A stretch of 50,163 bases of DNA from a virus. The translations under genes and the position numbers were made by a program. This document shows positions 1 to 50,163 of this stretch, one piece after another. Position 1 is the first letter of the stretch. Every line of letters begins with the position of its first letter. Under the pieces are notes generated by a model that was not told the origin of the DNA, did not search any database, and was given only the letters and a program-made list of their open reading frames with translations. The stretch is from positions 1-50,163 of IMG/VR virus record IMGVR_UViG_3300009528_000007; one strand, given 5' to 3'.

Positions 1-123
1 ATGTCGGAGATGGTGAATCAAATTTCCCAATGTTCCCTACTAAGTACTACAAGACAATGATGGCAAACCCAGAGAAGCAATCAATCTTTTGGTCTCAGCA
101 CCAGTGTAACCCACAGAAAGCGA
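1..123. repeat. Terminal direct repeat, left copy
   Basis: All 123 bases are identical to 50041-50163. The repeat lies inside terL and keeps its frame, so it is a circular-closure overlap or true terminal redundancy, not a gene duplication. Confidence 0.97.
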
Positions 124-812
124 CAGGGCTTACTAAGATTGAGAGAGAGTGGATTCATTTCTACAGAATAGAGGAGAGAGAGAAGGGTACTTACTTTGTT
201 TGTGACAAGTGTAAGATAGAAGTGCCATTGGCGGCGATCCCCCTGTACGGCATGGCTGACGTGGCTGGGTTTGGTGAGACTAAGTCCGTGAAGGGTGCGG
301 CGAGGAACGCACTGCTTGTCGGCGGGCAGCCCATAGACATGATACAGAAGTTTGTGGTGTTCGCCTGGGCGATGAGATTAAAAAAACCGAGCGTGTTTCG
401 AGAAAAGCTGTATGAGACACACAAAAAGTACAAACCCAGAGCGTGGAGAATAGATGACAAGGGCGTGGGGTCTACTATGTTCGGGGATATACTTGAAGAG
501 AGACAAAAGAAGTGTCCACAGATGAATATCTCCCCGCTACCTCATGATACACAAAAAGACATTAAAAATACCGATATCCAGGCACTCATAAATCCCGTAG
601 CTAATGGCGAGATTCATCTACATCAGACTATGACAGATTTAATTTCAGAGATGATACAATATCCTCGTGGGCTTACAGTAGACTTGGTTGAGATGTTGGC
701 GAAACTTAATCGTATCTACTGGATGAGAACCAAGATGGTGGATGTTTCTAAGTTCGCAAAAGAGAGTCATGTGTGGAGTGTGACAAGTAGAGACCAGACG
801 ACGGGGTATTGA
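1..812 (+). CDS. terL: Terminase large subunit, C-terminal part (continues from the right end)
   Basis: This is the C-terminal half of the DNA-packaging motor ATPase/nuclease. The frame is open at base 1 and joins in frame to the gene starting at 49245, through the 123-bp terminal repeat, giving about 535 residues in all. The RNase H-like nuclease half is here: MADVAG (about residues 348-353, putative first catalytic Asp) and RIDDKGVGS further on fit the metal-binding strands of terminase nucleases. The gene ends in TGA at 810-812, directly abutting the stop of the convergent minus gene at 813. The fold assignment rests on these motifs plus the adjacent portal and capsid genes. Confidence 0.85.
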   Translation, partial: VGDGESNFPMFPTKYYKTMMANPEKQSIFWSQHQCNPQKATGLTKIEREWIHFYRIEEREKGTYFVCDKCKIEVPLAAIPLYGMADVAGFGETKSVKGAARNALLVGGQPIDMIQKFVVFAWAMRLKKPSVFREKLYETHKKYKPRAWRIDDKGVGSTMFGDILEERQKKCPQMNISPLPHDTQKDIKNTDIQALINPVANGEIHLHQTMTDLISEMIQYPRGLTVDLVEMLAKLNRIYWMRTKMVDVSKFAKESHVWSVTSRDQTTGY

Positions 813-983
813 TTATTTCTTTTTATTTATATCTTCTATCCTCACAACTCCCCTTCCAAAAGTAAATGGACTATCAGGGTTGCCAGTTTTACCCTCTTTG
901 TAAGTAACAACTTTAACACCCAGAAATTCCATTAATGCCCACACATCATCTCTTAGCTCTCTTAGCCTTTCTTCAGTGTTCAT
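813..983 (-). CDS. Small hypothetical protein (56 aa)
   Basis: Starts MNTEERLRELRDD; the ATG at 983 has AGGAGG seven bases upstream. Acidic helical N-terminus, basic end (INKKK). Its stop abuts that of terL (tail-to-tail), so this is the last gene of the leftward early block. No family recognised. Confidence 0.7.
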   Translation of the reverse strand: MNTEERLRELRDDVWALMEFLGVKVVTYKEGKTGNPDSPFTFGRGVVRIEDINKKK

Positions 984-1006
984 TTTTTCCTCCTATTATT
1001 TTAGGA

Positions 1007-1022
1007 GCTTGACTTATCAAGC
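1007..1022. repeat. Short hairpin GCTTGA-ctta-TCAAGC
   Basis: A perfect 6-bp inverted repeat with a 4-base loop in the gap between two minus-strand genes. It may be a weak terminator or mRNA stabiliser; no T-run follows. Confidence 0.3.
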
Positions 1023-1049
1023 CCGCAGTATTGGTTAATATAACATTCC

Positions 1050-1301
1050 TTATGCAACACAATCAGCCCGCATATAAACTCCCTTAATTCTCACATAAGC
1101 AACACCAGGATTTAATAGGGCTACAGATAGTTCGCCGTCATTCCCCGTTTCTGCCCAGTACGTTTTTACTTCATACAAAGAAATATTCATTATCCTTGCT
1201 ACTTCTTTTTGACTTGTGGTAGCAATAATTGTCCTCAGTTGTTTTAAGCCACTTTCTAATCTGTAAAATTCATTACCACCATAAACTTTTAATTTTCTCA
1301 C
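1050..1301 (-). CDS. Small putative HTH protein (83 aa)
   Basis: GTG start at 1301 with AGGAGG a few bases upstream. The segment SQKEVARIMNISLYEVKTYW looks like a helix-turn-helix, followed by a basic/beta C-terminus. A DNA-binding role is inferred from that segment only. Its TAA stop lies inside a degenerate copy of the intergenic repeat (GTTGCATAAGGA), as also happens at 4097. Confidence 0.65.
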   Translation of the reverse strand: MRKLKVYGGNEFYRLESGLKQLRTIIATTSQKEVARIMNISLYEVKTYWAETGNDGELSVALLNPGVAYVRIKGVYMRADCVA

Positions 1302-1329
1302 CTTTACCTCCTAGCAGACATGATCTCCT

Positions 1330-1515
1330 CTATTTACCCCGATTTTTTTCTATGAGTTTATCAATCAAGTTCCTCGCTTCCCTGATAGATTCTAATTTTA
1401 TTGGTAGTCCACTATGGTTGTGAATCGGGTCTTTCATCCATTCAATAACATCCTGTTCTCTTTTTCCTAGACATAAGCTTGCCATCCTTAACTCATGTTG
1501 TGTATCTCTTTTCAT
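1330..1515 (-). CDS. Small hypothetical protein (61 aa)
   Basis: Starts MKRDTQHELRMAS; charged and predicted helical, with no recognised family. The stop TAG is followed by a degenerate repeat and AGGAGG for the next gene, the same cassette layout as at 4-5 kb. Confidence 0.6.
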   Translation of the reverse strand: MKRDTQHELRMASLCLGKREQDVIEWMKDPIHNHSGLPIKLESIREARNLIDKLIEKNRGK

Positions 1516-1542
1516 GTTAATACTCCCTAGTTAACATAATCT

Positions 1543-1935
1543 TCACTTCCTCCCCCTCATCCCCTCAAGCTCCGCAAGAAGTTCCTCAACTTCATCCTGC
1601 TCTGTCCTCGGCTCTTGGGGCTTCACTTCTTTAATCTCACCACCGTAGAGTGGCTCTCCGAAGATCTCCTTGTGTATCTCGCCTAATAATTCAGCGACAT
1701 TTTTGAGCATATCGGGCTCGAAGCTGATGAACCTATATGGTCTCTGTAGGGACATGGAGATGCCCTTATCTTTCCCCTTATGTTGAAATATTTGGGTGAG
1801 TCTCACTTTGTGGTATGGAATCTCAGTCTCGTCATCCTTCTTGAATACACCCTTTTTGTGTGTAATGAAGAGTCCCTGTTTTTTCTTGTTCACGAAACAA
1901 TAGCCTTCGGACTTATGTAATTTAATTTTATTCAT
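1543..1935 (-). CDS. Hypothetical early protein (130 aa)
   Basis: Lysine-rich N-terminal half (MNKIKLHKSEGYCF...), then an acidic helical tail rich in E, ending EELLAELEGMRGRK. The basic-body/acidic-tail pattern is seen in phage nucleic-acid-binding proteins, but I recognise no family. It sits in the leftward operon below Cys-rich genes. Confidence 0.65.
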   Translation of the reverse strand: MNKIKLHKSEGYCFVNKKKQGLFITHKKGVFKKDDETEIPYHKVRLTQIFQHKGKDKGISMSLQRPYRFISFEPDMLKNVAELLGEIHKEIFGEPLYGGEIKEVKPQEPRTEQDEVEELLAELEGMRGRK

Positions 1936-2029
1936 TGTATTAACCCAATTCCTTGTTCCTTATTACAATCGTTGCCCCGTGGGAACGAAATACCCTAGCC
2001 AGCACACTTCAATCATTTTTTTTCATAGG

Positions 2030-2281
2030 TCACAACCTAATATCTTCAACTTCCTGAACAGGGTCATACTTTTTACCTGGCTTGAAATTATTTCTATTAA
2101 ATAACCCAGTATACTCTCTCCCTCTTCGTCTAATATATGTAGAAGGAAAGGTTCCAAATCTCAAAAACCACAGGGGGCAGTTTAGGTTGCAACAAAATTG
2201 TATTGTTTTGACGCCACCACAACAACAGTCAAGACATTGCTTTCTTATTTGCTTTAATGCAGATGGTCTTGGTAGTTTCAT
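2030..2281 (-). CDS. Cys-rich zinc-binding phage protein (83 aa)
   Basis: I place the start at ATG 2281, which overlaps the stop of the upstream gene (ATGA). The protein begins MKLPRPSALKQIRKQCLDCC and has Cys clusters CLDCCCG, CCNLNC. A K..I..QC..C....CPL.FLR pattern recurs in small phage proteins of unknown role. Metal binding is inferred from the cysteine spacing. Confidence 0.7.
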   Translation of the reverse strand: MKLPRPSALKQIRKQCLDCCCGGVKTIQFCCNLNCPLWFLRFGTFPSTYIRRRGREYTGLFNRNNFKPGKKYDPVQEVEDIRL

Positions 2282-2466
2282 TTCTTTAAATTTTCTAAAT
2301 AAGAGTATGTCCCATCCCGCTTGAGTGCAGGAGCAGTAACGCATTTCTCCCACAAGCCCTTAGCCCCACACTCACTACACTTGAAGCTCACTATCGCCCT
2401 CTCGGTGTGGAGTAGGATCTCGGTTTCGTAGTTGCATTTTTTGCATTGAAGTATGAATATCGGCAC
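2278..2466 (-). CDS. FmdB-like zinc-ribbon protein (62 aa)
   Basis: GTG start at 2466 with AGGAG in the end of the preceding gene. The opening MPIFILQCKKCNYE and a second CSECG pair resemble the FmdB/regulatory zinc-ribbon family (MPIYEYRCxxCG type). Ends in ATGA overlap with the next gene. Possible nucleic-acid or protein-binding adaptor. Confidence 0.72.
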   Translation of the reverse strand: MPIFILQCKKCNYETEILLHTERAIVSFKCSECGAKGLWEKCVTAPALKRDGTYSYLENLKK

Positions 2467-2796
2467 TTACTTCTCCTCCTCAAGTACGGCTAATACGGCT
2501 TTCAGGCAAGCTTCAAGTGGGGTTTTACCTCTATAATGAGTAACGCAGAAAGTTGAGGAACTTATTTCTACTTGAAATGTTTTGTTTCCATGAAGCCAAT
2601 GTAAAGCCTCGAAATTCATTTTCAAAAACTCCAAGCAGTCGGATATAGTCCAAGATTGCATTTCTCCTGCATCCTTAACCATCTTAGCAAGTTCTTTCCA
2701 ACTTAAATTAGAGGGCTTCCACTTCGTATCTAAGATTTCTCCATGCTTTCTATAAATCTGCTTACACAGGCTTATTTCTTCTTTGGTGAATTTCAT
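2467..2796 (-). CDS. Hypothetical protein (109 aa)
   Basis: Start ATG 2796 is chosen because GGAGGAG lies just upstream and it overlaps the upstream stop (ATGA). Begins MKFTKEEISLCKQIYRKHG; soluble, helical N-terminus, with a DCLEFLKMNFEALHWLHG segment and an acidic end (LEEEK). No family recognised. Confidence 0.65.
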   Translation of the reverse strand: MKFTKEEISLCKQIYRKHGEILDTKWKPSNLSWKELAKMVKDAGEMQSWTISDCLEFLKMNFEALHWLHGNKTFQVEISSSTFCVTHYRGKTPLEACLKAVLAVLEEEK

Positions 2797-3011
2797 GTCT
2801 CCTCCTTGTGTTTCTCGTAGAATCTCCTTAACTCTTCTCCCTTCCAATCCCGAAAAATATCTATAAAAACTAAATCATCCTCTGGCTTTTTCTCTCTTAC
2901 CACATCGAAATACCAGATATGTCTCGCACCACACTTACAGCACCATTGACTTAAAAAGCTATTAGTCTTCAGGGTTAGGGGAGGTTCCATCTCGTTAAAT
3001 TTAATTTTCAC
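2793..3011 (-). CDS. Small hypothetical protein with one CxxC (72 aa)
   Basis: The GTG at 3011 is taken as start because AGGAGG lies about six bases upstream, inside any longer reading. It contains QWCCKCGARHIWYFDVV, half a zinc site, then a charged tail. Coupled to the next gene by ATGA. Confidence 0.62.
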   Translation of the reverse strand: MKIKFNEMEPPLTLKTNSFLSQWCCKCGARHIWYFDVVREKKPEDDLVFIDIFRDWKGEELRRFYEKHKEET

Positions 3012-3076
3012 CTCACTCCTCCTTCTCAAAGAAACAGCTCAGGAAATTTTTCAGCCTCATAATAACATATGCTTCC

Positions 3077-3247
3077 CTACTTTTTTTTCTTATAGAAGTC
3101 TATGGATATCCCAAGATTAAGAATGGTAATACCAAAAAAACTAAAAGACGGGTGTATATCTGCGTAGATATCGAGAAAATGGAGTGGAAAACAGCCACCA
3201 TCCTTCATGGAACAACTGCACCAATAATTTAAAAATTCAATTTTCAT
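3077..3247 (-). CDS. Small hypothetical protein (56 aa)
   Basis: ATG 3247 follows AAGGAG by about seven bases. The protein has WCSCSMKDGGC near the N-terminus, a hydrophobic stretch (FFGITILNLGISI) and a KKKK end. It could be membrane-associated. No family recognised. Confidence 0.58.
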   Translation of the reverse strand: MKIEFLNYWCSCSMKDGGCFPLHFLDIYADIHPSFSFFGITILNLGISIDFYKKKK

Positions 3248-3257
3248 TTTCATCTCC

Positions 3258-3608
3258 TTAGTAGTAATCGTAATACTCTTTAATCCAGTATTTCCTGTCC
3301 TTCCAAATCCATATTTCTTTCCTACAGCCCTTGGGCATTTTTAGTGCTTGGATAGCATCTCTGGTTTTAGCATCACATCGGTTAGACTTTGTTTGGATAA
3401 AGAGTAGGTGAGAGCCATCTGGGGCTAGGGCGCAAACATCAAAGAGTCCAAACAAGTCTAATGAACAATACTTAGTCCTAATGACTTTCCAGATTAAGGA
3501 GATGGGCTTGTCTTTTATTTTGATTTTGTCTTGGGTATAGCCCATTTCTTTGAGTACATCCGCACAAGCCTTCTCTTTCCTTGTCCCCTTGGCTACCGTG
3601 TTAATCAT
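3258..3608 (-). CDS. PD-(D/E)XK nuclease, Holliday-junction-resolvase-like
   Basis: About 116 aa. An N-terminal GTRKEKACADVLKEMGY helix carries the conserved Glu of Hjc-type resolvases. It is followed by FDVCALAPDGSHLLFIQTKSN, matching the D...(E/Q)xK core of the PD-(D/E)XK fold, here with Gln in the E position. It probably cuts branched replication or recombination intermediates for the phage. An alternative in-frame ATG lies at 3617, but it sits directly against its SD. Neighbours are small uncharacterised early genes. Confidence 0.6.
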   Translation of the reverse strand: MINTVAKGTRKEKACADVLKEMGYTQDKIKIKDKPISLIWKVIRTKYCSLDLFGLFDVCALAPDGSHLLFIQTKSNRCDAKTRDAIQALKMPKGCRKEIWIWKDRKYWIKEYYDYY

Positions 3609-3867
3609 TTTTTTCATCCCTTATCTCCTCATTAAAGTTATCTTCTATGTACTTCTTGATATATCCTAACTCCTCCTCGGTTACGGTCTTGAAGTCCCAC
3701 TTCTCCCTAAGCTTCTCATACTCATCTACCCTGTCTGTGTGGAAATGTACTTCTTCTTTGTCGTAGGCATCTTTAGCTGGCTCGGGACTCACCTCCATGC
3801 GACACACGATCTTCACCTTTTGCTTCGGCCAGAATTCTTCCACAAAACTCAAAAAGTACTTATTCAT
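3601..3867 (-). CDS. Hypothetical acidic protein (88 aa)
   Basis: Start ATG 3867 lies in the end of the upstream gene (GGATGAATAA). Begins MNKYFLSFVEEFWPKQKVK; acidic C-terminus with YIKKYIEDNFNEE. Overlaps the start of the nuclease gene. No family recognised. Confidence 0.62.
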   Translation of the reverse strand: MNKYFLSFVEEFWPKQKVKIVCRMEVSPEPAKDAYDKEEVHFHTDRVDEYEKLREKWDFKTVTEEELGYIKKYIEDNFNEEIRDEKND

Positions 3868-4072
3868 CCACAATCTCCACGCCAAGCTCGGTAAGCATAT
3901 CCCTCATGGTGTCCTCTATGTAGCTTGCGTCTTGATTGTTATGAACCCTACTCCACGCCTCGTTAGCCCAGCCCTGAATGTCTCTCTTGGTTATCCTGAA
4001 CTTCTTGTACGCATCAGCCAAGCCCCTCTCATACTCCCTTACTTTTATTGCCAAGAGTTCACTCTTTCTCAC
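3860..4072 (-). CDS. Small hypothetical helical protein (70 aa)
   Basis: GTG start at 4072 preceded by AGGAGGG. Highly charged, predicted all-helical (MRKSELLAIKVREYERG...). The leader holds the first strong copy of the intergenic hairpin repeat (4085-4107). Confidence 0.62.
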   Translation of the reverse strand: MRKSELLAIKVREYERGLADAYKKFRITKRDIQGWANEAWSRVHNNQDASYIEDTMRDMLTELGVEIVDE

Positions 4073-4084
4073 TTAGCCCTCCTA

Positions 4085-4107
4085 GTTGACATAATCTTAT
4101 GCGACAC
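4085..4107 (-). repeat. Intergenic hairpin repeat, copy A
   Basis: On the gene-sense strand it reads GTGTCGCATAA..TTATGTCAAC just before AGGAGGG. The core CATAA..TTATG is palindromic with a 2-base loop. The stop codon of the upstream gene (GTCGCATAA) is inside the element. Confidence 0.7.
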
Positions 4108-4300
4108 GGCCTCCGAATAGGCGACAGTTATGAAATCCATATTTGTCAGTTCCTTTGAGGCGTTTTTTATGGGAAGTTCCTCTTATATCAAACCATGCAA
4201 GCCACCTGTGTTTTCCTTCTTGGTCTTTGCCAAGCCAAGGAATGATTAATTTCCCCCACGAAGATAAGGGGTCATGGATTTTGTCAAGTGGTCTATTCAT
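4097..4300 (-). CDS. Small hypothetical protein (67 aa)
   Basis: Starts MNRPLDKIHDPLSS at ATG 4300, overlapping the end of the upstream zinc-ribbon gene, with AGGAGG in that overlap. Trp/Gly-rich centre (WGKLIIPWLGK), basic end. The terminal GRVA residues are encoded by repeat sequence, so the gene may have been extended when the repeat arrived. Confidence 0.6.
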   Translation of the reverse strand: MNRPLDKIHDPLSSWGKLIIPWLGKDQEGKHRWLAWFDIRGTSHKKRLKGTDKYGFHNCRLFGGRVA

Positions 4301-4436
4301 TCACTCCTCCTAAGTAGGTTTCGTGACATTTTGGGCAGAAATATTCATCTTTGCTTAATTGAATAACTTTACCCAACTTGTGATATTCGATATTGTATTT
4401 TTTAATTAATTTCTCTCCACAATTTTTACATCTCAT
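4293..4436 (-). CDS. Small zinc-ribbon protein (47 aa)
   Basis: Starts MRCKNCGEKLIKK at ATG 4436 after AGGAGGTGAAA; second pair CPKC follows about 30 residues later (C-x2-C...C-x2-C). Likely a one-ribbon zinc protein of unknown target. Its leader carries repeat copy B. Confidence 0.72.
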   Translation of the reverse strand: MRCKNCGEKLIKKYNIEYHKLGKVIQLSKDEYFCPKCHETYLGGVNE

Positions 4437-4448
4437 TTTCACCTCCTA

Positions 4449-4475
4449 GTAGACATAATATCCCTTATCCGACAC
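4449..4475 (-). repeat. Intergenic hairpin repeat, copy B
   Basis: The sense strand reads GTGTCGGATAAGGG-ATATTATGTCTAC, then AGGAGG. It begins immediately after the TAG stop of the upstream gene. One arm is mutated (GGATAA instead of GCATAA). Confidence 0.6.
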
Positions 4476-4645
4476 TATTCCCTTTCAAGTTCCTCACTAC
4501 AAAATGGGCAATAAAATATTTGCATGTGTATTTCTTTTTTAATATCTGTCCTAAATCTACAAATGTAATAACTTTTGTTATACCAAGCAATAAAACCATT
4601 CTTTAAAGCTTTGTATCTCTTGTCACATTCGCAATATTTTCCCAT
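4475..4645 (-). CDS. Small Cys-rich protein (56 aa)
   Basis: Starts MGKYCECDKRYKALK at ATG 4645 after GGGAGGTAAGA. It has CEC near the start and FYCPFCSEE near the end, which would form a zinc ribbon. The stop TAG runs straight into repeat copy B. No function assigned. Confidence 0.68.
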   Translation of the reverse strand: MGKYCECDKRYKALKNGFIAWYNKSYYICRFRTDIKKEIHMQIFYCPFCSEELERE

Positions 4646-4659
4646 TCTTACCTCCCGAA

Positions 4660-4683
4660 GTTGACATAATCCTTATGCGACAC
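4660..4683 (-). repeat. Intergenic hairpin repeat, copy C
   Basis: The sense strand reads GTGTCGCATAAGGATTATGT, CAAC, then GGGAGG. CATAA-gga-TTATG is a perfect 5-bp stem. Read on the opposite strand, TTGACA-N17-TATAAA also resembles a sigma70 promoter. The other copies lack the -10, so I treat that as incidental. Confidence 0.7.
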
Positions 4684-4862
4684 TATAAACCCTTAAAATT
4701 AGTAAGGTTATAAAGGCTTTTTTCGTATGTTTCTCTAATCCTTCTTGTTTTCTCTAAATGCTCCTCAGATTTAAAATGTTCGATAGCTTCTAGGGATTTC
4801 GATGGGAAAGTTTTATTGCAAATCCCACATCGAATCATTCCTTTTGGTATTTTTTTCTTCAT
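4683..4862 (-). CDS. Small C2H2 zinc-finger protein (59 aa)
   Basis: Start ATG 4862 is chosen because AGGAGGTGAAG precedes it; an apparent upstream extension only translates the repeat. Begins MKKKIPKGMIRC; CGIC, then H and H after 13 and 5 residues (C-x2-C-x13-H-x5-H), resembling matrin/U1-type fingers, then a charged helix. Possible nucleic-acid-binding early protein. Confidence 0.7.
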   Translation of the reverse strand: MKKKIPKGMIRCGICNKTFPSKSLEAIEHFKSEEHLEKTRRIRETYEKSLYNLTNFKGL

Positions 4863-4875
4863 CTTCACCTCCTTA

Positions 4876-4902
4876 GTTGACATAATTACTATTATGCGAC
4901 AC
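4876..4902 (-). repeat. Intergenic hairpin repeat, copy D
   Basis: Sense strand GTGTCGCATAATAGTAATTA then TGTCAAC and AAGGAGG. The core CATAAT-agta-ATTATG is a perfect 6-bp stem with a 4-base loop, the longest stem of the family. Confidence 0.72.
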
Positions 4903-4906
4903 TGAT

Positions 4907-5107
4907 TTATGGTCGCCACAATTCTGTTTCGTCTTGAAAATGCGGATACTCTGCTTTTAGGTATATTTCATGTTTACACATATCGCACTTATGGAGAAAA
5001 CTCGTGTCTGCAACACTTTGCAACTGGTATAACATTTTTCCCTTCTCACATTTCGGACACACATAATCAATCCTAATTTTATATACTTTCCTCCTAATTA
5101 AACTCAT
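4907..5107 (-). CDS. Small zinc-ribbon protein (66 aa)
   Basis: Start ATG 5107 (MSLIRRKVYKIRI) five bases after AGGAGG; an upstream GTG is too close to the SD. CPKC and CDMC pairs about 25 residues apart form a zinc ribbon with beta-like sequence between. Unknown target. Confidence 0.72.
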   Translation of the reverse strand: MSLIRRKVYKIRIDYVCPKCEKGKMLYQLQSVADTSFLHKCDMCKHEIYLKAEYPHFQDETELWRP

Positions 5108-5116
5108 CCTCACCTC

Positions 5117-5305
5117 CTAAGGCAACTCCTGTCCACACTTCTTACACACTCTCTCTTTGGGGATTATGAATCTCCTCACTTCCAAGAAAAGTATGTTCCA
5201 GAATCTAAACTCCGCATTCCTCTCGTTAGGCCACCAGCCCCAGTTGATACACCACCAAGAGAGAGATAGGGGCCACCGCACTACCTCCCAGTTACGCCAC
5301 CTCAT
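5117..5305 (-). CDS. Small Trp-rich protein (62 aa)
   Basis: Starts MRWRNWEVVRWPLSLSWWC; eleven Trp-like aromatic positions in the first 40 residues, then a CKKC pair at the C-terminus. AGGAG precedes ATG 5305. The amphipathic aromatic N-terminus may associate with membrane. No family recognised. Confidence 0.6.
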   Translation of the reverse strand: MRWRNWEVVRWPLSLSWWCINWGWWPNERNAEFRFWNILFLEVRRFIIPKERVCKKCGQELP

Positions 5306-5561
5306 CTAATCTCTCCTTGATTATTTCAAGAGCATCAATAACCACTTGAACAGAATCGGGATTCTCAAATCTCCACCTAGCGATTGTGTCCAACTCATCT
5401 GTAGTTTTCCCTACATCTCCTTCGAGTTTTGTTCCGATTGGCAGTGTTTGTTTTTCAAGTCTATAAATAATAAGCTCGTTGTTAAGTTGTCCTTTTTCTG
5501 CCCCATGAGCTATGCCTAAATCCCCATACCCAAACACAATGACCTCTCTTTTTCTATTCAC
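5292..5561 (-). CDS. Hypothetical protein (89 aa)
   Basis: GTG start at 5561 (GTGA overlap with the upstream stop; GAGGAGG precedes). Begins MNRKREVIVFGYGDLGIAHG with alternating hydrophobics, ends in a helix IDALEIIKERLDEVA. No family recognised. Confidence 0.63.
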   Translation of the reverse strand: MNRKREVIVFGYGDLGIAHGAEKGQLNNELIIYRLEKQTLPIGTKLEGDVGKTTDELDTIARWRFENPDSVQVVIDALEIIKERLDEVA

Positions 5562-5776
5562 CCTACCCTCCTCGGTATACTCGTCTGTTTCTCCACCCAC
5601 CCTAGCCCCACGCCTATCCGTTCTGCCTCTCTCTTACACTTGGGACACAGAGAGTATCTGGGGTCTTGCCACATACCAGCCTTGAACCTTCGCCGACAGT
5701 CCTTCCTCCAGCACCTTGTCCACACTCCGCTCTGGTTGCCTCGTGCTTGCCTTCGAGGGAGAGATTTGATGTTCAT
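5558..5776 (-). CDS. Small zinc-ribbon protein (72 aa)
   Basis: Starts MNIKSLPRRQARGNQ; CWRKDC and CPKC pairs about 20 residues apart with many Arg between, so a basic zinc ribbon possibly binding nucleic acid. Coupled to both neighbours by ATGA and GTGA overlaps. Confidence 0.68.
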   Translation of the reverse strand: MNIKSLPRRQARGNQSGVWTRCWRKDCRRRFKAGMWQDPRYSLCPKCKREAERIGVGLGWVEKQTSIPRRVG

Positions 5777-5931
5777 GCTTCTTTCTCCACATGAATAATC
5801 CTATCTCTAATCTCCAACCCGTTATCATAGATTAGGTGTATCAAGTCCTCTAATGCCATGTACTCCAGATTTTTAAAAAATTCAGGAGGTGATACTCGGC
5901 GTAACCAAGCTAAGGCTTCTGTTTTAGTCAT
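5773..5931 (-). CDS. Small hypothetical protein (52 aa)
   Basis: Starts MTKTEALAWLRRVSPPEFF, ends HVEKEA. The start overlaps the phosphoesterase stop (TGATG) and its stop overlaps the next start (ATGA), which supports it as a coupled gene. Acidic, helical; unknown. Confidence 0.68.
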   Translation of the reverse strand: MTKTEALAWLRRVSPPEFFKNLEYMALEDLIHLIYDNGLEIRDRIIHVEKEA

Positions 5932-6713
5932 CACTCACTCCTTGGAATAATTATTTTATAAATCTGTTTGCGGTTATCTTTCTTCCCGCTCGTACACCCC
6001 TTAAATGTTACCTTAATATGCTCTGTGGTAGCCGAGGGCTTCGCTTTCTCCTCTGCGTAGCTACCGTCCCACTCAAGGGCAGAGCCAGTAATGTAGTTAT
6101 AACCGATATGTTTAAGCACCCTTGTCTTGCCTGCATCGTACCAGGTAAAGGGTATCCTGCTTGTAATGTGGAAATGCCCACTGAAGATGGCATCGGCAGT
6201 CGGTACTATCTTACGCAGGGCATCGGCACGGTTCACTTTGCCTCCGTGGGTGTAACCGCCCCCGTAGTTGTGATGAAAATAACAGGTAAATGAATTGGGT
6301 GTCTTGCTTTCCATCTGCAATACAGCAAGGGAAGAGTATCCACCATAGGGAACATCGAGTTGAATGCCGATGTATTGCTCGGGGGTTAACCCAACCATTC
6401 TATGTGTCCTGCTCTCATGGTTTCCTGCGATCATAAACAGACCCTTCTCCTTGACTGGAGATAAAACCTCTACAATGTACTCCATCTGTTCCTTCGGCGG
6501 TAGCACCTGTGTATATACATCTGACTTACTACCCACCACGGCATTCTCCATGAAGTCACCCATTCCAACCCAGTAAGCATCATTATCTCTTTCAATTTCT
6601 CTTATTATTTGCTTAATAAACTCCTCGTTACATTGCCGACTGCCAAAATGCCAGTCTCCTATTGGATATAGCGTTATTTGTTTTGTTTCAAACTTTCGAT
6701 GATAAAACTTCAT
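5931..6713 (-). CDS. Calcineurin-like metallophosphoesterase
   Basis: 260 aa, a full-length single-domain member of the family. The metal-binding motifs appear in order: GDWHFGS (D20, H22), GMGDFMEN (D53), AGNHES (N98, H99), FHHN (H147-148) and SGHFH (H180, H182). This is the complete set for a two-metal phosphodiesterase or nuclease of the Mre11/SbcD/YfcE fold. It starts at ATG 6713 in a TGATG overlap with the RecA-like ATPase gene, so the two are translationally coupled. Together they may process DNA during replication or recombination. The substrate cannot be told from sequence. Confidence 0.85.
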   Translation of the reverse strand: MKFYHRKFETKQITLYPIGDWHFGSRQCNEEFIKQIIREIERDNDAYWVGMGDFMENAVVGSKSDVYTQVLPPKEQMEYIVEVLSPVKEKGLFMIAGNHESRTHRMVGLTPEQYIGIQLDVPYGGYSSLAVLQMESKTPNSFTCYFHHNYGGGYTHGGKVNRADALRKIVPTADAIFSGHFHITSRIPFTWYDAGKTRVLKHIGYNYITGSALEWDGSYAEEKAKPSATTEHIKVTFKGCTSGKKDNRKQIYKIIIPRSE

Positions 6714-7804
6714 CAATACCTTCCTTTTTTCTCAAATGGGTCTGAATCGTCATCATGCCATATACCTTGAGGAATTATCTTTGCCCCGTTAACTATCTTA
6801 AACTCATGCACAAGCCCCACGGGGTTGCGTGTTCCATGCCAGTTCTTCCCACTGATTATTTTCATCTTTCCCCACTGCATTGTTAGATACAGCCTTGCAT
6901 AATCAATAGTATAACCAGCACCACGCCCAAGTTCCTTGTATGATTCTTTTTGAATGACCACAATACAGAAGCCTCCACGTAATTTATCGTGAATGGCCTT
7001 TATTGTGTCTCCAATCCTCCATGCTTTATCTGGGGTTGCTATCCAATCAAATATTATGAAATCATCCTCTTTTCCTATTATCGCATCTCCATAGTTAGCA
7101 CTTCTTAGGTAAGGCGTGAAGTTCCAGTCCTCCACATCATCGAACTTCTCTAACCGTAGCTTTAATTCCTGCTCTGCCATCTCACATGAAAAATAATGTA
7201 TTTTGTGTTTGTGCATGTTCATGCGAATGATATTAAACATTAGTGTGCTCTTGCCACTGTCTTTGTTTCCCGCAACCACAACCACATTAGAGGGATAGAT
7301 ATCAACTAATTCCTCTATCGCGAAAGGCCAACTGATATCTAACGATTTCATTGGGGCATTTTTCCAGTCGAGAATTTCACTGTCAGCCATAACCCTTCTG
7401 TATTTGCCATCCTTATATGGACTTGGAAAGACAATGCCCTTGTCCTTCTCTCTAACTAGACAAGTAGAAATATTCTTTCGTAGCTTTCTTCTGCCCTCAT
7501 TATCTGTAGACAAATGTAGACTCTTATAGATATCATCTACCGAGAACCAAGCACCCTCTGTGGTCATAATGTAATCACTAACCTCTCTCGCCACACTGAG
7601 GCTCTCATCCTTGTTCCTCTCCACCATGTGGACGATACGCCCGATAGCTCTACTAAGGTCAATAGCATATGCATCAACAATCACGTCCTTTAACCATCGT
7701 TCTAACTGACGGGGACTCTCAACTTCGTAGATATTTTTAGGAAATTCGTTCTCATCGACGTACTCTACATTTACGTGAGTCCACTTCTTATTGTTCTTGT
7801 TCAC
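6713..7804 (-). CDS. RecA/DnaB-type ATPase, putative replicative helicase
   Basis: 363 aa. The C-terminal ATPase core has Walker A AGNKDSGKST (G179-T187) and Walker B DDFIIFDW (about 247-254), followed by GFCIVVIQKES, the position of the sensor/Gln strand in RecA-fold helicases. The first 150 residues are helical and winged-helix-like (FSVDDIYKSLHLSTDNEG), perhaps for DNA or loader contact. With SSB-like, exonuclease and phosphoesterase genes nearby, it is the best helicase or recombinase candidate here. No primase or polymerase accompanies it, so it probably works with host enzymes. Start ATG 7804 lies inside the preceding gene. Confidence 0.78.
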   Translation of the reverse strand: MNKNNKKWTHVNVEYVDENEFPKNIYEVESPRQLERWLKDVIVDAYAIDLSRAIGRIVHMVERNKDESLSVAREVSDYIMTTEGAWFSVDDIYKSLHLSTDNEGRRKLRKNISTCLVREKDKGIVFPSPYKDGKYRRVMADSEILDWKNAPMKSLDISWPFAIEELVDIYPSNVVVVAGNKDSGKSTLMFNIIRMNMHKHKIHYFSCEMAEQELKLRLEKFDDVEDWNFTPYLRSANYGDAIIGKEDDFIIFDWIATPDKAWRIGDTIKAIHDKLRGGFCIVVIQKESYKELGRGAGYTIDYARLYLTMQWGKMKIISGKNWHGTRNPVGLVHEFKIVNGAKIIPQGIWHDDDSDPFEKKGRY

Positions 7805-7979
7805 TCAAATCCACATCTTTAGGTAGTATCCTATCAATTGTCACCTCAGGGAACTCCAACCACTTGAGAATCACCCTGAATGTCTTAGCCCAAGCCCACA
7901 CATTGTCCTCCCAAGAAACATCGAGCTTCATTTTGATTCCATGTTGGTTTGTTACTTCTATAGATTCATTTTGTGGCAT
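7788..7979 (-). CDS. Small hypothetical protein (63 aa)
   Basis: Starts MPQNESIEVTNQHGIKMKLD; a beta-rich start then an amphipathic helix, acidic end (DVDLSEQEQ). Overlaps the ATPase start by 17 bases, so likely coupled with it. Could be a helicase partner; no family recognised. Confidence 0.6.
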   Translation of the reverse strand: MPQNESIEVTNQHGIKMKLDVSWEDNVWAWAKTFRVILKWLEFPEVTIDRILPKDVDLSEQEQ

Positions 7980-8187
7980 TTTTTCTCCTGTTTTTAAATT
8001 TACCCACTTCTAACTCAAACCCAAGGATGGTGATAGAGAAATATCGAGGAGTATAATAATTCCAAAACTCACCACACCATAACAACTCAAGCAGAGTAAA
8101 CCACCCACTCCTTACAGACCAGTAATTCCAAGTGCTGTTTATTGAAATATACCACCCGTGTTGAGTTGGTTTTATTAAATATTTCAT
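7966..8187 (-). CDS. Small aromatic-rich protein (73 aa)
   Basis: Start ATG 8187 (MKYLIKPTQHGWYIS) after AAGGAGGAAGGA. Rich in Trp/Tyr/Phe with a basic C-terminus (KFKNRRKNATK). Its start is overlapped by the stop of the amber-interrupted gene upstream. Unknown. Confidence 0.62.
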   Translation of the reverse strand: MKYLIKPTQHGWYISINSTWNYWSVRSGWFTLLELLWCGEFWNYYTPRYFSITILGFELEVGKFKNRRKNATK

Positions 8188-8372
8188 TCCTTCCTCCTTG
8201 CTCTCGCCTGCCACCCCAGAATCCAACTCAGGACACAGATGAACTTTATATCCTCACCTTGTAAGTAAAAGGTGAACATCTTGCCCTGTAAGTCCTCCGG
8301 GGCTTTATCCTAAAGCTTACCCCCACGCTTGTACTTCTCTGGTAAGTGGGGGGTGTCTTTCGAACTAAACAT
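8184..8372 (-). pseudogene. Small early gene interrupted by an in-frame amber codon
   Basis: The reading frame runs from ATG 8372 (TAATG overlap with the upstream gene) to TGA 8184-8186 (ATGA overlap with the next gene). Its only interruption is a TAG at 8310-8312, codon 21. Before it the product reads MFSSKDTPHLPEKYKRGGKL; after it, DKAPEDLQGKMFTFYLQGED and onward, ending ARARRKE. Clean couplings at both ends argue for a formerly or conditionally intact gene of about 62 codons. Possibilities are a Trp or Gln codon mutated to amber, suppressed readthrough, or two tiny ORFs. No family recognised. Confidence 0.55.
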
Positions 8373-8941
8373 TATGTTTTCTTGAGGATGCGAAAGGTTT
8401 GACCATGTTGTTCAACTTTATACCCATCCTCATGCCCAGAACATATTTGAAAACCCCCCTTATTTACATATGCCATTTTATCTCCATTTAAATATGTCCC
8501 ATAGAGCAAGTAGGGGAGCGTAGCTCCTTTATAATTCTCTGTAATCCATGTAATCTCACCCGTAACATCCACCCACTCTTCCCTTTTCTCTTCCTTCACA
8601 TAACCCGTTAGCGCTTCCCACTTTGAGTCCTTTTCCTCTTCTTCCATCCACCAGATATATACCTTGCGTAAGAAATTAAGCTCGGCTAGGGCGTTGGCTG
8701 GGGTTTTGTCATTAAAGAAATCATTGTATGGTGTTCCAGAGCAACTACCCAAACCTTCTTTAGTGTGTGGCCTTATCGGACATGATTGACCACATACATA
8801 GCGTTCACCATCGGGACTCTCCAATAAGCACAAGGCACACGCCGAATCATTAAAATAATCCACATCCTCCACAATCCTCTCCCACCTCTCAATCGTTTTC
8901 TTAAACGCCTCTTTGATTTGTTCCCTAGTTGGTTCATTCAT
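8372..8941 (-). CDS. Hypothetical Cys-containing protein (189 aa)
   Basis: Start ATG 8941 (MNEPTREQIKEAFKKTIER) with AGGAGG seven bases upstream. Central CALCLLES...CGQSCPIRP...CSGTPYNDF cysteines could bind metal. A helical N-terminus and WWMEEEEKD follow, with a beta-rich end. The CALC..C..CP..P pattern is seen in other phage hypotheticals. Function unknown. Confidence 0.68.
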   Translation of the reverse strand: MNEPTREQIKEAFKKTIERWERIVEDVDYFNDSACALCLLESPDGERYVCGQSCPIRPHTKEGLGSCSGTPYNDFFNDKTPANALAELNFLRKVYIWWMEEEEKDSKWEALTGYVKEEKREEWVDVTGEITWITENYKGATLPYLLYGTYLNGDKMAYVNKGGFQICSGHEDGYKVEQHGQTFRILKKT

Positions 8942-8945
8942 TTTA

Positions 8946-9197
8946 CTACCTCCTAAGATTTTCTTCATTCCAATCTTCCGAATCCCCCACATCGCTCATT
9001 ATCTCCTCGATGCGATCCGAGAGGATTTCTATTTCATCAATCCCCTCATCAATAGTTTCTTGTAATTCTTGGTTTTTTTGTTCAAGAACTTCATTCTGAA
9101 CTTTTAACTCAGCAATAAAAACCACCGCCCCAGTCAGCATAACCATCAAGATAGCAACCAAGGTAATCAAGGCATATTGGAAGTAGTGGTCTTTCAT
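8946..9197 (-). CDS. Small membrane protein with coiled coil (83 aa)
   Basis: Start ATG 9197 (ATGA overlap). One N-terminal membrane segment (ALITLVAILMVMLTGAVVFI), then a heptad-rich coiled coil (ELKVQNEVLEQKNQELQ...) and an acidic end. Spanin-like topology, but it sits in the early block, so an early membrane or host-takeover role is as likely. Confidence 0.68.
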   Translation of the reverse strand: MKDHYFQYALITLVAILMVMLTGAVVFIAELKVQNEVLEQKNQELQETIDEGIDEIEILSDRIEEIMSDVGDSEDWNEENLRR

Positions 9198-9388
9198 CTC
9201 ACCCACACCTTCCACCACTTGCGTTTGTAGTCTTTACAATCATTGTGAGCATTTACCGCCCAGGGGTCTTGTCCTTTCCATGTTCTTTTCCTAATTGCAG
9301 TGCTATATAATTCCTTCTTTGGGAAACACCACTCTCCGTACTCACTAAAACAACAATGCCTACAATCCTCACAATAAACTTTCTTCAT
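9194..9388 (-). CDS. Small Cys-rich zinc protein (64 aa)
   Basis: Starts MKKVYCEDCRHCCFSEYG; CEDCRHCC, C21 and DCKDY give a treble-clef-like cysteine set seen in small phage proteins. Basic Trp-rich end. Coupled on both sides by overlaps. Confidence 0.68.
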   Translation of the reverse strand: MKKVYCEDCRHCCFSEYGEWCFPKKELYSTAIRKRTWKGQDPWAVNAHNDCKDYKRKWWKVWVR

Positions 9389-10017
9389 TTCCCAATCTCC
9401 TTCCTTAGATTATAAATATCCAAGCATCTCAAAAATATTTCCCAATGCACACTCACATCTTCTCTCTGCCCCTCCCTGAATCCCTTGTCTTTATCTGTGG
9501 GTATCACCAACACCTTGCAAGCACTAACCTTCTTTCCACTCTCTTTTAAGAGGTTCACATACGCTGAGAGCTGGATAAATTGATCGTCATAAATCCCACT
9601 GGATTTGAAGTCAAGGAGTGTCTCACACCCATCAACAAAACCATAGAAGTCGGGTGTACCCCCATACTTGTATGTTTCTGACACCAACTGCTCCTCCAAA
9701 AGGAGGGGTTTGAGTTTGTGTTGCTTCTCCCACTTTAAGAATGACTCAAAGCTGTTGCCCGCCAAGTCAATCTGGTTCTGTGAGTAGTCGGACGTGGTGA
9801 CTTCTTCACCCCTCAAGTGGTGAAATATCATAGAGTGGGCTAAAGTACCGATGTCAGCGAGGAAGTCTAGGTGTTTTCTATGGTCTATCCCATCTCTACC
9901 CAGCTTCCAGTACCAGTTATAGAGTGGGAACTTGGCGAGGATGCCCGTGATGGTCGTGACTCCCGCAACCTGAGTTCCACTCTCAAGCCTGTAGCGAGTG
10001 TGAGCCTTGGTTTTCAT
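9385..10017 (-). CDS. PD-(D/E)XK exonuclease (Cas4/RecB-like)
   Basis: 210 aa. Motifs in order: DIGTLAHSM (H61, the Cas4/RecB-type His), GGTPDFYGFVDG (D123), TLLDFKSS (D136, K138) and QLSAYVNLL (Q149, Y153). This matches the PDDEXK_1/exonuclease group found beside phage SSB or annealing genes, which resects double-stranded DNA ends. ATG 10017 is chosen as start because it forms a TGATG overlap with the upstream small gene. The SSB-like gene two genes upstream supports a recombination or replication module. Confidence 0.8.
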   Translation of the reverse strand: MKTKAHTRYRLESGTQVAGVTTITGILAKFPLYNWYWKLGRDGIDHRKHLDFLADIGTLAHSMIFHHLRGEEVTTSDYSQNQIDLAGNSFESFLKWEKQHKLKPLLLEEQLVSETYKYGGTPDFYGFVDGCETLLDFKSSGIYDDQFIQLSAYVNLLKESGKKVSACKVLVIPTDKDKGFREGQREDVSVHWEIFLRCLDIYNLRKEIGK

Positions 10018-10181
10018 CAATCCCAAAGTTTTATAACCCAACAATCTTCCTTTTCTTCCCAGCTAGCCTCACACGTATATTCTTTTCCAGATTCGCTCAC
10101 AACCTTTCCTTTAATCCCATCAATTTCATTTTCAAGTAAATTAATAAGCCCATTAATAGTTAAATATATTACATCGCTCAT
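10017..10181 (-). CDS. Small hypothetical protein (54 aa)
   Basis: Starts MSDVIYLTINGLINLLENE, ends CWVIKLWD. ATGA overlap with the SSB-like gene and TGATG overlap with the exonuclease gene place it firmly in this operon. Acidic; maybe an accessory of exonuclease or SSB (context only). Confidence 0.7.
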   Translation of the reverse strand: MSDVIYLTINGLINLLENEIDGIKGKVVSESGKEYTCEASWEEKEDCWVIKLWD

Positions 10182-10615
10182 TTCTCAATCTCTTCTTTAA
10201 TCATCTCCCAAAGAGCCTTGAACTTCTCTCCTATCCCCTCCTCACTCATCTTGCTCAAGTCGAGGAGATTCATCAGCCCCAACGCCCCCTGCATAGCAGA
10301 GATAGAGTTCTTGTCAATCCTGTCTATCCCTCTTCTCTGCTTAACGGGAGGCTTCTCCACGCCCTCTTCTTCGGGGGGTTCTTCGGGGAGTTCATCATTC
10401 CCTACGAGCTTGATTGAGCTGAAGTTCTTGAATCCCTTGGCATTCTGTATGTACTCAATCTCCACTGTGTCGCCCTCGCTCACACCCTCGATGTATTTAC
10501 CCACCTTAGAATCGAAGGTACTGAACCACTCACCGTCAGAACTAAGAAGGGCATACCTGAGTCCATCGCCCGCAGGCTTGACGCTTACGAGTTTTACTCG
10601 TTTTGTAACATTCAT
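10178..10615 (-). CDS. OB-fold single-strand DNA-binding-like protein
   Basis: 145 aa from ATG 10615 (MNVTKRVKLVSVKPAGDG), after AAAGGAGTGAAT. The first about 75 residues alternate beta strands (YALLSSDGEWFSTFDSKV, DTVEIEYIQNAKGFKNF) as in OB-fold phage SSB proteins. An acidic Pro/Glu linker (EEPPEEEGVE) follows, then a helical end. It likely coats single-stranded DNA and recruits the adjacent exonuclease. The longer reading from a TTG upstream has no SD. Confidence 0.62.
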   Translation of the reverse strand: MNVTKRVKLVSVKPAGDGLRYALLSSDGEWFSTFDSKVGKYIEGVSEGDTVEIEYIQNAKGFKNFSSIKLVGNDELPEEPPEEEGVEKPPVKQRRGIDRIDKNSISAMQGALGLMNLLDLSKMSEEGIGEKFKALWEMIKEEIEK

Positions 10616-10691
10616 ATTCACTCCTTTAAAATTATTTATTATCTTATATTCTCCGAACACACGCTTGAAGTCTGCGAGTGTTGCCAATTAT

Positions 10692-10889
10692 TTATTTCTT
10701 GGTTTTCTTGCTACTGTCAGCCCTCTTTTTCTCAGCCAAGAAGCTCATTGAGTGTCCATTGGGACAATAAAAAGCCTCCAAGTCTCTTATCCTCTGCTCT
10801 CGAAGTTCACGGGGCATAACAAACGTAACCCCACAATCAACACAGGTTTCAGTTGTTAAGTTTGTCTTAACCCATATTTCTTCACTCAT
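10692..10889 (-). CDS. Small zinc-finger protein (65 aa)
   Basis: Start ATG 10889 (MSEEIWVKTNLTTETC) after GGAGG. CVDCGVTFVMP and CPNGHSMSF give a C-x2-C...C-x2-H site, then a Lys-rich tail. The same layout occurs in small phage-encoded zinc proteins of unknown function. Confidence 0.7.
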   Translation of the reverse strand: MSEEIWVKTNLTTETCVDCGVTFVMPRELREQRIRDLEAFYCPNGHSMSFLAEKKRADSSKKTKK

Positions 10890-11107
10890 GTTTTCCTCCA
10901 TTCCTTATTTTTAATCCCACAGTAAAGACGGGTTAAACCTGCAACCTGAACTTGCCGACACCCCTCACTACACCCCAAACAGATATCAAGGGTAGGGTAG
11001 TCCCGAGATCGTGCCTCTATGAGGCTCTCCTGTGTTTTCAGCCAAAAGATTCGATCTATAAATGGGACTTTAGCTTTTTGCCTATCTTCTTTCTCTACCA
11101 ACTCCAT
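10886..11107 (-). CDS. Small Cys-containing protein (73 aa)
   Basis: Begins MELVEKEDRQKAKVPF; CLGCSEGCRQ and a later C may bind zinc. A strong promoter (11118-11146) ends about ten bases upstream of this ATG, so the mRNA would be almost leaderless. A start at 11122 would lie inside the -10 element. Confidence 0.6.
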   Translation of the reverse strand: MELVEKEDRQKAKVPFIDRIFWLKTQESLIEARSRDYPTLDICLGCSEGCRQVQVAGLTRLYCGIKNKEWRKT

Positions 11108-11117
11108 GATGTTAATT

Positions 11118-11146
11118 AGCATAGCACACCTTTTAAATTATGTCAA
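11118..11146 (-). promoter_or_regulatory. Sigma70-type promoter (leftward)
   Basis: TTGACA (11146-11141), 17-base spacer, TATGCT (11123-11118). Preceded by GC as in the other promoters here. It drives the 10886 gene and everything below, including SSB, exonuclease and ATPase. Confidence 0.7.
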
Positions 11147-11274
11147 GCCCATCCCATTCCTTTCGCTATTAGCTTGACAAACAAGTAAACGAGATACCAG
11201 CCACCCGCACAGATGGCAGATATAACCAGGAATCCCACGACGAATCCCCGGTTTATTCTTCTTAAAATATTCAT
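11143..11274 (-). CDS. Single-TM peptide (43 aa)
   Basis: Starts MNILRRINRGFVVGF; basic N-terminus then a membrane segment (VVGFLVISAICAGGWYLVYL). GAGGAGG precedes ATG 11274. Its stop codon overlaps the -35 box of the next promoter. Unknown membrane function. Confidence 0.68.
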   Translation of the reverse strand: MNILRRINRGFVVGFLVISAICAGGWYLVYLFVKLIAKGMGWA

Positions 11275-11284
11275 CTAAGCCTCC

Positions 11285-11374
11285 TCACCACAACTCTTTA
11301 AGTTGTTTTCCAATCTCATGGCATAGCCACACGAAGCACACGACTATGAGTAAGGGCAAGAGATAGTCAATCAT
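11285..11374 (-). CDS. Single-TM mini-protein (29 aa)
   Basis: MIDYLLPLLIVVCFVWLCH then a short basic tail (KQLKELW). AGGAG precedes ATG 11374, which overlaps the end of the zinc-ribbon gene upstream. A membrane micropeptide of unknown role. Confidence 0.58.
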   Translation of the reverse strand: MIDYLLPLLIVVCFVWLCHEIGKQLKELW

Positions 11375-11537
11375 TTTTCTCTCCTTTAGGCTCATACACC
11401 ACCCTCCCCACTCCTTGCTTTTTCTTCTTGCACCCCTCACAGCAGATGACAAACCAGATGCCGACCTGTTTACCAGTGAGATCCTCTTCTTTGAATTCTT
11501 TACCGCAGATATCACAGTGGGGGAGTGGGGTGGTCAT
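11367..11537 (-). CDS. Small zinc-ribbon protein (56 aa)
   Basis: Starts MTTPLPHCDICGKEFKEED; CDIC and CCEGC pairs about 24 residues apart, then a Lys-rich stretch. This frame, not the overlapping +1 frame, carries the conserved cysteines. Weak SD (GGGGCAAG). Confidence 0.66.
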   Translation of the reverse strand: MTTPLPHCDICGKEFKEEDLTGKQVGIWFVICCEGCKKKKQGVGRVVYEPKGEKND

Positions 11538-11538
11538 T

Positions 11539-11685
11539 CTACTTGCCCCGATTTTTCAATGTAAATCCACAACCCATTAAACACACAAACTCTTTGGGCC
11601 AGATTCTTCTTGCCATTGTCTTTCCACACTTGGGGCAAATGGCGAATGTCCCGTTTGACATCTTTGCATACTTGGTTTTATTCAT
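11539..11685 (-). CDS. Small zinc-ribbon protein (48 aa)
   Basis: Starts MNKTKYAKMSNGTFAIC; CPKCG and CLMGCG pairs about 20 apart with basic residues. AAAGGAGG lies upstream of ATG 11685. One of the early-block zinc-ribbon set. Confidence 0.7.
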   Translation of the reverse strand: MNKTKYAKMSNGTFAICPKCGKTMARRIWPKEFVCLMGCGFTLKNRGK

Positions 11686-11700
11686 TTTTTCCTCCTTTCC

Positions 11701-11934
11701 CTAGGCTTTCTCTGGATATGGGCCATGATTACCAGATGGGTATTTTAAATCCCTGCCTACCCCGATTGGTTCAGAACCCTCAATTATAATTTCGATTGCC
11801 TTTATATCGAAATATAATCTTTCTTCATAAATATCATCTATCAACCTGTTTAATATCCCTGTTACTTCGCCCCGTAGCTGTATTCTATTTAATTGTCTCT
11901 CATAACTCCCGACTGATTTACGTTTTATTATCAC
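11701..11934 (-). CDS. Small hypothetical protein (77 aa)
   Basis: GTG start at 11934 (GTGA overlap; GGAGG upstream). Begins with basic residues (MIIKRKSVGSYERQLNR); centre LNRLIDDIYEERLYFDIKAIE is helical, Gly/Pro-rich end. No family recognised. Confidence 0.6.
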   Translation of the reverse strand: MIIKRKSVGSYERQLNRIQLRGEVTGILNRLIDDIYEERLYFDIKAIEIIIEGSEPIGVGRDLKYPSGNHGPYPEKA

Positions 11935-12086
11935 GTTTCCTCCCTTGACCGATTTTCCCAAGTCTTTTTCATTGTCTCCGCAATCTCTATTCTCTCTTCA
12001 TCTGCTACTCCTTCACCATACTCATAGAAAAACTCATCATAAATCTCATCTGCCTTTTTGATAATAAAATCCTCAAATGTTTCCAT
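11931..12086 (-). CDS. Small acidic protein (51 aa)
   Basis: Start ATG 12086 (METFEDFIIKKADEIYDEF) after AAAGGAG. Strongly acidic and helical, which could mimic DNA or bind a basic host protein, but nothing specific is recognised. Confidence 0.62.
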   Translation of the reverse strand: METFEDFIIKKADEIYDEFFYEYGEGVADEERIEIAETMKKTWENRSREET

Positions 12087-12192
12087 CTTTATCTCCTTTT
12101 TTTGCTCGCCTAGATTGGTATTGCCACAATAAAAAGCCAATATGACACAACCAAAGGGCGATTTTTTTAATCGTTTTTCATCTCCATTTTAT

Positions 12193-12369
12193 TTATCCCG
12201 ATTTTAGAACCGCAATTCTTATATTAAAGTTTAATACCCACATGTGCAATTCTATCAATGGGTTGTAATGTTTCAGTGGTTCAAGAATGCTTGTTATAGA
12301 AAACCAATGTATTATTCGCCACTCTCTCCAATTATCCCAATTATTGAATATCTTTATTTCTACCCTCAT
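12193..12369 (-). CDS. Small aromatic-rich protein (58 aa)
   Basis: Starts MRVEIKIFNNWDNWREWR; Trp/Phe-rich, ends NIRIAVLKSG. Lies 9 bases below the Cys-rich gene. Reads as a compact beta/alpha domain. Unknown. Confidence 0.6.
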   Translation of the reverse strand: MRVEIKIFNNWDNWREWRIIHWFSITSILEPLKHYNPLIELHMWVLNFNIRIAVLKSG

Positions 12370-12378
12370 TTCTTTTTC

Positions 12379-12549
12379 TTACCCCGATTTCTTGTCTATG
12401 GAATCTCCCAAATACCATTCTTTACCATCCCATGATTTACTTCCCTTAGCGCAGGGACAACCATCTTCTTTCCACCATTGACACTTATCATCACAATCTC
12501 CATCACCAAGCCCCTTAAAATAAGCTGTACATTCATAGCCTGTTTTCAT
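12379..12549 (-). CDS. Small Cys-rich protein (56 aa)
   Basis: Starts MKTGYECTAYFKGLG; seven-residue-spaced cysteines (DCDDKCQWWKEDGCPC) and Trp suggest a small metal-bound or knotted fold. Overlaps the upstream gene by 17 bases. Unknown. Confidence 0.62.
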   Translation of the reverse strand: MKTGYECTAYFKGLGDGDCDDKCQWWKEDGCPCAKGSKSWDGKEWYLGDSIDKKSG

Positions 12550-12703
12550 TTTTCTTGCCCGATTCGTGGAAATTCTGGTACAATTTCATTATTAACTCAT
12601 TTGCTTTCTTTTTCCCTACCTTTCTTCCATTTAGGGCAGCCTCGATTAAATATAACTCTTTGTCTTTTAATTCTCCCTTAAATACTTGGTCTTCTCTTTT
12701 CAT
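12533..12703 (-). CDS. Small basic helical protein (56 aa)
   Basis: Starts MKREDQVFKGELKDKELY; AAAGGAGCGTAAA precedes ATG 12703. Segment GRKVGKKKANELIMKLYQNF is basic and helical. Unknown; possible nucleic-acid binding. Confidence 0.62.
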   Translation of the reverse strand: MKREDQVFKGELKDKELYLIEAALNGRKVGKKKANELIMKLYQNFHESGKKNENRL

Positions 12704-12715
12704 TTTACGCTCCTT

Positions 12716-12910
12716 TTATTTATTTACCCGAAAAATCGGGACAATACCCCTACTTAACCACCTGCTTGCCCTATTCTCCCACTTCAACACCTTGTTACGC
12801 CCATATAGCCTCAGACCACATTCGGGGCAAATCAGCTTAACCTCATCTACGGGCAATACAAACAACAAGGGCATACCGCAATTTGGACAACAGGTTATGG
12901 TTTCGTTCAC
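12716..12910 (-). CDS. Small zinc-ribbon protein (64 aa)
   Basis: GTG 12910 is chosen as start (GTGA overlap with the upstream stop). CPNCG and CPECG pairs flank a beta-hairpin (LLFVLPVDEVKLI), a textbook zinc ribbon, then a basic C-terminus with Trp and Arg. Confidence 0.72.
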   Translation of the reverse strand: MNETITCCPNCGMPLLFVLPVDEVKLICPECGLRLYGRNKVLKWENRASRWLSRGIVPIFRVNK

Positions 12911-13077
12911 CCAGGCCACCCATCCCCACCAAAGAGCTGTAGTATATTACTCAGCTTCAAGTACGCCCTCTTTGGGTCAAGGTCTAAGACTAGAAGCAAA
13001 CTCCTTGCCCTCTCTTGATCGGCTCCATACTCATCAGCCAGCACTTGAGAGGCTACATCAAATAGGTTGTAGGTCAT
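12907..13077 (-). CDS. Small hypothetical protein (56 aa)
   Basis: Starts MTYNLFDVASQVLADEYG; AAAGGAGG before ATG 13077. Helical Leu-rich centre (ARSLLLVLDLDPKRAYLKL). Coupled to the zinc-ribbon gene below. Unknown. Confidence 0.66.
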   Translation of the reverse strand: MTYNLFDVASQVLADEYGADQERARSLLLVLDLDPKRAYLKLSNILQLFGGDGWPG

Positions 13078-13111
13078 TTAAGCCTCCTTTTATCTATATC
13101 GTGTTATTACC

Positions 13112-13291
13112 TTATTTCTTGCCCGATTTGTTGAATATTCCCACCACGAAAGAACCGACTCCAATAATCGCAGTAAGGGCAAGTATGTCCCATCTTACCT
13201 GAGTTGCGGGGATGGGGATAAACACTATTGTAAGAAAAATCCCCACGCAAAAGATAATTAAAATACTTCCAAAAATTTTTTGTATATTCAT
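13112..13291 (-). CDS. Small two-TM membrane protein (59 aa)
   Basis: Two hydrophobic segments (FGSILIIFCVGIFLTIVFIP and LALTAIIGVGSFVVGIF) with a basic C-terminus (NKSGKK). Size and topology fit a holin-like hairpin, but its place in the early block makes a lysis role uncertain. Confidence 0.68.
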   Translation of the reverse strand: MNIQKIFGSILIIFCVGIFLTIVFIPIPATQVRWDILALTAIIGVGSFVVGIFNKSGKK

Positions 13292-13325
13292 TAGTCTACT
13301 CCGTTTTACTCCGATTGACCTTTTA

Positions 13326-13364
13326 TTAAATGATTTCCCTAATTAATTTTTCCCAATTTGTCAT
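13326..13364 (-). CDS. Possible 12-residue leader peptide
   Basis: MTNWEKLIREII with an excellent AAGGAGG six bases upstream of ATG 13364, between the HTH gene and the two-TM gene. It may be a real micro-ORF, a leader peptide, or the remnant of a lost gene. Confidence 0.3.
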   Translation of the reverse strand: MTNWEKLIREII

Positions 13365-13374
13365 TAAAACCTCC

Positions 13375-13692
13375 TTAATAAAATCTTGGTTTTGAATACT
13401 TAGAAAACCTTATCCAGTTACCATTCCTTAGCTCACTCTCAATGGGTGAATAAGGCTGTTGTTTTTTTAAGAAATGATATATATGATACAAGGACTTTTG
13501 GCTTATCCGCTCAGTCTTTTCATTGATAATTCGCCATAGAGTCATGGCAGATACCCCGATCATAAACTTAGCAAGTCTATGGAAAGAATAGGGATGGGTG
13601 GAGTGGTAGTTGCGGAGTGAATCTAGTAAGACTTCTTTGTGTTTACTATAATCTTGTGTCGCATAACGGTTATTATGTCTAGCATCATTCAT
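13375..13692 (-). CDS. Putative HTH DNA-binding regulator (105 aa)
   Basis: Start ATG 13692, overlapping the upstream gene. A Cro-like HTH reads SFHRLAKFMIGVSAMTLWRI, flanked by basic residues, with an aromatic basic C-terminus (RFSKYSKPRFY). Encoded directly after a second HTH gene, it may act with it to control early promoters. Confidence 0.62.
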   Translation of the reverse strand: MNDARHNNRYATQDYSKHKEVLLDSLRNYHSTHPYSFHRLAKFMIGVSAMTLWRIINEKTERISQKSLYHIYHFLKKQQPYSPIESELRNGNWIRFSKYSKPRFY

Positions 13693-14035
13693 CTTTTGCC
13701 TCACCATTCATGTGCTCAAGTAACTTGCTTATTTTCTTATTGCTTTTCAAGTATTCATCAAGCTTCTTTTTAACAAGAATCTCTATCAACTCATCAATCT
13801 TCATATCGCAAATATTTGGAGAGAAGTTACTTGATAATAATGTGCTTGGATTCATCTTCAATATTTGACACGCTTTAATCAAGTCTTTAACAAGTATATC
13901 GTTTTGAACATGCTTGAGTGCTGTCAACCAGTTTGGGTTCTTCCCCATCTTTCTTGAAAAATCTTTTCCTGTCATGTCTATTTCCTTTAACCTTGCGTTG
14001 ATCTTCTTTACCACTTTGTCTAATATCTTTTCCAT
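13685..14035 (-). CDS. XRE-family-like transcriptional regulator (116 aa)
   Basis: The N-terminal 60 residues look like a CI/Cro HTH: MTGKDFSRKMGKNPNWLTAL with a following helix LVKDLIKACQILKMNPSTLL. The C-terminal half is an acidic/basic helical (oligomerisation?) region. A phage repressor-type gene, although no integrase is present. Candidate binder of the palindromes at 15.7-17.2 kb. Confidence 0.68.
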   Translation of the reverse strand: MEKILDKVVKKINARLKEIDMTGKDFSRKMGKNPNWLTALKHVQNDILVKDLIKACQILKMNPSTLLSSNFSPNICDMKIDELIEILVKKKLDEYLKSNKKISKLLEHMNGEAKDE

Positions 14036-14037
14036 TT

Positions 14038-14184
14038 TTAGTCTTCTTGTTTTCCTCTTATCCTTTGCACAAAATTCCCTATAATAAATATTAACCCAAC
14101 GATCAACCTTAAAACCACACCCACCACAGCCAGTGCTACTAAAATTATGATTATGGTAAATACAACTGAAAGTATGGTCTTCAT
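14038..14184 (-). CDS. Small membrane protein (48 aa)
   Basis: Starts MKTILSVVFTIIIILVALAV; one long or two short TM segments and a basic tail (QRIRGKQED). ATGA overlap with the upstream gene. Unknown. Confidence 0.68.
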   Translation of the reverse strand: MKTILSVVFTIIIILVALAVVGVVLRLIVGLIFIIGNFVQRIRGKQED

Positions 14185-14567
14185 CTTATCTCACTCACAT
14201 AAAACTCGCTATTCCCCTCGTTCCTCTTAAATGGAAAGTACACCTTGCCTGTCCTCTTCACCTTCTCAAGTATATCATACTTCTTCAAGAAACTCCCTGC
14301 GGTAATGTGCCAGGCATTTCTCTGTTTGTTGTTTACAAGGCCGTATGAGCCGATCACTGGTTCTTTCCAAAACCACAAACCAAGATTGTCTCTCTTTTTA
14401 TCAAAGTACAAGACTGCATACTTGTACTCTTCGCCGACTTCTTTAACCGCCTCTCTGTTTATGTAGATCCCCCACCTTGATATGTGAAGCATGGGAAGGT
14501 CGAAGGTTTCCCACCTTCCACCTCTACGTGCTTCAAACTTTTCATAGCCTTCGGGTGTTTGTTGCAT
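14181..14567 (-). CDS. Hypothetical soluble protein (128 aa)
   Basis: Starts MQQTPEGYEKFEARRGGRW; aromatic beta-rich sequence (AVLYFDKKRDNLGLWFW). ATG 14567 follows AAAGGAG and its own promoter. No family recognised. Confidence 0.66.
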   Translation of the reverse strand: MQQTPEGYEKFEARRGGRWETFDLPMLHISRWGIYINREAVKEVGEEYKYAVLYFDKKRDNLGLWFWKEPVIGSYGLVNNKQRNAWHITAGSFLKKYDILEKVKRTGKVYFPFKRNEGNSEFYVSEIR

Positions 14568-14594
14568 GTTGTTCTCCTTTATTCCATCCTCCCA

Positions 14595-14622
14595 AGTCTA
14601 TCACCCAAGATATTAAAGTCAA
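14595..14622 (-). promoter_or_regulatory. Sigma70-like promoter (leftward)
   Basis: TTGACT (14622-14617), 16-base spacer, TAGACT (14600-14595), about 30 bases before ATG 14567. Weaker than the others (T at the last -35 position). Confidence 0.45.
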
Positions 14623-14837
14623 GTCTTTTCTTTGCCCTTGTAATAATCATCACATTCTTTACACAGATAATAGTCAGTGGACTTGATCAACGCCCTCTTG
14701 TCTTTTAAAATAAGATTTTTTTTAGTAAAACACTCAATACAAACCCTGTGTTTCATAGATTGATATTGAGCTTGCTCAAGTGCCGACCAATGATCTCCCA
14801 TTACATCAATCCAGTCATTCTTAGTTTTTAATTCCAC
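14619..14837 (-). CDS. Small zinc-finger protein (72 aa)
   Basis: GTG start at 14837, AGGAG upstream. CIECF and CKECD pairs about 30 apart, HNH-like spacing but without catalytic histidines, so a structural zinc protein. Lys-rich end. Driven by the promoter at 14855-14882. Confidence 0.66.
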   Translation of the reverse strand: MELKTKNDWIDVMGDHWSALEQAQYQSMKHRVCIECFTKKNLILKDKRALIKSTDYYLCKECDDYYKGKEKT

Positions 14838-14854
14838 GTTAAGCTCCTTTAGAG

Positions 14855-14882
14855 TTTATAACTCCATCCCCGGCCATGTCAA
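14855..14882 (-). promoter_or_regulatory. Sigma70-type promoter (leftward)
   Basis: GACTTGACA with the -35 at 14882-14877, 16-base spacer, TATAAA (14860-14855). It sits 20 bases before the GTG at 14837. Confidence 0.6.
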
Positions 14883-14916
14883 GTCAGACACAGACAGGGG
14901 GGAGTGGTAAGCTTTA

Positions 14917-14949
14917 TAGTTTATCATCAGTTTAATTGAGGATAAACTA
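14917..14949. repeat. Inverted repeat TAGTTTATC / GATAAACTA
   Basis: A perfect 9-bp inverted repeat with a 15-base spacer, between the end of the small zinc gene and the promoter at 14855. It may be a terminator stem for the upstream gene or an operator of the promoter. Confidence 0.5.
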
Positions 14950-14955
14950 CTTAGC

Positions 14956-15081
14956 CTAGTCTGCGTGGCTATCATTTGCCTCAATCCTTGCAAAGTAGCA
15001 CAGCCGGCACACTAGCCGGTCAGCTTTCAGGTCCCAGATTAGTTGGTCTTGGTTCACCCAGTAGTGGCAGCACTCACACAT
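14956..15081 (-). CDS. Small zinc-ribbon protein (41 aa)
   Basis: Starts MCECCHYWVNQDQLIW; CECC and CRLC pairs 20 residues apart. A weak SD (AAGAGA) makes the start slightly uncertain. Last gene before the hairpin at 14917. Confidence 0.6.
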   Translation of the reverse strand: MCECCHYWVNQDQLIWDLKADRLVCRLCYFARIEANDSHAD

Positions 15082-15100
15082 CTGATAGATTATCTCTTGC

Positions 15101-15463
15101 TTATTTATTTAGTTCCTTGCCGCGATTTTTTGGTATTTTCCTTAATTCTTCCCACTCTTTTAGCCTTGCCATGATTTCCTGTTTGTATTCTTTCCCCTCT
15201 TCTATACACGTGGGCATGAGGGTAATTTTGTCCATAAATCCCACGAGGTCTTTTGTTTTTATCATAAGTATTTTCTTATTTCGCCCTGATTTTTCTTCGT
15301 TCCAATCGTAGCTTGAGTGTTCAAAATCTTCCCATCCGTTGTGGCCACATTTAGAACAGTAGCCATAAAATCTTACCCATCCAAACTCCAAGAATTCATA
15401 TTTGCCGTCATACTCAAAATTATCTTCGCATCCTTTTTTGTTCTTACAAATTTGTTTCTTCAT
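15101..15463 (-). CDS. Hypothetical Cys-containing protein (120 aa)
   Basis: Starts MKKQICKNKKGCEDNFEYD; C6, C12, and YCSKCGHNGWE form a possible zinc site. The second half is charged and helical. AGGAGGG lies upstream of ATG 15463. Unknown. Confidence 0.66.
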   Translation of the reverse strand: MKKQICKNKKGCEDNFEYDGKYEFLEFGWVRFYGYCSKCGHNGWEDFEHSSYDWNEEKSGRNKKILMIKTKDLVGFMDKITLMPTCIEEGKEYKQEIMARLKEWEELRKIPKNRGKELNK

Positions 15464-15481
15464 TTTAATCCCTCCTATTAT

Positions 15482-15667
15482 TTATTTATTTGGTTGCCTC
15501 GATTCTATTTGTTTTAAGACTTTAAATGATTTTCCTCGACCCCTTAAATCTATTCCGTCTATTCCATAACTCTCTTTTGCTTGCCTAATTGCATCTCTTT
15601 CACTTATTGCTCTAATCCACATCTCGCCACCACCAGGAGTTAAAACGATATAATATGGATTGTACAT
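15482..15667 (-). CDS. Small hypothetical protein (61 aa)
   Basis: Start ATG 15667 (MYNPYYIVLTPGGGEMWIR) is chosen for its spacing from AAAGGAG. Beta strand plus AISERDAIRQAKESYGI helix, the shape of a small double-stranded-RNA-like or DUF domain. Own promoter at 15697-15725. Confidence 0.64.
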   Translation of the reverse strand: MYNPYYIVLTPGGGEMWIRAISERDAIRQAKESYGIDGIDLRGRGKSFKVLKQIESRQPNK

Positions 15668-15696
15668 TCTCATCTCCTTTTTATTCATTTACTCTT

Positions 15697-15725
15697 AATC
15701 TATGTCTTTTACCTTCACCTGTCAA
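15697..15725 (-). promoter_or_regulatory. Sigma70-type promoter (leftward)
   Basis: TTGACA (15725-15720), 17-base spacer, TAGATT (15702-15697). A 22-bp palindrome lies 10 bases upstream of the -35. Confidence 0.6.
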
Positions 15726-15734
15726 TACCTTTTG

Positions 15735-15756
15735 AGATGATATTTGAATATCATCT
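15735..15756. promoter_or_regulatory. 22-bp palindrome, candidate operator
   Basis: AGATGATATT-tg-AATATCATCT is a perfect 10-bp inverted repeat. A third half-site AAGATGATAT occurs near 15793-15803. Position just upstream of a -35 fits an activator or repressor site. Confidence 0.55.
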
Positions 15757-15844
15757 TTACTTTAACTCCCCTCGATACAACCCCTCAAATAAGATGATAT
15801 GTTTTACTCAAAGTAGAGAGTTTCGCCTCACCCCCCTAACTCTA

Positions 15845-16042
15845 TCACTTGTCTTCATTAAAGATTTCAATGGAGATTACATCATCTTGTCTAACTATAA
15901 GATTACTCTTTTCACACTCTATTACCACAAAGTCTTGAAAGGCTTGTTTAACCTTGCCTTTAATGTTTTGAGGCCTCTCTCTTACTTCAATGCTTACTCT
16001 CTTTCCCACTAAGAATACAAAGCTAAAGTTACTTGACTTCAT
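15845..16042 (-). CDS. Sm-like/SH3-barrel small protein (65 aa)
   Basis: Starts MKSSNFSFVFLVGKRV; pattern VSIEVRE..NIKGKVKQAFQDFVVIE..LIVRQDDVISIEI resembles the five-strand Sm/Hfq or KOW-type barrel. Such a protein could bind RNA, which is notable beside so many RNA-hairpin elements. The fold call is from the hydrophobic pattern only. GGAGAG precedes ATG 16042. Confidence 0.55.
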   Translation of the reverse strand: MKSSNFSFVFLVGKRVSIEVRERPQNIKGKVKQAFQDFVVIECEKSNLIVRQDDVISIEIFNEDK

Positions 16043-16057
16043 AACACTCTCCTTATA

Positions 16058-16075
16058 TTAGTATATATATACTAA
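16058..16075. promoter_or_regulatory. 18-bp perfect palindrome, candidate operator
   Basis: TTAGTATATATATACTAA, in the leader between the promoter at 16103-16131 and the Sm-like gene. Transcribed or bound here, it could autoregulate that gene. Confidence 0.5.
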
Positions 16076-16102
16076 AGAGTCTTCAAGTAAGACTCTTACC
16101 TT

Positions 16103-16131
16103 AGTATAAAGACTTACTCTCTTTGTGTCAA
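16103..16131 (-). promoter_or_regulatory. Sigma70-type promoter (leftward)
   Basis: TTGACA (16131-16126), 17-base spacer ending GTCTT, TATACT (16108-16103). Drives the Sm-like gene. Confidence 0.65.
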
Positions 16132-16388
16132 GCTTATAAATCTTTTCGTCGGTGTACTCAAAGATTTATTAACTTATGTTTGATAACACTTGTCTTTATC
16201 AAAACACTCTTTCATATCAACCCTGACTATGTTACACCCTATGTGAAAACTTACCTTGACTTTGTTACACCATGTATTGTGTTAAAGTGGGTGCTTCATG
16301 GTGTAATATACCAACATCTTGTTTTATGTAGCATCTATCTTATGAGGGTATGTTTTACATAAGGGGGGAAGCTTTCCTTTTACCTAAG

Positions 16389-16407
16389 AGCGGATGTGCA
16401 GTCCGCT
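16389..16407. terminator. Hairpin AGCGGA-N7-TCCGCT, possible terminator
   Basis: Perfect 6-bp GC-rich stem just below the stop of the small TM gene. Followed by TTTC on plus and CTTA on minus, so a weak terminator at best. Confidence 0.45.
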
Positions 16408-16415
16408 TTCACCTA

Positions 16416-16520
16416 TCAAGGATCATCAGTTAGGCTAAGCTTCTTGCATATAAAATACGCAGATATCCAATATACGAATATCCCAAAAAACCAACCTATT
16501 ACTAATCCAATTTCAAACAT
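16416..16520 (-). CDS. Single-TM mini-protein (34 aa)
   Basis: MFEIGLVIGWFFGIFVYWIS then a short charged end (LSLTDDP). Its ATG overlaps the stop of the upstream gene, so it is translationally coupled. Confidence 0.6.
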   Translation of the reverse strand: MFEIGLVIGWFFGIFVYWISAYFICKKLSLTDDP

Positions 16521-16755
16521 TGGCACCCTTGTCTCTTGGTGAATTAATCTTAATTATTGCCTCTACCTTTTCCGGCTCAATTCTGTGTTCTCCTTGTCCT
16601 TCTTGATAAAACCTAAAGTGATCTCTATCGCTTGTTTTTATTCTCCAGGCTGTCTTAGCAATGAAATTAATTCCAGTTGTTAAACACACAACAAACATGC
16701 CCTCAATTCTTTCATGTCTTTCATCATTCATGAAATCATCTTTTAAGTTTTTCAT
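16513..16755 (-). CDS. Hypothetical protein (80 aa)
   Basis: Starts MKNLKDDFMNDERHERIEG, with a central FVVCLTTGINFIAKTAWRI strand region. First gene of the leftward block on this side, with its own promoter. Unknown. Confidence 0.62.
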   Translation of the reverse strand: MKNLKDDFMNDERHERIEGMFVVCLTTGINFIAKTAWRIKTSDRDHFRFYQEGQGEHRIEPEKVEAIIKINSPRDKGANV

Positions 16756-16773
16756 TCTTTCACCTCACCACTC

Positions 16774-16801
16774 AATCTATTTATATTTTAGCAAATGTCA
16801 A
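16774..16801 (-). promoter_or_regulatory. Sigma70-type promoter (leftward)
   Basis: GGACTTGACA with the -35 at 16801-16796, 16-base spacer, TAGATT (16779-16774). Divergent from the rightward promoter at 16914. Confidence 0.55.
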
Positions 16802-16913
16802 GTCCTTAAATTAAATCATATTGTAAACAATAAAGTTAACCATCAAATATCATCGCTTCATCACCCTTCACCTCAAGGGAGCTGTTAAATACGACTAACC
16901 CCCCTTGTTTTTC

Positions 16914-16942
16914 TTGACAATGCTTGTGGTCTATGCTATGGT
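16914..16942 (+). promoter_or_regulatory. Sigma70-type promoter (rightward)
   Basis: TTGACA (16914-16919), 17-base spacer, TATGGT (16937-16942). First rightward promoter; drives the gene at 16961. Confidence 0.68.
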
Positions 16943-16960
16943 TTAGTGTGAGGTGATGAG

Positions 16961-17140
16961 ATGAAAACTAGAGAGTTGATTGAAATCTTAAAGAGAGAAC
17001 TAGGGACAGTGAAGAGTAATAATGTGGTAGATAGGGCAAGGGATGAGGTTATTGAAAGACTGGAAGAGCTTGGGGAGTTGAAGGTTAGGTTAAAGGAGAT
17101 TGAGGCCAAGGCTAGAGATTACCGAGATGTGTTATTCTAA
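16961..17140 (+). CDS. Small helical/coiled-coil protein (59 aa)
   Basis: Starts MKTRELIEILKRELG; almost entirely charged helix with heptads (EELGELKVRLKEIEAK). GAGGTGATGAG precedes the ATG. First rightward early gene, so possibly a regulator. Its stop codon overlaps a 19-bp palindrome. Confidence 0.66.
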   Translation: MKTRELIEILKRELGTVKSNNVVDRARDEVIERLEELGELKVRLKEIEAKARDYRDVLF

Positions 17141-17158
17141 TTGAGAATCATTCTCAAT
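17140..17158. promoter_or_regulatory. 19-bp perfect palindrome resembling a Fur box
   Basis: ATTGAGAAT-C-ATTCTCAAT. The inner TGAGAAT-C-ATTCTCA has the 7-1-7 layout of bacterial Fur boxes. It begins at the last base of the 16961 gene, so it could equally be a stem at the transcript end. Confidence 0.5.
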
Positions 17159-17504
17159 ATCATATTCTCTACCCCTGATATTGTCTCTTGCTCTTCACAT
17201 CTCTTTCCCCCACATTTTACCGAATCCCCCAAAGCCTTGAATTCCCCCAGATAACTCCACTCCGACACAGCCAACAGGGGTGAGTTGGTTCGCATAACTA
17301 CTATTATGTCAACTAGAATCGCTGATAATGCACAAGTTACCCCTGATAATCCCCTCATACCCCGAGATCGCTTCAAGAGAGAGCCAAAACCCCCATTTTC
17401 GTTTATTATCATAGATTACCTGCCCTAGAGTATAGGCTACAAAACAAGCATATATAATATAAGGGGTATAATAAAGGGGTAAAGAGGAGTACTTCATAAA
17501 AGAC
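17159..17504. other. Gene-poor stretch with a repeat copy
   Basis: No convincing gene. A plus-strand reading around 17239-17297 ends in GCATAA but has no start. A minus 62-codon frame (17309-17497) has no SD. It holds a copy of the hairpin repeat (17290-17315). Perhaps decayed gene remnants. Confidence 0.4.
17290..17315 (+). repeat. Intergenic hairpin repeat, distant copy
   Basis: Sense (plus) strand TCGCATAACTACTATTATGT then CAACTA. Matches copies A-D at 4-5 kb but in the opposite genome orientation, that is, co-oriented with rightward genes. No AGGAGG follows. Confidence 0.6.
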
Positions 17505-17533
17505 TTGACATAAGGTGTGTTTTACTTTATTAT
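17505..17533 (+). promoter_or_regulatory. Sigma70 promoter with shared spacer motif
   Basis: GACTTGACA (-35 at 17505-17510), 17-base spacer ending GTTTTACTT, TATTAT (17528-17533). Seven bases separate the -10 from ATG 17541, implying a leaderless or near-leaderless mRNA. Confidence 0.75.
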
Positions 17534-17540
17534 TTACAAC

Positions 17541-18176
17541 ATGAGTTTGGGGTGGCCAGAAGATTTTATCAATAAGATAATCTGTGGAGACTGCCTTGAA
17601 GTGATGAAGGATATGCCTGATGGGTGTGTGGATTTAATAATAACTGACCCACCGAGGGGCATTGATTTAGATTATGGTAAATATTGTGATAATAGGGATA
17701 ATTTAGGGGAGCTAATAAAGAAAATAATGCCTGAGATACTCAGGGTGGGAAAGAGAGTTTTAATAGCATGCGGTTTATTAGAAATAAATTTTTACCCACA
17801 ACCAGATTGGATATTAGCATGGGTTTATAAGGGGGGCAACAATCGGTGTAGCTGGGGGTTCCAATGCTGGCAGCCAATCTTGGCTTATGGAAAAGACCCA
17901 TACTTACAAGATGGATTAGGTGGACGACCTGATATTATTTTCGATAACAGACCACCCGCAAAAAGTGAGCATCCTTGTCCTAAGCCAATTCAGTTTTGGG
18001 AAAACTTACTTTTGCGAGGAAGCGTTAGGGAAGAAGATGTTGTTCTTGATCCATTTTTAGGCTCTGGAACAACAGTAGAGGTGTGTAAACTGACACACCG
18101 CAATTTCATCGGCATAGAGATAAACCCTGACTACTGCAAGATAGCCGAGGAGAGGCTGGCCCAAGGTGTTCTATGA
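17541..18176 (+). CDS. DNA adenine/cytosine-N4 methyltransferase, atypical DPPR motif
   Basis: 211 aa. Beta-class order: catalytic motif IV near the N-terminus (DLIITDPPRG, residues 31-40), HPCPKP (144-149), and the SAM-binding motif LDPFLGSGTT (169-178) near the C-terminus. The canonical DPPY/DPPW aromatic is replaced by Arg, which could weaken or redirect target-base flipping. It probably methylates phage DNA against host restriction, or acts in regulation. The start is taken at ATG 17541, because an upstream reading would begin inside the promoter. No cognate endonuclease is next to it. Confidence 0.82.
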   Translation: MSLGWPEDFINKIICGDCLEVMKDMPDGCVDLIITDPPRGIDLDYGKYCDNRDNLGELIKKIMPEILRVGKRVLIACGLLEINFYPQPDWILAWVYKGGNNRCSWGFQCWQPILAYGKDPYLQDGLGGRPDIIFDNRPPAKSEHPCPKPIQFWENLLLRGSVREEDVVLDPFLGSGTTVEVCKLTHRNFIGIEINPDYCKIAEERLAQGVL

Positions 18177-18177
18177 C

Positions 18178-18206
18178 TTGACATCCCACATGTTTTACTT
18201 TATACT
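18178..18206 (+). promoter_or_regulatory. Sigma70 promoter with shared spacer motif
   Basis: GACTTGACA (-35 at 18178-18183), 17-base spacer ending ATGTTTTACTT, TATACT (18201-18206). Drives the 18225 gene cluster. Confidence 0.75.
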
Positions 18207-18224
18207 TTAACACATGGAGTTGAG

Positions 18225-18419
18225 GTGAAGAAGATTACCATTGAAGAGTTTGGTAAGATTATCAAGGCAAGGGATGTGAATATTCCCTTGCCCTTCATGC
18301 CTATATTTGATGAGAATGGAGAGGCGTGGGTAATGGAGGGTACGGTAGAAGAGTACGAGTCTGCGAGGGATTATTTTAAGGAACTTTATAAGGAAAATGA
18401 CAAAATATACCAAACATGA
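18225..18419 (+). CDS. Small hypothetical protein (64 aa)
   Basis: GTG start at 18225 with GGAG six bases upstream. Begins MKKITIEEFGKIIKARDVN; acidic. Overlaps the next gene by 23 bases. Unknown. Confidence 0.66.
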   Translation: MKKITIEEFGKIIKARDVNIPLPFMPIFDENGEAWVMEGTVEEYESARDYFKELYKENDKIYQT

Positions 18420-18696
18420 GAATGACGAGGTTTTCATCATAAAGCTAAACGAGGTGGTGAGGCTTGCTTGTTGTGATTGTGGGCTTGTTCACACAACTGC
18501 TTTTTTAGTTAACAACAACTCTCATTACAGGGAAGCATGTAAGCAGAGTGGATATAAGTTTTTAAAGAAGAATCAGATTGGAGTGGTCATGAGGAGAGGG
18601 CCGAGGGCTACTGCACGGTTGAGGCGGCACAAGTATGGGGATCTTCAACGCCCCATTAGGGGAGATAAGTATAATTTAATGCGGAGGCAAGAATGA
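18397..18696 (+). CDS. Hypothetical protein with CxxC (99 aa)
   Basis: Starts MTKYTKHENDEVFIIKLNEV; LACCDCGLVHTTAF then an Arg-rich basic second half (RRGPRATARLRRHKYG). Metal knuckle plus basic tail suggest nucleic-acid binding. ATGA overlap with the next gene. Confidence 0.66.
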   Translation: MTKYTKHENDEVFIIKLNEVVRLACCDCGLVHTTAFLVNNNSHYREACKQSGYKFLKKNQIGVVMRRGPRATARLRRHKYGDLQRPIRGDKYNLMRRQE

Positions 18697-18944
18697 TATA
18701 CAAGTTAATCGGGTGGTATTTAAAGAGACAGAGAATAAGGAGAAAAAGGACATTGAGGGAGTTTTGTCTTACCCAGAGGTATGATGCAAGTACAATTAGT
18801 AGGTTAGAGAGGGGGTATTATTTTAAGATTGCCCCCGAAATGGAGTATTTTCATAGAAGCCACAGGTTGGTGAATGGTGAGTGGGTAGAGATAGCCGATA
18901 TTAAGGAGGGAACAAGGGTTGCTAGTTTTGGCAAGGAGGACTAA
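18693..18944 (+). CDS. XRE-like HTH protein (83 aa)
   Basis: KRTLREFCLTQRYDASTISR then LERGYY is a clear Cro/CI-type HTH (residues about 18-42), preceded by a very basic helix. A likely transcriptional regulator of the rightward early promoters, or of the palindromes nearby. Confidence 0.72.
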   Translation: MIYKLIGWYLKRQRIRRKRTLREFCLTQRYDASTISRLERGYYFKIAPEMEYFHRSHRLVNGEWVEIADIKEGTRVASFGKED

Positions 18945-19241
18945 ATGACAAAAACACTTATAGATAAGAACAAGTATAGTGAAAACGCCAGGTTAAAGAA
19001 AGGGGAGCTTTTGGAATGGCTTGAAGGTCTCTTTAAATCAAAGGGATTAACCATAAGAGCGTGGACAACTAGAGATGAACAAGCCTACCGACAAATAAAA
19101 GAGCTGATCCAGAAGCCAGGGGTCACCGAGGAGTTCGTGGGGAAGTGGACTGAAGAATTTGCGGCTTGTAATGATTATCCAATGACGGGGGATTTATTAA
19201 GAGAAATGCTCAAAGAGGCGGGCATGGGGGTATCGGGGTAA
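18945..19241 (+). CDS. Hypothetical protein (98 aa)
   Basis: Starts MTKTLIDKNKYSENARLKKG; AAGGAGG precedes ATG 18945. Helical, charged; resembles small phage replication-accessory proteins only in composition. Unknown. Confidence 0.64.
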   Translation: MTKTLIDKNKYSENARLKKGELLEWLEGLFKSKGLTIRAWTTRDEQAYRQIKELIQKPGVTEEFVGKWTEEFAACNDYPMTGDLLREMLKEAGMGVSG

Positions 19242-19300
19242 GGCGTAACGAACTATGGTATGTTTTTGTTACAGGAGTGTACACGCTTCATGGACAAGAC

Positions 19301-19329
19301 TTGACAATGAACATGATTTACTTTATAAT
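19301..19329 (+). promoter_or_regulatory. Sigma70 promoter with shared spacer motif
   Basis: GACTTGACA (-35 at 19301-19306), 17-base spacer ending ATGATTTACTT, TATAAT (19324-19329), a consensus promoter. AGGAGG and ATG 19349 follow. Confidence 0.8.
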
Positions 19330-19348
19330 CTTCATTAGGAGGTAACAC

Positions 19349-19567
19349 ATGATGCATTCTTGTCCTGAATTAGATAAGTATGATTTACAGGATTATGACA
19401 AGCCCCCACATTGGCTTAGCCCTAGCTTAAAGGATTCACCCGATGGGGATGCCTTGATATTCACGGTTGTGTACACGAATACAGAAGACAATACAAAAGT
19501 AGGCATGGGGATGAAATTTGATTTTTGCCCTTGTTGTGGTGAGAAAATAAGGGGTCGAGATGAGTAA
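19349..19567 (+). CDS. Small zinc-knuckle protein (72 aa)
   Basis: Starts MMHSCPELDKYDLQD; FDFCPCCGEKIRG at the C-terminus is a zinc-ribbon end seen in Lar-like and other phage zinc proteins. AGGAGG upstream. Target unknown. Confidence 0.68.
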   Translation: MMHSCPELDKYDLQDYDKPPHWLSPSLKDSPDGDALIFTVVYTNTEDNTKVGMGMKFDFCPCCGEKIRGRDE

Positions 19568-19820
19568 AGAGCAAGAGATCCAGGACGGGCTAGAGAAGTA
19601 CTGGGGTCAGTTGGATAGGATTGAAGAATCTACGATTTTCCTGCGCAATCAAATCAACAGATTTGACAAGGTGGAGAGGATGTTGAAATGGCTTGTGGTG
19701 AAGAGACTCGATGATGAGAGATATTTTTATAGTCTTGATGGGAGAACATATCACTACAGTAGGCTTCAAAAAATGATTCCCGACATAAGTGACATCCTCG
19801 ATGACGTGGAGAAGAAATGA
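19560..19820 (+). CDS. Small paralogous family protein, member 1 (86 aa)
   Basis: Starts MSKEQEIQDGLEKYWGQLDR. A module VERMLKWLVVKR...PDISDILDDVEKK is shared with the products at 19817 and 20522. Charged, helical N-terminus. Overlaps neighbours at both ends. Unknown. Confidence 0.68.
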   Translation: MSKEQEIQDGLEKYWGQLDRIEESTIFLRNQINRFDKVERMLKWLVVKRLDDERYFYSLDGRTYHYSRLQKMIPDISDILDDVEKK

Positions 19821-20122
19821 AAAAAGTAAATAGAGCACAGCAACAACCACAAACTAAGGGAGATTGGCCCCCTAAAAGCCCTTGTGTCAGTCAGGCTACT
19901 TCTAAAATGACAGATGAAATAAAAGAACTTTTACATGATACAATAAACACAGGAGTACAAAACAACAGAATGCTCAAGTGGCTTGTGGTGAGATGTAATG
20001 TTGATGGTATTGAAAATGCGAGTTTTCATGCAGATGAAGAGAAGGCTAAGAAACTCTTAGAAGCCGCAGAGCACTTAGCGGTAGATTTGCCCGACATCAG
20101 CGACATCTTGGAGGAGAAATGA
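19817..20122 (+). CDS. Small paralogous family protein, member 2 (101 aa)
   Basis: Starts MKKVNRAQQQPQTKGDW; an N-terminal basic/Gln linker, then NRMLKWLVVRC...LPDISDILEEK matching members 1 and 3. ATGA overlap with the HNH gene below. Confidence 0.68.
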   Translation: MKKVNRAQQQPQTKGDWPPKSPCVSQATSKMTDEIKELLHDTINTGVQNNRMLKWLVVRCNVDGIENASFHADEEKAKKLLEAAEHLAVDLPDISDILEEK

Positions 20123-20538
20123 AGAAGAAAACAAAAATTAATAGAGAAGAAGCCAAGGAATTACTTTACGATTTATATTGGCACGAGAAGAAATCGATAA
20201 GAGAAATAGCAAAGATAATAAAAGCAGACCCTGCTACTGTCCGGGATTGGCTAAAATATCACAATATTAAAACAAGAAACCTCAAGGAGTCTAGCAAAAA
20301 TAGAGGCATGTTTAAAGAAAAACATTATAATTGGAAAGGGGGGAAGCTCACCTACTGGGGTCGTGTAGCACGTAGAGCGTGGGGCGAATATTGGGGAGAA
20401 GAAGTTTCTAAGGGTTATGTTATTCATCATGTAGACAGAAATAAAGAAAATAACGACATTTGCAATTTGGCGCTAATTACGAAAAAACTTCACAGTCAGA
20501 TTCATGTAAAGAGGGATTATTATGAACACGCGAGATAA
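20119..20538 (+). CDS. HNH homing endonuclease with N-terminal HTH (139 aa)
   Basis: HTH REIAKIIKADPATVRDWLKY (residues 28-47) then HNH core GYVIHHVDRNKENNDICNLA (99-118). A free-standing homing-type nuclease that probably nicks or cuts a specific site to spread itself. It sits between two members of a paralogous family, and its last codons overlap member 3, so it may have inserted into that array. Confidence 0.82.
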   Translation: MKKKTKINREEAKELLYDLYWHEKKSIREIAKIIKADPATVRDWLKYHNIKTRNLKESSKNRGMFKEKHYNWKGGKLTYWGRVARRAWGEYWGEEVSKGYVIHHVDRNKENNDICNLALITKKLHSQIHVKRDYYEHAR

Positions 20539-20677
20539 AAAATTAAATGAAATACACAAAATGCTGAGATGGCTCATAGCTGAGGCGATCTATACAGACG
20601 GAGATGTATTGGACGAGATGAGGCTGAAGGCGGAGTGTAACCAGCCTGATATTACGGATATTCTGGAGGGGAAGTGA
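20522..20677 (+). CDS. Small paralogous family protein, member 3 (51 aa)
   Basis: Starts MNTRDKKLNEIHKMLRWLIA; HKMLRWLI...QPDITDILEGK matches members 1 and 2, shortened. It overlaps the HNH gene end by 17 bases and the next GTG start by 4. Short but supported by the paralogy. Confidence 0.68.
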   Translation: MNTRDKKLNEIHKMLRWLIAEAIYTDGDVLDEMRLKAECNQPDITDILEGK

Positions 20678-20988
20678 AACAGCTAGATCGTATCGAGCAA
20701 GCTCTTGAACGCCTAGAGAGGTATTTAATATATCTCAGAAGGGGGTTAATTTGTATTTATCCCCATGGTTCACCAGAGAGGGATGTTTTACATGAGCTTG
20801 AGATACACGATAAATTACATGGTGAGTTCATGGACATTCCAGATAATATTCGGAAAATATGGGATATCCCCATTCCTGAAGATGGGCAGTGTATTTGCCC
20901 CACTTGTGAGGAGAGAAGGAAGAGAAACAAGGATAAAAAGTGTAAGTGGTGGAGGCCGATGCGTTCTGTAAAAAAGGAGTCTAAGTGA
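20674..20988 (+). CDS. Hypothetical protein (104 aa)
   Basis: GTG start (MKQLDRIEQALERLERYLI). The opening QLDRIE repeats that of member 1, but the rest differs: CICPTCEERRKRN is a zinc knuckle, with a basic end. Possibly a recombinant of the family. Confidence 0.66.
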   Translation: MKQLDRIEQALERLERYLIYLRRGLICIYPHGSPERDVLHELEIHDKLHGEFMDIPDNIRKIWDIPIPEDGQCICPTCEERRKRNKDKKCKWWRPMRSVKKESK

Positions 20989-21194
20989 ACTCCCTCGATC
21001 GTGCCTACAAGCGATTGATGAAGGACTCAAGGGAGTATCTCTCTGATATTGTGAAGAAATACAATAAGGCGAACACAGACAAGGAGAAGGCACTGAGGGT
21101 GCTGCATACTTACCGACATTTCTTTGGGGTTGCGGCACATCTCTGCACCTTGCATGAGGATATCAAGAATGGGAAGTTTGAGGAGGGGGGATGA
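20985..21194 (+). CDS. Small helical protein (69 aa)
   Basis: GTG start, begins MNSLDRAYKRLMKDSREYL; basic helices with a Cys/His-containing centre (HFFGVAAHLCTLHED). ATGA overlap downstream. Unknown. Confidence 0.65.
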   Translation: MNSLDRAYKRLMKDSREYLSDIVKKYNKANTDKEKALRVLHTYRHFFGVAAHLCTLHEDIKNGKFEEGG

Positions 21195-21367
21195 GCGAAA
21201 CAACCTTACGGCAAATTGAAATGTTAACCAATGCCTGGGATACTATCGCCAATATGTTTATCAAGGATAAAGAATTAAGAGAAAGAAAAAACACTCTTCT
21301 CGATAAGCTTACGGGAAAAATTCTTGATAAAGTAGATTTTTATTTTAAATCGGACAAGGCTGGGTGA
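21191..21367 (+). CDS. Small helical protein (58 aa)
   Basis: Starts MSETTLRQIEMLTNAWDTIA; GAGGGGGG upstream and an ATGA overlap. Charged, coiled-coil-like (KDKELRERKNTLLDKL). Unknown. Confidence 0.66.
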   Translation: MSETTLRQIEMLTNAWDTIANMFIKDKELRERKNTLLDKLTGKILDKVDFYFKSDKAG

Positions 21368-21399
21368 GAAAAGATTGGTGACTTTGTAGGTAAGCTAAA

Positions 21400-21512
21400 C
21401 AATAAACCCACCATGGACGGAGAGCGTTGTTAACGCTCCATGCATACCGTAGACACCATATGACCCCAGCCTTGACCTCCCGAGTTGGTCGTATGATGTG
21501 GTTTGGGTGGTC
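21400..21512 (+). ncRNA. Structured intergenic RNA candidate
   Basis: No gene fits here. Two strong helices: GAGCGTT-gtt-AACGCTC (21422-21438, perfect) and CACCATATGACC paired with GGTCGTATGATGTG (21454-21465/21487-21500, one wobble and small mismatches). No T-run follows, so this is not an ordinary terminator. Could be a regulatory RNA or an mRNA junction element; strand assumed from flanking genes. Confidence 0.45.
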
Positions 21513-21543
21513 AGTTGAGTAAGATTAGTCAGCGTGGTGAGTA

Positions 21544-21645
21544 ATGAGAACAAGGCTTAAGCGAATCTTTCAGATAGCGATCATCTGCCTCTTGTGGGGC
21601 GTGGTTGTCTGTGGTATTCTTTTTTTGGTGTTTATAGTGAGGTGA
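21544..21645 (+). CDS. Single-TM mini-protein (33 aa)
   Basis: Basic start MRTRLKRIFQ, then a membrane segment (IAIICLLWGVVVCGILFLVF). GGTGAG precedes the ATG. Adjacent to the YopX-like gene. Confidence 0.6.
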   Translation: MRTRLKRIFQIAIICLLWGVVVCGILFLVFIVR

Positions 21646-21649
21646 GGAT

Positions 21650-22072
21650 ATGAGAGAGACTAAATTCAGGGCTTGGGACAAGAATGGAAAGCAGATGTAT
21701 TATCCAGGTGACTTTCCTCCCTCCGAGGAAACTACGGCACACTTAATATCTGTGGACATGGAGGGCATGGGACTCCTCTTTGATGGACAACCTATCGCCT
21801 GCGATGAATGCGGAAGCTTTGCCTATCTCACTCCAGATAGATATATCCTCATGCAATACACGGGCTTAAGGGACAAGAACGGCAAGGAGATTTATGAGGG
21901 TGATATCTATTTCAATGACAGATGGACGGGAGGATGTAAGGGACAAGCTGTAGAATGGGATGGTAGGGGTGGATTTGTTTGTTTTTGTGATGGGGAGTAT
22001 GGAGAGAACCATGAGGAGGTAGAAATCATCGGCAACATCTATGAGAACCCCGAGCTTTTAGAAGAAAAATAA
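21650..22072 (+). CDS. YopX-like phage protein (140 aa)
   Basis: Hallmarks: TKFRAWDKNGKQMYYPGDF at the start, MQYTGLRDKNGKEIYEGDI in the middle, and EIIGNIYENPELL at the end. This matches the YopX family found across phages, whose function is unknown. Full length for the family. GGTGAGGAT lies upstream of ATG 21650. Confidence 0.88.
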   Translation: MRETKFRAWDKNGKQMYYPGDFPPSEETTAHLISVDMEGMGLLFDGQPIACDECGSFAYLTPDRYILMQYTGLRDKNGKEIYEGDIYFNDRWTGGCKGQAVEWDGRGGFVCFCDGEYGENHEEVEIIGNIYENPELLEEK

Positions 22073-22086
22073 AAATAAATTCACTG

Positions 22087-22250
22087 TATATATAATACAG
22101 CCTTTCCAGTAAAATAAAGCTTGACAAATCGGGGGGTAGATCACCATATTAATTAATGGTGACGTGCCTGAAGTAACCCTTTCACTTTCGGGGTAAGGGA
22201 ACCTGCCTTGCTGAATACACAGCAATGTATAAGGCGGGGGTGCTTGGCAA
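22087..22250 (+). ncRNA. Structured leader/RNA candidate with pseudoknot potential
   Basis: Contains TCACCAT/ATGGTGA (22141-22147/22156-22162) and an 8-bp stem CCTGCCTT/AAGGCGGG (22202-22209/22231-22238). That stem encloses GCTG/CAGC (22210-22213/22220-22223) interleaved with ATACA/TGTAT (22215-22219/22226-22230), an H-type pseudoknot layout. A TTGACA lies at 22122-22127 without a clear -10. The possible ATG at 22225 is inside the fold. No known riboswitch recognised. Confidence 0.42.
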
Positions 22251-22353
22251 TGCAAGATTATTGAATGATATCAATAAGCTAGTTGGTGGTCAAGTTGAAA
22301 GCATGTTTGCCTCTCGTAGCTGGGGAGTAGATAACCTTTCCGTTACCGCTTAA
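22225..22353 (+). CDS. Possible small protein (42 aa)
   Basis: MYKAGVLGNARLLNDINKLV and onward reads like protein and ends five bases before the next start. No SD precedes ATG 22225; a GTG at 22240 with AAGG upstream is an alternative start. The initiation region lies inside the predicted fold. Confidence 0.4.
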   Translation: MYKAGVLGNARLLNDINKLVGGQVESMFASRSWGVDNLSVTA

Positions 22354-22357
22354 TACC

Positions 22358-22564
22358 ATGAAAGACAAAGAAGCAAGGGTTCCCTTATTCACTATCGGGT
22401 TTAAGCTTGATGAACAAGGTAATCTTGTTATGGATACATTTCGTGTGTACAATGAATTTATGAAACTATCTATGGAATTACAACATGAACTGATAAATGG
22501 AGCCATGGAAGAACTGGGAGAGAGGCCAGCATGCGCTGGTAGGGAGAAATTAAGTCTTAATTAA
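22358..22564 (+). CDS. Hypothetical protein (68 aa)
   Basis: Starts MKDKEARVPLFTIGFKLDEQ; helical second half (MKLSMELQHELINGAMEEL). No strong SD. Unknown. Confidence 0.58.
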   Translation: MKDKEARVPLFTIGFKLDEQGNLVMDTFRVYNEFMKLSMELQHELINGAMEELGERPACAGREKLSLN

Positions 22565-22605
22565 TAATGCTTGGGGAAGCATGAGACTTGTTATGGAGAT
22601 GATTT

Positions 22606-22776
22606 TTGCCGTATAGGGTTTCTGGAAAAAGGGTTTTACACAAGAAGGGTGGCAAGTGGAAGACGAAACAGGTGTGTGCGTCTCCTGCCGCGGCGAAGAA
22701 AGCGGTGAATCTACTTCGTGGGGTAGAACACGGTTGGAAACCCACTAGCAGGCTTGCGAGAAGGAGAAAGAAGTAA
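22606..22776 (+). CDS. Small basic protein (56 aa), TTG start
   Basis: TTG start with GGAG eight bases upstream. Reads LPYRVSGKRVLHKKGGKWKT then an Ala/Lys helix and a terminal ARRRKK. Strongly basic, so probably DNA- or RNA-binding. The VSGKRVLHKKGGKW pattern recurs in small phage proteins. Confidence 0.62.
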   Translation: MPYRVSGKRVLHKKGGKWKTKQVCASPAAAKKAVNLLRGVEHGWKPTSRLARRRKK

Positions 22777-22777
22777 C

Positions 22778-22990
22778 ATGGAATCAAAGAAAAAGAAGAA
22801 GGAAGTTAAGGATTGCCCACACTGTGGGAAATGTCCCGTGTGCGGACGGCGGAACATTGAGGTGCAACCTTGGTATCCGTATTATCCATATCCTTATCAG
22901 CCGTATCCCTATACTACTAATCCTTGGGATACTGGTACTACATGGACTTCTGATAGTACAGGTAACGATACAACTATTACTTTTAGTTAG
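22778..22990 (+). CDS. Zinc-knuckle protein with Tyr/Pro-rich tail (70 aa)
   Basis: Start ATG 22778 after AAGGAG. MESKKKKK, then CPHCGKCPVCG (two interleaved C-x2-C), then a low-complexity YPYYPYPYQPYPY segment and a Thr/Ser tail. The tail is likely disordered; it may be a virion or adaptor protein. Directly precedes the packaging genes. Confidence 0.66.
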   Translation: MESKKKKKEVKDCPHCGKCPVCGRRNIEVQPWYPYYPYPYQPYPYTTNPWDTGTTWTSDSTGNDTTITFS

Positions 22991-22999
22991 GATGATTTA

Positions 23000-23170
23000 A
23001 TGCCTCTCTGGAAATGTGGGAATTGTATGCATGAGTGGGAGGGGCAATTCAATGAACCATGCGATTGGTGTGGTGGTATTCAAGTTAGGATATTACAAAA
23101 AACCACGCCCTTTGAAGAATGGATAGAAGATTTTATTAAAAGTCAGCAAAAGGGGTTAAATAGTGGCTAG
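23000..23170 (+). CDS. Small zinc-ribbon protein (56 aa)
   Basis: Starts MPLWKCGNCMHEWEGQ; CGNC and CDWC pairs form a zinc ribbon, then an acidic helix (FEEWIEDFIKS). Overlaps the HNH gene start by 8 bases. Confidence 0.68.
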   Translation: MPLWKCGNCMHEWEGQFNEPCDWCGGIQVRILQKTTPFEEWIEDFIKSQQKGLNSG

Positions 23171-23816
23171 GGGTAGAAAAACAGGTGGGCGACAAAAAGA
23201 AGGAGTAAATAAAACCTGTAAAATTTGTGGGGAAGCATTTTATGTTCCTCAATGTAGAAAGGAGTCTGCAATATGTTGTTCTACCGAATGTAGAATAAAG
23301 GCTTGGTCTAAGGCTGGGAGGGACAGTCGTCGCAGGGTTGTTGCGTGTCCTGGTTGTGGTGATAATAAAAAGCATCATAGTCGGGGATTTTGTCATTCTT
23401 GTTACAATAAATTTATATGGAATAAAAATCCAAAAAAACTTGAATATGACAAAACATATTATTTAGCAAATAAAGAATATCTAAAAAAAGCCGCTGGACA
23501 ATATAGAAAAACATTAGCTGGAAAGTTGTCTCATAGGAAAAATTATTACAGTCGTGGTGGGAAAGCTCAATATAACACACAAGAAGTTAAAAGGGCTATT
23601 TATTTTAATTTCTTTAAATATGGGGGACATCATTGCGAGAATTGTAAGACATTTCTAGGTGATTCTCAGCGTTGGTTTTATCAGGTAGACCACATTCACG
23701 CTTTAACAAAGGGTGGTCTAACCGAGTTTAATAATCTACAGATTTTGTGTCAAAAATGTAACCTAGATAAGCGGGGAAAGACAATTGATTATAGGTTTAG
23801 GGAATTAAATGCCTAA
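23163..23816 (+). CDS. HNH endonuclease with N-terminal zinc fingers (217 aa)
   Basis: GTG start. CKICGEAFY...CCSTECR and CPGCGDNKK...CHSCY zinc sites lead to the HNH core YQVDHIHALTKGGLTEFNNL (about residues 177-196) and CQKCN. HNH nucleases beside portal and terminase genes often assist DNA packaging in HK97-like phages. The HTH/zinc layout also fits a homing enzyme. Overlaps the portal start by 8 bases. Confidence 0.82.
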   Translation: MARGRKTGGRQKEGVNKTCKICGEAFYVPQCRKESAICCSTECRIKAWSKAGRDSRRRVVACPGCGDNKKHHSRGFCHSCYNKFIWNKNPKKLEYDKTYYLANKEYLKKAAGQYRKTLAGKLSHRKNYYSRGGKAQYNTQEVKRAIYFNFFKYGGHHCENCKTFLGDSQRWFYQVDHIHALTKGGLTEFNNLQILCQKCNLDKRGKTIDYRFRELNA

Positions 23817-25794
23817 GAAGACAAAAAAAATAACAAAACAACAGAAAGAACAAGCCACAAAAGAAGACATTACGGGTTTTAAAGGAGGATTTGAAGTCAA
23901 CCTCTCTAGGGTTATGGAGTCTGGCGAGAAGCTCAGGGATGTACTCTCGCAGCATGTCGGTCAAACCTTGGATTTGGAGTTAAAGAACCAGGAAGACCTC
24001 ATAAACAAACTCCCTTACTGGCATGACCAGTATCGGGGTAAAAGAGAACCCAAGTCATTTCCTTGGGAGAATTGTGCCAACGTGGCAATTCCCCTCACTC
24101 GATCCAACACAGATGCTATCTTCGTAAGAATCATAGATGCAATCTTCAATAAAGTAAAACTCTGGATAGCAAAAGCACAGACGAAAGAGTTTGTCGGGTT
24201 TGATAAGGAACTTGAAGACCAGCTTAACTGGTTTCAGAAGAATGTTCTTCAGCTTAAAAAGAAGTTATTCTCCCCTCTACTTGAATGCGTAAAAACTGGG
24301 ACTGGGATTGTGATGATAACTAATGTGGAGAGGCATGATGAACGGATGGCCTATGCTACTCCTGCGGAACTGAAGGATAAAGATGTTAAAAAATATTCGG
24401 CAAAGGGAACTCCAAGTAAATTAGTTAAGCGAATAGATAAAACCTATACTGGCCCAGATATTTTTCCCATTCCGAGAAGTGACTGGGTAATGTCTTCTGA
24501 TGCTACGAGTATTGATGATGCCTATATGTGCGGATTCAGGAGCAGGTTTAGAAAACCCCAGATTGACCTAAAGGTAAGGCAGGATTTATATGACAAAGAA
24601 GAAGCCGAGAAATTAACTCAACCAGATGAGGTTGATGAGGCCACGAAGCGCAGGGCCGAGGCTCAGGGCAAAGAGATTAAGAAGACAGAATACGAAGGGC
24701 CTTATGAAATCTGGCAACTGCACATGTACTATGATGTGGATGAAGATGGCGAAGAAGATGATATCGTTATCAGCTATCATAGGAATACGGGGGCTATTTT
24801 AAGGTGTATTTATAACCCATTATTTAAGAAGTTTCGACCCTTTCAGGATTTTATTTTCTATCCCACCGAGTATTGTTCTGATGGAGAGGGTATCTGTGAG
24901 ATCCTTGAGCCACTCCAGAAAGTAGCTGATACAATTACGAACCAGAGGCTTGACACCATGACGCTGATGAATGCGCCGTGGATATTTGTTAGGGCTGGTG
25001 CAGGGATTGATGATCTCAAGCCATCACCAGGTAAGGTTACACCCATAAATGACGAACTGGAGGGTGCTATCAAGATTATTCAGCACCCAGGGCCACCCCC
25101 AGTAACATTCCAGAGTGAGGACAGGATTAATGCCTACGCCGACAGGGCAGTGGGGATTACACCTGCTGTTATGGGGATATCTACTGCTGAGAGGCCCGTT
25201 GCCAAGGAGACCCTGGCTTTACAGCAAGAAGCGAATAAGAAATTCAAGGCTGGAATAGATAATCTTCGAGATAAATTTACCGAATTTGTTTGGAAGCTTA
25301 TTGATTTCTTTACTCAATATCAACCAACCTACAAGTATGGTGATATGGGGGAAGAGCAAACAATAAAGTTTCCCACTGAATACATGAGAGATGGGATAAA
25401 TATCGAACTTGCCACGTCTTCCGAGATGTTGAACCAAGAGATAAGGCGGGAGATTACTTTAACCATATATCAGATTTTAAGTGACTATATGACCAAGATT
25501 GCTGGTATGGGACAGATGATAACAAGTAAAGAAGTGCCGAGTGATTTTAAAAAGTTACTTGTCGAAGGAAATAAGATTAGCGTGAAATTACTAAATAGAC
25601 TACTTGAGGATTTCGAGATTAAAGATGCTGAAGACCTTGTTCTGGATATTGAAAAGAGCATGGATACGAAGAAGGCGATACAGGAGAGTATCGATCTCAT
25701 GCAACCACAGCCCCAGCCTGGGCAGGGGGGCGCACCACAACCAGGTCAGGTGAGACCACCACAGGGAGTTAAGCCGCCACAGGCACCGATGTAA
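23809..25794 (+). CDS. Portal protein
   Basis: 661 aa, typical for large portal proteins of short-tailed phages. Lys-rich start, then REPKSFPWENCANVAIPLTR, a recurrent portal segment, a central DIFPIPRSDWVMSSDA barrel region, and a C-terminal helical stretch ending in a Gln/Pro/Gly-rich tail. It forms the dodecameric DNA gate at one vertex, docking the terminase and later the connector. Gene order portal-scaffold-decoration-capsid supports the call. Confidence 0.85.
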   Translation: MPKKTKKITKQQKEQATKEDITGFKGGFEVNLSRVMESGEKLRDVLSQHVGQTLDLELKNQEDLINKLPYWHDQYRGKREPKSFPWENCANVAIPLTRSNTDAIFVRIIDAIFNKVKLWIAKAQTKEFVGFDKELEDQLNWFQKNVLQLKKKLFSPLLECVKTGTGIVMITNVERHDERMAYATPAELKDKDVKKYSAKGTPSKLVKRIDKTYTGPDIFPIPRSDWVMSSDATSIDDAYMCGFRSRFRKPQIDLKVRQDLYDKEEAEKLTQPDEVDEATKRRAEAQGKEIKKTEYEGPYEIWQLHMYYDVDEDGEEDDIVISYHRNTGAILRCIYNPLFKKFRPFQDFIFYPTEYCSDGEGICEILEPLQKVADTITNQRLDTMTLMNAPWIFVRAGAGIDDLKPSPGKVTPINDELEGAIKIIQHPGPPPVTFQSEDRINAYADRAVGITPAVMGISTAERPVAKETLALQQEANKKFKAGIDNLRDKFTEFVWKLIDFFTQYQPTYKYGDMGEEQTIKFPTEYMRDGINIELATSSEMLNQEIRREITLTIYQILSDYMTKIAGMGQMITSKEVPSDFKKLLVEGNKISVKLLNRLLEDFEIKDAEDLVLDIEKSMDTKKAIQESIDLMQPQPQPGQGGAPQPGQVRPPQGVKPPQAPM

Positions 25795-26030
25795 TGCCCG
25801 ACGTAATAGAACTTGAAAGAGAACTCGATGAAATCAAGAGAAAGGACTTCTGGGCACTATACATAACAGAAATCGGCAAAGAGAGAGAAAGCGCAGTTAA
25901 TCACTGCATCCAAGATAAAGAGCGAGAGAGTATAAGATTTTTTCAGGGGAAGATACAAGTAATAGACGATATTTTATCTTTACCTAAAAGAATTTTAAAA
26001 GAACTCCGAAATAAAGGTGGGGTAGCGTGA
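25794..26030 (+). CDS. Small head-cluster protein (78 aa)
   Basis: Starts MPDVIELERELDEIKRKDFW; charged helical, basic end. Its start overlaps the portal stop (TAATG). May be an assembly helper. No family recognised. Confidence 0.6.
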   Translation: MPDVIELERELDEIKRKDFWALYITEIGKERESAVNHCIQDKERESIRFFQGKIQVIDDILSLPKRILKELRNKGGVA

Positions 26031-26067
26031 AAATCGTCCCACTAAAAAATATATGGAGGAATAATTA

Positions 26068-26907
26068 ATGGCAGAAAAGGACAAGGGGAAGACAGCAGAT
26101 CCTGTGGAACCCGATCCTAGTGATCCTACCCCACAGCCCGAACCTGTTCCCGAACCAGAGCCAAAGGAGCCTCCTGTACCGACTATTCCAAAAGAATACG
26201 AGGGTAAGACATTGGAGGAAATGATCCGAATGGATCAAGAATCGCAGAAGACGATAGGTGAGCAAGCCAAGCAAGTTGGCGATCTCAAGAATAATTTAGC
26301 CTATTCAGATCAACTGCGAGAACTGGCAATGCAGAGAGCCAGGGAAGGTAGCCAGGCTGTTCAACAGCCCGAGGAACTGAAGCTCGATTGGAATTTCGAA
26401 AAACCAATCGAATCTGTTCAAGAGATAGTCAAGAGAGAGCTTGATACAAGAGAGAAGAAGAGGCAGGTGAATGATTTAGAAAAGGTGAAAGCCGAAGCTA
26501 AGTCAAACTATGCCGAAGGTCGAAGCTTGGCCTTGAAACAAAATCCAGATCTTTTTGAGGGCATTGAACGTGAGACTGAAGATGCGGTCTATAATTCTTA
26601 TATGACTGGCATTATAGGTGCACACGCTCTAAGGAATCCAGAAGCATGGAACATGGCAGCCAAGTTAATTCATTTGCGTGATGGTAAAATTGACCGACTT
26701 CAATCTACTGGTGTTAAGCCCGTTGAGACTGTCGGCGGTGAACTTCCAACTCCTGCAAAACCAGGAACTACTGAGAAGCCGTTTACTGGACTCGACTATA
26801 CCGATGAAGGAGTCCAGAAAATGATGAAACAGTATGGGTTAACAAAAGAGGAAGCAGAGGAAATTGTTAAAGAGGGACAGGAAAGAGTTGCAAGGGGGGA
26901 GAAATAA
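26068..26907 (+). CDS. Capsid scaffolding protein
   Basis: 279 aa. Pro/Glu-rich disordered N-terminus (PTPQPEPVPEPEPKEPP), a long charged helical/coiled-coil middle and a Lys/Glu-rich C-terminal helix with QYGLTKEEAEEIVKEGQ, a composition typical of scaffolds. Lies between portal and capsid. It guides procapsid assembly and is then released. GGAGG precedes ATG 26068. Confidence 0.75.
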   Translation: MAEKDKGKTADPVEPDPSDPTPQPEPVPEPEPKEPPVPTIPKEYEGKTLEEMIRMDQESQKTIGEQAKQVGDLKNNLAYSDQLRELAMQRAREGSQAVQQPEELKLDWNFEKPIESVQEIVKRELDTREKKRQVNDLEKVKAEAKSNYAEGRSLALKQNPDLFEGIERETEDAVYNSYMTGIIGAHALRNPEAWNMAAKLIHLRDGKIDRLQSTGVKPVETVGGELPTPAKPGTTEKPFTGLDYTDEGVQKMMKQYGLTKEEAEEIVKEGQERVARGEK

Positions 26908-27389
26908 TGTATTTAAGTGATATAAAGTTTATCAACTTAGAAGCCTCTAAGTGGAATAAAGAGAAATCCAAGCCTCAAGATGGTGTATACGACTTTGATG
27001 AGAAGATCGAGGTAGACTATCGGGGGACAGGGAAGGCTCGTGAATCGAATTGGTGGTTCACTTGGTGCAGATATGACCCTCGAAACAACTATCAGGAACT
27101 TAGAGAGTGGAAGATAATGTTCGGAAATAGCGGGTTCACTCCAGTTAATGTGGACACAGACCCCTATTGGCCCGAACCACTTGCACCCGATGAGAATGGG
27201 AACTATGTTTTTGGCGATCTCATTCTTGTTAAATGTAGGCTTATTGATTACTTGAAGGATAAACTGGAGAGGAAAAAACGTGCTCGTTCCAATGTTGGGC
27301 GTGCCAAACTTGATAAATGGCAGGAACAAATGGAAAAGCATGGTGCTTCTATCCCATCCTCAATGTTTGATGAGCTTATGCCCAAATAA
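26907..27389 (+). CDS. Hypothetical head-module protein (160 aa)
   Basis: Starts MYLSDIKFINLEASKWNKEK; Trp/Tyr-rich beta centre (ESNWWFTWCRYDPRNNY), basic helix near the C-terminus. TAATG overlap with the scaffold gene. Possibly a minor head protein. Confidence 0.62.
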   Translation: MYLSDIKFINLEASKWNKEKSKPQDGVYDFDEKIEVDYRGTGKARESNWWFTWCRYDPRNNYQELREWKIMFGNSGFTPVNVDTDPYWPEPLAPDENGNYVFGDLILVKCRLIDYLKDKLERKKRARSNVGRAKLDKWQEQMEKHGASIPSSMFDELMPK

Positions 27390-27461
27390 GTTTCTTTTCC
27401 TACAATTTAGGTTTTCTCTGCTGAATCGTTAATCCGAAAAAACTAAAAGGAGAAAACTATA

Positions 27462-27941
27462 ATGGCTTTAGCTGCTGGCGCTGTAGAAAGCGTACAACTA
27501 TATAGTGGTGTCGAAAGTCAAGTTGTCCCAGCTCAAGAAGGAGGCACTCTTTCTGCCAATGCCTGGTATAAAGGCGATCTGGTTGTATTCGCAGCCGATG
27601 GTGCTGTTGATACGGTTGGTGCCACTGGTGCATTTAGTGGAATTGCAAGTGACGCTTGTACTGGAACAGATGACACAAAGTTTGAACTATTCCTGATTGA
27701 TCCCGCTGCAATTTACATGATGAGAGTGGAGACTGCTAAAAATTCTGCCATAGCGTATTTAGGAAATGCGTATGGCTTGAATTTTACGGCTGGCACACAA
27801 CGCATAGACCCAGACAATGCTTCTACTGTAGACATTTATGTTGTTGGGCAACACCCATCTGATGTTGGAGTTGCTGGTGCTGGTGTAGATGAAGGAAGAA
27901 TGCTCGTGCGGTTTAACTACGATGTCTTTATTGGCATCTAA
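27462..27941 (+). CDS. Head decoration protein (159 aa)
   Basis: Ala/Gly-rich beta protein with repeated short strands, immediately before the capsid gene, where decoration (cement) proteins of HK97-type phages lie. AAAAGGAG precedes ATG 27462. It would stabilise the expanded shell. Confidence 0.66.
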   Translation: MALAAGAVESVQLYSGVESQVVPAQEGGTLSANAWYKGDLVVFAADGAVDTVGATGAFSGIASDACTGTDDTKFELFLIDPAAIYMMRVETAKNSAIAYLGNAYGLNFTAGTQRIDPDNASTVDIYVVGQHPSDVGVAGAGVDEGRMLVRFNYDVFIGI

Positions 27942-27952
27942 GGGAGATAACA

Positions 27953-28885
27953 ATGGCGATAATTAGACTAGGTTTTGATACCACAAGCAATAAAGACTTA
28001 CTAAAAACTGGTGCACTTCGGAAGATTTTTGACAATACCGTCCGTGAAGCTAAGACTGAATATCAGGTTCTTTGTAAAGACCTGAAAACTTCAGATGAGT
28101 ATGAACGTGACCAAGAAATGTCAGGTCTCGTAGAGGCTGTCGAGATTTCTGAGGGTCAAAATATTCCTATCCAAGCCCCTGCTTTGGGTGAATCTAAAAC
28201 ATACACTCAGAGGCGGTTTGCTGCTGGATTCAGAATGACTCACAGTTTTGATTATTTTAATAAGTATTCATTTTGGAAAAGGTGGGCAAGAGACCTCGGA
28301 AAAATTCAGAAGGAATCCAAAGACATCGAAATTGCAACTATGTTCAACGATCCAGACAGCACAACTCTAACTTGTGGAACTGGATTTGATGGCAATGCGA
28401 TTGCCGATGCCACGCATGATAACCCAAGTGCTGCCGTAGCGACTTATAACAACTATGGTAACGCTGCCATGAGTATCACTTCTATTCAGAATGCAAGATA
28501 CTATTTTGCTACCCTGAAAGATGCTAATGGCAAATGGGTGGGTGCAATTCCAACTGTACTCTACTACGAACCGACTTTGCATTTTACTGCGAATGAGATT
28601 TTTGGTAGTGAACTGAAGGCTCATGAATTGTCAAATACTATTAATGTTCTCGGTGATATGAATTTAAAGCTCTTTGAATACCATCGACTTACAACTACAA
28701 CTCACTGGGGTTTAGCGGCTCCAAATGATCCAGATTACGATTTCAATGTTTTTACAAGTATGGAACCAATTTTCGTGACTCGCGATGCTCCGGATAATAC
28801 ACTTGATAAGATTAACATTTCACTTCAGTATTTCACGTACGGATGGGGCGATCCTAGATTGCTCTATGTTGGATATGGTGCATAA
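27953..28885 (+). CDS. Major capsid protein (HK97 fold)
   Basis: 310 aa. A helical N-terminal arm, the segment RFAAGFRMTHSFDYFNKYSF (spine/E-loop region), then A-domain sequence WVGAIPTVLYYEPTLHFTAN, and the C-terminal strands ISLQYFTYGWGDPRLLYVGY. These fit HK97-like capsid proteins of podoviruses. Gene order decoration-capsid followed by strong terminators supports high expression. Confidence 0.82.
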   Translation: MAIIRLGFDTTSNKDLLKTGALRKIFDNTVREAKTEYQVLCKDLKTSDEYERDQEMSGLVEAVEISEGQNIPIQAPALGESKTYTQRRFAAGFRMTHSFDYFNKYSFWKRWARDLGKIQKESKDIEIATMFNDPDSTTLTCGTGFDGNAIADATHDNPSAAVATYNNYGNAAMSITSIQNARYYFATLKDANGKWVGAIPTVLYYEPTLHFTANEIFGSELKAHELSNTINVLGDMNLKLFEYHRLTTTTHWGLAAPNDPDYDFNVFTSMEPIFVTRDAPDNTLDKINISLQYFTYGWGDPRLLYVGYGA

Positions 28886-28898
28886 GTTTTTGTTGAAA

Positions 28899-28939
28899 AT
28901 TTACGTATGCAAGATGCGTAAATAGATTTTGATTTTTAA
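28899..28939 (+). terminator. Rho-independent terminator after the capsid gene
   Basis: ATTTACG / CGTAAAT (28899-28905/28917-28923), a perfect 7-bp stem, followed by a T-rich run (agattttgattttt). Confidence 0.65.
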
Positions 28940-28974
28940 GGGGACTCGACCAAATCTTAATCGGTTGGGTCTCC
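28940..28974 (+). terminator. Second stem-loop after the capsid gene
   Basis: GGGGACTCGACC pairs fully with GGTTGGGTCTCC (12 bp including wobbles) around an 11-base loop. A short T-poor tail follows. Tandem with the terminator at 28899. Confidence 0.65.
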
Positions 28975-29036
28975 TTCAACCTATTATTCTTTGAGGAGGA
29001 TGGTTTTGGTTGGAAAGAAAATAGGAGAAAAATAAA

Positions 29037-31556
29037 ATGGCTAAAATAAGTGATATTTCGGGTGCAAGCAATATTTGGCTTGGCTCGAAATCAAACACAC
29101 AACAGGGAATAGTTTATATTCCCGCAAGCAGCGTGGCTGGTAGTGGAACTGCTGACAAGCCTGGGCTGCTTTTTCTTGAAGCTGTAGATAGTACTGGTAC
29201 TATGCAAGATGGTTTATACCTCTGGGCAGATAGTTCGGACAAACTTCGCTATAGTTCTACGTATCCTACAGATGAAGATGGCTCTGGAGACCCACTTGAT
29301 AATACTGCAACTAGTGCCATGGTCAACAAACAGTTAAGTAATCTTGGTACTGTTGCTATTAATACTAGTATTCAATCTGATGGCGACCTTGCTGATGACC
29401 TTGGTGACGCTTCGTATCAATGGGTATCTCTTTATGCAAGAGATTTGTACCTGAATTCTACCGCTACGATGAAAGGTGGAACTGGTGGCAAGATTAATGT
29501 TGTTGGTATAATGGAATTTGGTGCTAGTGGCGGTGATGCTGGTAATGCTGATATTGTATGGCACGCTCACACTGATACTAATTTTATCACATTTGACGAA
29601 GATGAAGAAGCTCTAACATTTGAAGATGATACTATTCTGAAATTTGGTACTGGGAATGACATACAATTTATGTCAGATGGTACTGATTTAACTATTGTTG
29701 GTCGTGCTGACGATGTGAAAATCATTTCTGGTGTTAGTCAAGATATAGATTGGATTTGGGAAAGCAAAACAGGTACAGGAAAAGATATTGGCTGGGTAGC
29801 TGATATTTATACATTTCAAATTACCGATGGTACTATTTTTCAGATTGGTGGTAGTGCGGTAGATACGATTACTGATGGTTTTCAGATCATATTTGATGGT
29901 AGTGAAACATTGAATATTGACCCTGTTAGTGGTCATGCGAATGACGTAGTTAGGATTGGCGAGAGTGTTGTTGCAGATTTTTATCTTGATGGTGCTAGTT
30001 ACGACATAAATTGGGACGGCTCTGAAAGTGAACTTGTTTTTAATGATAGTGCTAAACTTGTATTTGGAGGTTCTGCTGGTGCTGGAACCGATGACCTCAT
30101 TATTGCATCTGGAGGGGACGTAACTAATGTTACATTTGGTGCTACTACCAATAGCATAGTAGTGCAATCTTATGCGTCGCAAACCGTTGCTGCCCTAGAC
30201 TTTGATAATGATACGGCTGAATGGGCTGGGGCTAATGATGTTGGATTACTACATATTAGATCTGACGCTGCTTTAGGTAATGCTGGTGCTAGTTTATTCT
30301 ACATTGACAATAGTGGAAAACCCATCGGTTCGGCAGAAGGCTTTATGGTGCGGTGGATTGACGGTTCATCTAATACGTCAGGTACTTATGCCGCAGAGAT
30401 GTTTTCAAATGCTAACCACTTTCTGAAAATACATACTGGTGCGGTTGGAGTTACACCCTTAACCATAACACCACATACTGCCGCAACTGCTGCTGGTATT
30501 TTTGTTGATGGAACTACGGGTACTTGGGTTGGTGGTACCGATATAGGATTAGTTGATATTGATAGTGATGGCTCATTGGTTGCGGGGGCAAATTTACTTC
30601 GTGTAGACCAAGCTGGTGCACAAGCTGCTGCAAGTTATGTATGTGAACTTATCGCTAGTGGAACCCTTGCTAATGCAACGGAAGGTAATGTTTTACGAAT
30701 AATTGATAGCGGGACTCCCACTACTGGAACGTCTTATGCAACTTATGTTAATTCGACAGCTAGTAATGCGATGAAGCTAGAGACTGCTGCTGCTGCTAAG
30801 ACAGCCTTGACCATAGAGTGTGCTACTAATGCGACTGCTTCTGGTCTTATTATGGATGGTACGGCTAATAACTATCTCGGTGGTGCTGACACTGGTTTAC
30901 TTCATGTTATGAATGATACCGTAGCGACAGACAATGCTTCTACTTTGTTATTTATTGACTGTGCGGTGCAGCCTAAGGCTGGTCAGACTGGTGCTTGTGC
31001 AAGGTTTATTCAAAGTACAGGTAATGCTCGGACAGATGGTTGGTTAGTGGAGATTGCTGCCATAACGACTGGTGGAGCACTGAGAGTAAATACTGGTATT
31101 GTTACTTTTGATGAAAGCCTAAGTGTTGGAACTACTCTTGGCGTTACTGGTGCTGCTACTTTTGCTCTTGGACAACAGACTTCTGCTACTGCAAGAACTA
31201 GTAATGATACCGCTGGTAGTGGAACGTCTCAGATTGCTGCTGGCGAAGGTTATATTGCGGTTACTTCTAGTGGTGATGCTGATGACCATATAGTGTTACC
31301 TGCCCCCGTGGTTGGAAATGTTATATGGCTTTATGTTGGTGCCACTGGTTATGAGTTGTCGGTTCATGCTACTAATTGTACGACTATTACTCTTAATGGT
31401 GCTGCTGCTACAAGTGATCATGCCTCAAGTTCTGTTGCTGCAAATACTCTTGTTAGATGTGTTTGCCCTGTTGCTAATAAGTGGATAGCTACTGGTTATG
31501 GCACTGATGGTACCGAAGGCCCGCTAGAAGCTGCTACAAGTTGTTCTGCTTCTTAA
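29037..31556 (+). CDS. Large beta-rich virion appendage protein (839 aa)
   Basis: A long Gly/Ala/Ser/Thr/Asp-rich beta sequence, low in Lys/Arg and Cys-poor, typical of extended beta-helical fibres or head appendages. The N-terminus (MAKISDISGASNIWLGSKSN) resembles virion-attachment starts. Repeated blocks such as GLLHI-DNDTAEWAGANDVG recur. The C-terminus (LPAPVVGNVIWLYVGATG) looks like a compact trimer-type tip. Probably a head or tail fibre; receptor unknown. Confidence 0.68.
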   Translation: MAKISDISGASNIWLGSKSNTQQGIVYIPASSVAGSGTADKPGLLFLEAVDSTGTMQDGLYLWADSSDKLRYSSTYPTDEDGSGDPLDNTATSAMVNKQLSNLGTVAINTSIQSDGDLADDLGDASYQWVSLYARDLYLNSTATMKGGTGGKINVVGIMEFGASGGDAGNADIVWHAHTDTNFITFDEDEEALTFEDDTILKFGTGNDIQFMSDGTDLTIVGRADDVKIISGVSQDIDWIWESKTGTGKDIGWVADIYTFQITDGTIFQIGGSAVDTITDGFQIIFDGSETLNIDPVSGHANDVVRIGESVVADFYLDGASYDINWDGSESELVFNDSAKLVFGGSAGAGTDDLIIASGGDVTNVTFGATTNSIVVQSYASQTVAALDFDNDTAEWAGANDVGLLHIRSDAALGNAGASLFYIDNSGKPIGSAEGFMVRWIDGSSNTSGTYAAEMFSNANHFLKIHTGAVGVTPLTITPHTAATAAGIFVDGTTGTWVGGTDIGLVDIDSDGSLVAGANLLRVDQAGAQAAASYVCELIASGTLANATEGNVLRIIDSGTPTTGTSYATYVNSTASNAMKLETAAAAKTALTIECATNATASGLIMDGTANNYLGGADTGLLHVMNDTVATDNASTLLFIDCAVQPKAGQTGACARFIQSTGNARTDGWLVEIAAITTGGALRVNTGIVTFDESLSVGTTLGVTGAATFALGQQTSATARTSNDTAGSGTSQIAAGEGYIAVTSSGDADDHIVLPAPVVGNVIWLYVGATGYELSVHATNCTTITLNGAAATSDHASSSVAANTLVRCVCPVANKWIATGYGTDGTEGPLEAATSCSAS

Positions 31557-31573
31557 TATTGATTTTTCAGGGT

Positions 31574-31600
31574 GGGGACGAGAGTCCCCTCCCTTTTCTC
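31574..31600 (+). terminator. Rho-independent-type terminator
   Basis: GGGGAC-GAGA-GTCCCC (31574-31589) followed by TCCCTTTTCTC. It lies after the appendage gene and excludes a longer start for the next gene. Confidence 0.68.
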
Positions 31601-31607
31601 AAGAGAA

Positions 31608-32150
31608 ATGACAGAGCATAGGGATATCAATAAGATAATTATTATTGGAATGGGGTCTAGTTGGAAAAAAGCTCCGATGGAAGGCGAGACTTGGAGTCTT
31701 AACAATATGTTATCGAGCAGGCCCGTAAAACTTTTGTTTCTTATGCACGACATTGACTTACTTCTTAAAGAAGGTTTACACGATACCGAAGAAATAATAG
31801 AAAATGTAAACAAACTCGGCATCCCAGTAATGACTCTTAAAGAGTATCCTTACTTACCAACTGCAATAATATTTCCAGTAGATGATATGCACTCTAATTA
31901 TTATACTTGTAGTTTTGCCTACATGATAGCTTATGCTGTTCATAAGGGGGCAACTGCAATAGATATATATGGAGTGCCGTTGGTTAATAAATTAGAGTAT
32001 AGAGAACAAAGAGCTTGTGTGGAATACTGGATAGGTTACGCTAGGGGCAGGGGGATAGAGGTTAATATTTTTGGACTAACAACTCTTTTTGGTACTGGGT
32101 TGGGCGTAGGTAGGTATGGATACGAGTGGTGTGGGCATTATCAAAAATGA
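31608..32150 (+). CDS. Rossmann-like phage protein (180 aa)
   Basis: Start ATG 31608 (MTEHRDINKIIIIGMGSSWK). It has a GMGSSW loop after the first strand, ETWSLNNML, YPYLPTAIIFPVDD and AYMIAYAVHKGATAIDIYGV. This is a Rossmann-type nucleotide-sugar or cofactor-binding layout seen in other phages' virion modules. Function is unknown, perhaps modification of a fibre or of sugar. ATGA overlap with the methyltransferase. Confidence 0.62.
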   Translation: MTEHRDINKIIIIGMGSSWKKAPMEGETWSLNNMLSSRPVKLLFLMHDIDLLLKEGLHDTEEIIENVNKLGIPVMTLKEYPYLPTAIIFPVDDMHSNYYTCSFAYMIAYAVHKGATAIDIYGVPLVNKLEYREQRACVEYWIGYARGRGIEVNIFGLTTLFGTGLGVGRYGYEWCGHYQK

Positions 32151-32998
32151 ATTGTATTTTGTGCGGTGAAAAGAAATTAGAAGTATTAACTAGGAAGTTA
32201 CGAAATAATGAACCTGGGATTGTGCGGTATTGTCCAGAATGTGATTTAGGGATACTTGAGGACAATTTAAGTCCCGAAGAAATACGTAGGTGGTATGAAG
32301 GTGATTATCGAAAAAGCCACAAATTAATGCCCGATAAAGAGTATGCTGATTATCAAATACAGCGTGTCAATCTTTTAATGCCATATCTTAATATGAATAC
32401 GGTACTTTTAGATGTGGGCTGTTCAGGGGGGCATTTCCTTAGAGCGGTTCAATCCTTTGTGAAAAAAGCTGTTGGGGTTGATTGCGATTCAACTACTGTA
32501 ATACCAGGCGAATTGTTTGATGTTATTACAGTAATGCACGTTTTAGAGCATACATACGACCCGATTAGTTTTTTAGAGATGATTAAGGAAAACCTAAAAC
32601 CGAATGGGATGGTTTATATAGAAGTCCCAAATATGAATGATATAATCAATGTAGTCTATGGGAGTGAAGGGTTTAAGGATGTTCTTTTCCATAGAGCACA
32701 TAGATGGTATTTTACGCCGAAATCGTTGGCGAAGACAATGGAGAAAGTTGGTTTTTCGGGGACACTTCTTTTCTTAAATATGTATAATGTGCTGAATCAC
32801 ATGAGTTGGGCTTCAACAGATAAGCCGATAGATACAAAACGGGCAATTGGGAAACCGATTCTCCCTATGGTAGAGGATGTTCCTGAAGATATCAAACATG
32901 ATCTACAAGAATGGATTATTGATGTTAATACAACCTATGGGAATATCTTGTCAACACATGGTATTTCTGGGGAGATAGGTTTTATTGGATATGACTAA
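32147..32998 (+). CDS. SAM-dependent methyltransferase with N-terminal zinc ribbon (283 aa)
   Basis: CILCGEKK and CPEC (residues 3-36) form a zinc ribbon. A class I MTase core follows: VLLDVGCSGGHFL (SAM motif I) and FDVITVMHVLEHTYDPISFL, the sugar-methyltransferase-like motif. The order resembles methyltransferases that act on carbohydrates. Coupled to the Rossmann-like gene, so the pair may decorate a surface sugar or virion protein. The target is not known. Confidence 0.78.
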   Translation: MNCILCGEKKLEVLTRKLRNNEPGIVRYCPECDLGILEDNLSPEEIRRWYEGDYRKSHKLMPDKEYADYQIQRVNLLMPYLNMNTVLLDVGCSGGHFLRAVQSFVKKAVGVDCDSTTVIPGELFDVITVMHVLEHTYDPISFLEMIKENLKPNGMVYIEVPNMNDIINVVYGSEGFKDVLFHRAHRWYFTPKSLAKTMEKVGFSGTLLFLNMYNVLNHMSWASTDKPIDTKRAIGKPILPMVEDVPEDIKHDLQEWIIDVNTTYGNILSTHGISGEIGFIGYD

Positions 32999-33018
32999 AG
33001 AGCCTTCGGGCTTTAAAA
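32998..33018 (+). terminator. Small UUCG stem-loop terminator
   Basis: AAAGAGCC-TTCG-GGCTTT followed by AAAATATT. The UUCG tetraloop makes it stable although short. Confidence 0.55.
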
Positions 33019-33038
33019 TATTATAGGAGGTTTCATTT

Positions 33039-33326
33039 ATGTCTGAAGAAATTAAATTCAGTCCCAGTGAGGAGGCTACGAGAGTCAAGGCTCAGTTTGA
33101 TAAGCTGGTTGACCAAAGAGACCAGTTGATGAAACAAAGGTCTGAGGTTGATCGAGCACTCAATGAGATTGGGACTGGGATATTAAGACTTCAAGGGGCT
33201 TATGAGATGGCAATGAGGATTCTGGGGAAAGATACTGCTGGCAATGAGCTAGTTGTTCCCCCAAGTCCTGGGAAAGAGAAACAAAAACCAGAAGAAACAA
33301 TACCTGGCAAAAAGAAAAAGAAGTAA
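33039..33326 (+). CDS. Coiled-coil virion-module protein (95 aa)
   Basis: Starts MSEEIKFSPSEEATRVKAQF; heptad-rich (FDKLVDQRDQLMKQRSEVDR), with a Pro/Lys tail (KKKKK). AGGAGG precedes ATG 33039. Possibly a head or tail accessory. Confidence 0.62.
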   Translation: MSEEIKFSPSEEATRVKAQFDKLVDQRDQLMKQRSEVDRALNEIGTGILRLQGAYEMAMRILGKDTAGNELVVPPSPGKEKQKPEETIPGKKKKK

Positions 33327-33373
33327 TTCTTTTTCACTAATTTAATTGCTTTTACCGTACGGCGAAAGCACAA

Positions 33374-33396
33374 GAATCGCCCTCACTAAAGGGGGT
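33374..33396 (+). promoter_or_regulatory. T3-type phage promoter-like sequence
   Basis: CCCTCACTAAAGGG (33380-33393) matches 14 consecutive bases of the T3 RNA polymerase promoter core, and AAT-like bases precede it. It lies about 60 bases upstream of a structural gene. No T3/T7-like polymerase gene is present, so use is doubtful. Confidence 0.35.
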
Positions 33397-33454
33397 ACGT
33401 GTACTGTCTAACTACGTCTAGCCATGGCGTGTATGAGACGAAAAGGAGGATAAC

Positions 33455-34033
33455 ATGGCAAATTCAATAGAAACCAAGTCCAAATTATGGATTTTAAACA
33501 CAAGCGAGCTTATTTCGGCAGCCCCTATCTGCATTCACAAGGTTCAGATGATAGTAAACGCAACGAGCGATGTGGGGACTTTTTATTCTTTATTTGGCAG
33601 CACGGCGACAGACCACGATAATTATTTTACAAACCTGACGTTTAATGCTAATACTTACACAATTCTCGATGCGGCTACTGGTAACAAATGGACTAATATT
33701 GCTGCCAATGATTGGGTTCATATCACCGAATGTAGTATAGCGGCTAATGATGGATGGTGGTATCTCAAGACCGATGGTGGTGATAGTACTTTTGATATAG
33801 AACATACTACTCTAGTACGTGGTGTTGCTAGGGTTCTTACTGCTGGGACTAGTGCTACTGCCAGAATAAGAACGTATACTCCCGAAATATGCATGAAGGT
33901 AATTGCAGATAATATTTCTACACTTTCTCATCCAGTGCCATTGGACTGGGGAGATAAGGGAAGATGGTTTGAGAACCTTTCATATCTACAGGGGTCTAGC
34001 GATACTCACGAAATTTACCTTTATATCAAATAA
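33455..34033 (+). CDS. Virion structural protein (192 aa)
   Basis: Starts MANSIETKSKLWILNTSELI; beta-rich with Thr/Asn/Ala (FTNLTFNANTYTILDAATG). AAAAGGAGG precedes ATG 33455. Position before connector genes suggests a minor head or tail protein. Unrecognised family. Confidence 0.62.
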   Translation: MANSIETKSKLWILNTSELISAAPICIHKVQMIVNATSDVGTFYSLFGSTATDHDNYFTNLTFNANTYTILDAATGNKWTNIAANDWVHITECSIAANDGWWYLKTDGGDSTFDIEHTTLVRGVARVLTAGTSATARIRTYTPEICMKVIADNISTLSHPVPLDWGDKGRWFENLSYLQGSSDTHEIYLYIK

Positions 34034-34548
34034 TGGGAAAAAGCACAATTCGCCCTAAACCCCCATCCATGTCACCAGGGGAACACTCAAAGTGGAAGCC
34101 CTGTCGGCTGTGCGGCACAAGGTGGGTAACAGCAGAACTCAAGTTTGATAGTGGCTCAACGCTCCCAGTTGTGGGGGAAACTCTTGAGGGAGCTACTTCT
34201 GGAGATACAGGAGTGGTTACTGAGGTAGAGACTTTAATCTCTGGTGCGTGGGGTGATAGTGATGCGGCTGGATACTTACATGTGGACACGCTCTCGGGTG
34301 ATGATCCCGAGCAGTATTCAATCTTCACAGATGATGAACTCATTAATGGAAGCACAGCGGGCGATAGCTGTTTAACTGCGGATGGTCAAGGGAACATCAA
34401 AATATGGGCGATTTTGTGGCCAAAACGAATGCTCACTAAATTTCGGGGGTTTTGGTATTGTAATGAACACCTCGGGTGGAGGACACGACCCAAGCTAAGA
34501 GACGAGGATAAGCTTATTGTAACAGAAGAGGAGCGGGGCAAGGAATGA
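34033..34548 (+). CDS. Structural protein with zinc site and Ig-like insert (171 aa)
   Basis: CRLCGTRWVT near residue 25, then a Gly/Thr-rich beta insert (VGETLEGATSGDTGVVTEVE) common in phage virion proteins, then CNEHLGWRTRPK. The zinc site may hold the split fold. TAATG overlap with the previous gene. Confidence 0.62.
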   Translation: MGKSTIRPKPPSMSPGEHSKWKPCRLCGTRWVTAELKFDSGSTLPVVGETLEGATSGDTGVVTEVETLISGAWGDSDAAGYLHVDTLSGDDPEQYSIFTDDELINGSTAGDSCLTADGQGNIKIWAILWPKRMLTKFRGFWYCNEHLGWRTRPKLRDEDKLIVTEEERGKE

Positions 34549-34763
34549 AGCGTTTCCCATTAAGTAAAATCAAGTGTGTGTACTGTGAACGCTCGGTACA
34601 TACTTTTGATATGGATAAGCATGGCAGGAAGATTATGGTTGATTATGACGTTTTTTGGTGTCCCAACTGCAAGAAAATCCTCAACCTAAGAGAAATAATC
34701 TTTACAGAAACAAAGGAGGGATTACATGGCAACCCAAACAGGCAAACCTGGAAAGATCTCTAA
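34545..34763 (+). CDS. Small zinc-ribbon protein (72 aa)
   Basis: CVYCERSVHTFDM and CPNCKKIL pairs give a zinc ribbon. ATGA overlap. Inside the virion module, so a small structural or assembly factor. Confidence 0.66.
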   Translation: MKRFPLSKIKCVYCERSVHTFDMDKHGRKIMVDYDVFWCPNCKKILNLREIIFTETKEGLHGNPNRQTWKDL

Positions 34764-34953
34764 AAAGATTAAGTGGACTTGTGATATTTGTGAAGAGAAA
34801 AAGGAATATCCCAAGGACAAGATTTTTAGGATAGGGGACTATCATGAAGTTATCTGTGCAGAGTGTTATGACCGTGGCTTACTCTGGAGTATCAAAGAGG
34901 GCTATAAATGGCGAGGGCAAGTTATTATAGATGCAAAGAGGGGTAAGGCATGA
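34726..34953 (+). CDS. Small zinc-binding protein (75 aa)
   Basis: Starts MATQTGKPGKISKKIKW; CDICEEKKEYP and CAECYDRG pairs, basic ends. AAGGAGG lies upstream inside the previous gene. Overlaps the GroES-like gene start. Confidence 0.66.
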   Translation: MATQTGKPGKISKKIKWTCDICEEKKEYPKDKIFRIGDYHEVICAECYDRGLLWSIKEGYKWRGQVIIDAKRGKA

Positions 34954-35252
34954 AAGACATGAGCATAAAGATAATTCCTTGTGGTAAAAGACTCTTGGTT
35001 CAACTGACTCCTGTCAAGGAGAAGGTGACTAAGGGTGGTATTGTGCTGCCTGATACGCATGGCGAGGAGTCTCGGATTGGCTCGGTTATAGCGGTGGGTG
35101 ATGAGGTTGATAAGAAATTCCAACTTGGGGATAAGATCCTCATTGCGTTCTTCAGCGGCACTCCGCTTCACTTTCCTGATGAGGGTATACTTGATGATAC
35201 AGTGAGGATTATAACGCAGAGTGAAATTATGGGGAAAATTTCAGAGGAGTAA
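34950..35252 (+). CDS. GroES-like co-chaperonin (100 aa)
   Basis: Matches Cpn10: KIIPCGKRLLVQLTPVKEKV, the mobile-loop region TKGGIVLPDTHGEES, GSVIAVGDE, LGDKILIAFF and the final IITQSEIMGKI. Full family length. It probably caps host GroEL to fold the capsid or fibre proteins, as T4 gp31 does. Placement amid structural genes fits. A second start (MSIKI) is three codons in. Confidence 0.88.
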   Translation: MKDMSIKIIPCGKRLLVQLTPVKEKVTKGGIVLPDTHGEESRIGSVIAVGDEVDKKFQLGDKILIAFFSGTPLHFPDEGILDDTVRIITQSEIMGKISEE

Positions 35253-35255
35253 ATT

Positions 35256-35951
35256 ATGAGCGGCACATTCGGCTTTGATGATTTTACTGACTATTTACAG
35301 ATTATGTTTGGGGAAAGAGGGGATTTAACATCCATTGGGGGCGTAAACCTCTATGAAAAATTTATAAATCTAGCTTATATTCGCCTCACAACTCGAAACA
35401 GATTCTGGGGACTAAAAAAGAGTTTTTACTTCCCAGAACTTGAAGTTGACAACAGCGGAACAGACACTACTGACGGAACTGCCTATATCACCACACCCAC
35501 TGATGCCCTGATTATAAGAGAAGTCTGGGATAGCACAAATGATGTGCGGCTAAATAACATTCCGCATAGTAAGTACATTGGATACACGGGTCGTGCTGAT
35601 TCAAGCTCTGAGGGTGAGCCAAAAGAATGGGTAAGGCGGGGTACATATATTTACCTACACCCGACTCCTGATGCTACTTATTCCATGTATGTTTATTACA
35701 GGAAGATTCCTACCATTCTTTCGAGTAGTGCAAAAACTGTCATAGGCACAGAGTGGGATGAGGTGATCTTACAGATGGCTTACATTATAGGAAAAGAGTG
35801 GTTAGGAGAATATGACAAGGCAGGGGCGATGAAGAAAGACCTTGCCGAGAGCTTTGCTGGAATTATAGGAATTTACGATTTAGAAGAGATGGCGAGGCGA
35901 CCAAAGGCCACGCCAGAGAGTATGGCTCTTCTTGATTCTGGATACAAATAA
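35256..35951 (+). CDS. Head-tail connector (adaptor) protein
   Basis: 231 aa. Pattern FGFDDFTDYLQIMFGERGDL, YEKFINLAYIRLTTRNRFWG, a beta centre and a helical end with EWDEVILQMAYIIGKEWLGE matches adaptor/head-completion proteins of short-tailed phages. Followed directly by the hub gene. It would seal the portal after packaging. Confidence 0.66.
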   Translation: MSGTFGFDDFTDYLQIMFGERGDLTSIGGVNLYEKFINLAYIRLTTRNRFWGLKKSFYFPELEVDNSGTDTTDGTAYITTPTDALIIREVWDSTNDVRLNNIPHSKYIGYTGRADSSSEGEPKEWVRRGTYIYLHPTPDATYSMYVYYRKIPTILSSSAKTVIGTEWDEVILQMAYIIGKEWLGEYDKAGAMKKDLAESFAGIIGIYDLEEMARRPKATPESMALLDSGYK

Positions 35952-35986
35952 GGCATCCTTAACCTAGGGGGGTTGCCTACTATATA

Positions 35987-36012
35987 GGGTGAGGAGAGGC
36001 CTCTTCTCACCC
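35987..36012. terminator. 26-nt palindromic hairpin
   Basis: GGGTGAGGAGAGG / CCTCTTCTCACCC is self-complementary throughout (13 bp, one wobble) just before the hub gene. No T-run, so it may be a terminator, an attenuator or an mRNA-processing stem. Confidence 0.5.
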
Positions 36013-36034
36013 CCAATCCTATCAAGGAATTTCA

Positions 36035-37354
36035 ATGGGAAAGAAATATGTTATTCGACTAAACAAGGGACTAGACTACACTTCTCCCGCACTTTACGCC
36101 CCGCCTGGTTCCATGCTTTACCCTTCCAAAAATGTAAGGATAGACCAGAATAGCGCAAAGAAGCGGTGGGGATACCACACGGCACACAAGAGCATGGGTG
36201 CTGGGGTTGATGTTCAGCATATTATTGACTATCAGTTAAAGACTGGGACGGCGGCAACAAGGCATACGTTGTATTTAACTGATACTGATTTATGCAAAAA
36301 GGAAACTGGTGGAAGTAATACTTTCTCATATAAAACAGATACGGGAGATTATGATAGTTCCGTTACCAACATAACAACCGATACGGTTACATTTAAGGCA
36401 AACACAATAGCGAAGACGGAGAACATAGCGGTAGATGATAAATTTATTCTTGATATTGATCATTCTTCATCAATAGAGCCTGATGAGCATTGGGGAACAA
36501 TTAAAACAGTAAATACAAATGGGGATTATTTTACAAGCATAGTTCTTGATGATGCCTATACGGGGACAGATGGTGACCACGCAGATGTAGATTGTCTTAT
36601 TCGTAGGATATATAGCATGCCGACCAATGAGCGTTGGTCATGGGCTATAGTGGATGATAAATTTTGTTTTACTAATGGAAATACAGATGTTCAATATTGG
36701 GATGGAGCAGCAGATACTTACGCTGTTGACCTTGAAACAGCCCTCACTGTAGCCAGGCAGGCAAGGTATTGTATCGAGTTTGCGAATCGCCTGATTATAG
36801 CTGACTACGGCACCACTCGTGACCCGCTGGGGCTGGGGTGGTCTAAAGAGGGAGATCCCACAAACTGGACTGCAAGCTCTGCTGGGGCTGTAGCTTTTCT
36901 GCAATCTGCGGACTTTATCACTGGATTAGGAAAGATTGGAACCAGTCTATTTGTTTATAAAAAAGACTCTTACCATGTTGGTAATAGAACGGGGAACGCA
37001 TTTAAACCACTTGAATTTCCTGTGCACAAGTTAGGGCTTGGATTAACAGCACCATACAGCCTTGTTGATTTTATGGGAACTAATGCATTTTTGGGGCGGG
37101 ATAACTTCTATGCAATTGTTGGTATATATCCCCAAGCGATTGGTGATGCGATACAAGAGCTCTTCTTCGGTGAGGTTACACAGGCTGAGGTAGAAAAGAC
37201 ATGGGGATTTGTGAATGAACTGGAACACGAGATTCACTGGATAGCTGAAACGACCACTTATGGGCAGCTTGACTTTGTTTATAACTGGTTCAATCGGCGG
37301 TGGATGATTTATGACTTTCACGATGGCATTACAGGAGCGGGGCGAGGCGTGTAA
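36035..37354 (+). CDS. P22 gp10-like tail hub / DNA-stabilisation protein
   Basis: 439 aa. Opens with PPGSMLYPSKNVRIDQNSAKKRWGYH-type residues: the 'K.V.I..n..kkR.Gy' signature of tail-hub/packaged-DNA-stabilisation proteins. Then beta-propeller-like strands (WSWAIVDDKFCFTNGNTDVQ; YCIEFANRLIIADYG). It plugs the portal-connector channel and carries the distal tail. Strong evidence for a podovirus-type tail. Confidence 0.72.
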   Translation: MGKKYVIRLNKGLDYTSPALYAPPGSMLYPSKNVRIDQNSAKKRWGYHTAHKSMGAGVDVQHIIDYQLKTGTAATRHTLYLTDTDLCKKETGGSNTFSYKTDTGDYDSSVTNITTDTVTFKANTIAKTENIAVDDKFILDIDHSSSIEPDEHWGTIKTVNTNGDYFTSIVLDDAYTGTDGDHADVDCLIRRIYSMPTNERWSWAIVDDKFCFTNGNTDVQYWDGAADTYAVDLETALTVARQARYCIEFANRLIIADYGTTRDPLGLGWSKEGDPTNWTASSAGAVAFLQSADFITGLGKIGTSLFVYKKDSYHVGNRTGNAFKPLEFPVHKLGLGLTAPYSLVDFMGTNAFLGRDNFYAIVGIYPQAIGDAIQELFFGEVTQAEVEKTWGFVNELEHEIHWIAETTTYGQLDFVYNWFNRRWMIYDFHDGITGAGRGV

Positions 37355-37806
37355 TGACTACTTTTAATAGATACCTCGGCACAGACGCTGGAACCGTGCA
37401 TCTCCATCACGCAGACTACAAGGGTGATGGTGGAGAAGATATTGCGGCAACGTGGATTTCGGGGAGACTTGATTTTGTCGATCAGATACCAGAAGCATCT
37501 GGTAGGTGGAAAACACTAAACAGCCTCGAACTCACATATGTTGATATGGGAGATATTTCCATAACTGTATCTGTGAGTGTAGATGGTGGAGTAAGCTGGA
37601 CAGATAGTTCGGCAACTACCATAGGAACTGATGCCGCAGGGAGCGATGCCACATTAAGGAAAGTAAAGACCAAGTTGTTTTATTATCGTATCACGGGGCG
37701 ACACTTTAATTTCAAGATAACCTTCACTGCAAGTGCTGATATTTTTCAGTGGTTGGAGTTGGAGGCAGACCTGACAATAGGGGGCGAATACTTCGATATA
37801 TCATGA
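37354..37806 (+). CDS. Tail hub accessory protein (150 aa)
   Basis: Starts MTTFNRYLGTDAGTVHLHHA; beta-rich (VDMGDISITVSVSVDGG). TAATG overlap with the hub gene and ATGA overlap with the fibre gene, so probably co-assembled with them. Confidence 0.62.
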   Translation: MTTFNRYLGTDAGTVHLHHADYKGDGGEDIAATWISGRLDFVDQIPEASGRWKTLNSLELTYVDMGDISITVSVSVDGGVSWTDSSATTIGTDAAGSDATLRKVKTKLFYYRITGRHFNFKITFTASADIFQWLELEADLTIGGEYFDIS

Positions 37807-39809
37807 AAATTTCAAGACGCATGGAATGGCCTTATATAGATGAGTTTGAATCCCTCGAAGATGTTTCGAGTTATTGTCAATTATTGTATCAAACATTAAC
37901 AGAGGAGTCTGCATTAAGGGCAATAGAGCTAGATGTGCCCTATACTGATGGCTACAATGTGTTCCTGGGTCATGAAGCTGGCATAAGCAATACAATATCC
38001 CTTGATGATACTGAAGGAGTCTATAATGTTTTTATAGGGCATCAGGCTGGGTATTCAAATACTACGGGAATTAAGAATATTGGTATTGGATATAAACCAC
38101 TATACACAAACACTACTGGTGGCGAAAATACTGCCCTCGGTTCAGAGGCTTTATATTCAAATACTACGGGAGCCAATAACGTAGCCCTTGGGAACGATGC
38201 TTTATACACAAATGCAACTGGAAATTACAATGTTGCAGTTGGGTTTGAAGCATTAAAAGTATCTACCGCTAGTAATAACGTGGCAGTCGGTTATCAGGCC
38301 TTGGTAGCAAATACAAGTGGGGCGAATAATATTGCCCTTGGATATCAAACCCTTGATGCTAACAGCACGGGTGCAGGGAATGTAGCAATTGGAGAGTCTG
38401 CTTTAACTGCGAACACTACAGCAAGTTTTAATCTGGCGATAGGCTATAACGCCCTTACATCAAATACGGATGGACACACCAACATAGCGATTGGACACAG
38501 TGCCCTAACTGGAAACACGAGTGCAGATTATAATATAGCCATAGGTTACCAAGCCTTGGATGCCTCGAATACTGGAGATAAAAATATCGCCATCGGATTT
38601 GGTTGCCTGGGAACAAACACTTCGGGGTATGAAAATGTTGCCATTGGTTATGAAGCATTAAAAGTTAATGTAGGTGGTTATTATAATGTAGCTATTGGTG
38701 TTGGGTGTGGAATAGGCATGACTTCGGGAGATTCTAATGTAGCTATTGGTTATCAAAGTTTATATACAAATACAATTAGCGATAATAATGTAGCAATAGG
38801 ACATAAGGCATTGTATTCTCACCTTGATTCTGCTGGTAGTAATGTTGCTATTGGATGGCTTGCAGGAGAGGACACTACAGGAGGTAGCAATGTTATGGTC
38901 GGTGCTGTAGCTGGACAAAATGTACTTGGTGCTGAAAATACTCTTATTGGCTCTGGTGCTGGACAAGGTGGGAACGGCTCAACAGCCACAAAAAATGTAT
39001 GTGTTGGAACTGATGCAGGGGGGAGTCTCACTACAGGTGAAAAAAATGTTTTCATTGGTTATCAGTGTGCCTATACCAGAGAAACTACTGGCTCTAACAA
39101 ACTCTACATAGCAAACTCCAACACAGCCACGCCTCTTATCTATGGTAAGTTTGATAATGGCTTTCTTGCTATTAATGACAATGCCAACACCAAAATGACG
39201 GCAGGGCTTACCATAAACCAAGGTGCATACGACAATGAAATCCTTGCCTTTAAATCAAGTGATATAGCTCATGGATGTACTGTTAGAGCAGAAACAGATA
39301 CATTTGGATATTTTAAAAAAGTCTCGGCTACTGGAGGTGGCCTAGATATAACGGGGTTTGGTGAAGGGCAATACGGACTTTATTTTATCGGTGCCACTGG
39401 AACTGATAATACCGATAAAGACGCAACTGCTCATGCAACAATAATACTAGACACATATACAATATCTGGGACAAATTGGGGCGCAAAAGGTGCAGATGCT
39501 AATATTCTTGCCGTAAAGGCGGTGGGTGGGACTAGATTCATAGTAGATGAGGATGGTGATGTTCTTTATGACGGTACAGCAGGTGCTTATCAAGACCATG
39601 ATGATATAGAATTACTCGCCGAACTTGAAGTAAATTTAGATAAATCAAATAAATTAAAAAGCAATAATAAATATAAGAAAAAAGACTTAGAAGATGCGAA
39701 ATTACTAAGACCATTTCTGAGCACCAAGAGATTGAACATGCTCCAGATGGGGGCAATACGTCAACTTAATGAGAAAATCGAGGCATTAGAGGCGAGGTTA
39801 GATGAGTAG
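37803..39809 (+). CDS. Tail fibre with 22 beta-roll repeats (668 aa)
   Basis: Start ATG 37803 (ATGA overlap). Residues about 50-430 are some 22 tandem repeats of 15-18 residues on the theme NxAIGYxALxxNTTG, resembling the head repeats of YadA-like adhesins. These would form a trimeric beta-roll shaft. The C-terminal 200 residues have globular beta sequence and end in a basic then coiled-coil segment (NEKIEALEARLDE). It probably binds the host receptor. Confidence 0.78.
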   Translation: MKISRRMEWPYIDEFESLEDVSSYCQLLYQTLTEESALRAIELDVPYTDGYNVFLGHEAGISNTISLDDTEGVYNVFIGHQAGYSNTTGIKNIGIGYKPLYTNTTGGENTALGSEALYSNTTGANNVALGNDALYTNATGNYNVAVGFEALKVSTASNNVAVGYQALVANTSGANNIALGYQTLDANSTGAGNVAIGESALTANTTASFNLAIGYNALTSNTDGHTNIAIGHSALTGNTSADYNIAIGYQALDASNTGDKNIAIGFGCLGTNTSGYENVAIGYEALKVNVGGYYNVAIGVGCGIGMTSGDSNVAIGYQSLYTNTISDNNVAIGHKALYSHLDSAGSNVAIGWLAGEDTTGGSNVMVGAVAGQNVLGAENTLIGSGAGQGGNGSTATKNVCVGTDAGGSLTTGEKNVFIGYQCAYTRETTGSNKLYIANSNTATPLIYGKFDNGFLAINDNANTKMTAGLTINQGAYDNEILAFKSSDIAHGCTVRAETDTFGYFKKVSATGGGLDITGFGEGQYGLYFIGATGTDNTDKDATAHATIILDTYTISGTNWGAKGADANILAVKAVGGTRFIVDEDGDVLYDGTAGAYQDHDDIELLAELEVNLDKSNKLKSNNKYKKKDLEDAKLLRPFLSTKRLNMLQMGAIRQLNEKIEALEARLDE

Positions 39810-40269
39810 ATACATAGCGAGGTTTATAACTCATGAAGACTACAAGTGCAATCATTGCAGGCGACTCCCCGTAGACTTCTACAGCGACGACGGTGGAGTA
39901 AGGAGTAGGACACCAGTTATTTATCAGGAGTTTTTTTCAGCATATGAAAAATTCAGAGTGCCTTGGGGGCGACCAATCCACTGGACATCAGGTTACCGCT
40001 GTCCTTATTGGAATGAACATGAAGGTGGCAGCCCCATAAGTATCCATATATTTGGATTGGCTGGTGATTTAGAATGTAAAGATAATGACGAACTTGAAGG
40101 GCTTTATCAATGTATTCTTACATTTAGCCCAGAGCTAAGGCTTGGGAAGTATAGGGAAAGAATTATAGATGGGAAGAAGATAAATCCCTTTATTCACTAT
40201 GATGTTGGTTATGAAATAATCCCAAGGTTGACTAAGAAGTGGCGTAAGATGGCGAGATGGACGGGGTAA
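39802..40269 (+). CDS. Peptidase M15-type endolysin (155 aa)
   Basis: Zinc-ligand motifs SIHIFGLAGDLE (H82, D89) and FIHYDVG (H132, D134) follow SGYRCPYWNE, the M15 (VanY/D-Ala-D-Ala carboxypeptidase, L-Ala-D-Glu peptidase) order. It cuts peptidoglycan cross-links for lysis. No signal peptide, so it needs a holin. Starts inside the fibre gene end (GATGAGTAG). N-terminal CNHC is an added cysteine pair. Confidence 0.8.
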   Translation: MSRYIARFITHEDYKCNHCRRLPVDFYSDDGGVRSRTPVIYQEFFSAYEKFRVPWGRPIHWTSGYRCPYWNEHEGGSPISIHIFGLAGDLECKDNDELEGLYQCILTFSPELRLGKYRERIIDGKKINPFIHYDVGYEIIPRLTKKWRKMARWTG

Positions 40270-40304
40270 TCATGGGAAAATATAACAGAAAAGATAGACA
40301 AAAA

Positions 40305-40335
40305 CCTCCTTTTTGTAATATACTTACAAAGGAGG
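40305..40335 (+). promoter_or_regulatory. Hairpin sequestering a Shine-Dalgarno site
   Basis: CCTCCTTTTTGTAA pairs with TTACAAAGGAGG (40324-40335): 12 bp with a 2-T bulge and 5-base loop. The right arm contains the whole SD for ATG 40341, so initiation should be blocked in read-through transcripts. Confidence 0.7.
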
Positions 40336-40340
40336 TCGAG

Positions 40341-40760
40341 ATGAAACATCTAAAACTTAGCTTAATTAGCCTTGTTATTTTGTCTCTAATTTATTGTGCA
40401 AGTGCAAGAGTTACTCCATATCCAAAACTTAATTACACGCCTACGAAACCCAAGGAAGTTCTGATTTATTATATGCCACCTACAGTTGAGTTTGAAATTA
40501 TTGGAGAAATAGAGGGAGCTGGTGCTGCGCTAGCTTCATGGAACACAGTTAGGAATGTCATGAAAAAAGCGGCTGCTTCTATTGGGGGAGATGCAATTAT
40601 TATCGTTGATAAAAAAACGCCATATGTGGGAACGTATCGTACACCTGATACCGCAAATGCTTTTATTTATGGAAATTACGTCTATTATACCTATCGTCCA
40701 GGAACATCTTATGCTATTCATAGGAAATATGTTTTAGGCATAGTGGTAAAATGGAGATAG
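40341..40760 (+). CDS. Exported lipoprotein-like protein (139 aa)
   Basis: Start ATG 40341 after AAAGGAGGTCGAG. Basic MKHLK then a hydrophobic signal (LSLISLVILSLIYCASA) with a Cys where a lipobox would end (LIYC, imperfect at -1). Mature part KPKEVLIYYMPPTVEFEIIG and ASIGGDAIIIVD resemble small bacterial envelope lipoproteins. It may be a superinfection-exclusion or host-envelope moron. Its SD is sequestered. Confidence 0.66.
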   Translation: MKHLKLSLISLVILSLIYCASARVTPYPKLNYTPTKPKEVLIYYMPPTVEFEIIGEIEGAGAALASWNTVRNVMKKAAASIGGDAIIIVDKKTPYVGTYRTPDTANAFIYGNYVYYTYRPGTSYAIHRKYVLGIVVKWR

Positions 40761-40794
40761 GGAAATAATTCTTTTATAAACTACTCAAAGAAAG

Positions 40795-40860
40795 GTGAGA
40801 ATAAAGAGTTGGTTAGTTTTTATTATTTACTGTATCATCTTGACATTGGCTTATTTATAA
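40795..40860 (+). CDS. Possible TM micropeptide (21 aa)
   Basis: GTG start, MRIKSWLVFIIYCIILTLAY then L. Weak SD. Single membrane segment; could be chance. Confidence 0.28.
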   Translation: MRIKSWLVFIIYCIILTLAYL

Positions 40861-40864
40861 TCTA

Positions 40865-41347
40865 ATGGAATATAAATATTTCAAACCATTCAAACCAACT
40901 GATGTGAAGATAAAAGAGTTGGCAAGTAGATTAATGAATGATTATCTTTATCTTTCGGACGAATTTAGGGACTGGAAAATAATCTATAAAATACTCTTCA
41001 ATAATATTAGTAACAAAAAGTCTAATGATTTTTGGGAAATTGGTGAATTTGGTGGAATACTTGGCTTTACTGGTATTTTAGAGGGCTGGAAATGTGGAGT
41101 AACCCTGAAGTTTTGGGATAAGAAACTATGGGGGACAAAATTTGTAAGAGAGGCAAGAGAATTAATAAAGGAGATTATGAATAAATATAACTTAAAGCGT
41201 ATATCAACTTCGAGCCCGGATGAAAGAATTGTAAAAATGGCAAAGTTGGTAAGATTCAAAGTTGAGGGAAGGTTTAAATGTGGATTCAAATGGAATAATA
41301 AATTTTATACGCTTCATATGTTAAGAATTTTAAAGGAGGAATTATAA
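40865..41347 (+). CDS. GNAT-like acetyltransferase (160 aa)
   Basis: GGILGFTGILEGWKCGVTLK then WGTKFVREARELIKEIMNKY (acetyl-CoA-loop helix) and KLVRFKVEGRFKCGFKWN fit the GNAT fold. Similar acetyltransferases occur in phage morphogenesis regions. Substrate unknown. A TATAAT lies just upstream, though without well-spaced -35. Confidence 0.66.
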   Translation: MEYKYFKPFKPTDVKIKELASRLMNDYLYLSDEFRDWKIIYKILFNNISNKKSNDFWEIGEFGGILGFTGILEGWKCGVTLKFWDKKLWGTKFVREARELIKEIMNKYNLKRISTSSPDERIVKMAKLVRFKVEGRFKCGFKWNNKFYTLHMLRILKEEL

Positions 41348-42072
41348 TGTGTTGTGAACTTTTTGAAGGAAAGGAGATAGATTTTGAAGCAATGGTACCC
41401 GAACACCAAAAGGAGTTTGCGAAGAAGTTCTTTGAAGACTTTCTTACGCCCGCACTGGGGAAATTTACCTTGGGGCGAGGGGCGACACCTTTTGAGGGGC
41501 CTTTGACAGCACCTGCTATGAACCCGTTTACCCAGAGTGCAATGGGAATGATGGCAAAGTCTCCATACGGCAAAATGGGAAACTGGGGACAGATGCCAGG
41601 CTTTGGAACCGCCATGGGTTATCCTGGTGCAACAGACTGGTCTACTTCTCCCGATGAAGATTATCCAATAACCATTGATGACCCAGATTTTAGGCCAATA
41701 AATGGAGACGAAGATGGAGATGATGGAGACGGGGGTGGAAAAGATGGGGATGAAGACGAAGAGGATAAAGACAAAGTAAAAAAGGTTCAACATGGATTTC
41801 ATGGCACAGTAACTGGGCCGAAAACTTTTCAGGTGGAACCAGGAGTTAGGGAACGTGTCGATATTTCACCAATGCGGGGGCAAATGCCTGGAAGGCAACG
41901 ACCACCGACAGGAACTGGACAAGACCTCATGCAGTTGTTTTCTTTAATACAGCGACTTTCACAGCTTCCACAGCGACCACCGATGGGGCAAATGCCTGGG
42001 GTGCGTCAACCAGGAATGACAGGGGGACGAGTTGGGGCGATGCAACGGCCACGCCTGCCCTTTATGCGATGA
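41347..42072 (+). CDS. Low-complexity internal virion protein (241 aa)
   Basis: Cys pair at the start, Met/Pro/Gly/Gln-rich body, acidic DEDGDDGDGGGKDGDEDEE run at about residues 120-140. Mostly disordered. Lies at the head of the internal-protein cluster, so likely ejected with the DNA. TAATG coupled. Confidence 0.6.
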   Translation: MCCELFEGKEIDFEAMVPEHQKEFAKKFFEDFLTPALGKFTLGRGATPFEGPLTAPAMNPFTQSAMGMMAKSPYGKMGNWGQMPGFGTAMGYPGATDWSTSPDEDYPITIDDPDFRPINGDEDGDDGDGGGKDGDEDEEDKDKVKKVQHGFHGTVTGPKTFQVEPGVRERVDISPMRGQMPGRQRPPTGTGQDLMQLFSLIQRLSQLPQRPPMGQMPGVRQPGMTGGRVGAMQRPRLPFMR

Positions 42073-42260
42073 TGAAAAACCGATTAAATAAATTATGGAA
42101 TCTACCCATAAAAAACCCTACTCAGACGAGTAGATATTTCAGATTTTTGAAAGGGCCTGATTCAGAGATAAAAACAATGTTTACTGAGAGTGCTAAAAAA
42201 TTTAATGAGAAAAACAAAGATTTACTAAAGACAAGATACTCAAGATTTCTAGAGGATTAA
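42069..42260 (+). CDS. Small basic protein (63 aa)
   Basis: Starts MMKNRLNKLWNLPIKNPTQT; Lys/Arg-rich helical. Spans the short gap between two internal-protein genes (ATGATG overlap). Unknown. Confidence 0.6.
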   Translation: MMKNRLNKLWNLPIKNPTQTSRYFRFLKGPDSEIKTMFTESAKKFNEKNKDLLKTRYSRFLED

Positions 42261-42261
42261 A

Positions 42262-43563
42262 ATGATAGACACAACAAAAATACTAGATTTAGAAAAACTC
42301 ACACGTACTCCAGGGTACCAGGCTAATATTCCAGGTGCCCGTCCTCCAGAGTGGGGAACTCGCCCAACTGGAGATTACGGTTGGGGAGGAGCGGGATGGA
42401 CGCCAGCGGGGGACATACCAGCAGAGTGGGCTAAGTTTTCAACACAACCTTGGTCATCCGAACTCGCTTCGGCAGCATCCTGGCCACAACCAACTACAGC
42501 GATAGACCTAGAGAGGCTATCTCGTACTCCAGGATATACTGCAAACATTCCTGGAGCACGCCCCCCAGAATGGGGGACACGTCCAGATGCGGGTTACAGC
42601 TGGGGTGGAACAAGTTGGATGCCAACAACACAGATACCGCAGGAGTGGGCTAAGTTTTCAGAGCAGCCTTGGTCATCCGAACTTGGTGCAGCGGCATTTA
42701 TGCAACAACCACAGCAACTTCCGCCACCACCAGGTCAAATGTTTGATATAGAAAAACTCACACGCACACCAGGGTACACTACCAATATCCCTGGGGCACG
42801 TCCTCCCGAATGGGAAACATATCCAGGTGAAGGTTATAGTTGGGGTGGAACGAGGTGGATGAGAACAGAAGAAATACCAGCAGAATGGGCTAAATTCTCG
42901 ACACAACCCTGGTCTCCTGAAGCTGTTTCAATGGCAGCTGCACAACCATGGAAACAAATAGAAGAGGCACCTCCAGGGGGAGAAGAATTTCCATATCCTA
43001 CACAATGGGGAGTAGCAAGTGATGTATTAACAGAGATGGCACAAACAGGTATGCCAGGAATGACAGAAGAGTACGCACAGCAAGCTTGGTTGCCGTACAA
43101 GAGAAGGGGACAAGAAGAAGCCATGCAGGCGAGAGAACAGGCTGGTCTTTCAGGCCTTCGCTGGTCAACACCACTTGCTGGTAGGCTTGAGGATATATGG
43201 GGCGGAGCATCGGAAAGATTTGGAAGCGAAATGGAACAAATGAGAATGCAGGATATAGCGGGTCAAAGAGGAGCACGCTTAGGGGCCACGGGACAGTTAG
43301 CAGGACTGGGTGAACAATACGCACGCTTACCAACTGACATATCACAACAAATGATGGGAATGGGAGGCATGTTACAGCAAATGCAACAACAAGAGATTGC
43401 CCCATTACTTCAAGAGTTTATGAGAACTCAACCTGAATACTCACCTTTACTTCAGTATATGTTTGGTGGAGCCACTGGACTTCCAACTGGGCCCCAAATG
43501 TATGGGCCTTCTGCTGGGGGTAATATAATGAGTTGGCTTCCGTTTTTATTGGGGCTTTTATAA
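42262..43563 (+). CDS. Internal virion protein with three tandem repeats (433 aa)
   Basis: Three near-identical 60-residue repeats at residues 9-68, 82-141 and 162-221, each with RTPGY, NIPGARPPEW and EWAKFS. Then a helical region (QAREQAGLSGLRWSTPLAGR) with ARLGATGQLAGLGEQYAR, typical of ejection proteins. Probably enters the cell with the DNA and may form part of a trans-envelope channel. Aromatic-rich repeats could bind peptidoglycan or lipids. Confidence 0.64.
   Translation: MIDTTKILDLEKLTRTPGYQANIPGARPPEWGTRPTGDYGWGGAGWTPAGDIPAEWAKFSTQPWSSELASAASWPQPTTAIDLERLSRTPGYTANIPGARPPEWGTRPDAGYSWGGTSWMPTTQIPQEWAKFSEQPWSSELGAAAFMQQPQQLPPPPGQMFDIEKLTRTPGYTTNIPGARPPEWETYPGEGYSWGGTRWMRTEEIPAEWAKFSTQPWSPEAVSMAAAQPWKQIEEAPPGGEEFPYPTQWGVASDVLTEMAQTGMPGMTEEYAQQAWLPYKRRGQEEAMQAREQAGLSGLRWSTPLAGRLEDIWGGASERFGSEMEQMRMQDIAGQRGARLGATGQLAGLGEQYARLPTDISQQMMGMGGMLQQMQQQEIAPLLQEFMRTQPEYSPLLQYMFGGATGLPTGPQMYGPSAGGNIMSWLPFLLGLL
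42286..42924 (+). repeat. Three-copy coding repeat inside the internal virion protein
   Basis: Repeat units begin at 42286, 42505 and 42745, separated by variable Pro/Gln linkers. The DNA is diverged at third positions while the protein is conserved, so they are under selection. Confidence 0.8.
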
Positions 43564-43582
43564 TCATAAACTTAAAGTAATA

Positions 43583-43611
43583 TTGATGATGGGCTTGATA
43601 TGGTGTATAAT
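43583..43611 (+). promoter_or_regulatory. Sigma70-type promoter before an HNH gene
   Basis: TTGATG (43583-43588), 17-base spacer, TATAAT (43606-43611). ATG 43618 comes six bases after the -10, so the HNH mRNA would be leaderless. Confidence 0.55.
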
Positions 43612-43617
43612 ATAGGC

Positions 43618-44292
43618 ATGATGAAACAATATGAAGATAAGGATTGGCTACAAAAGAAGTATTGGGATGAAGAATTAAGCACATATGAGATGGCTAGGTT
43701 GTGTGAGTGTTCACAAAGTACAATTTGTTATTGGATGCATAAATCAAGAATTAAATTACGAAATCATTCAGAAGTACGATTAATAATACGAAAAAAATGC
43801 AAGCTTATATATTGGAATAAAGATTGGTTAACTGAACAATATTGGAAAAAGCAATTAAGTTCTTGTCAAATTGCTAAAATTTGTGGTGTTCGCAAAAATG
43901 CCATTCTCCGCTCGATGAAGAAGCTTAATATTCCAAGAAGAACCCTTAGCGAGGCTCGTAAAGGAAAGTTTTCCGGCAGTAATAATGCTCAATGGAAGGG
44001 TGGAAGAAGCGTAGCGAAAGGAGGCTATGTTTATATTTATGTTTTTGAACATCCTAATAAAAATAACCGAAATTGTGTATTTGAACATCGGCTTATAATG
44101 GAAAAACACATCGGAAGATACTTATATCTCTGGGAAACTGTCCACCATATTAATGGAATTAAAACAGATAATAGAATTGAGAATTTAAAATTACTCCCAG
44201 GGAATGAACACAATACAAGAGTACAGGAAGTTTATAAAGAAAATCTATTCTTAAAAGAACAACTAGCTAATTTTTTAAGCATTAAAACTTAA
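43618..44292 (+). CDS. HNH homing endonuclease with tandem DNA-binding repeats (224 aa)
   Basis: Two HTH/NUMOD-like units ([40 protein letters not shown]) then the HNH core [20 protein letters not shown] plus [20 protein letters not shown] free-standing homing nuclease inserted between two internal-protein genes, with its own promoter and a high AT content. Confidence 0.85.
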
Positions 44293-44304
44293 CGGAGATA
44301 TAAA

Positions 44305-45240
44305 ATGGACGGTAGACAAAGACAGGGATATTCTTATTATGGTAGGCCTCAATCACAAGGCCCTTGGCACGATCCCTATCAGAAGGGCCCAGCATGGGGA
44401 CGGGGAATAAGAGATTTATTACAAAACATCATGATGATGAAACAGTTAAAAGAAGAACGGGGCGAAGAACGTGGCGAGAGAGAATTCGAGAGAGGAATTG
44501 AGAGAGAAGAGCGAGAGAGGAAGTTTGAACGCTGGGGAGTACAGGAAGAGTTGTGGAAAGCCCAGACTGAAAAAACATTGCAACCACCTAAACCACCTAC
44601 AACTCCCGACTATCTTCAAAAAGCAGATTCTTTGGTAGCAGAAGGAGTGGCAAAGGACAGGGGCGAAGCATTGTCTATGATATTAAAGATAGGGCAAGAA
44701 CCAATAGATGTTTATTCTAGGAAAAAGAAAGACCTAGGTGAAGCCTTACGAGTAGGAACTATTACTCAGGATCAATATAACAAGTCTCTATTTAATTTGA
44801 AACAAGAACTAACACCAGGTGAATTGAGGCGTAAGGGAGCTACAATTAGAGATGGTAACATGAGGGAAATAAGGGATTTTTTTAAAACCATCCCTGGTCT
44901 CATAGATAACAAGGGGCGTATGGTTTCTAGGAAATTAAGGAAAATAGTAGAAAAACAAGAAGGGGGTCTTCCCCTCTCATCACAGGGATATAGGCTAGAT
45001 ATGCCCGAAAGATACAATAGGGCTATCTTAAATAAAAGAGATGGCGTGCCAACAGTAGAGGATTTAGATGTAATCGCAAAGTACGATGCCATGTTCAGTG
45101 TCTTTCGGGATAGATTAATGGCAGGAGGCATTGATTCATTTAAAAAATACATAGCATCGCCAAATACAAGAGACTTGAGAGATGACCCAAATTTTGATAA
45201 CGGTCAAATTAAATTATGGTATGAGATTTTTAAGAAATAA
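44305..45240 (+). CDS. Internal virion/ejection protein (311 aa)
   Basis: Arg/Glu-rich N-terminal coiled coil (KEERGEERGEREFERGIERE), Pro-rich linker, helical C-terminal half (KYDAMFSVFRDRLMAGGIDS). Neighbour of the repeat protein and the 783-aa protein, the usual three-gene ejection set of podoviruses. Confidence 0.62.
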   Translation: MDGRQRQGYSYYGRPQSQGPWHDPYQKGPAWGRGIRDLLQNIMMMKQLKEERGEERGEREFERGIEREERERKFERWGVQEELWKAQTEKTLQPPKPPTTPDYLQKADSLVAEGVAKDRGEALSMILKIGQEPIDVYSRKKKDLGEALRVGTITQDQYNKSLFNLKQELTPGELRRKGATIRDGNMREIRDFFKTIPGLIDNKGRMVSRKLRKIVEKQEGGLPLSSQGYRLDMPERYNRAILNKRDGVPTVEDLDVIAKYDAMFSVFRDRLMAGGIDSFKKYIASPNTRDLRDDPNFDNGQIKLWYEIFKK

Positions 45241-45242
45241 CA

Positions 45243-47594
45243 ATGCCTGAGCAAGAAGATTATCTAACCAAGTGGATGAACCCAACCCAACAACCCCAAG
45301 CTACCCAGAAACAAACTGATTATTTATCCAAGTGGATGGAGCAGGCTAAACCCATCACACCCGAGGGTGGCACTTCTCGTTGGCAAGAAGAATTCTGGCC
45401 TTCGCTAGGAGAAGTTGTTAAGGAGATACCCGCAGTCAAGGGTTGGTCTAAGTTTATAACTGAACAAGCTCCCTCAAAGGAGTTCTGGAAAAGATCGGGG
45501 AAAAACCTAGCAACCGAAATACAACAATTTATGCGTGAGAAAATCATAGACGAAAGAGAGGCTTCTAGGATAGCAGTAAGGCTTGGCGAGAAGATGAGCC
45601 CAGAACTACAAGAATGGTATGGTGAAAATGTATACAGGAGTGTCGTGGGCGGAGAAGAGCCACAGGCTATCCTTCAATCAATAAAGAAAAAACCTGGACT
45701 CAAGGAAATAGGAGTTGGTGCTGGAAAAGGTGTCATTGATTTTTTCACATACTTGCCAGAAATATTTGATAAGTTTGTCCAAAACCCTGGTGATACAATA
45801 GAAAATAACCCAGCAGGCATCTTGATGTTGGCCTTTGTAACCGCAAGAGGTGGGTACAAGTCAATGAAAGCAAAGGCAAAGGCTGGGAAGCCTACCACTG
45901 GGAAAGATATACACCGAGTTATAGATGAGATGCCTAATAAGCTTTTAAGTAAGAAACAAAAACTTGAGATAAAATCAAAGATTCCAGGACAGCTAGAATT
46001 ACCACTTGGAAACATAGAACAGCTATCCCCGTATCAGAAAGTTGTAAATGCTATTACAGAGGCGGGTAAAACCAGGAAAGTGCAGGAAGCATTGTATGTA
46101 GAAGCACGTGGGAAGAAGTTCGTAAAAGCAGAAGCAGTTGGCAAAAAGGTTAAGGGTGAAAAAGGATATTATACTGAGATAGCACAACTGAAGGGTGAAT
46201 TACCAAAAGCTGGGTTTGAATCTATTAGGAATAAACTAACACAGGCAGATATTGATTCAATGTTTAAACAGATTACTGATAGTCCAGCATTAACTTGGTT
46301 GGAAACAGTTCCAGCCAGAAAGGGACTTGCTAAATTATTTGGGGAATATGGTGGTGTTGTACCTACTGAAGGAGAATTAGTTTTACTAAATCGTGTTTTC
46401 CCCAAGGAATTTATTCAAACTATAATGAGTAAGCGTCCCGTGTGGGATAAAATTAAGACTGGTATGCTAGAGGGAGCAAATGTTCCTCGGGCACTTATGG
46501 CATCGTTTGATTTATCTTTTGGTCTCAGGCAGGGCGTGTTTCTTGCAGCTCGCTATCCCAAGGAGTTTGCAAAATCTTTCGCTGCTCAATTCAAGTTATT
46601 CGGGAGCGAAAAAGCATCCAAGTTACTAAGTGAAGAAATAGCCAGTCGCCCAACTTATAAACTAATGAAGCGATACGGTAAAAAACAACTGGCACTTACG
46701 GAGATGGACGCTACTCTTAGTTTGCGAGAGGAAGCATTTATGGGAGCAGCGTGGGCAGAGAAAATACCACTCGTTGGCAAGGGAGTTAGGGCATCGAATA
46801 GGGCATACACTGGTTTTGCAAATAAACTAAGGGCAGATGTGTTCGACCATTTAGTAAGGGCAGCCGAGAAGACTGGACGCAACCCATGGAAAGACCCTAA
46901 GCTCGTAGATAGTATTATTGAGTTCGTTAACGCAGGGAGTGGGCGTGGTTCGTGGAAGATACTTGAAAGGTCTGCCGTCAATCTCAACACAGTTCTGTTT
47001 TCACCAAGATTAATGGCCTCCCGACTAAACTTACTTAATCCTGGGTTTTATATAAAGCTAGACCCATTTGTCAGGAAGCAAGCATTACAATCTTTATTTG
47101 CATTTGCAGGAGCAGCTACAACTGTCTTAGGGATGGCAAGGTTAGCTGGTGCTGATGTAGAGACTAATATGCGCAGTGCTGACTTTGGTAAGATTAGAAT
47201 TGAGGATACTCGTATCGACATTATGGGTGGTTTCCAACAATACATTAGAACGGCAGCACAGTTCACGACTGGTCAGATTAAAAGCACGACAACGGGAGAA
47301 ATCACTGGAGTTGGCGAGGGATATAAGCCTCCAACTAGGTTGGGTCTTGTGGGGAGGGGATTGGAATATAAACTAGCCCCTGTCGCATCTTTTGCTGTTG
47401 CTTTATTGCGAGGCCGTGGCCCCTTTGGTGGAAGCATACCTAGTGAAGCTGCCAAAAAGTTTGTACCGATGGTTATGCAAGACATATATGAATTAGCTGA
47501 AGAAGATCCCGAGTTGTTGCCAGTGTCTATCTTAGGAATTTTTGGTACTGGGATACAAACATATGGCACAAGAGGTCCGAAGGTTATTTATTAA
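45243..47594 (+). CDS. Large internal virion protein with LPD38-like C-terminus (783 aa)
   Basis: Tandem start motifs DYLTKWMNP and DYLSKWMEQ. The C-terminal part (about 594-783) with SADFGKIRIEDTRIDIMGGF, QQYIRT, FTTGQIKSTTTGEITG and KLAPVASF matches the pattern of large-polyvalent-protein-associated domain LPD38 as I recall it. Hydrophobic stretch AFAGAATTVLGMARLAG may insert into membrane. It probably acts as the major ejection-channel protein. Confidence 0.7.
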   Translation: MPEQEDYLTKWMNPTQQPQATQKQTDYLSKWMEQAKPITPEGGTSRWQEEFWPSLGEVVKEIPAVKGWSKFITEQAPSKEFWKRSGKNLATEIQQFMREKIIDEREASRIAVRLGEKMSPELQEWYGENVYRSVVGGEEPQAILQSIKKKPGLKEIGVGAGKGVIDFFTYLPEIFDKFVQNPGDTIENNPAGILMLAFVTARGGYKSMKAKAKAGKPTTGKDIHRVIDEMPNKLLSKKQKLEIKSKIPGQLELPLGNIEQLSPYQKVVNAITEAGKTRKVQEALYVEARGKKFVKAEAVGKKVKGEKGYYTEIAQLKGELPKAGFESIRNKLTQADIDSMFKQITDSPALTWLETVPARKGLAKLFGEYGGVVPTEGELVLLNRVFPKEFIQTIMSKRPVWDKIKTGMLEGANVPRALMASFDLSFGLRQGVFLAARYPKEFAKSFAAQFKLFGSEKASKLLSEEIASRPTYKLMKRYGKKQLALTEMDATLSLREEAFMGAAWAEKIPLVGKGVRASNRAYTGFANKLRADVFDHLVRAAEKTGRNPWKDPKLVDSIIEFVNAGSGRGSWKILERSAVNLNTVLFSPRLMASRLNLLNPGFYIKLDPFVRKQALQSLFAFAGAATTVLGMARLAGADVETNMRSADFGKIRIEDTRIDIMGGFQQYIRTAAQFTTGQIKSTTTGEITGVGEGYKPPTRLGLVGRGLEYKLAPVASFAVALLRGRGPFGGSIPSEAAKKFVPMVMQDIYELAEEDPELLPVSILGIFGTGIQTYGTRGPKVIY

Positions 47595-47595
47595 A

Positions 47596-47793
47596 ATGGG
47601 TAAAATAAAAGTTAGGACTTCTATTGCTTTTTTGATTTGGGCTGCTCTGCTCAGCGGTGCCTTTGTGTTTACTGGATTTCGTGAAACTGCCCAATTCAGC
47701 ACCTACGCTACGTGGATTACGCTGGGACTCACGGCATACACAGGGAAGCGATTATTTCAGAGGCATCAGAAACTTAATGGTGGAAAGCAATGA
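47596..47793 (+). CDS. Small membrane protein, holin candidate (65 aa)
   Basis: Start ATG 47596 just after the previous stop. One strong TM segment (AFLIWAALLSGAFVFTGF) and a second weaker one (YATWITLGLTAYTG), basic tail (KLNGGKQ). Class II holin topology; located before the spanin-like gene. ATGA overlap. Confidence 0.58.
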   Translation: MGKIKVRTSIAFLIWAALLSGAFVFTGFRETAQFSTYATWITLGLTAYTGKRLFQRHQKLNGGKQ

Positions 47794-48404
47794 ACCTAAA
47801 GGGTGTCACAGTAGTTGTCGCACTAAGCTTGGCGATGGTGTTTCTCTTGATGGACAAATGCGGCAACTCCCGCAAGGCGGATGAGTTGAAGGAGCGGTAT
47901 GAAGAAGCCAGTCAGATAGCTAAAGTGGAGAGGCTGATAAAGGAAGAGATAATAAAGGAACAAGAGAAGAGGATTGAAGAACAAGATTTACTAATCGCTG
48001 AAGCTAATAAAAAGGTTGAGATAAAGGAGAGTCATATTTCAATTTTGGGTAATACGGTTACTGAGCTAGAGGAAGAGTTTGGTGGCCTTGCCGACAAAGA
48101 CGCCAAAATTGACAACCTCATGAAACAAGTCGAAGTGTGGAAGGAGAAGTTTTCACTAAGCCAGAGTATTATTGCAGATAAAGATGACATAATATTCAGC
48201 CTTACTGCACAATATCAGGCACAACTGGTCATTAGTAATGCATATAAAGATATGTATGATACCCTTACCTTGAATATGAAGAAGCTAGAATCTATTGTAA
48301 CCGCTCAGGATTGGCAAATAAAAAGACTCAAGCTAACTGGTGGGCTTAAAACAAGTATAGTATTAGGTTTAGCTGGACTTATTATCTTCAATATGGTAAA
48401 ATAA
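47790..48404 (+). CDS. Membrane-spanning coiled-coil protein, spanin candidate (204 aa)
   Basis: N-terminal hydrophobic segment (VTVVVALSLAMVFLLM) followed by DKCGN, then about 150 residues of heptad coiled coil, then a C-terminal TM (SIVLGLAGLIIFNMV). This topology recalls unimolecular spanins (outer-membrane anchor plus inner-membrane TM), but no proper lipobox precedes the Cys, so the role is inferred. Confidence 0.55.
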   Translation: MNLKGVTVVVALSLAMVFLLMDKCGNSRKADELKERYEEASQIAKVERLIKEEIIKEQEKRIEEQDLLIAEANKKVEIKESHISILGNTVTELEEEFGGLADKDAKIDNLMKQVEVWKEKFSLSQSIIADKDDIIFSLTAQYQAQLVISNAYKDMYDTLTLNMKKLESIVTAQDWQIKRLKLTGGLKTSIVLGLAGLIIFNMVK

Positions 48405-48408
48405 ATAT

Positions 48409-48807
48409 ATGAACAAATATAGAAAAGTCATGGAACAAAAACTAGGGAGGAAATTAAATCCCAAAGAACTAGTACACCATAAAGACGGCGACTCACATAA
48501 TGATAACCCAGGAAATTTAGCATTAACAGACAACAAAACACATCCAACATTACCTCACCTTGACTCCAAGGAGTGGGAAAGGGTTGTTCTAAATATACTT
48601 GAGAAAGAAGGTGATTTTCGGGGAGTTTCATTAAGTAGGAGTTTGGATGCTTTTTTTACCGCAAGACAAAAGGAAATTATTTTCAGTAGGTTACATGAAT
48701 TCTCCCAATCTAAAACAGAACAAGAGTACTATTCTCGTACCATAAAGAAGAAATTACGAGCCTTGGCAAATCCTATGCTACAAAGACTTGTAAATTACAT
48801 ATTATAA
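48409..48807 (+). CDS. HNH endonuclease (132 aa)
   Basis: HNH_3-type core LVHHKDGDSHNDNPGNLAL (residues 21-39), then a C-terminal SKTEQEYYSRTIKKKLRALA helix-turn-helix region common in such enzymes. Inserted between spanin-like and holin-like genes, another selfish element. Confidence 0.8.
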   Translation: MNKYRKVMEQKLGRKLNPKELVHHKDGDSHNDNPGNLALTDNKTHPTLPHLDSKEWERVVLNILEKEGDFRGVSLSRSLDAFFTARQKEIIFSRLHEFSQSKTEQEYYSRTIKKKLRALANPMLQRLVNYIL

Positions 48808-48821
48808 TTAAAGGATTAATT

Positions 48822-49004
48822 ATGGACATAAATGGACTACACCAAATTGTTATTTTTCTACGTGAGGACTTTAAAGCCTTTCGGAACAACGAGTTTCATT
48901 CGCTTGAAGAAAAAGTTAATAAACTTAGTGTAAAAATTGCTTGGATGCTGGGTGGCTTCACTGTGTTAAACGGACTAGTCTGGGTGTTGATTAAGATACT
49001 ATGA
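48822..49004 (+). CDS. XhlA-like/holin candidate (60 aa)
   Basis: Amphipathic helix (HSLEEKVNKLSVKIAWM) then a C-terminal TM (GGFTVLNGLVWVLIKIL), the shape of XhlA-type haemolysin/holin proteins. ATGA overlap with the next gene. With the M15 endolysin at 39.8 kb, it could permeabilise the membrane. Confidence 0.6.
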   Translation: MDINGLHQIVIFLREDFKAFRNNEFHSLEEKVNKLSVKIAWMLGGFTVLNGLVWVLIKIL

Positions 49005-49258
49005 CCAAGAAACTCGTACCCATTGACCATCACAAAGAGAAAGACCTGAGACTCATACGTGAAAGACTACTAAAGATCATCAAAGATGAGGACTCCAAGG
49101 CTAAAGATGTAACAGATGCCTCGAAGCTACTCGCTAGAGTCCATAAAGCACTACTCCCAGAAAAGATAGAGAAGGTATCACCCGAAGAAAAGAAAAGAGA
49201 ACAAGAGCTGACAGATACAGATAAGGATGTAATAAAGGAAGCTCTTGGATTTAGCTAA
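49001..49258 (+). CDS. Putative terminase small subunit (85 aa)
   Basis: Helical, charged (DLRLIRERLLKIIKDEDSKA...), directly before terL and overlapping its start. Small terminases are usually 100-180 aa, so this is short and the call rests on position. It would bind DNA at the packaging site. Confidence 0.5.
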   Translation: MTKKLVPIDHHKEKDLRLIRERLLKIIKDEDSKAKDVTDASKLLARVHKALLPEKIEKVSPEEKKREQELTDTDKDVIKEALGFS

Positions 49259-50163
49259 CCTCACTCTCTCTCAACTCCGCTTCATCACCGACAGCTCACT
49301 CTTTTGGTTTATCAAGATTTTCGGGAGGGCGGCAAAGGAAGCGGGTGAGGACTCCACTCTAGAAATTCATAAGCCACTCTGCGACTGGTGGCAAGACCCC
49401 AACAATAAGAGAATCGGACTTGGTATGCCTCGTGACTGGTTGAAAAGCACGGACTTCACATGTTGGGATGCCATACGAGACTATCTTCTAAACCCAGAGG
49501 AACGGCAGCTTATCGGCATGGAGAAAGCAGGGTTAGCTAAGAAGAAACTAAACTGGATAAAACAACAACTCCTGAGTAATAAACTTCTTAGGAAAGTCTA
49601 CGCCGATAGACTCCATAAAGTTACTCCCGCATGGACTAAGGATAAAGATGTTCGCTGGAGTTCTGAGATAATAGATTTACCACGAGAGGGAATATATGCT
49701 GACCCTAGTATCCAAATTGTTGGGATAAAGAGTGCTGCTCAATCAGGACATTTCACCATAATTAGACCCGACGATATTATCGGAAAGGCCGCTCTTGATT
49801 CTATAGTTGTAATGAAGAATGCCTTCACGTGGATAGACAACTTAAATGAACTTCTCGTTGACCCTCACTGGGAGAGACCATCGGGTAGTAGGATTAAAAT
49901 GGTCGGCTCTCCTTGGGGAGAAGGAGATGTGTATGACTATACCAGGAGAGAATACCCAGAGTATCAATGGAAGATAGCCCCCGCTTTAAAGGATATAGAA
50001 CTAAAGGATACAGAACAGATTACTTGGGTGCAGAATCCCAATGTCGGAGATGGTGAATCAAATTTCCCAATGTTCCCTACTAAGTACTACAAGACAATGA
50101 TGGCAAACCCAGAGAAGCAATCAATCTTTTGGTCTCAGCACCAGTGTAACCCACAGAAAGCGA
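49245..50163 (+). CDS. terL: Terminase large subunit, N-terminal part (continues at position 1)
   Basis: Start is TTG 49245, inside the end of the previous gene, with AAGGA six bases upstream. The first ATG is some 60 codons further in. The ATPase motif reads GMPRDWLKST (residues 60-69), an atypical Walker A with Lys in the position found in gp17-type large terminases. The frame runs through the terminal repeat to residue 535. It translocates and cuts DNA at the portal. Confidence 0.83.
   Translation, partial: MDLANLTLSQLRFITDSSLFWFIKIFGRAAKEAGEDSTLEIHKPLCDWWQDPNNKRIGLGMPRDWLKSTDFTCWDAIRDYLLNPEERQLIGMEKAGLAKKKLNWIKQQLLSNKLLRKVYADRLHKVTPAWTKDKDVRWSSEIIDLPREGIYADPSIQIVGIKSAAQSGHFTIIRPDDIIGKAALDSIVVMKNAFTWIDNLNELLVDPHWERPSGSRIKMVGSPWGEGDVYDYTRREYPEYQWKIAPALKDIELKDTEQITWVQNPNVGDGESNFPMFPTKYYKTMMANPEKQSIFWSQHQCNPQKA
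50041..50163. repeat. Terminal direct repeat, right copy
   Basis: Identical to 1-123. See the left copy; both lie in terL. Confidence 0.97.

Follow-up and report, generated by a model that had tools for sequence, protein, structure and literature searches.

The reading to which we give a probability of roughly 0.7 is that the repeats standing before small genes in this phage genome are dif-like sites of the recombinases XerC and XerD, that they form the borders of small gene cassettes in a tailed phage, and that the cassettes are probably moved by the XerCD enzymes of the host. As far as its sequence tells, the repeat is an element of DNA and not of RNA. The window, which here means the whole stretch of DNA analysed, is 50,163 nt long (positions 1 to 50,163 of the IMG/VR viral record IMGVR_UViG_3300009528_000007) and belongs to a tailed phage with an SU10-like portal.

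A two-arm score identified seven sites in the window, compared with 0, 0, 0, 0 and 1 in five dinucleotide shuffles, and the four strong copies of the original prediction were recovered at the right coordinates (Table 1). All four lie on the minus strand in the form GTGTCGCATAA-N-TTATGTCAACT, with spacers of 2, 6, 3 and 6 in coordinate order, and a ribosome site (SD) and a small gene were observed downstream of each. The pairing of CATAA with TTATG, which had been described for every copy, does not exist in the copy at 4448, since GATAA takes the place of CATAA there. AGGAGG follows the copies at 4084, 4448 and 4875 as had been described, but at 4659 it is replaced by TTCGGGAGG. Three degenerate copies had also been proposed (1041, 1312 and 1530); the first is a site at 1033-1060 which is weak in both arms, while the other two have the second half only. 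The half site at 1306 resembles one copy in phage G005, with a gene end replacing the first arm. Two plus-strand copies, at 13656 and 17287, had been missed.

Table 1. Dif-like sites, partial copies and adjoining genes in the window
Feature	Position	Strand	Sequence or product	Remarks
Gene before first strong site	4907..5107	-	zinc-ribbon-like	stop 5 bases ahead of site
Dif-like site	4875..4902	-	GTGTCGCATAA-TAGTAA-TTATGTCAACT, 6-bp spacer	SD AAGGAGG directly downstream; spacer also in G005 and G011
Cassette gene A	4683..4862	-	59 aa; zinc-finger-like	weak Pfam matches below cut-off; stop TAG
Dif-like site	4659..4683	-	GTGTCGCATAA-GGA-TTATGTCAACT, 3-bp spacer	then SD GGGAGG
Cassette gene B	4475..4645	-	56 aa; Cys-rich	stop TAG
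Dif-like site	4448..4475	-	GTGTCGGATAA-GGGATA-TTATGTCTACT, 6-bp spacer	then SD AGGAGG; spacer also in G005 and G011
Cassette gene C	4293..4436	-	47 aa; zinc-ribbon-like	below cut-off
Cassette gene D	4097..4300	-	67 aa	stop TAA inside XerC arm of next site
Dif-like site	4084..4107	-	GTGTCGCATAA-GA-TTATGTCAACT, 2-bp spacer	then SD AGGAGG
Gene after last strong site	3860..4072	-	70 aa	GTG start
Half site	1529..1551	-	second arm TTATGTTAACT	then AGGGAG
Half site	1306..1336	-	second arm TCATGTCTGCT	then AGGAGG; gene end GGGGTAAATAG in place of first arm
Weak copy	1033..1060	-	GTGTTGCATAA-GGAATG-TTATATTAACC	score 19.5; no SD directly downstream
Solitary dif-like site	13656..13683	+	6-bp spacer CGGTTA	antisense to gene overlapped
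Solitary intergenic dif-like site	17287..17314	+	GGTTCGCATAA-CTACTA-TTATGTCAACT, 6-bp spacer	near minus-to-plus gene switch; conserved in G005

The dif site, target of XerC/XerD, is 28 bp long with an 11-6-11 layout (PMC6449649; PMC3025954), and a plasmid example (pdif) reads ATTTCGTATAA-CGTGTA-TTATGTTAATT (PMC13141974). The repeat is composed of an XerC arm (GTGTCGCATAA), a spacer and an XerD arm (TTATGTCAACT), giving two 11-bp arms with the inner palindrome ATAA/TTAT. The full 28-bp layout is present at 4448, 4875, 13656 and 17287, and the sites at 4084 and 4659 have spacers of 2 and 3 in place of 6. When 84,980 bacterial and archaeal genomes were scanned with the window arms (21 arm bases) and any spacer from 0 to 8, 18 stretches were found, mostly in Aminicenantes MAGs and usually one per genome, and the spacer was exactly 6 in 17 of them. 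In a 470-kb MAG contig the strongest GC-skew change within the 200 kb examined was at 119.0 kb (0 of 200 permutations) and the site is at 119,476, within 0.5 kb, as expected for a dif at the terminus; in two further MAG contigs no matching change was seen at the site. A phylum-wide scan detected the strict site in 6 of 149 genomes, so it does not serve as dif throughout the phylum.

On contigs C103 and C96 of the Aminicenantes MAG HyVt-373 (L076, L077, L078), at least 12 dif-like sites were observed. Nearly all of them have 6-bp spacers; they occur in either orientation at distances of up to kilobases, and several have common flanks (CGAGAAGACT before and CTCGAATCACTAATTATAAGTGATATATC after). 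This cluster is a putative chromosomal dif-module island outside Acinetobacter.

The solitary site at 13656 has a spacer identical to that of two MAG sites (L027 and L038), and its XerD arm is degenerate at the end. The same solitary CGGTTA site was found at 34525 in G010 (L084:4526-4553), beside a homologous small gene (34% identical) and antisense to the gene, so that two distant phages have this site in common. For the site at 17287, a solitary counterpart was found at L136:1692-1719, with a conserved 40-base upstream flank and a position at a change of gene orientation; the phage possibly uses such a site for attachment or for dimer resolution.

Two readings in which the repeat acts on expression had to be weighed. 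The original prediction favoured an RNA structure, namely an insulating or mRNA-processing element, and a hairpin that insulates, processes or regulates the translation of each small gene would fit the partly complementary arms and their sense orientation just ahead of the ribosome site. However, no compensatory change was present among 36 SD-linked phage sites, against 36 broken pair cells, in a set that includes G008 (probably a solitary site) and counts one species twice as G002 and G021. The covariation score of the 23 distinct arm pairs was 0.032 compared with 0.034 in shuffles, and the four strong copies folded no better than shuffles (z from -0.81 to +0.93), the best fold being a different structure in two of them. 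In addition, no Rfam family matched the repeat, and the identical sequence is present in bacterial and phage intergenic regions which have no SD at all, which leaves the hairpin highly improbable. A palindromic repeat in the early gene region might also consist of operators or promoters of an early-gene regulator, and this can practically be dismissed, with a distance between arms of anywhere from 0 to 7, which is atypical of an operator, and no excess of promoter-like matches. A promoter or terminator reading was likewise tried and rejected, as no excess was found.

The small genes are fitted closely to the sites. It had been stated that sites begin at the stop of the upstream gene, and this was borne out: the G of the TAG stop of genes A and B is the first base of the next site, and the TAA of gene D falls inside a site. 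Searches of the cassette genes against Pfam and PHROGs gave weak zinc-ribbon-like matches only, and an ATG within TTATGTCAAC is the likely start codon in some cassettes (MSTK...).

The site also stands before single small genes, in gene orientation and just ahead of the SD, in at least nine other uncultivated phages (G005, G006, G010, G011, G015, G018, G019, G020 and G021). The first eight carry arrays of two to six SD-linked sites and G021 has one; all array sites point the same way as the genes. An SU10-type portal is common to the window, G005 and G019. Tandem dif-like sites about 50 bases apart, the first with a degenerate XerC arm, were seen in G006 (L087:9038-9125), where cassettes lie downstream, and in G010 (L084:760-944), with no cassettes downstream. 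At L087:8595-8750 a truncated gene copy is followed by a long perfect inverted repeat, perhaps an assembly artefact.

A scan of viral contigs, not exhaustive, for other dif types followed by an SD returned for the most part dif sites standing alone, and no other array appeared among them; arrays thus seem to be bound to the dif type of the window. In the viral contigs L099, L107-L109, L121, L128, L130 and L132, other dif types were followed by AGGAGG without an array, and these are probably solitary dif or attachment sites. No relatives were found with single window proteins; a two-sequence profile search revealed two more, which had no array nearby. More distantly related phages that also encode the phosphoesterase show no array in the neighbourhood of that gene, so the arrays are not essential. 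The late genes of the window gave no blastn match among 50,697 deposited phages, and the site plus SD had no convincing match in the same phages (best E 8) or in plasmids (best E 2), several plasmid matches resembling partial dif-type sites.

Mobile gene cassettes had been the last alternative of the original prediction, in which the dif mechanism had not been seen, and this alternative is favoured by the breakpoints at the sites. In comparisons of at least 55 bp, with short site-to-site BLAST matches left out as trivial, homology ended inside sites 16 times against 3.1 expected, a count that both sides of the same pairs enter, so about 10 events are independent; none of 2000 circular shifts reached 16. 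The same gene module was found in different contexts with the breakpoints in the sites, and replacement, gain and loss of genes could all be observed. G002 and G021 are the same phage from different samples, with blocks of 10.6, 3.9, 15.9, 4.1 and 6.8 kb (about 41 kb) matching at 99.95-100%. Their common part reads ...AGGCAGGAGTGC-GTGTCGCATAA and they diverge after the XerD arm; past the site, 302 bases of G002 have no match in G021, and the spacer at the junction is GAAGAT in G002 and GA in G021. In G010 a single gene, together with its XerD half, is found behind two different upstream sequences, and the identity stops inside the site; the G002 and G010 junctions lie no more than about 700 bases from contig ends, where assemblies are least sure.

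Further cases were seen between different phages. G006 and G010 have a solitary site and about 57 bases upstream of it in common, with a cassette gene downstream in G006 only. G005 carries an array of about 1.5 kb between its helicase and phosphoesterase genes, and in the window the same two genes have an overlap of four bases. Genes that lack a site in one phage begin right after a site in another, with homology from the SD onward (among them L086:9073 and G005, and L080:12816 and window 11381). Exchange with bacteria is touched by gene D, which has a 67% identical partner on contig C103 of HyVt-373 (G022), also ending at a dif-like site, and in both the homology of the DNA ends with the final base of the site. 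This hints that the window phage may infect a host related to HyVt-373. Contig C103 also has a gene for a phage-type integrase as well as phage-like genes and is therefore probably a prophage in part.

The spacers gave a mixed picture. All 16 viral-contig sites with no SD behind them had a 6-bp spacer, compared with 15 of the 36 SD-linked viral sites (Fisher 3e-5); in the remaining 21 it was 0-5 or 7, mostly 2-4. Short-spacer sites equal the 6-bp sites in the quality of their arms, and short spacers recur in the same forms (GA, GGA and GTGA). For XerCD to recombine pdif sites, the 6-bp spacers must be identical or nearly so (PMC13141974), and with spacers of other lengths many of the SD-linked sites should be locked for XerCD. 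Short spacers with good arms are the main unexplained fact and are odd for dead remnants; they may point to selection for locking, to deletion at the palindrome or to an involvement of homologous recombination. Among the 17 array sites with 6 bp, six identical spacer pairs were found between phages (0.25 expected; 0 of 20,000 column shuffles), and both TAGTAA and GGGATA are present in the window, G005 and G011 ahead of different genes. Such identity would fit exchange by XerCD, though part of it may come from common descent of the arrays in the window and G005.

A cassette would begin with an XerD half-site, go on with a ribosome site and a small gene (sometimes two), and end in an XerC half-site overlapping the stop codon. 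All cassettes point in one direction, so recombination between two direct sites would release a cassette as an excised circle, and the reverse reaction would insert it. The enzyme would be the XerC/XerD of the host. No Phage_integrase or tyrosine recombinase domain was found in the window, a record which may be incomplete; the Phage_integrase domain was found in one of 21 phage records and not in the other 20. XerD-like recombinases were identified in all nine site-bearing bacterial genomes tested. A phage might exchange cassettes with another that infects the same cell, or with prophages and dif modules in chromosomes; short-spacer sites would be inactivated (locked) remnants which hold a cassette in place, and the system may be active at present. 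The odds are somewhat better than even for the wider picture, in which uncultivated tailed phages carry integron-like single-gene arrays that host XerC/XerD insert, excise and exchange among phages, prophages and chromosomes, with short-spacer sites as locks.

The same breakpoints would arise by homologous recombination anchored on a conserved site, and it is possible, though rather unlikely, that the dif-derived sites are now only short shared linkers with which phage homologous recombination swaps small genes with no part for XerCD. More than half of the array sites are short-spaced with intact arms, the same leader of site plus SD stands ahead of unrelated genes in different phages, and gene homology often begins just past the XerD arm and not in the spacer, all of which would suit linkers. 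A pure linker, however, does not need to keep both bacterial dif arms, and it accounts neither for solitary phage sites which are all 6 bp nor for identity of 6-bp spacers between phages far above chance, as fits strand exchange by XerCD. The solitary 6-bp sites at 13656 and 17287, the first with a spacer known from two MAG sites, and the lack of an integrase found in the window could instead indicate attachment sites for IMEX-like integration at the host dif with XerCD, the array copies being by-products of repeated integrations. This is very unlikely, since it leaves one site per small gene in a single orientation unexplained, the end of the XerD arm at 13656 is degenerate, and the window phage was not seen in integrated form.

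If cassettes are indeed moved by host XerCD, the rapid turnover of small early phage genes, which has long lacked an explanation, would have a concrete mechanism, namely a cassette system without any phage enzyme which borrows the chromosome-dimer resolvase of the host. New small genes would be predicted between dif-like sites, phage, prophage and bacterial dif modules would form one pool, and dif-like sites could be used as bait for accessory phage genes. A literature search that covered neither subscription journals nor preprints turned up no description of cassettes between dif sites in tailed phages.

In mosaic lambdoid phages, short conserved linker or boundary sequences are located at gene borders where homology breaks. 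The position at gene borders and the breaks in homology are alike here, but the sequence is that of a bacterial dif site. Integron cassette arrays are head-to-tail series of promoterless single genes in one orientation, with a recombination site (attC, used by IntI) at the gene end. The phage arrays have in common with them the head-to-tail single genes, the one orientation and the site at the gene end; they differ in that the site is dif-like and not attC, no integron integrase was found, and the half-site before the gene adjoins the ribosome site.

IMEX phages integrate at dif via the XerCD of the host, for example CTX phage (PMC3025954, PMC3089051). Like them, the window has no integrase that could be found and carries dif-like sites, those at 13656 and 17287 being candidates for attP, given a record that may be incomplete. 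The IMEX cases found are filamentous or tailless and use an attP for integration of the whole genome, whereas here many sites bound cassettes, the phage is tailed and integration was not seen.

The plasmid dif (pdif) modules of Acinetobacter come closest among the known systems. They are similar in that genes are bounded by 11-6-11 XerC/XerD sites whose 6-bp spacer varies, one gene can stand in different contexts, and extra copies exist in chromosomes (PMC13141974, PMC6449649). Their flanking sites are inversely oriented, with C and D modules alternating, but all array sites here are direct, so the phage arrays are not classed as Acinetobacter-type dif modules. In addition, the arrays described here belong to tailed phages with another arm sequence and another host group, the modules are about 200 bp long with one small gene, many spacers are short, the SD comes directly after the XerD arm and the stop codon lies in the XerC arm.
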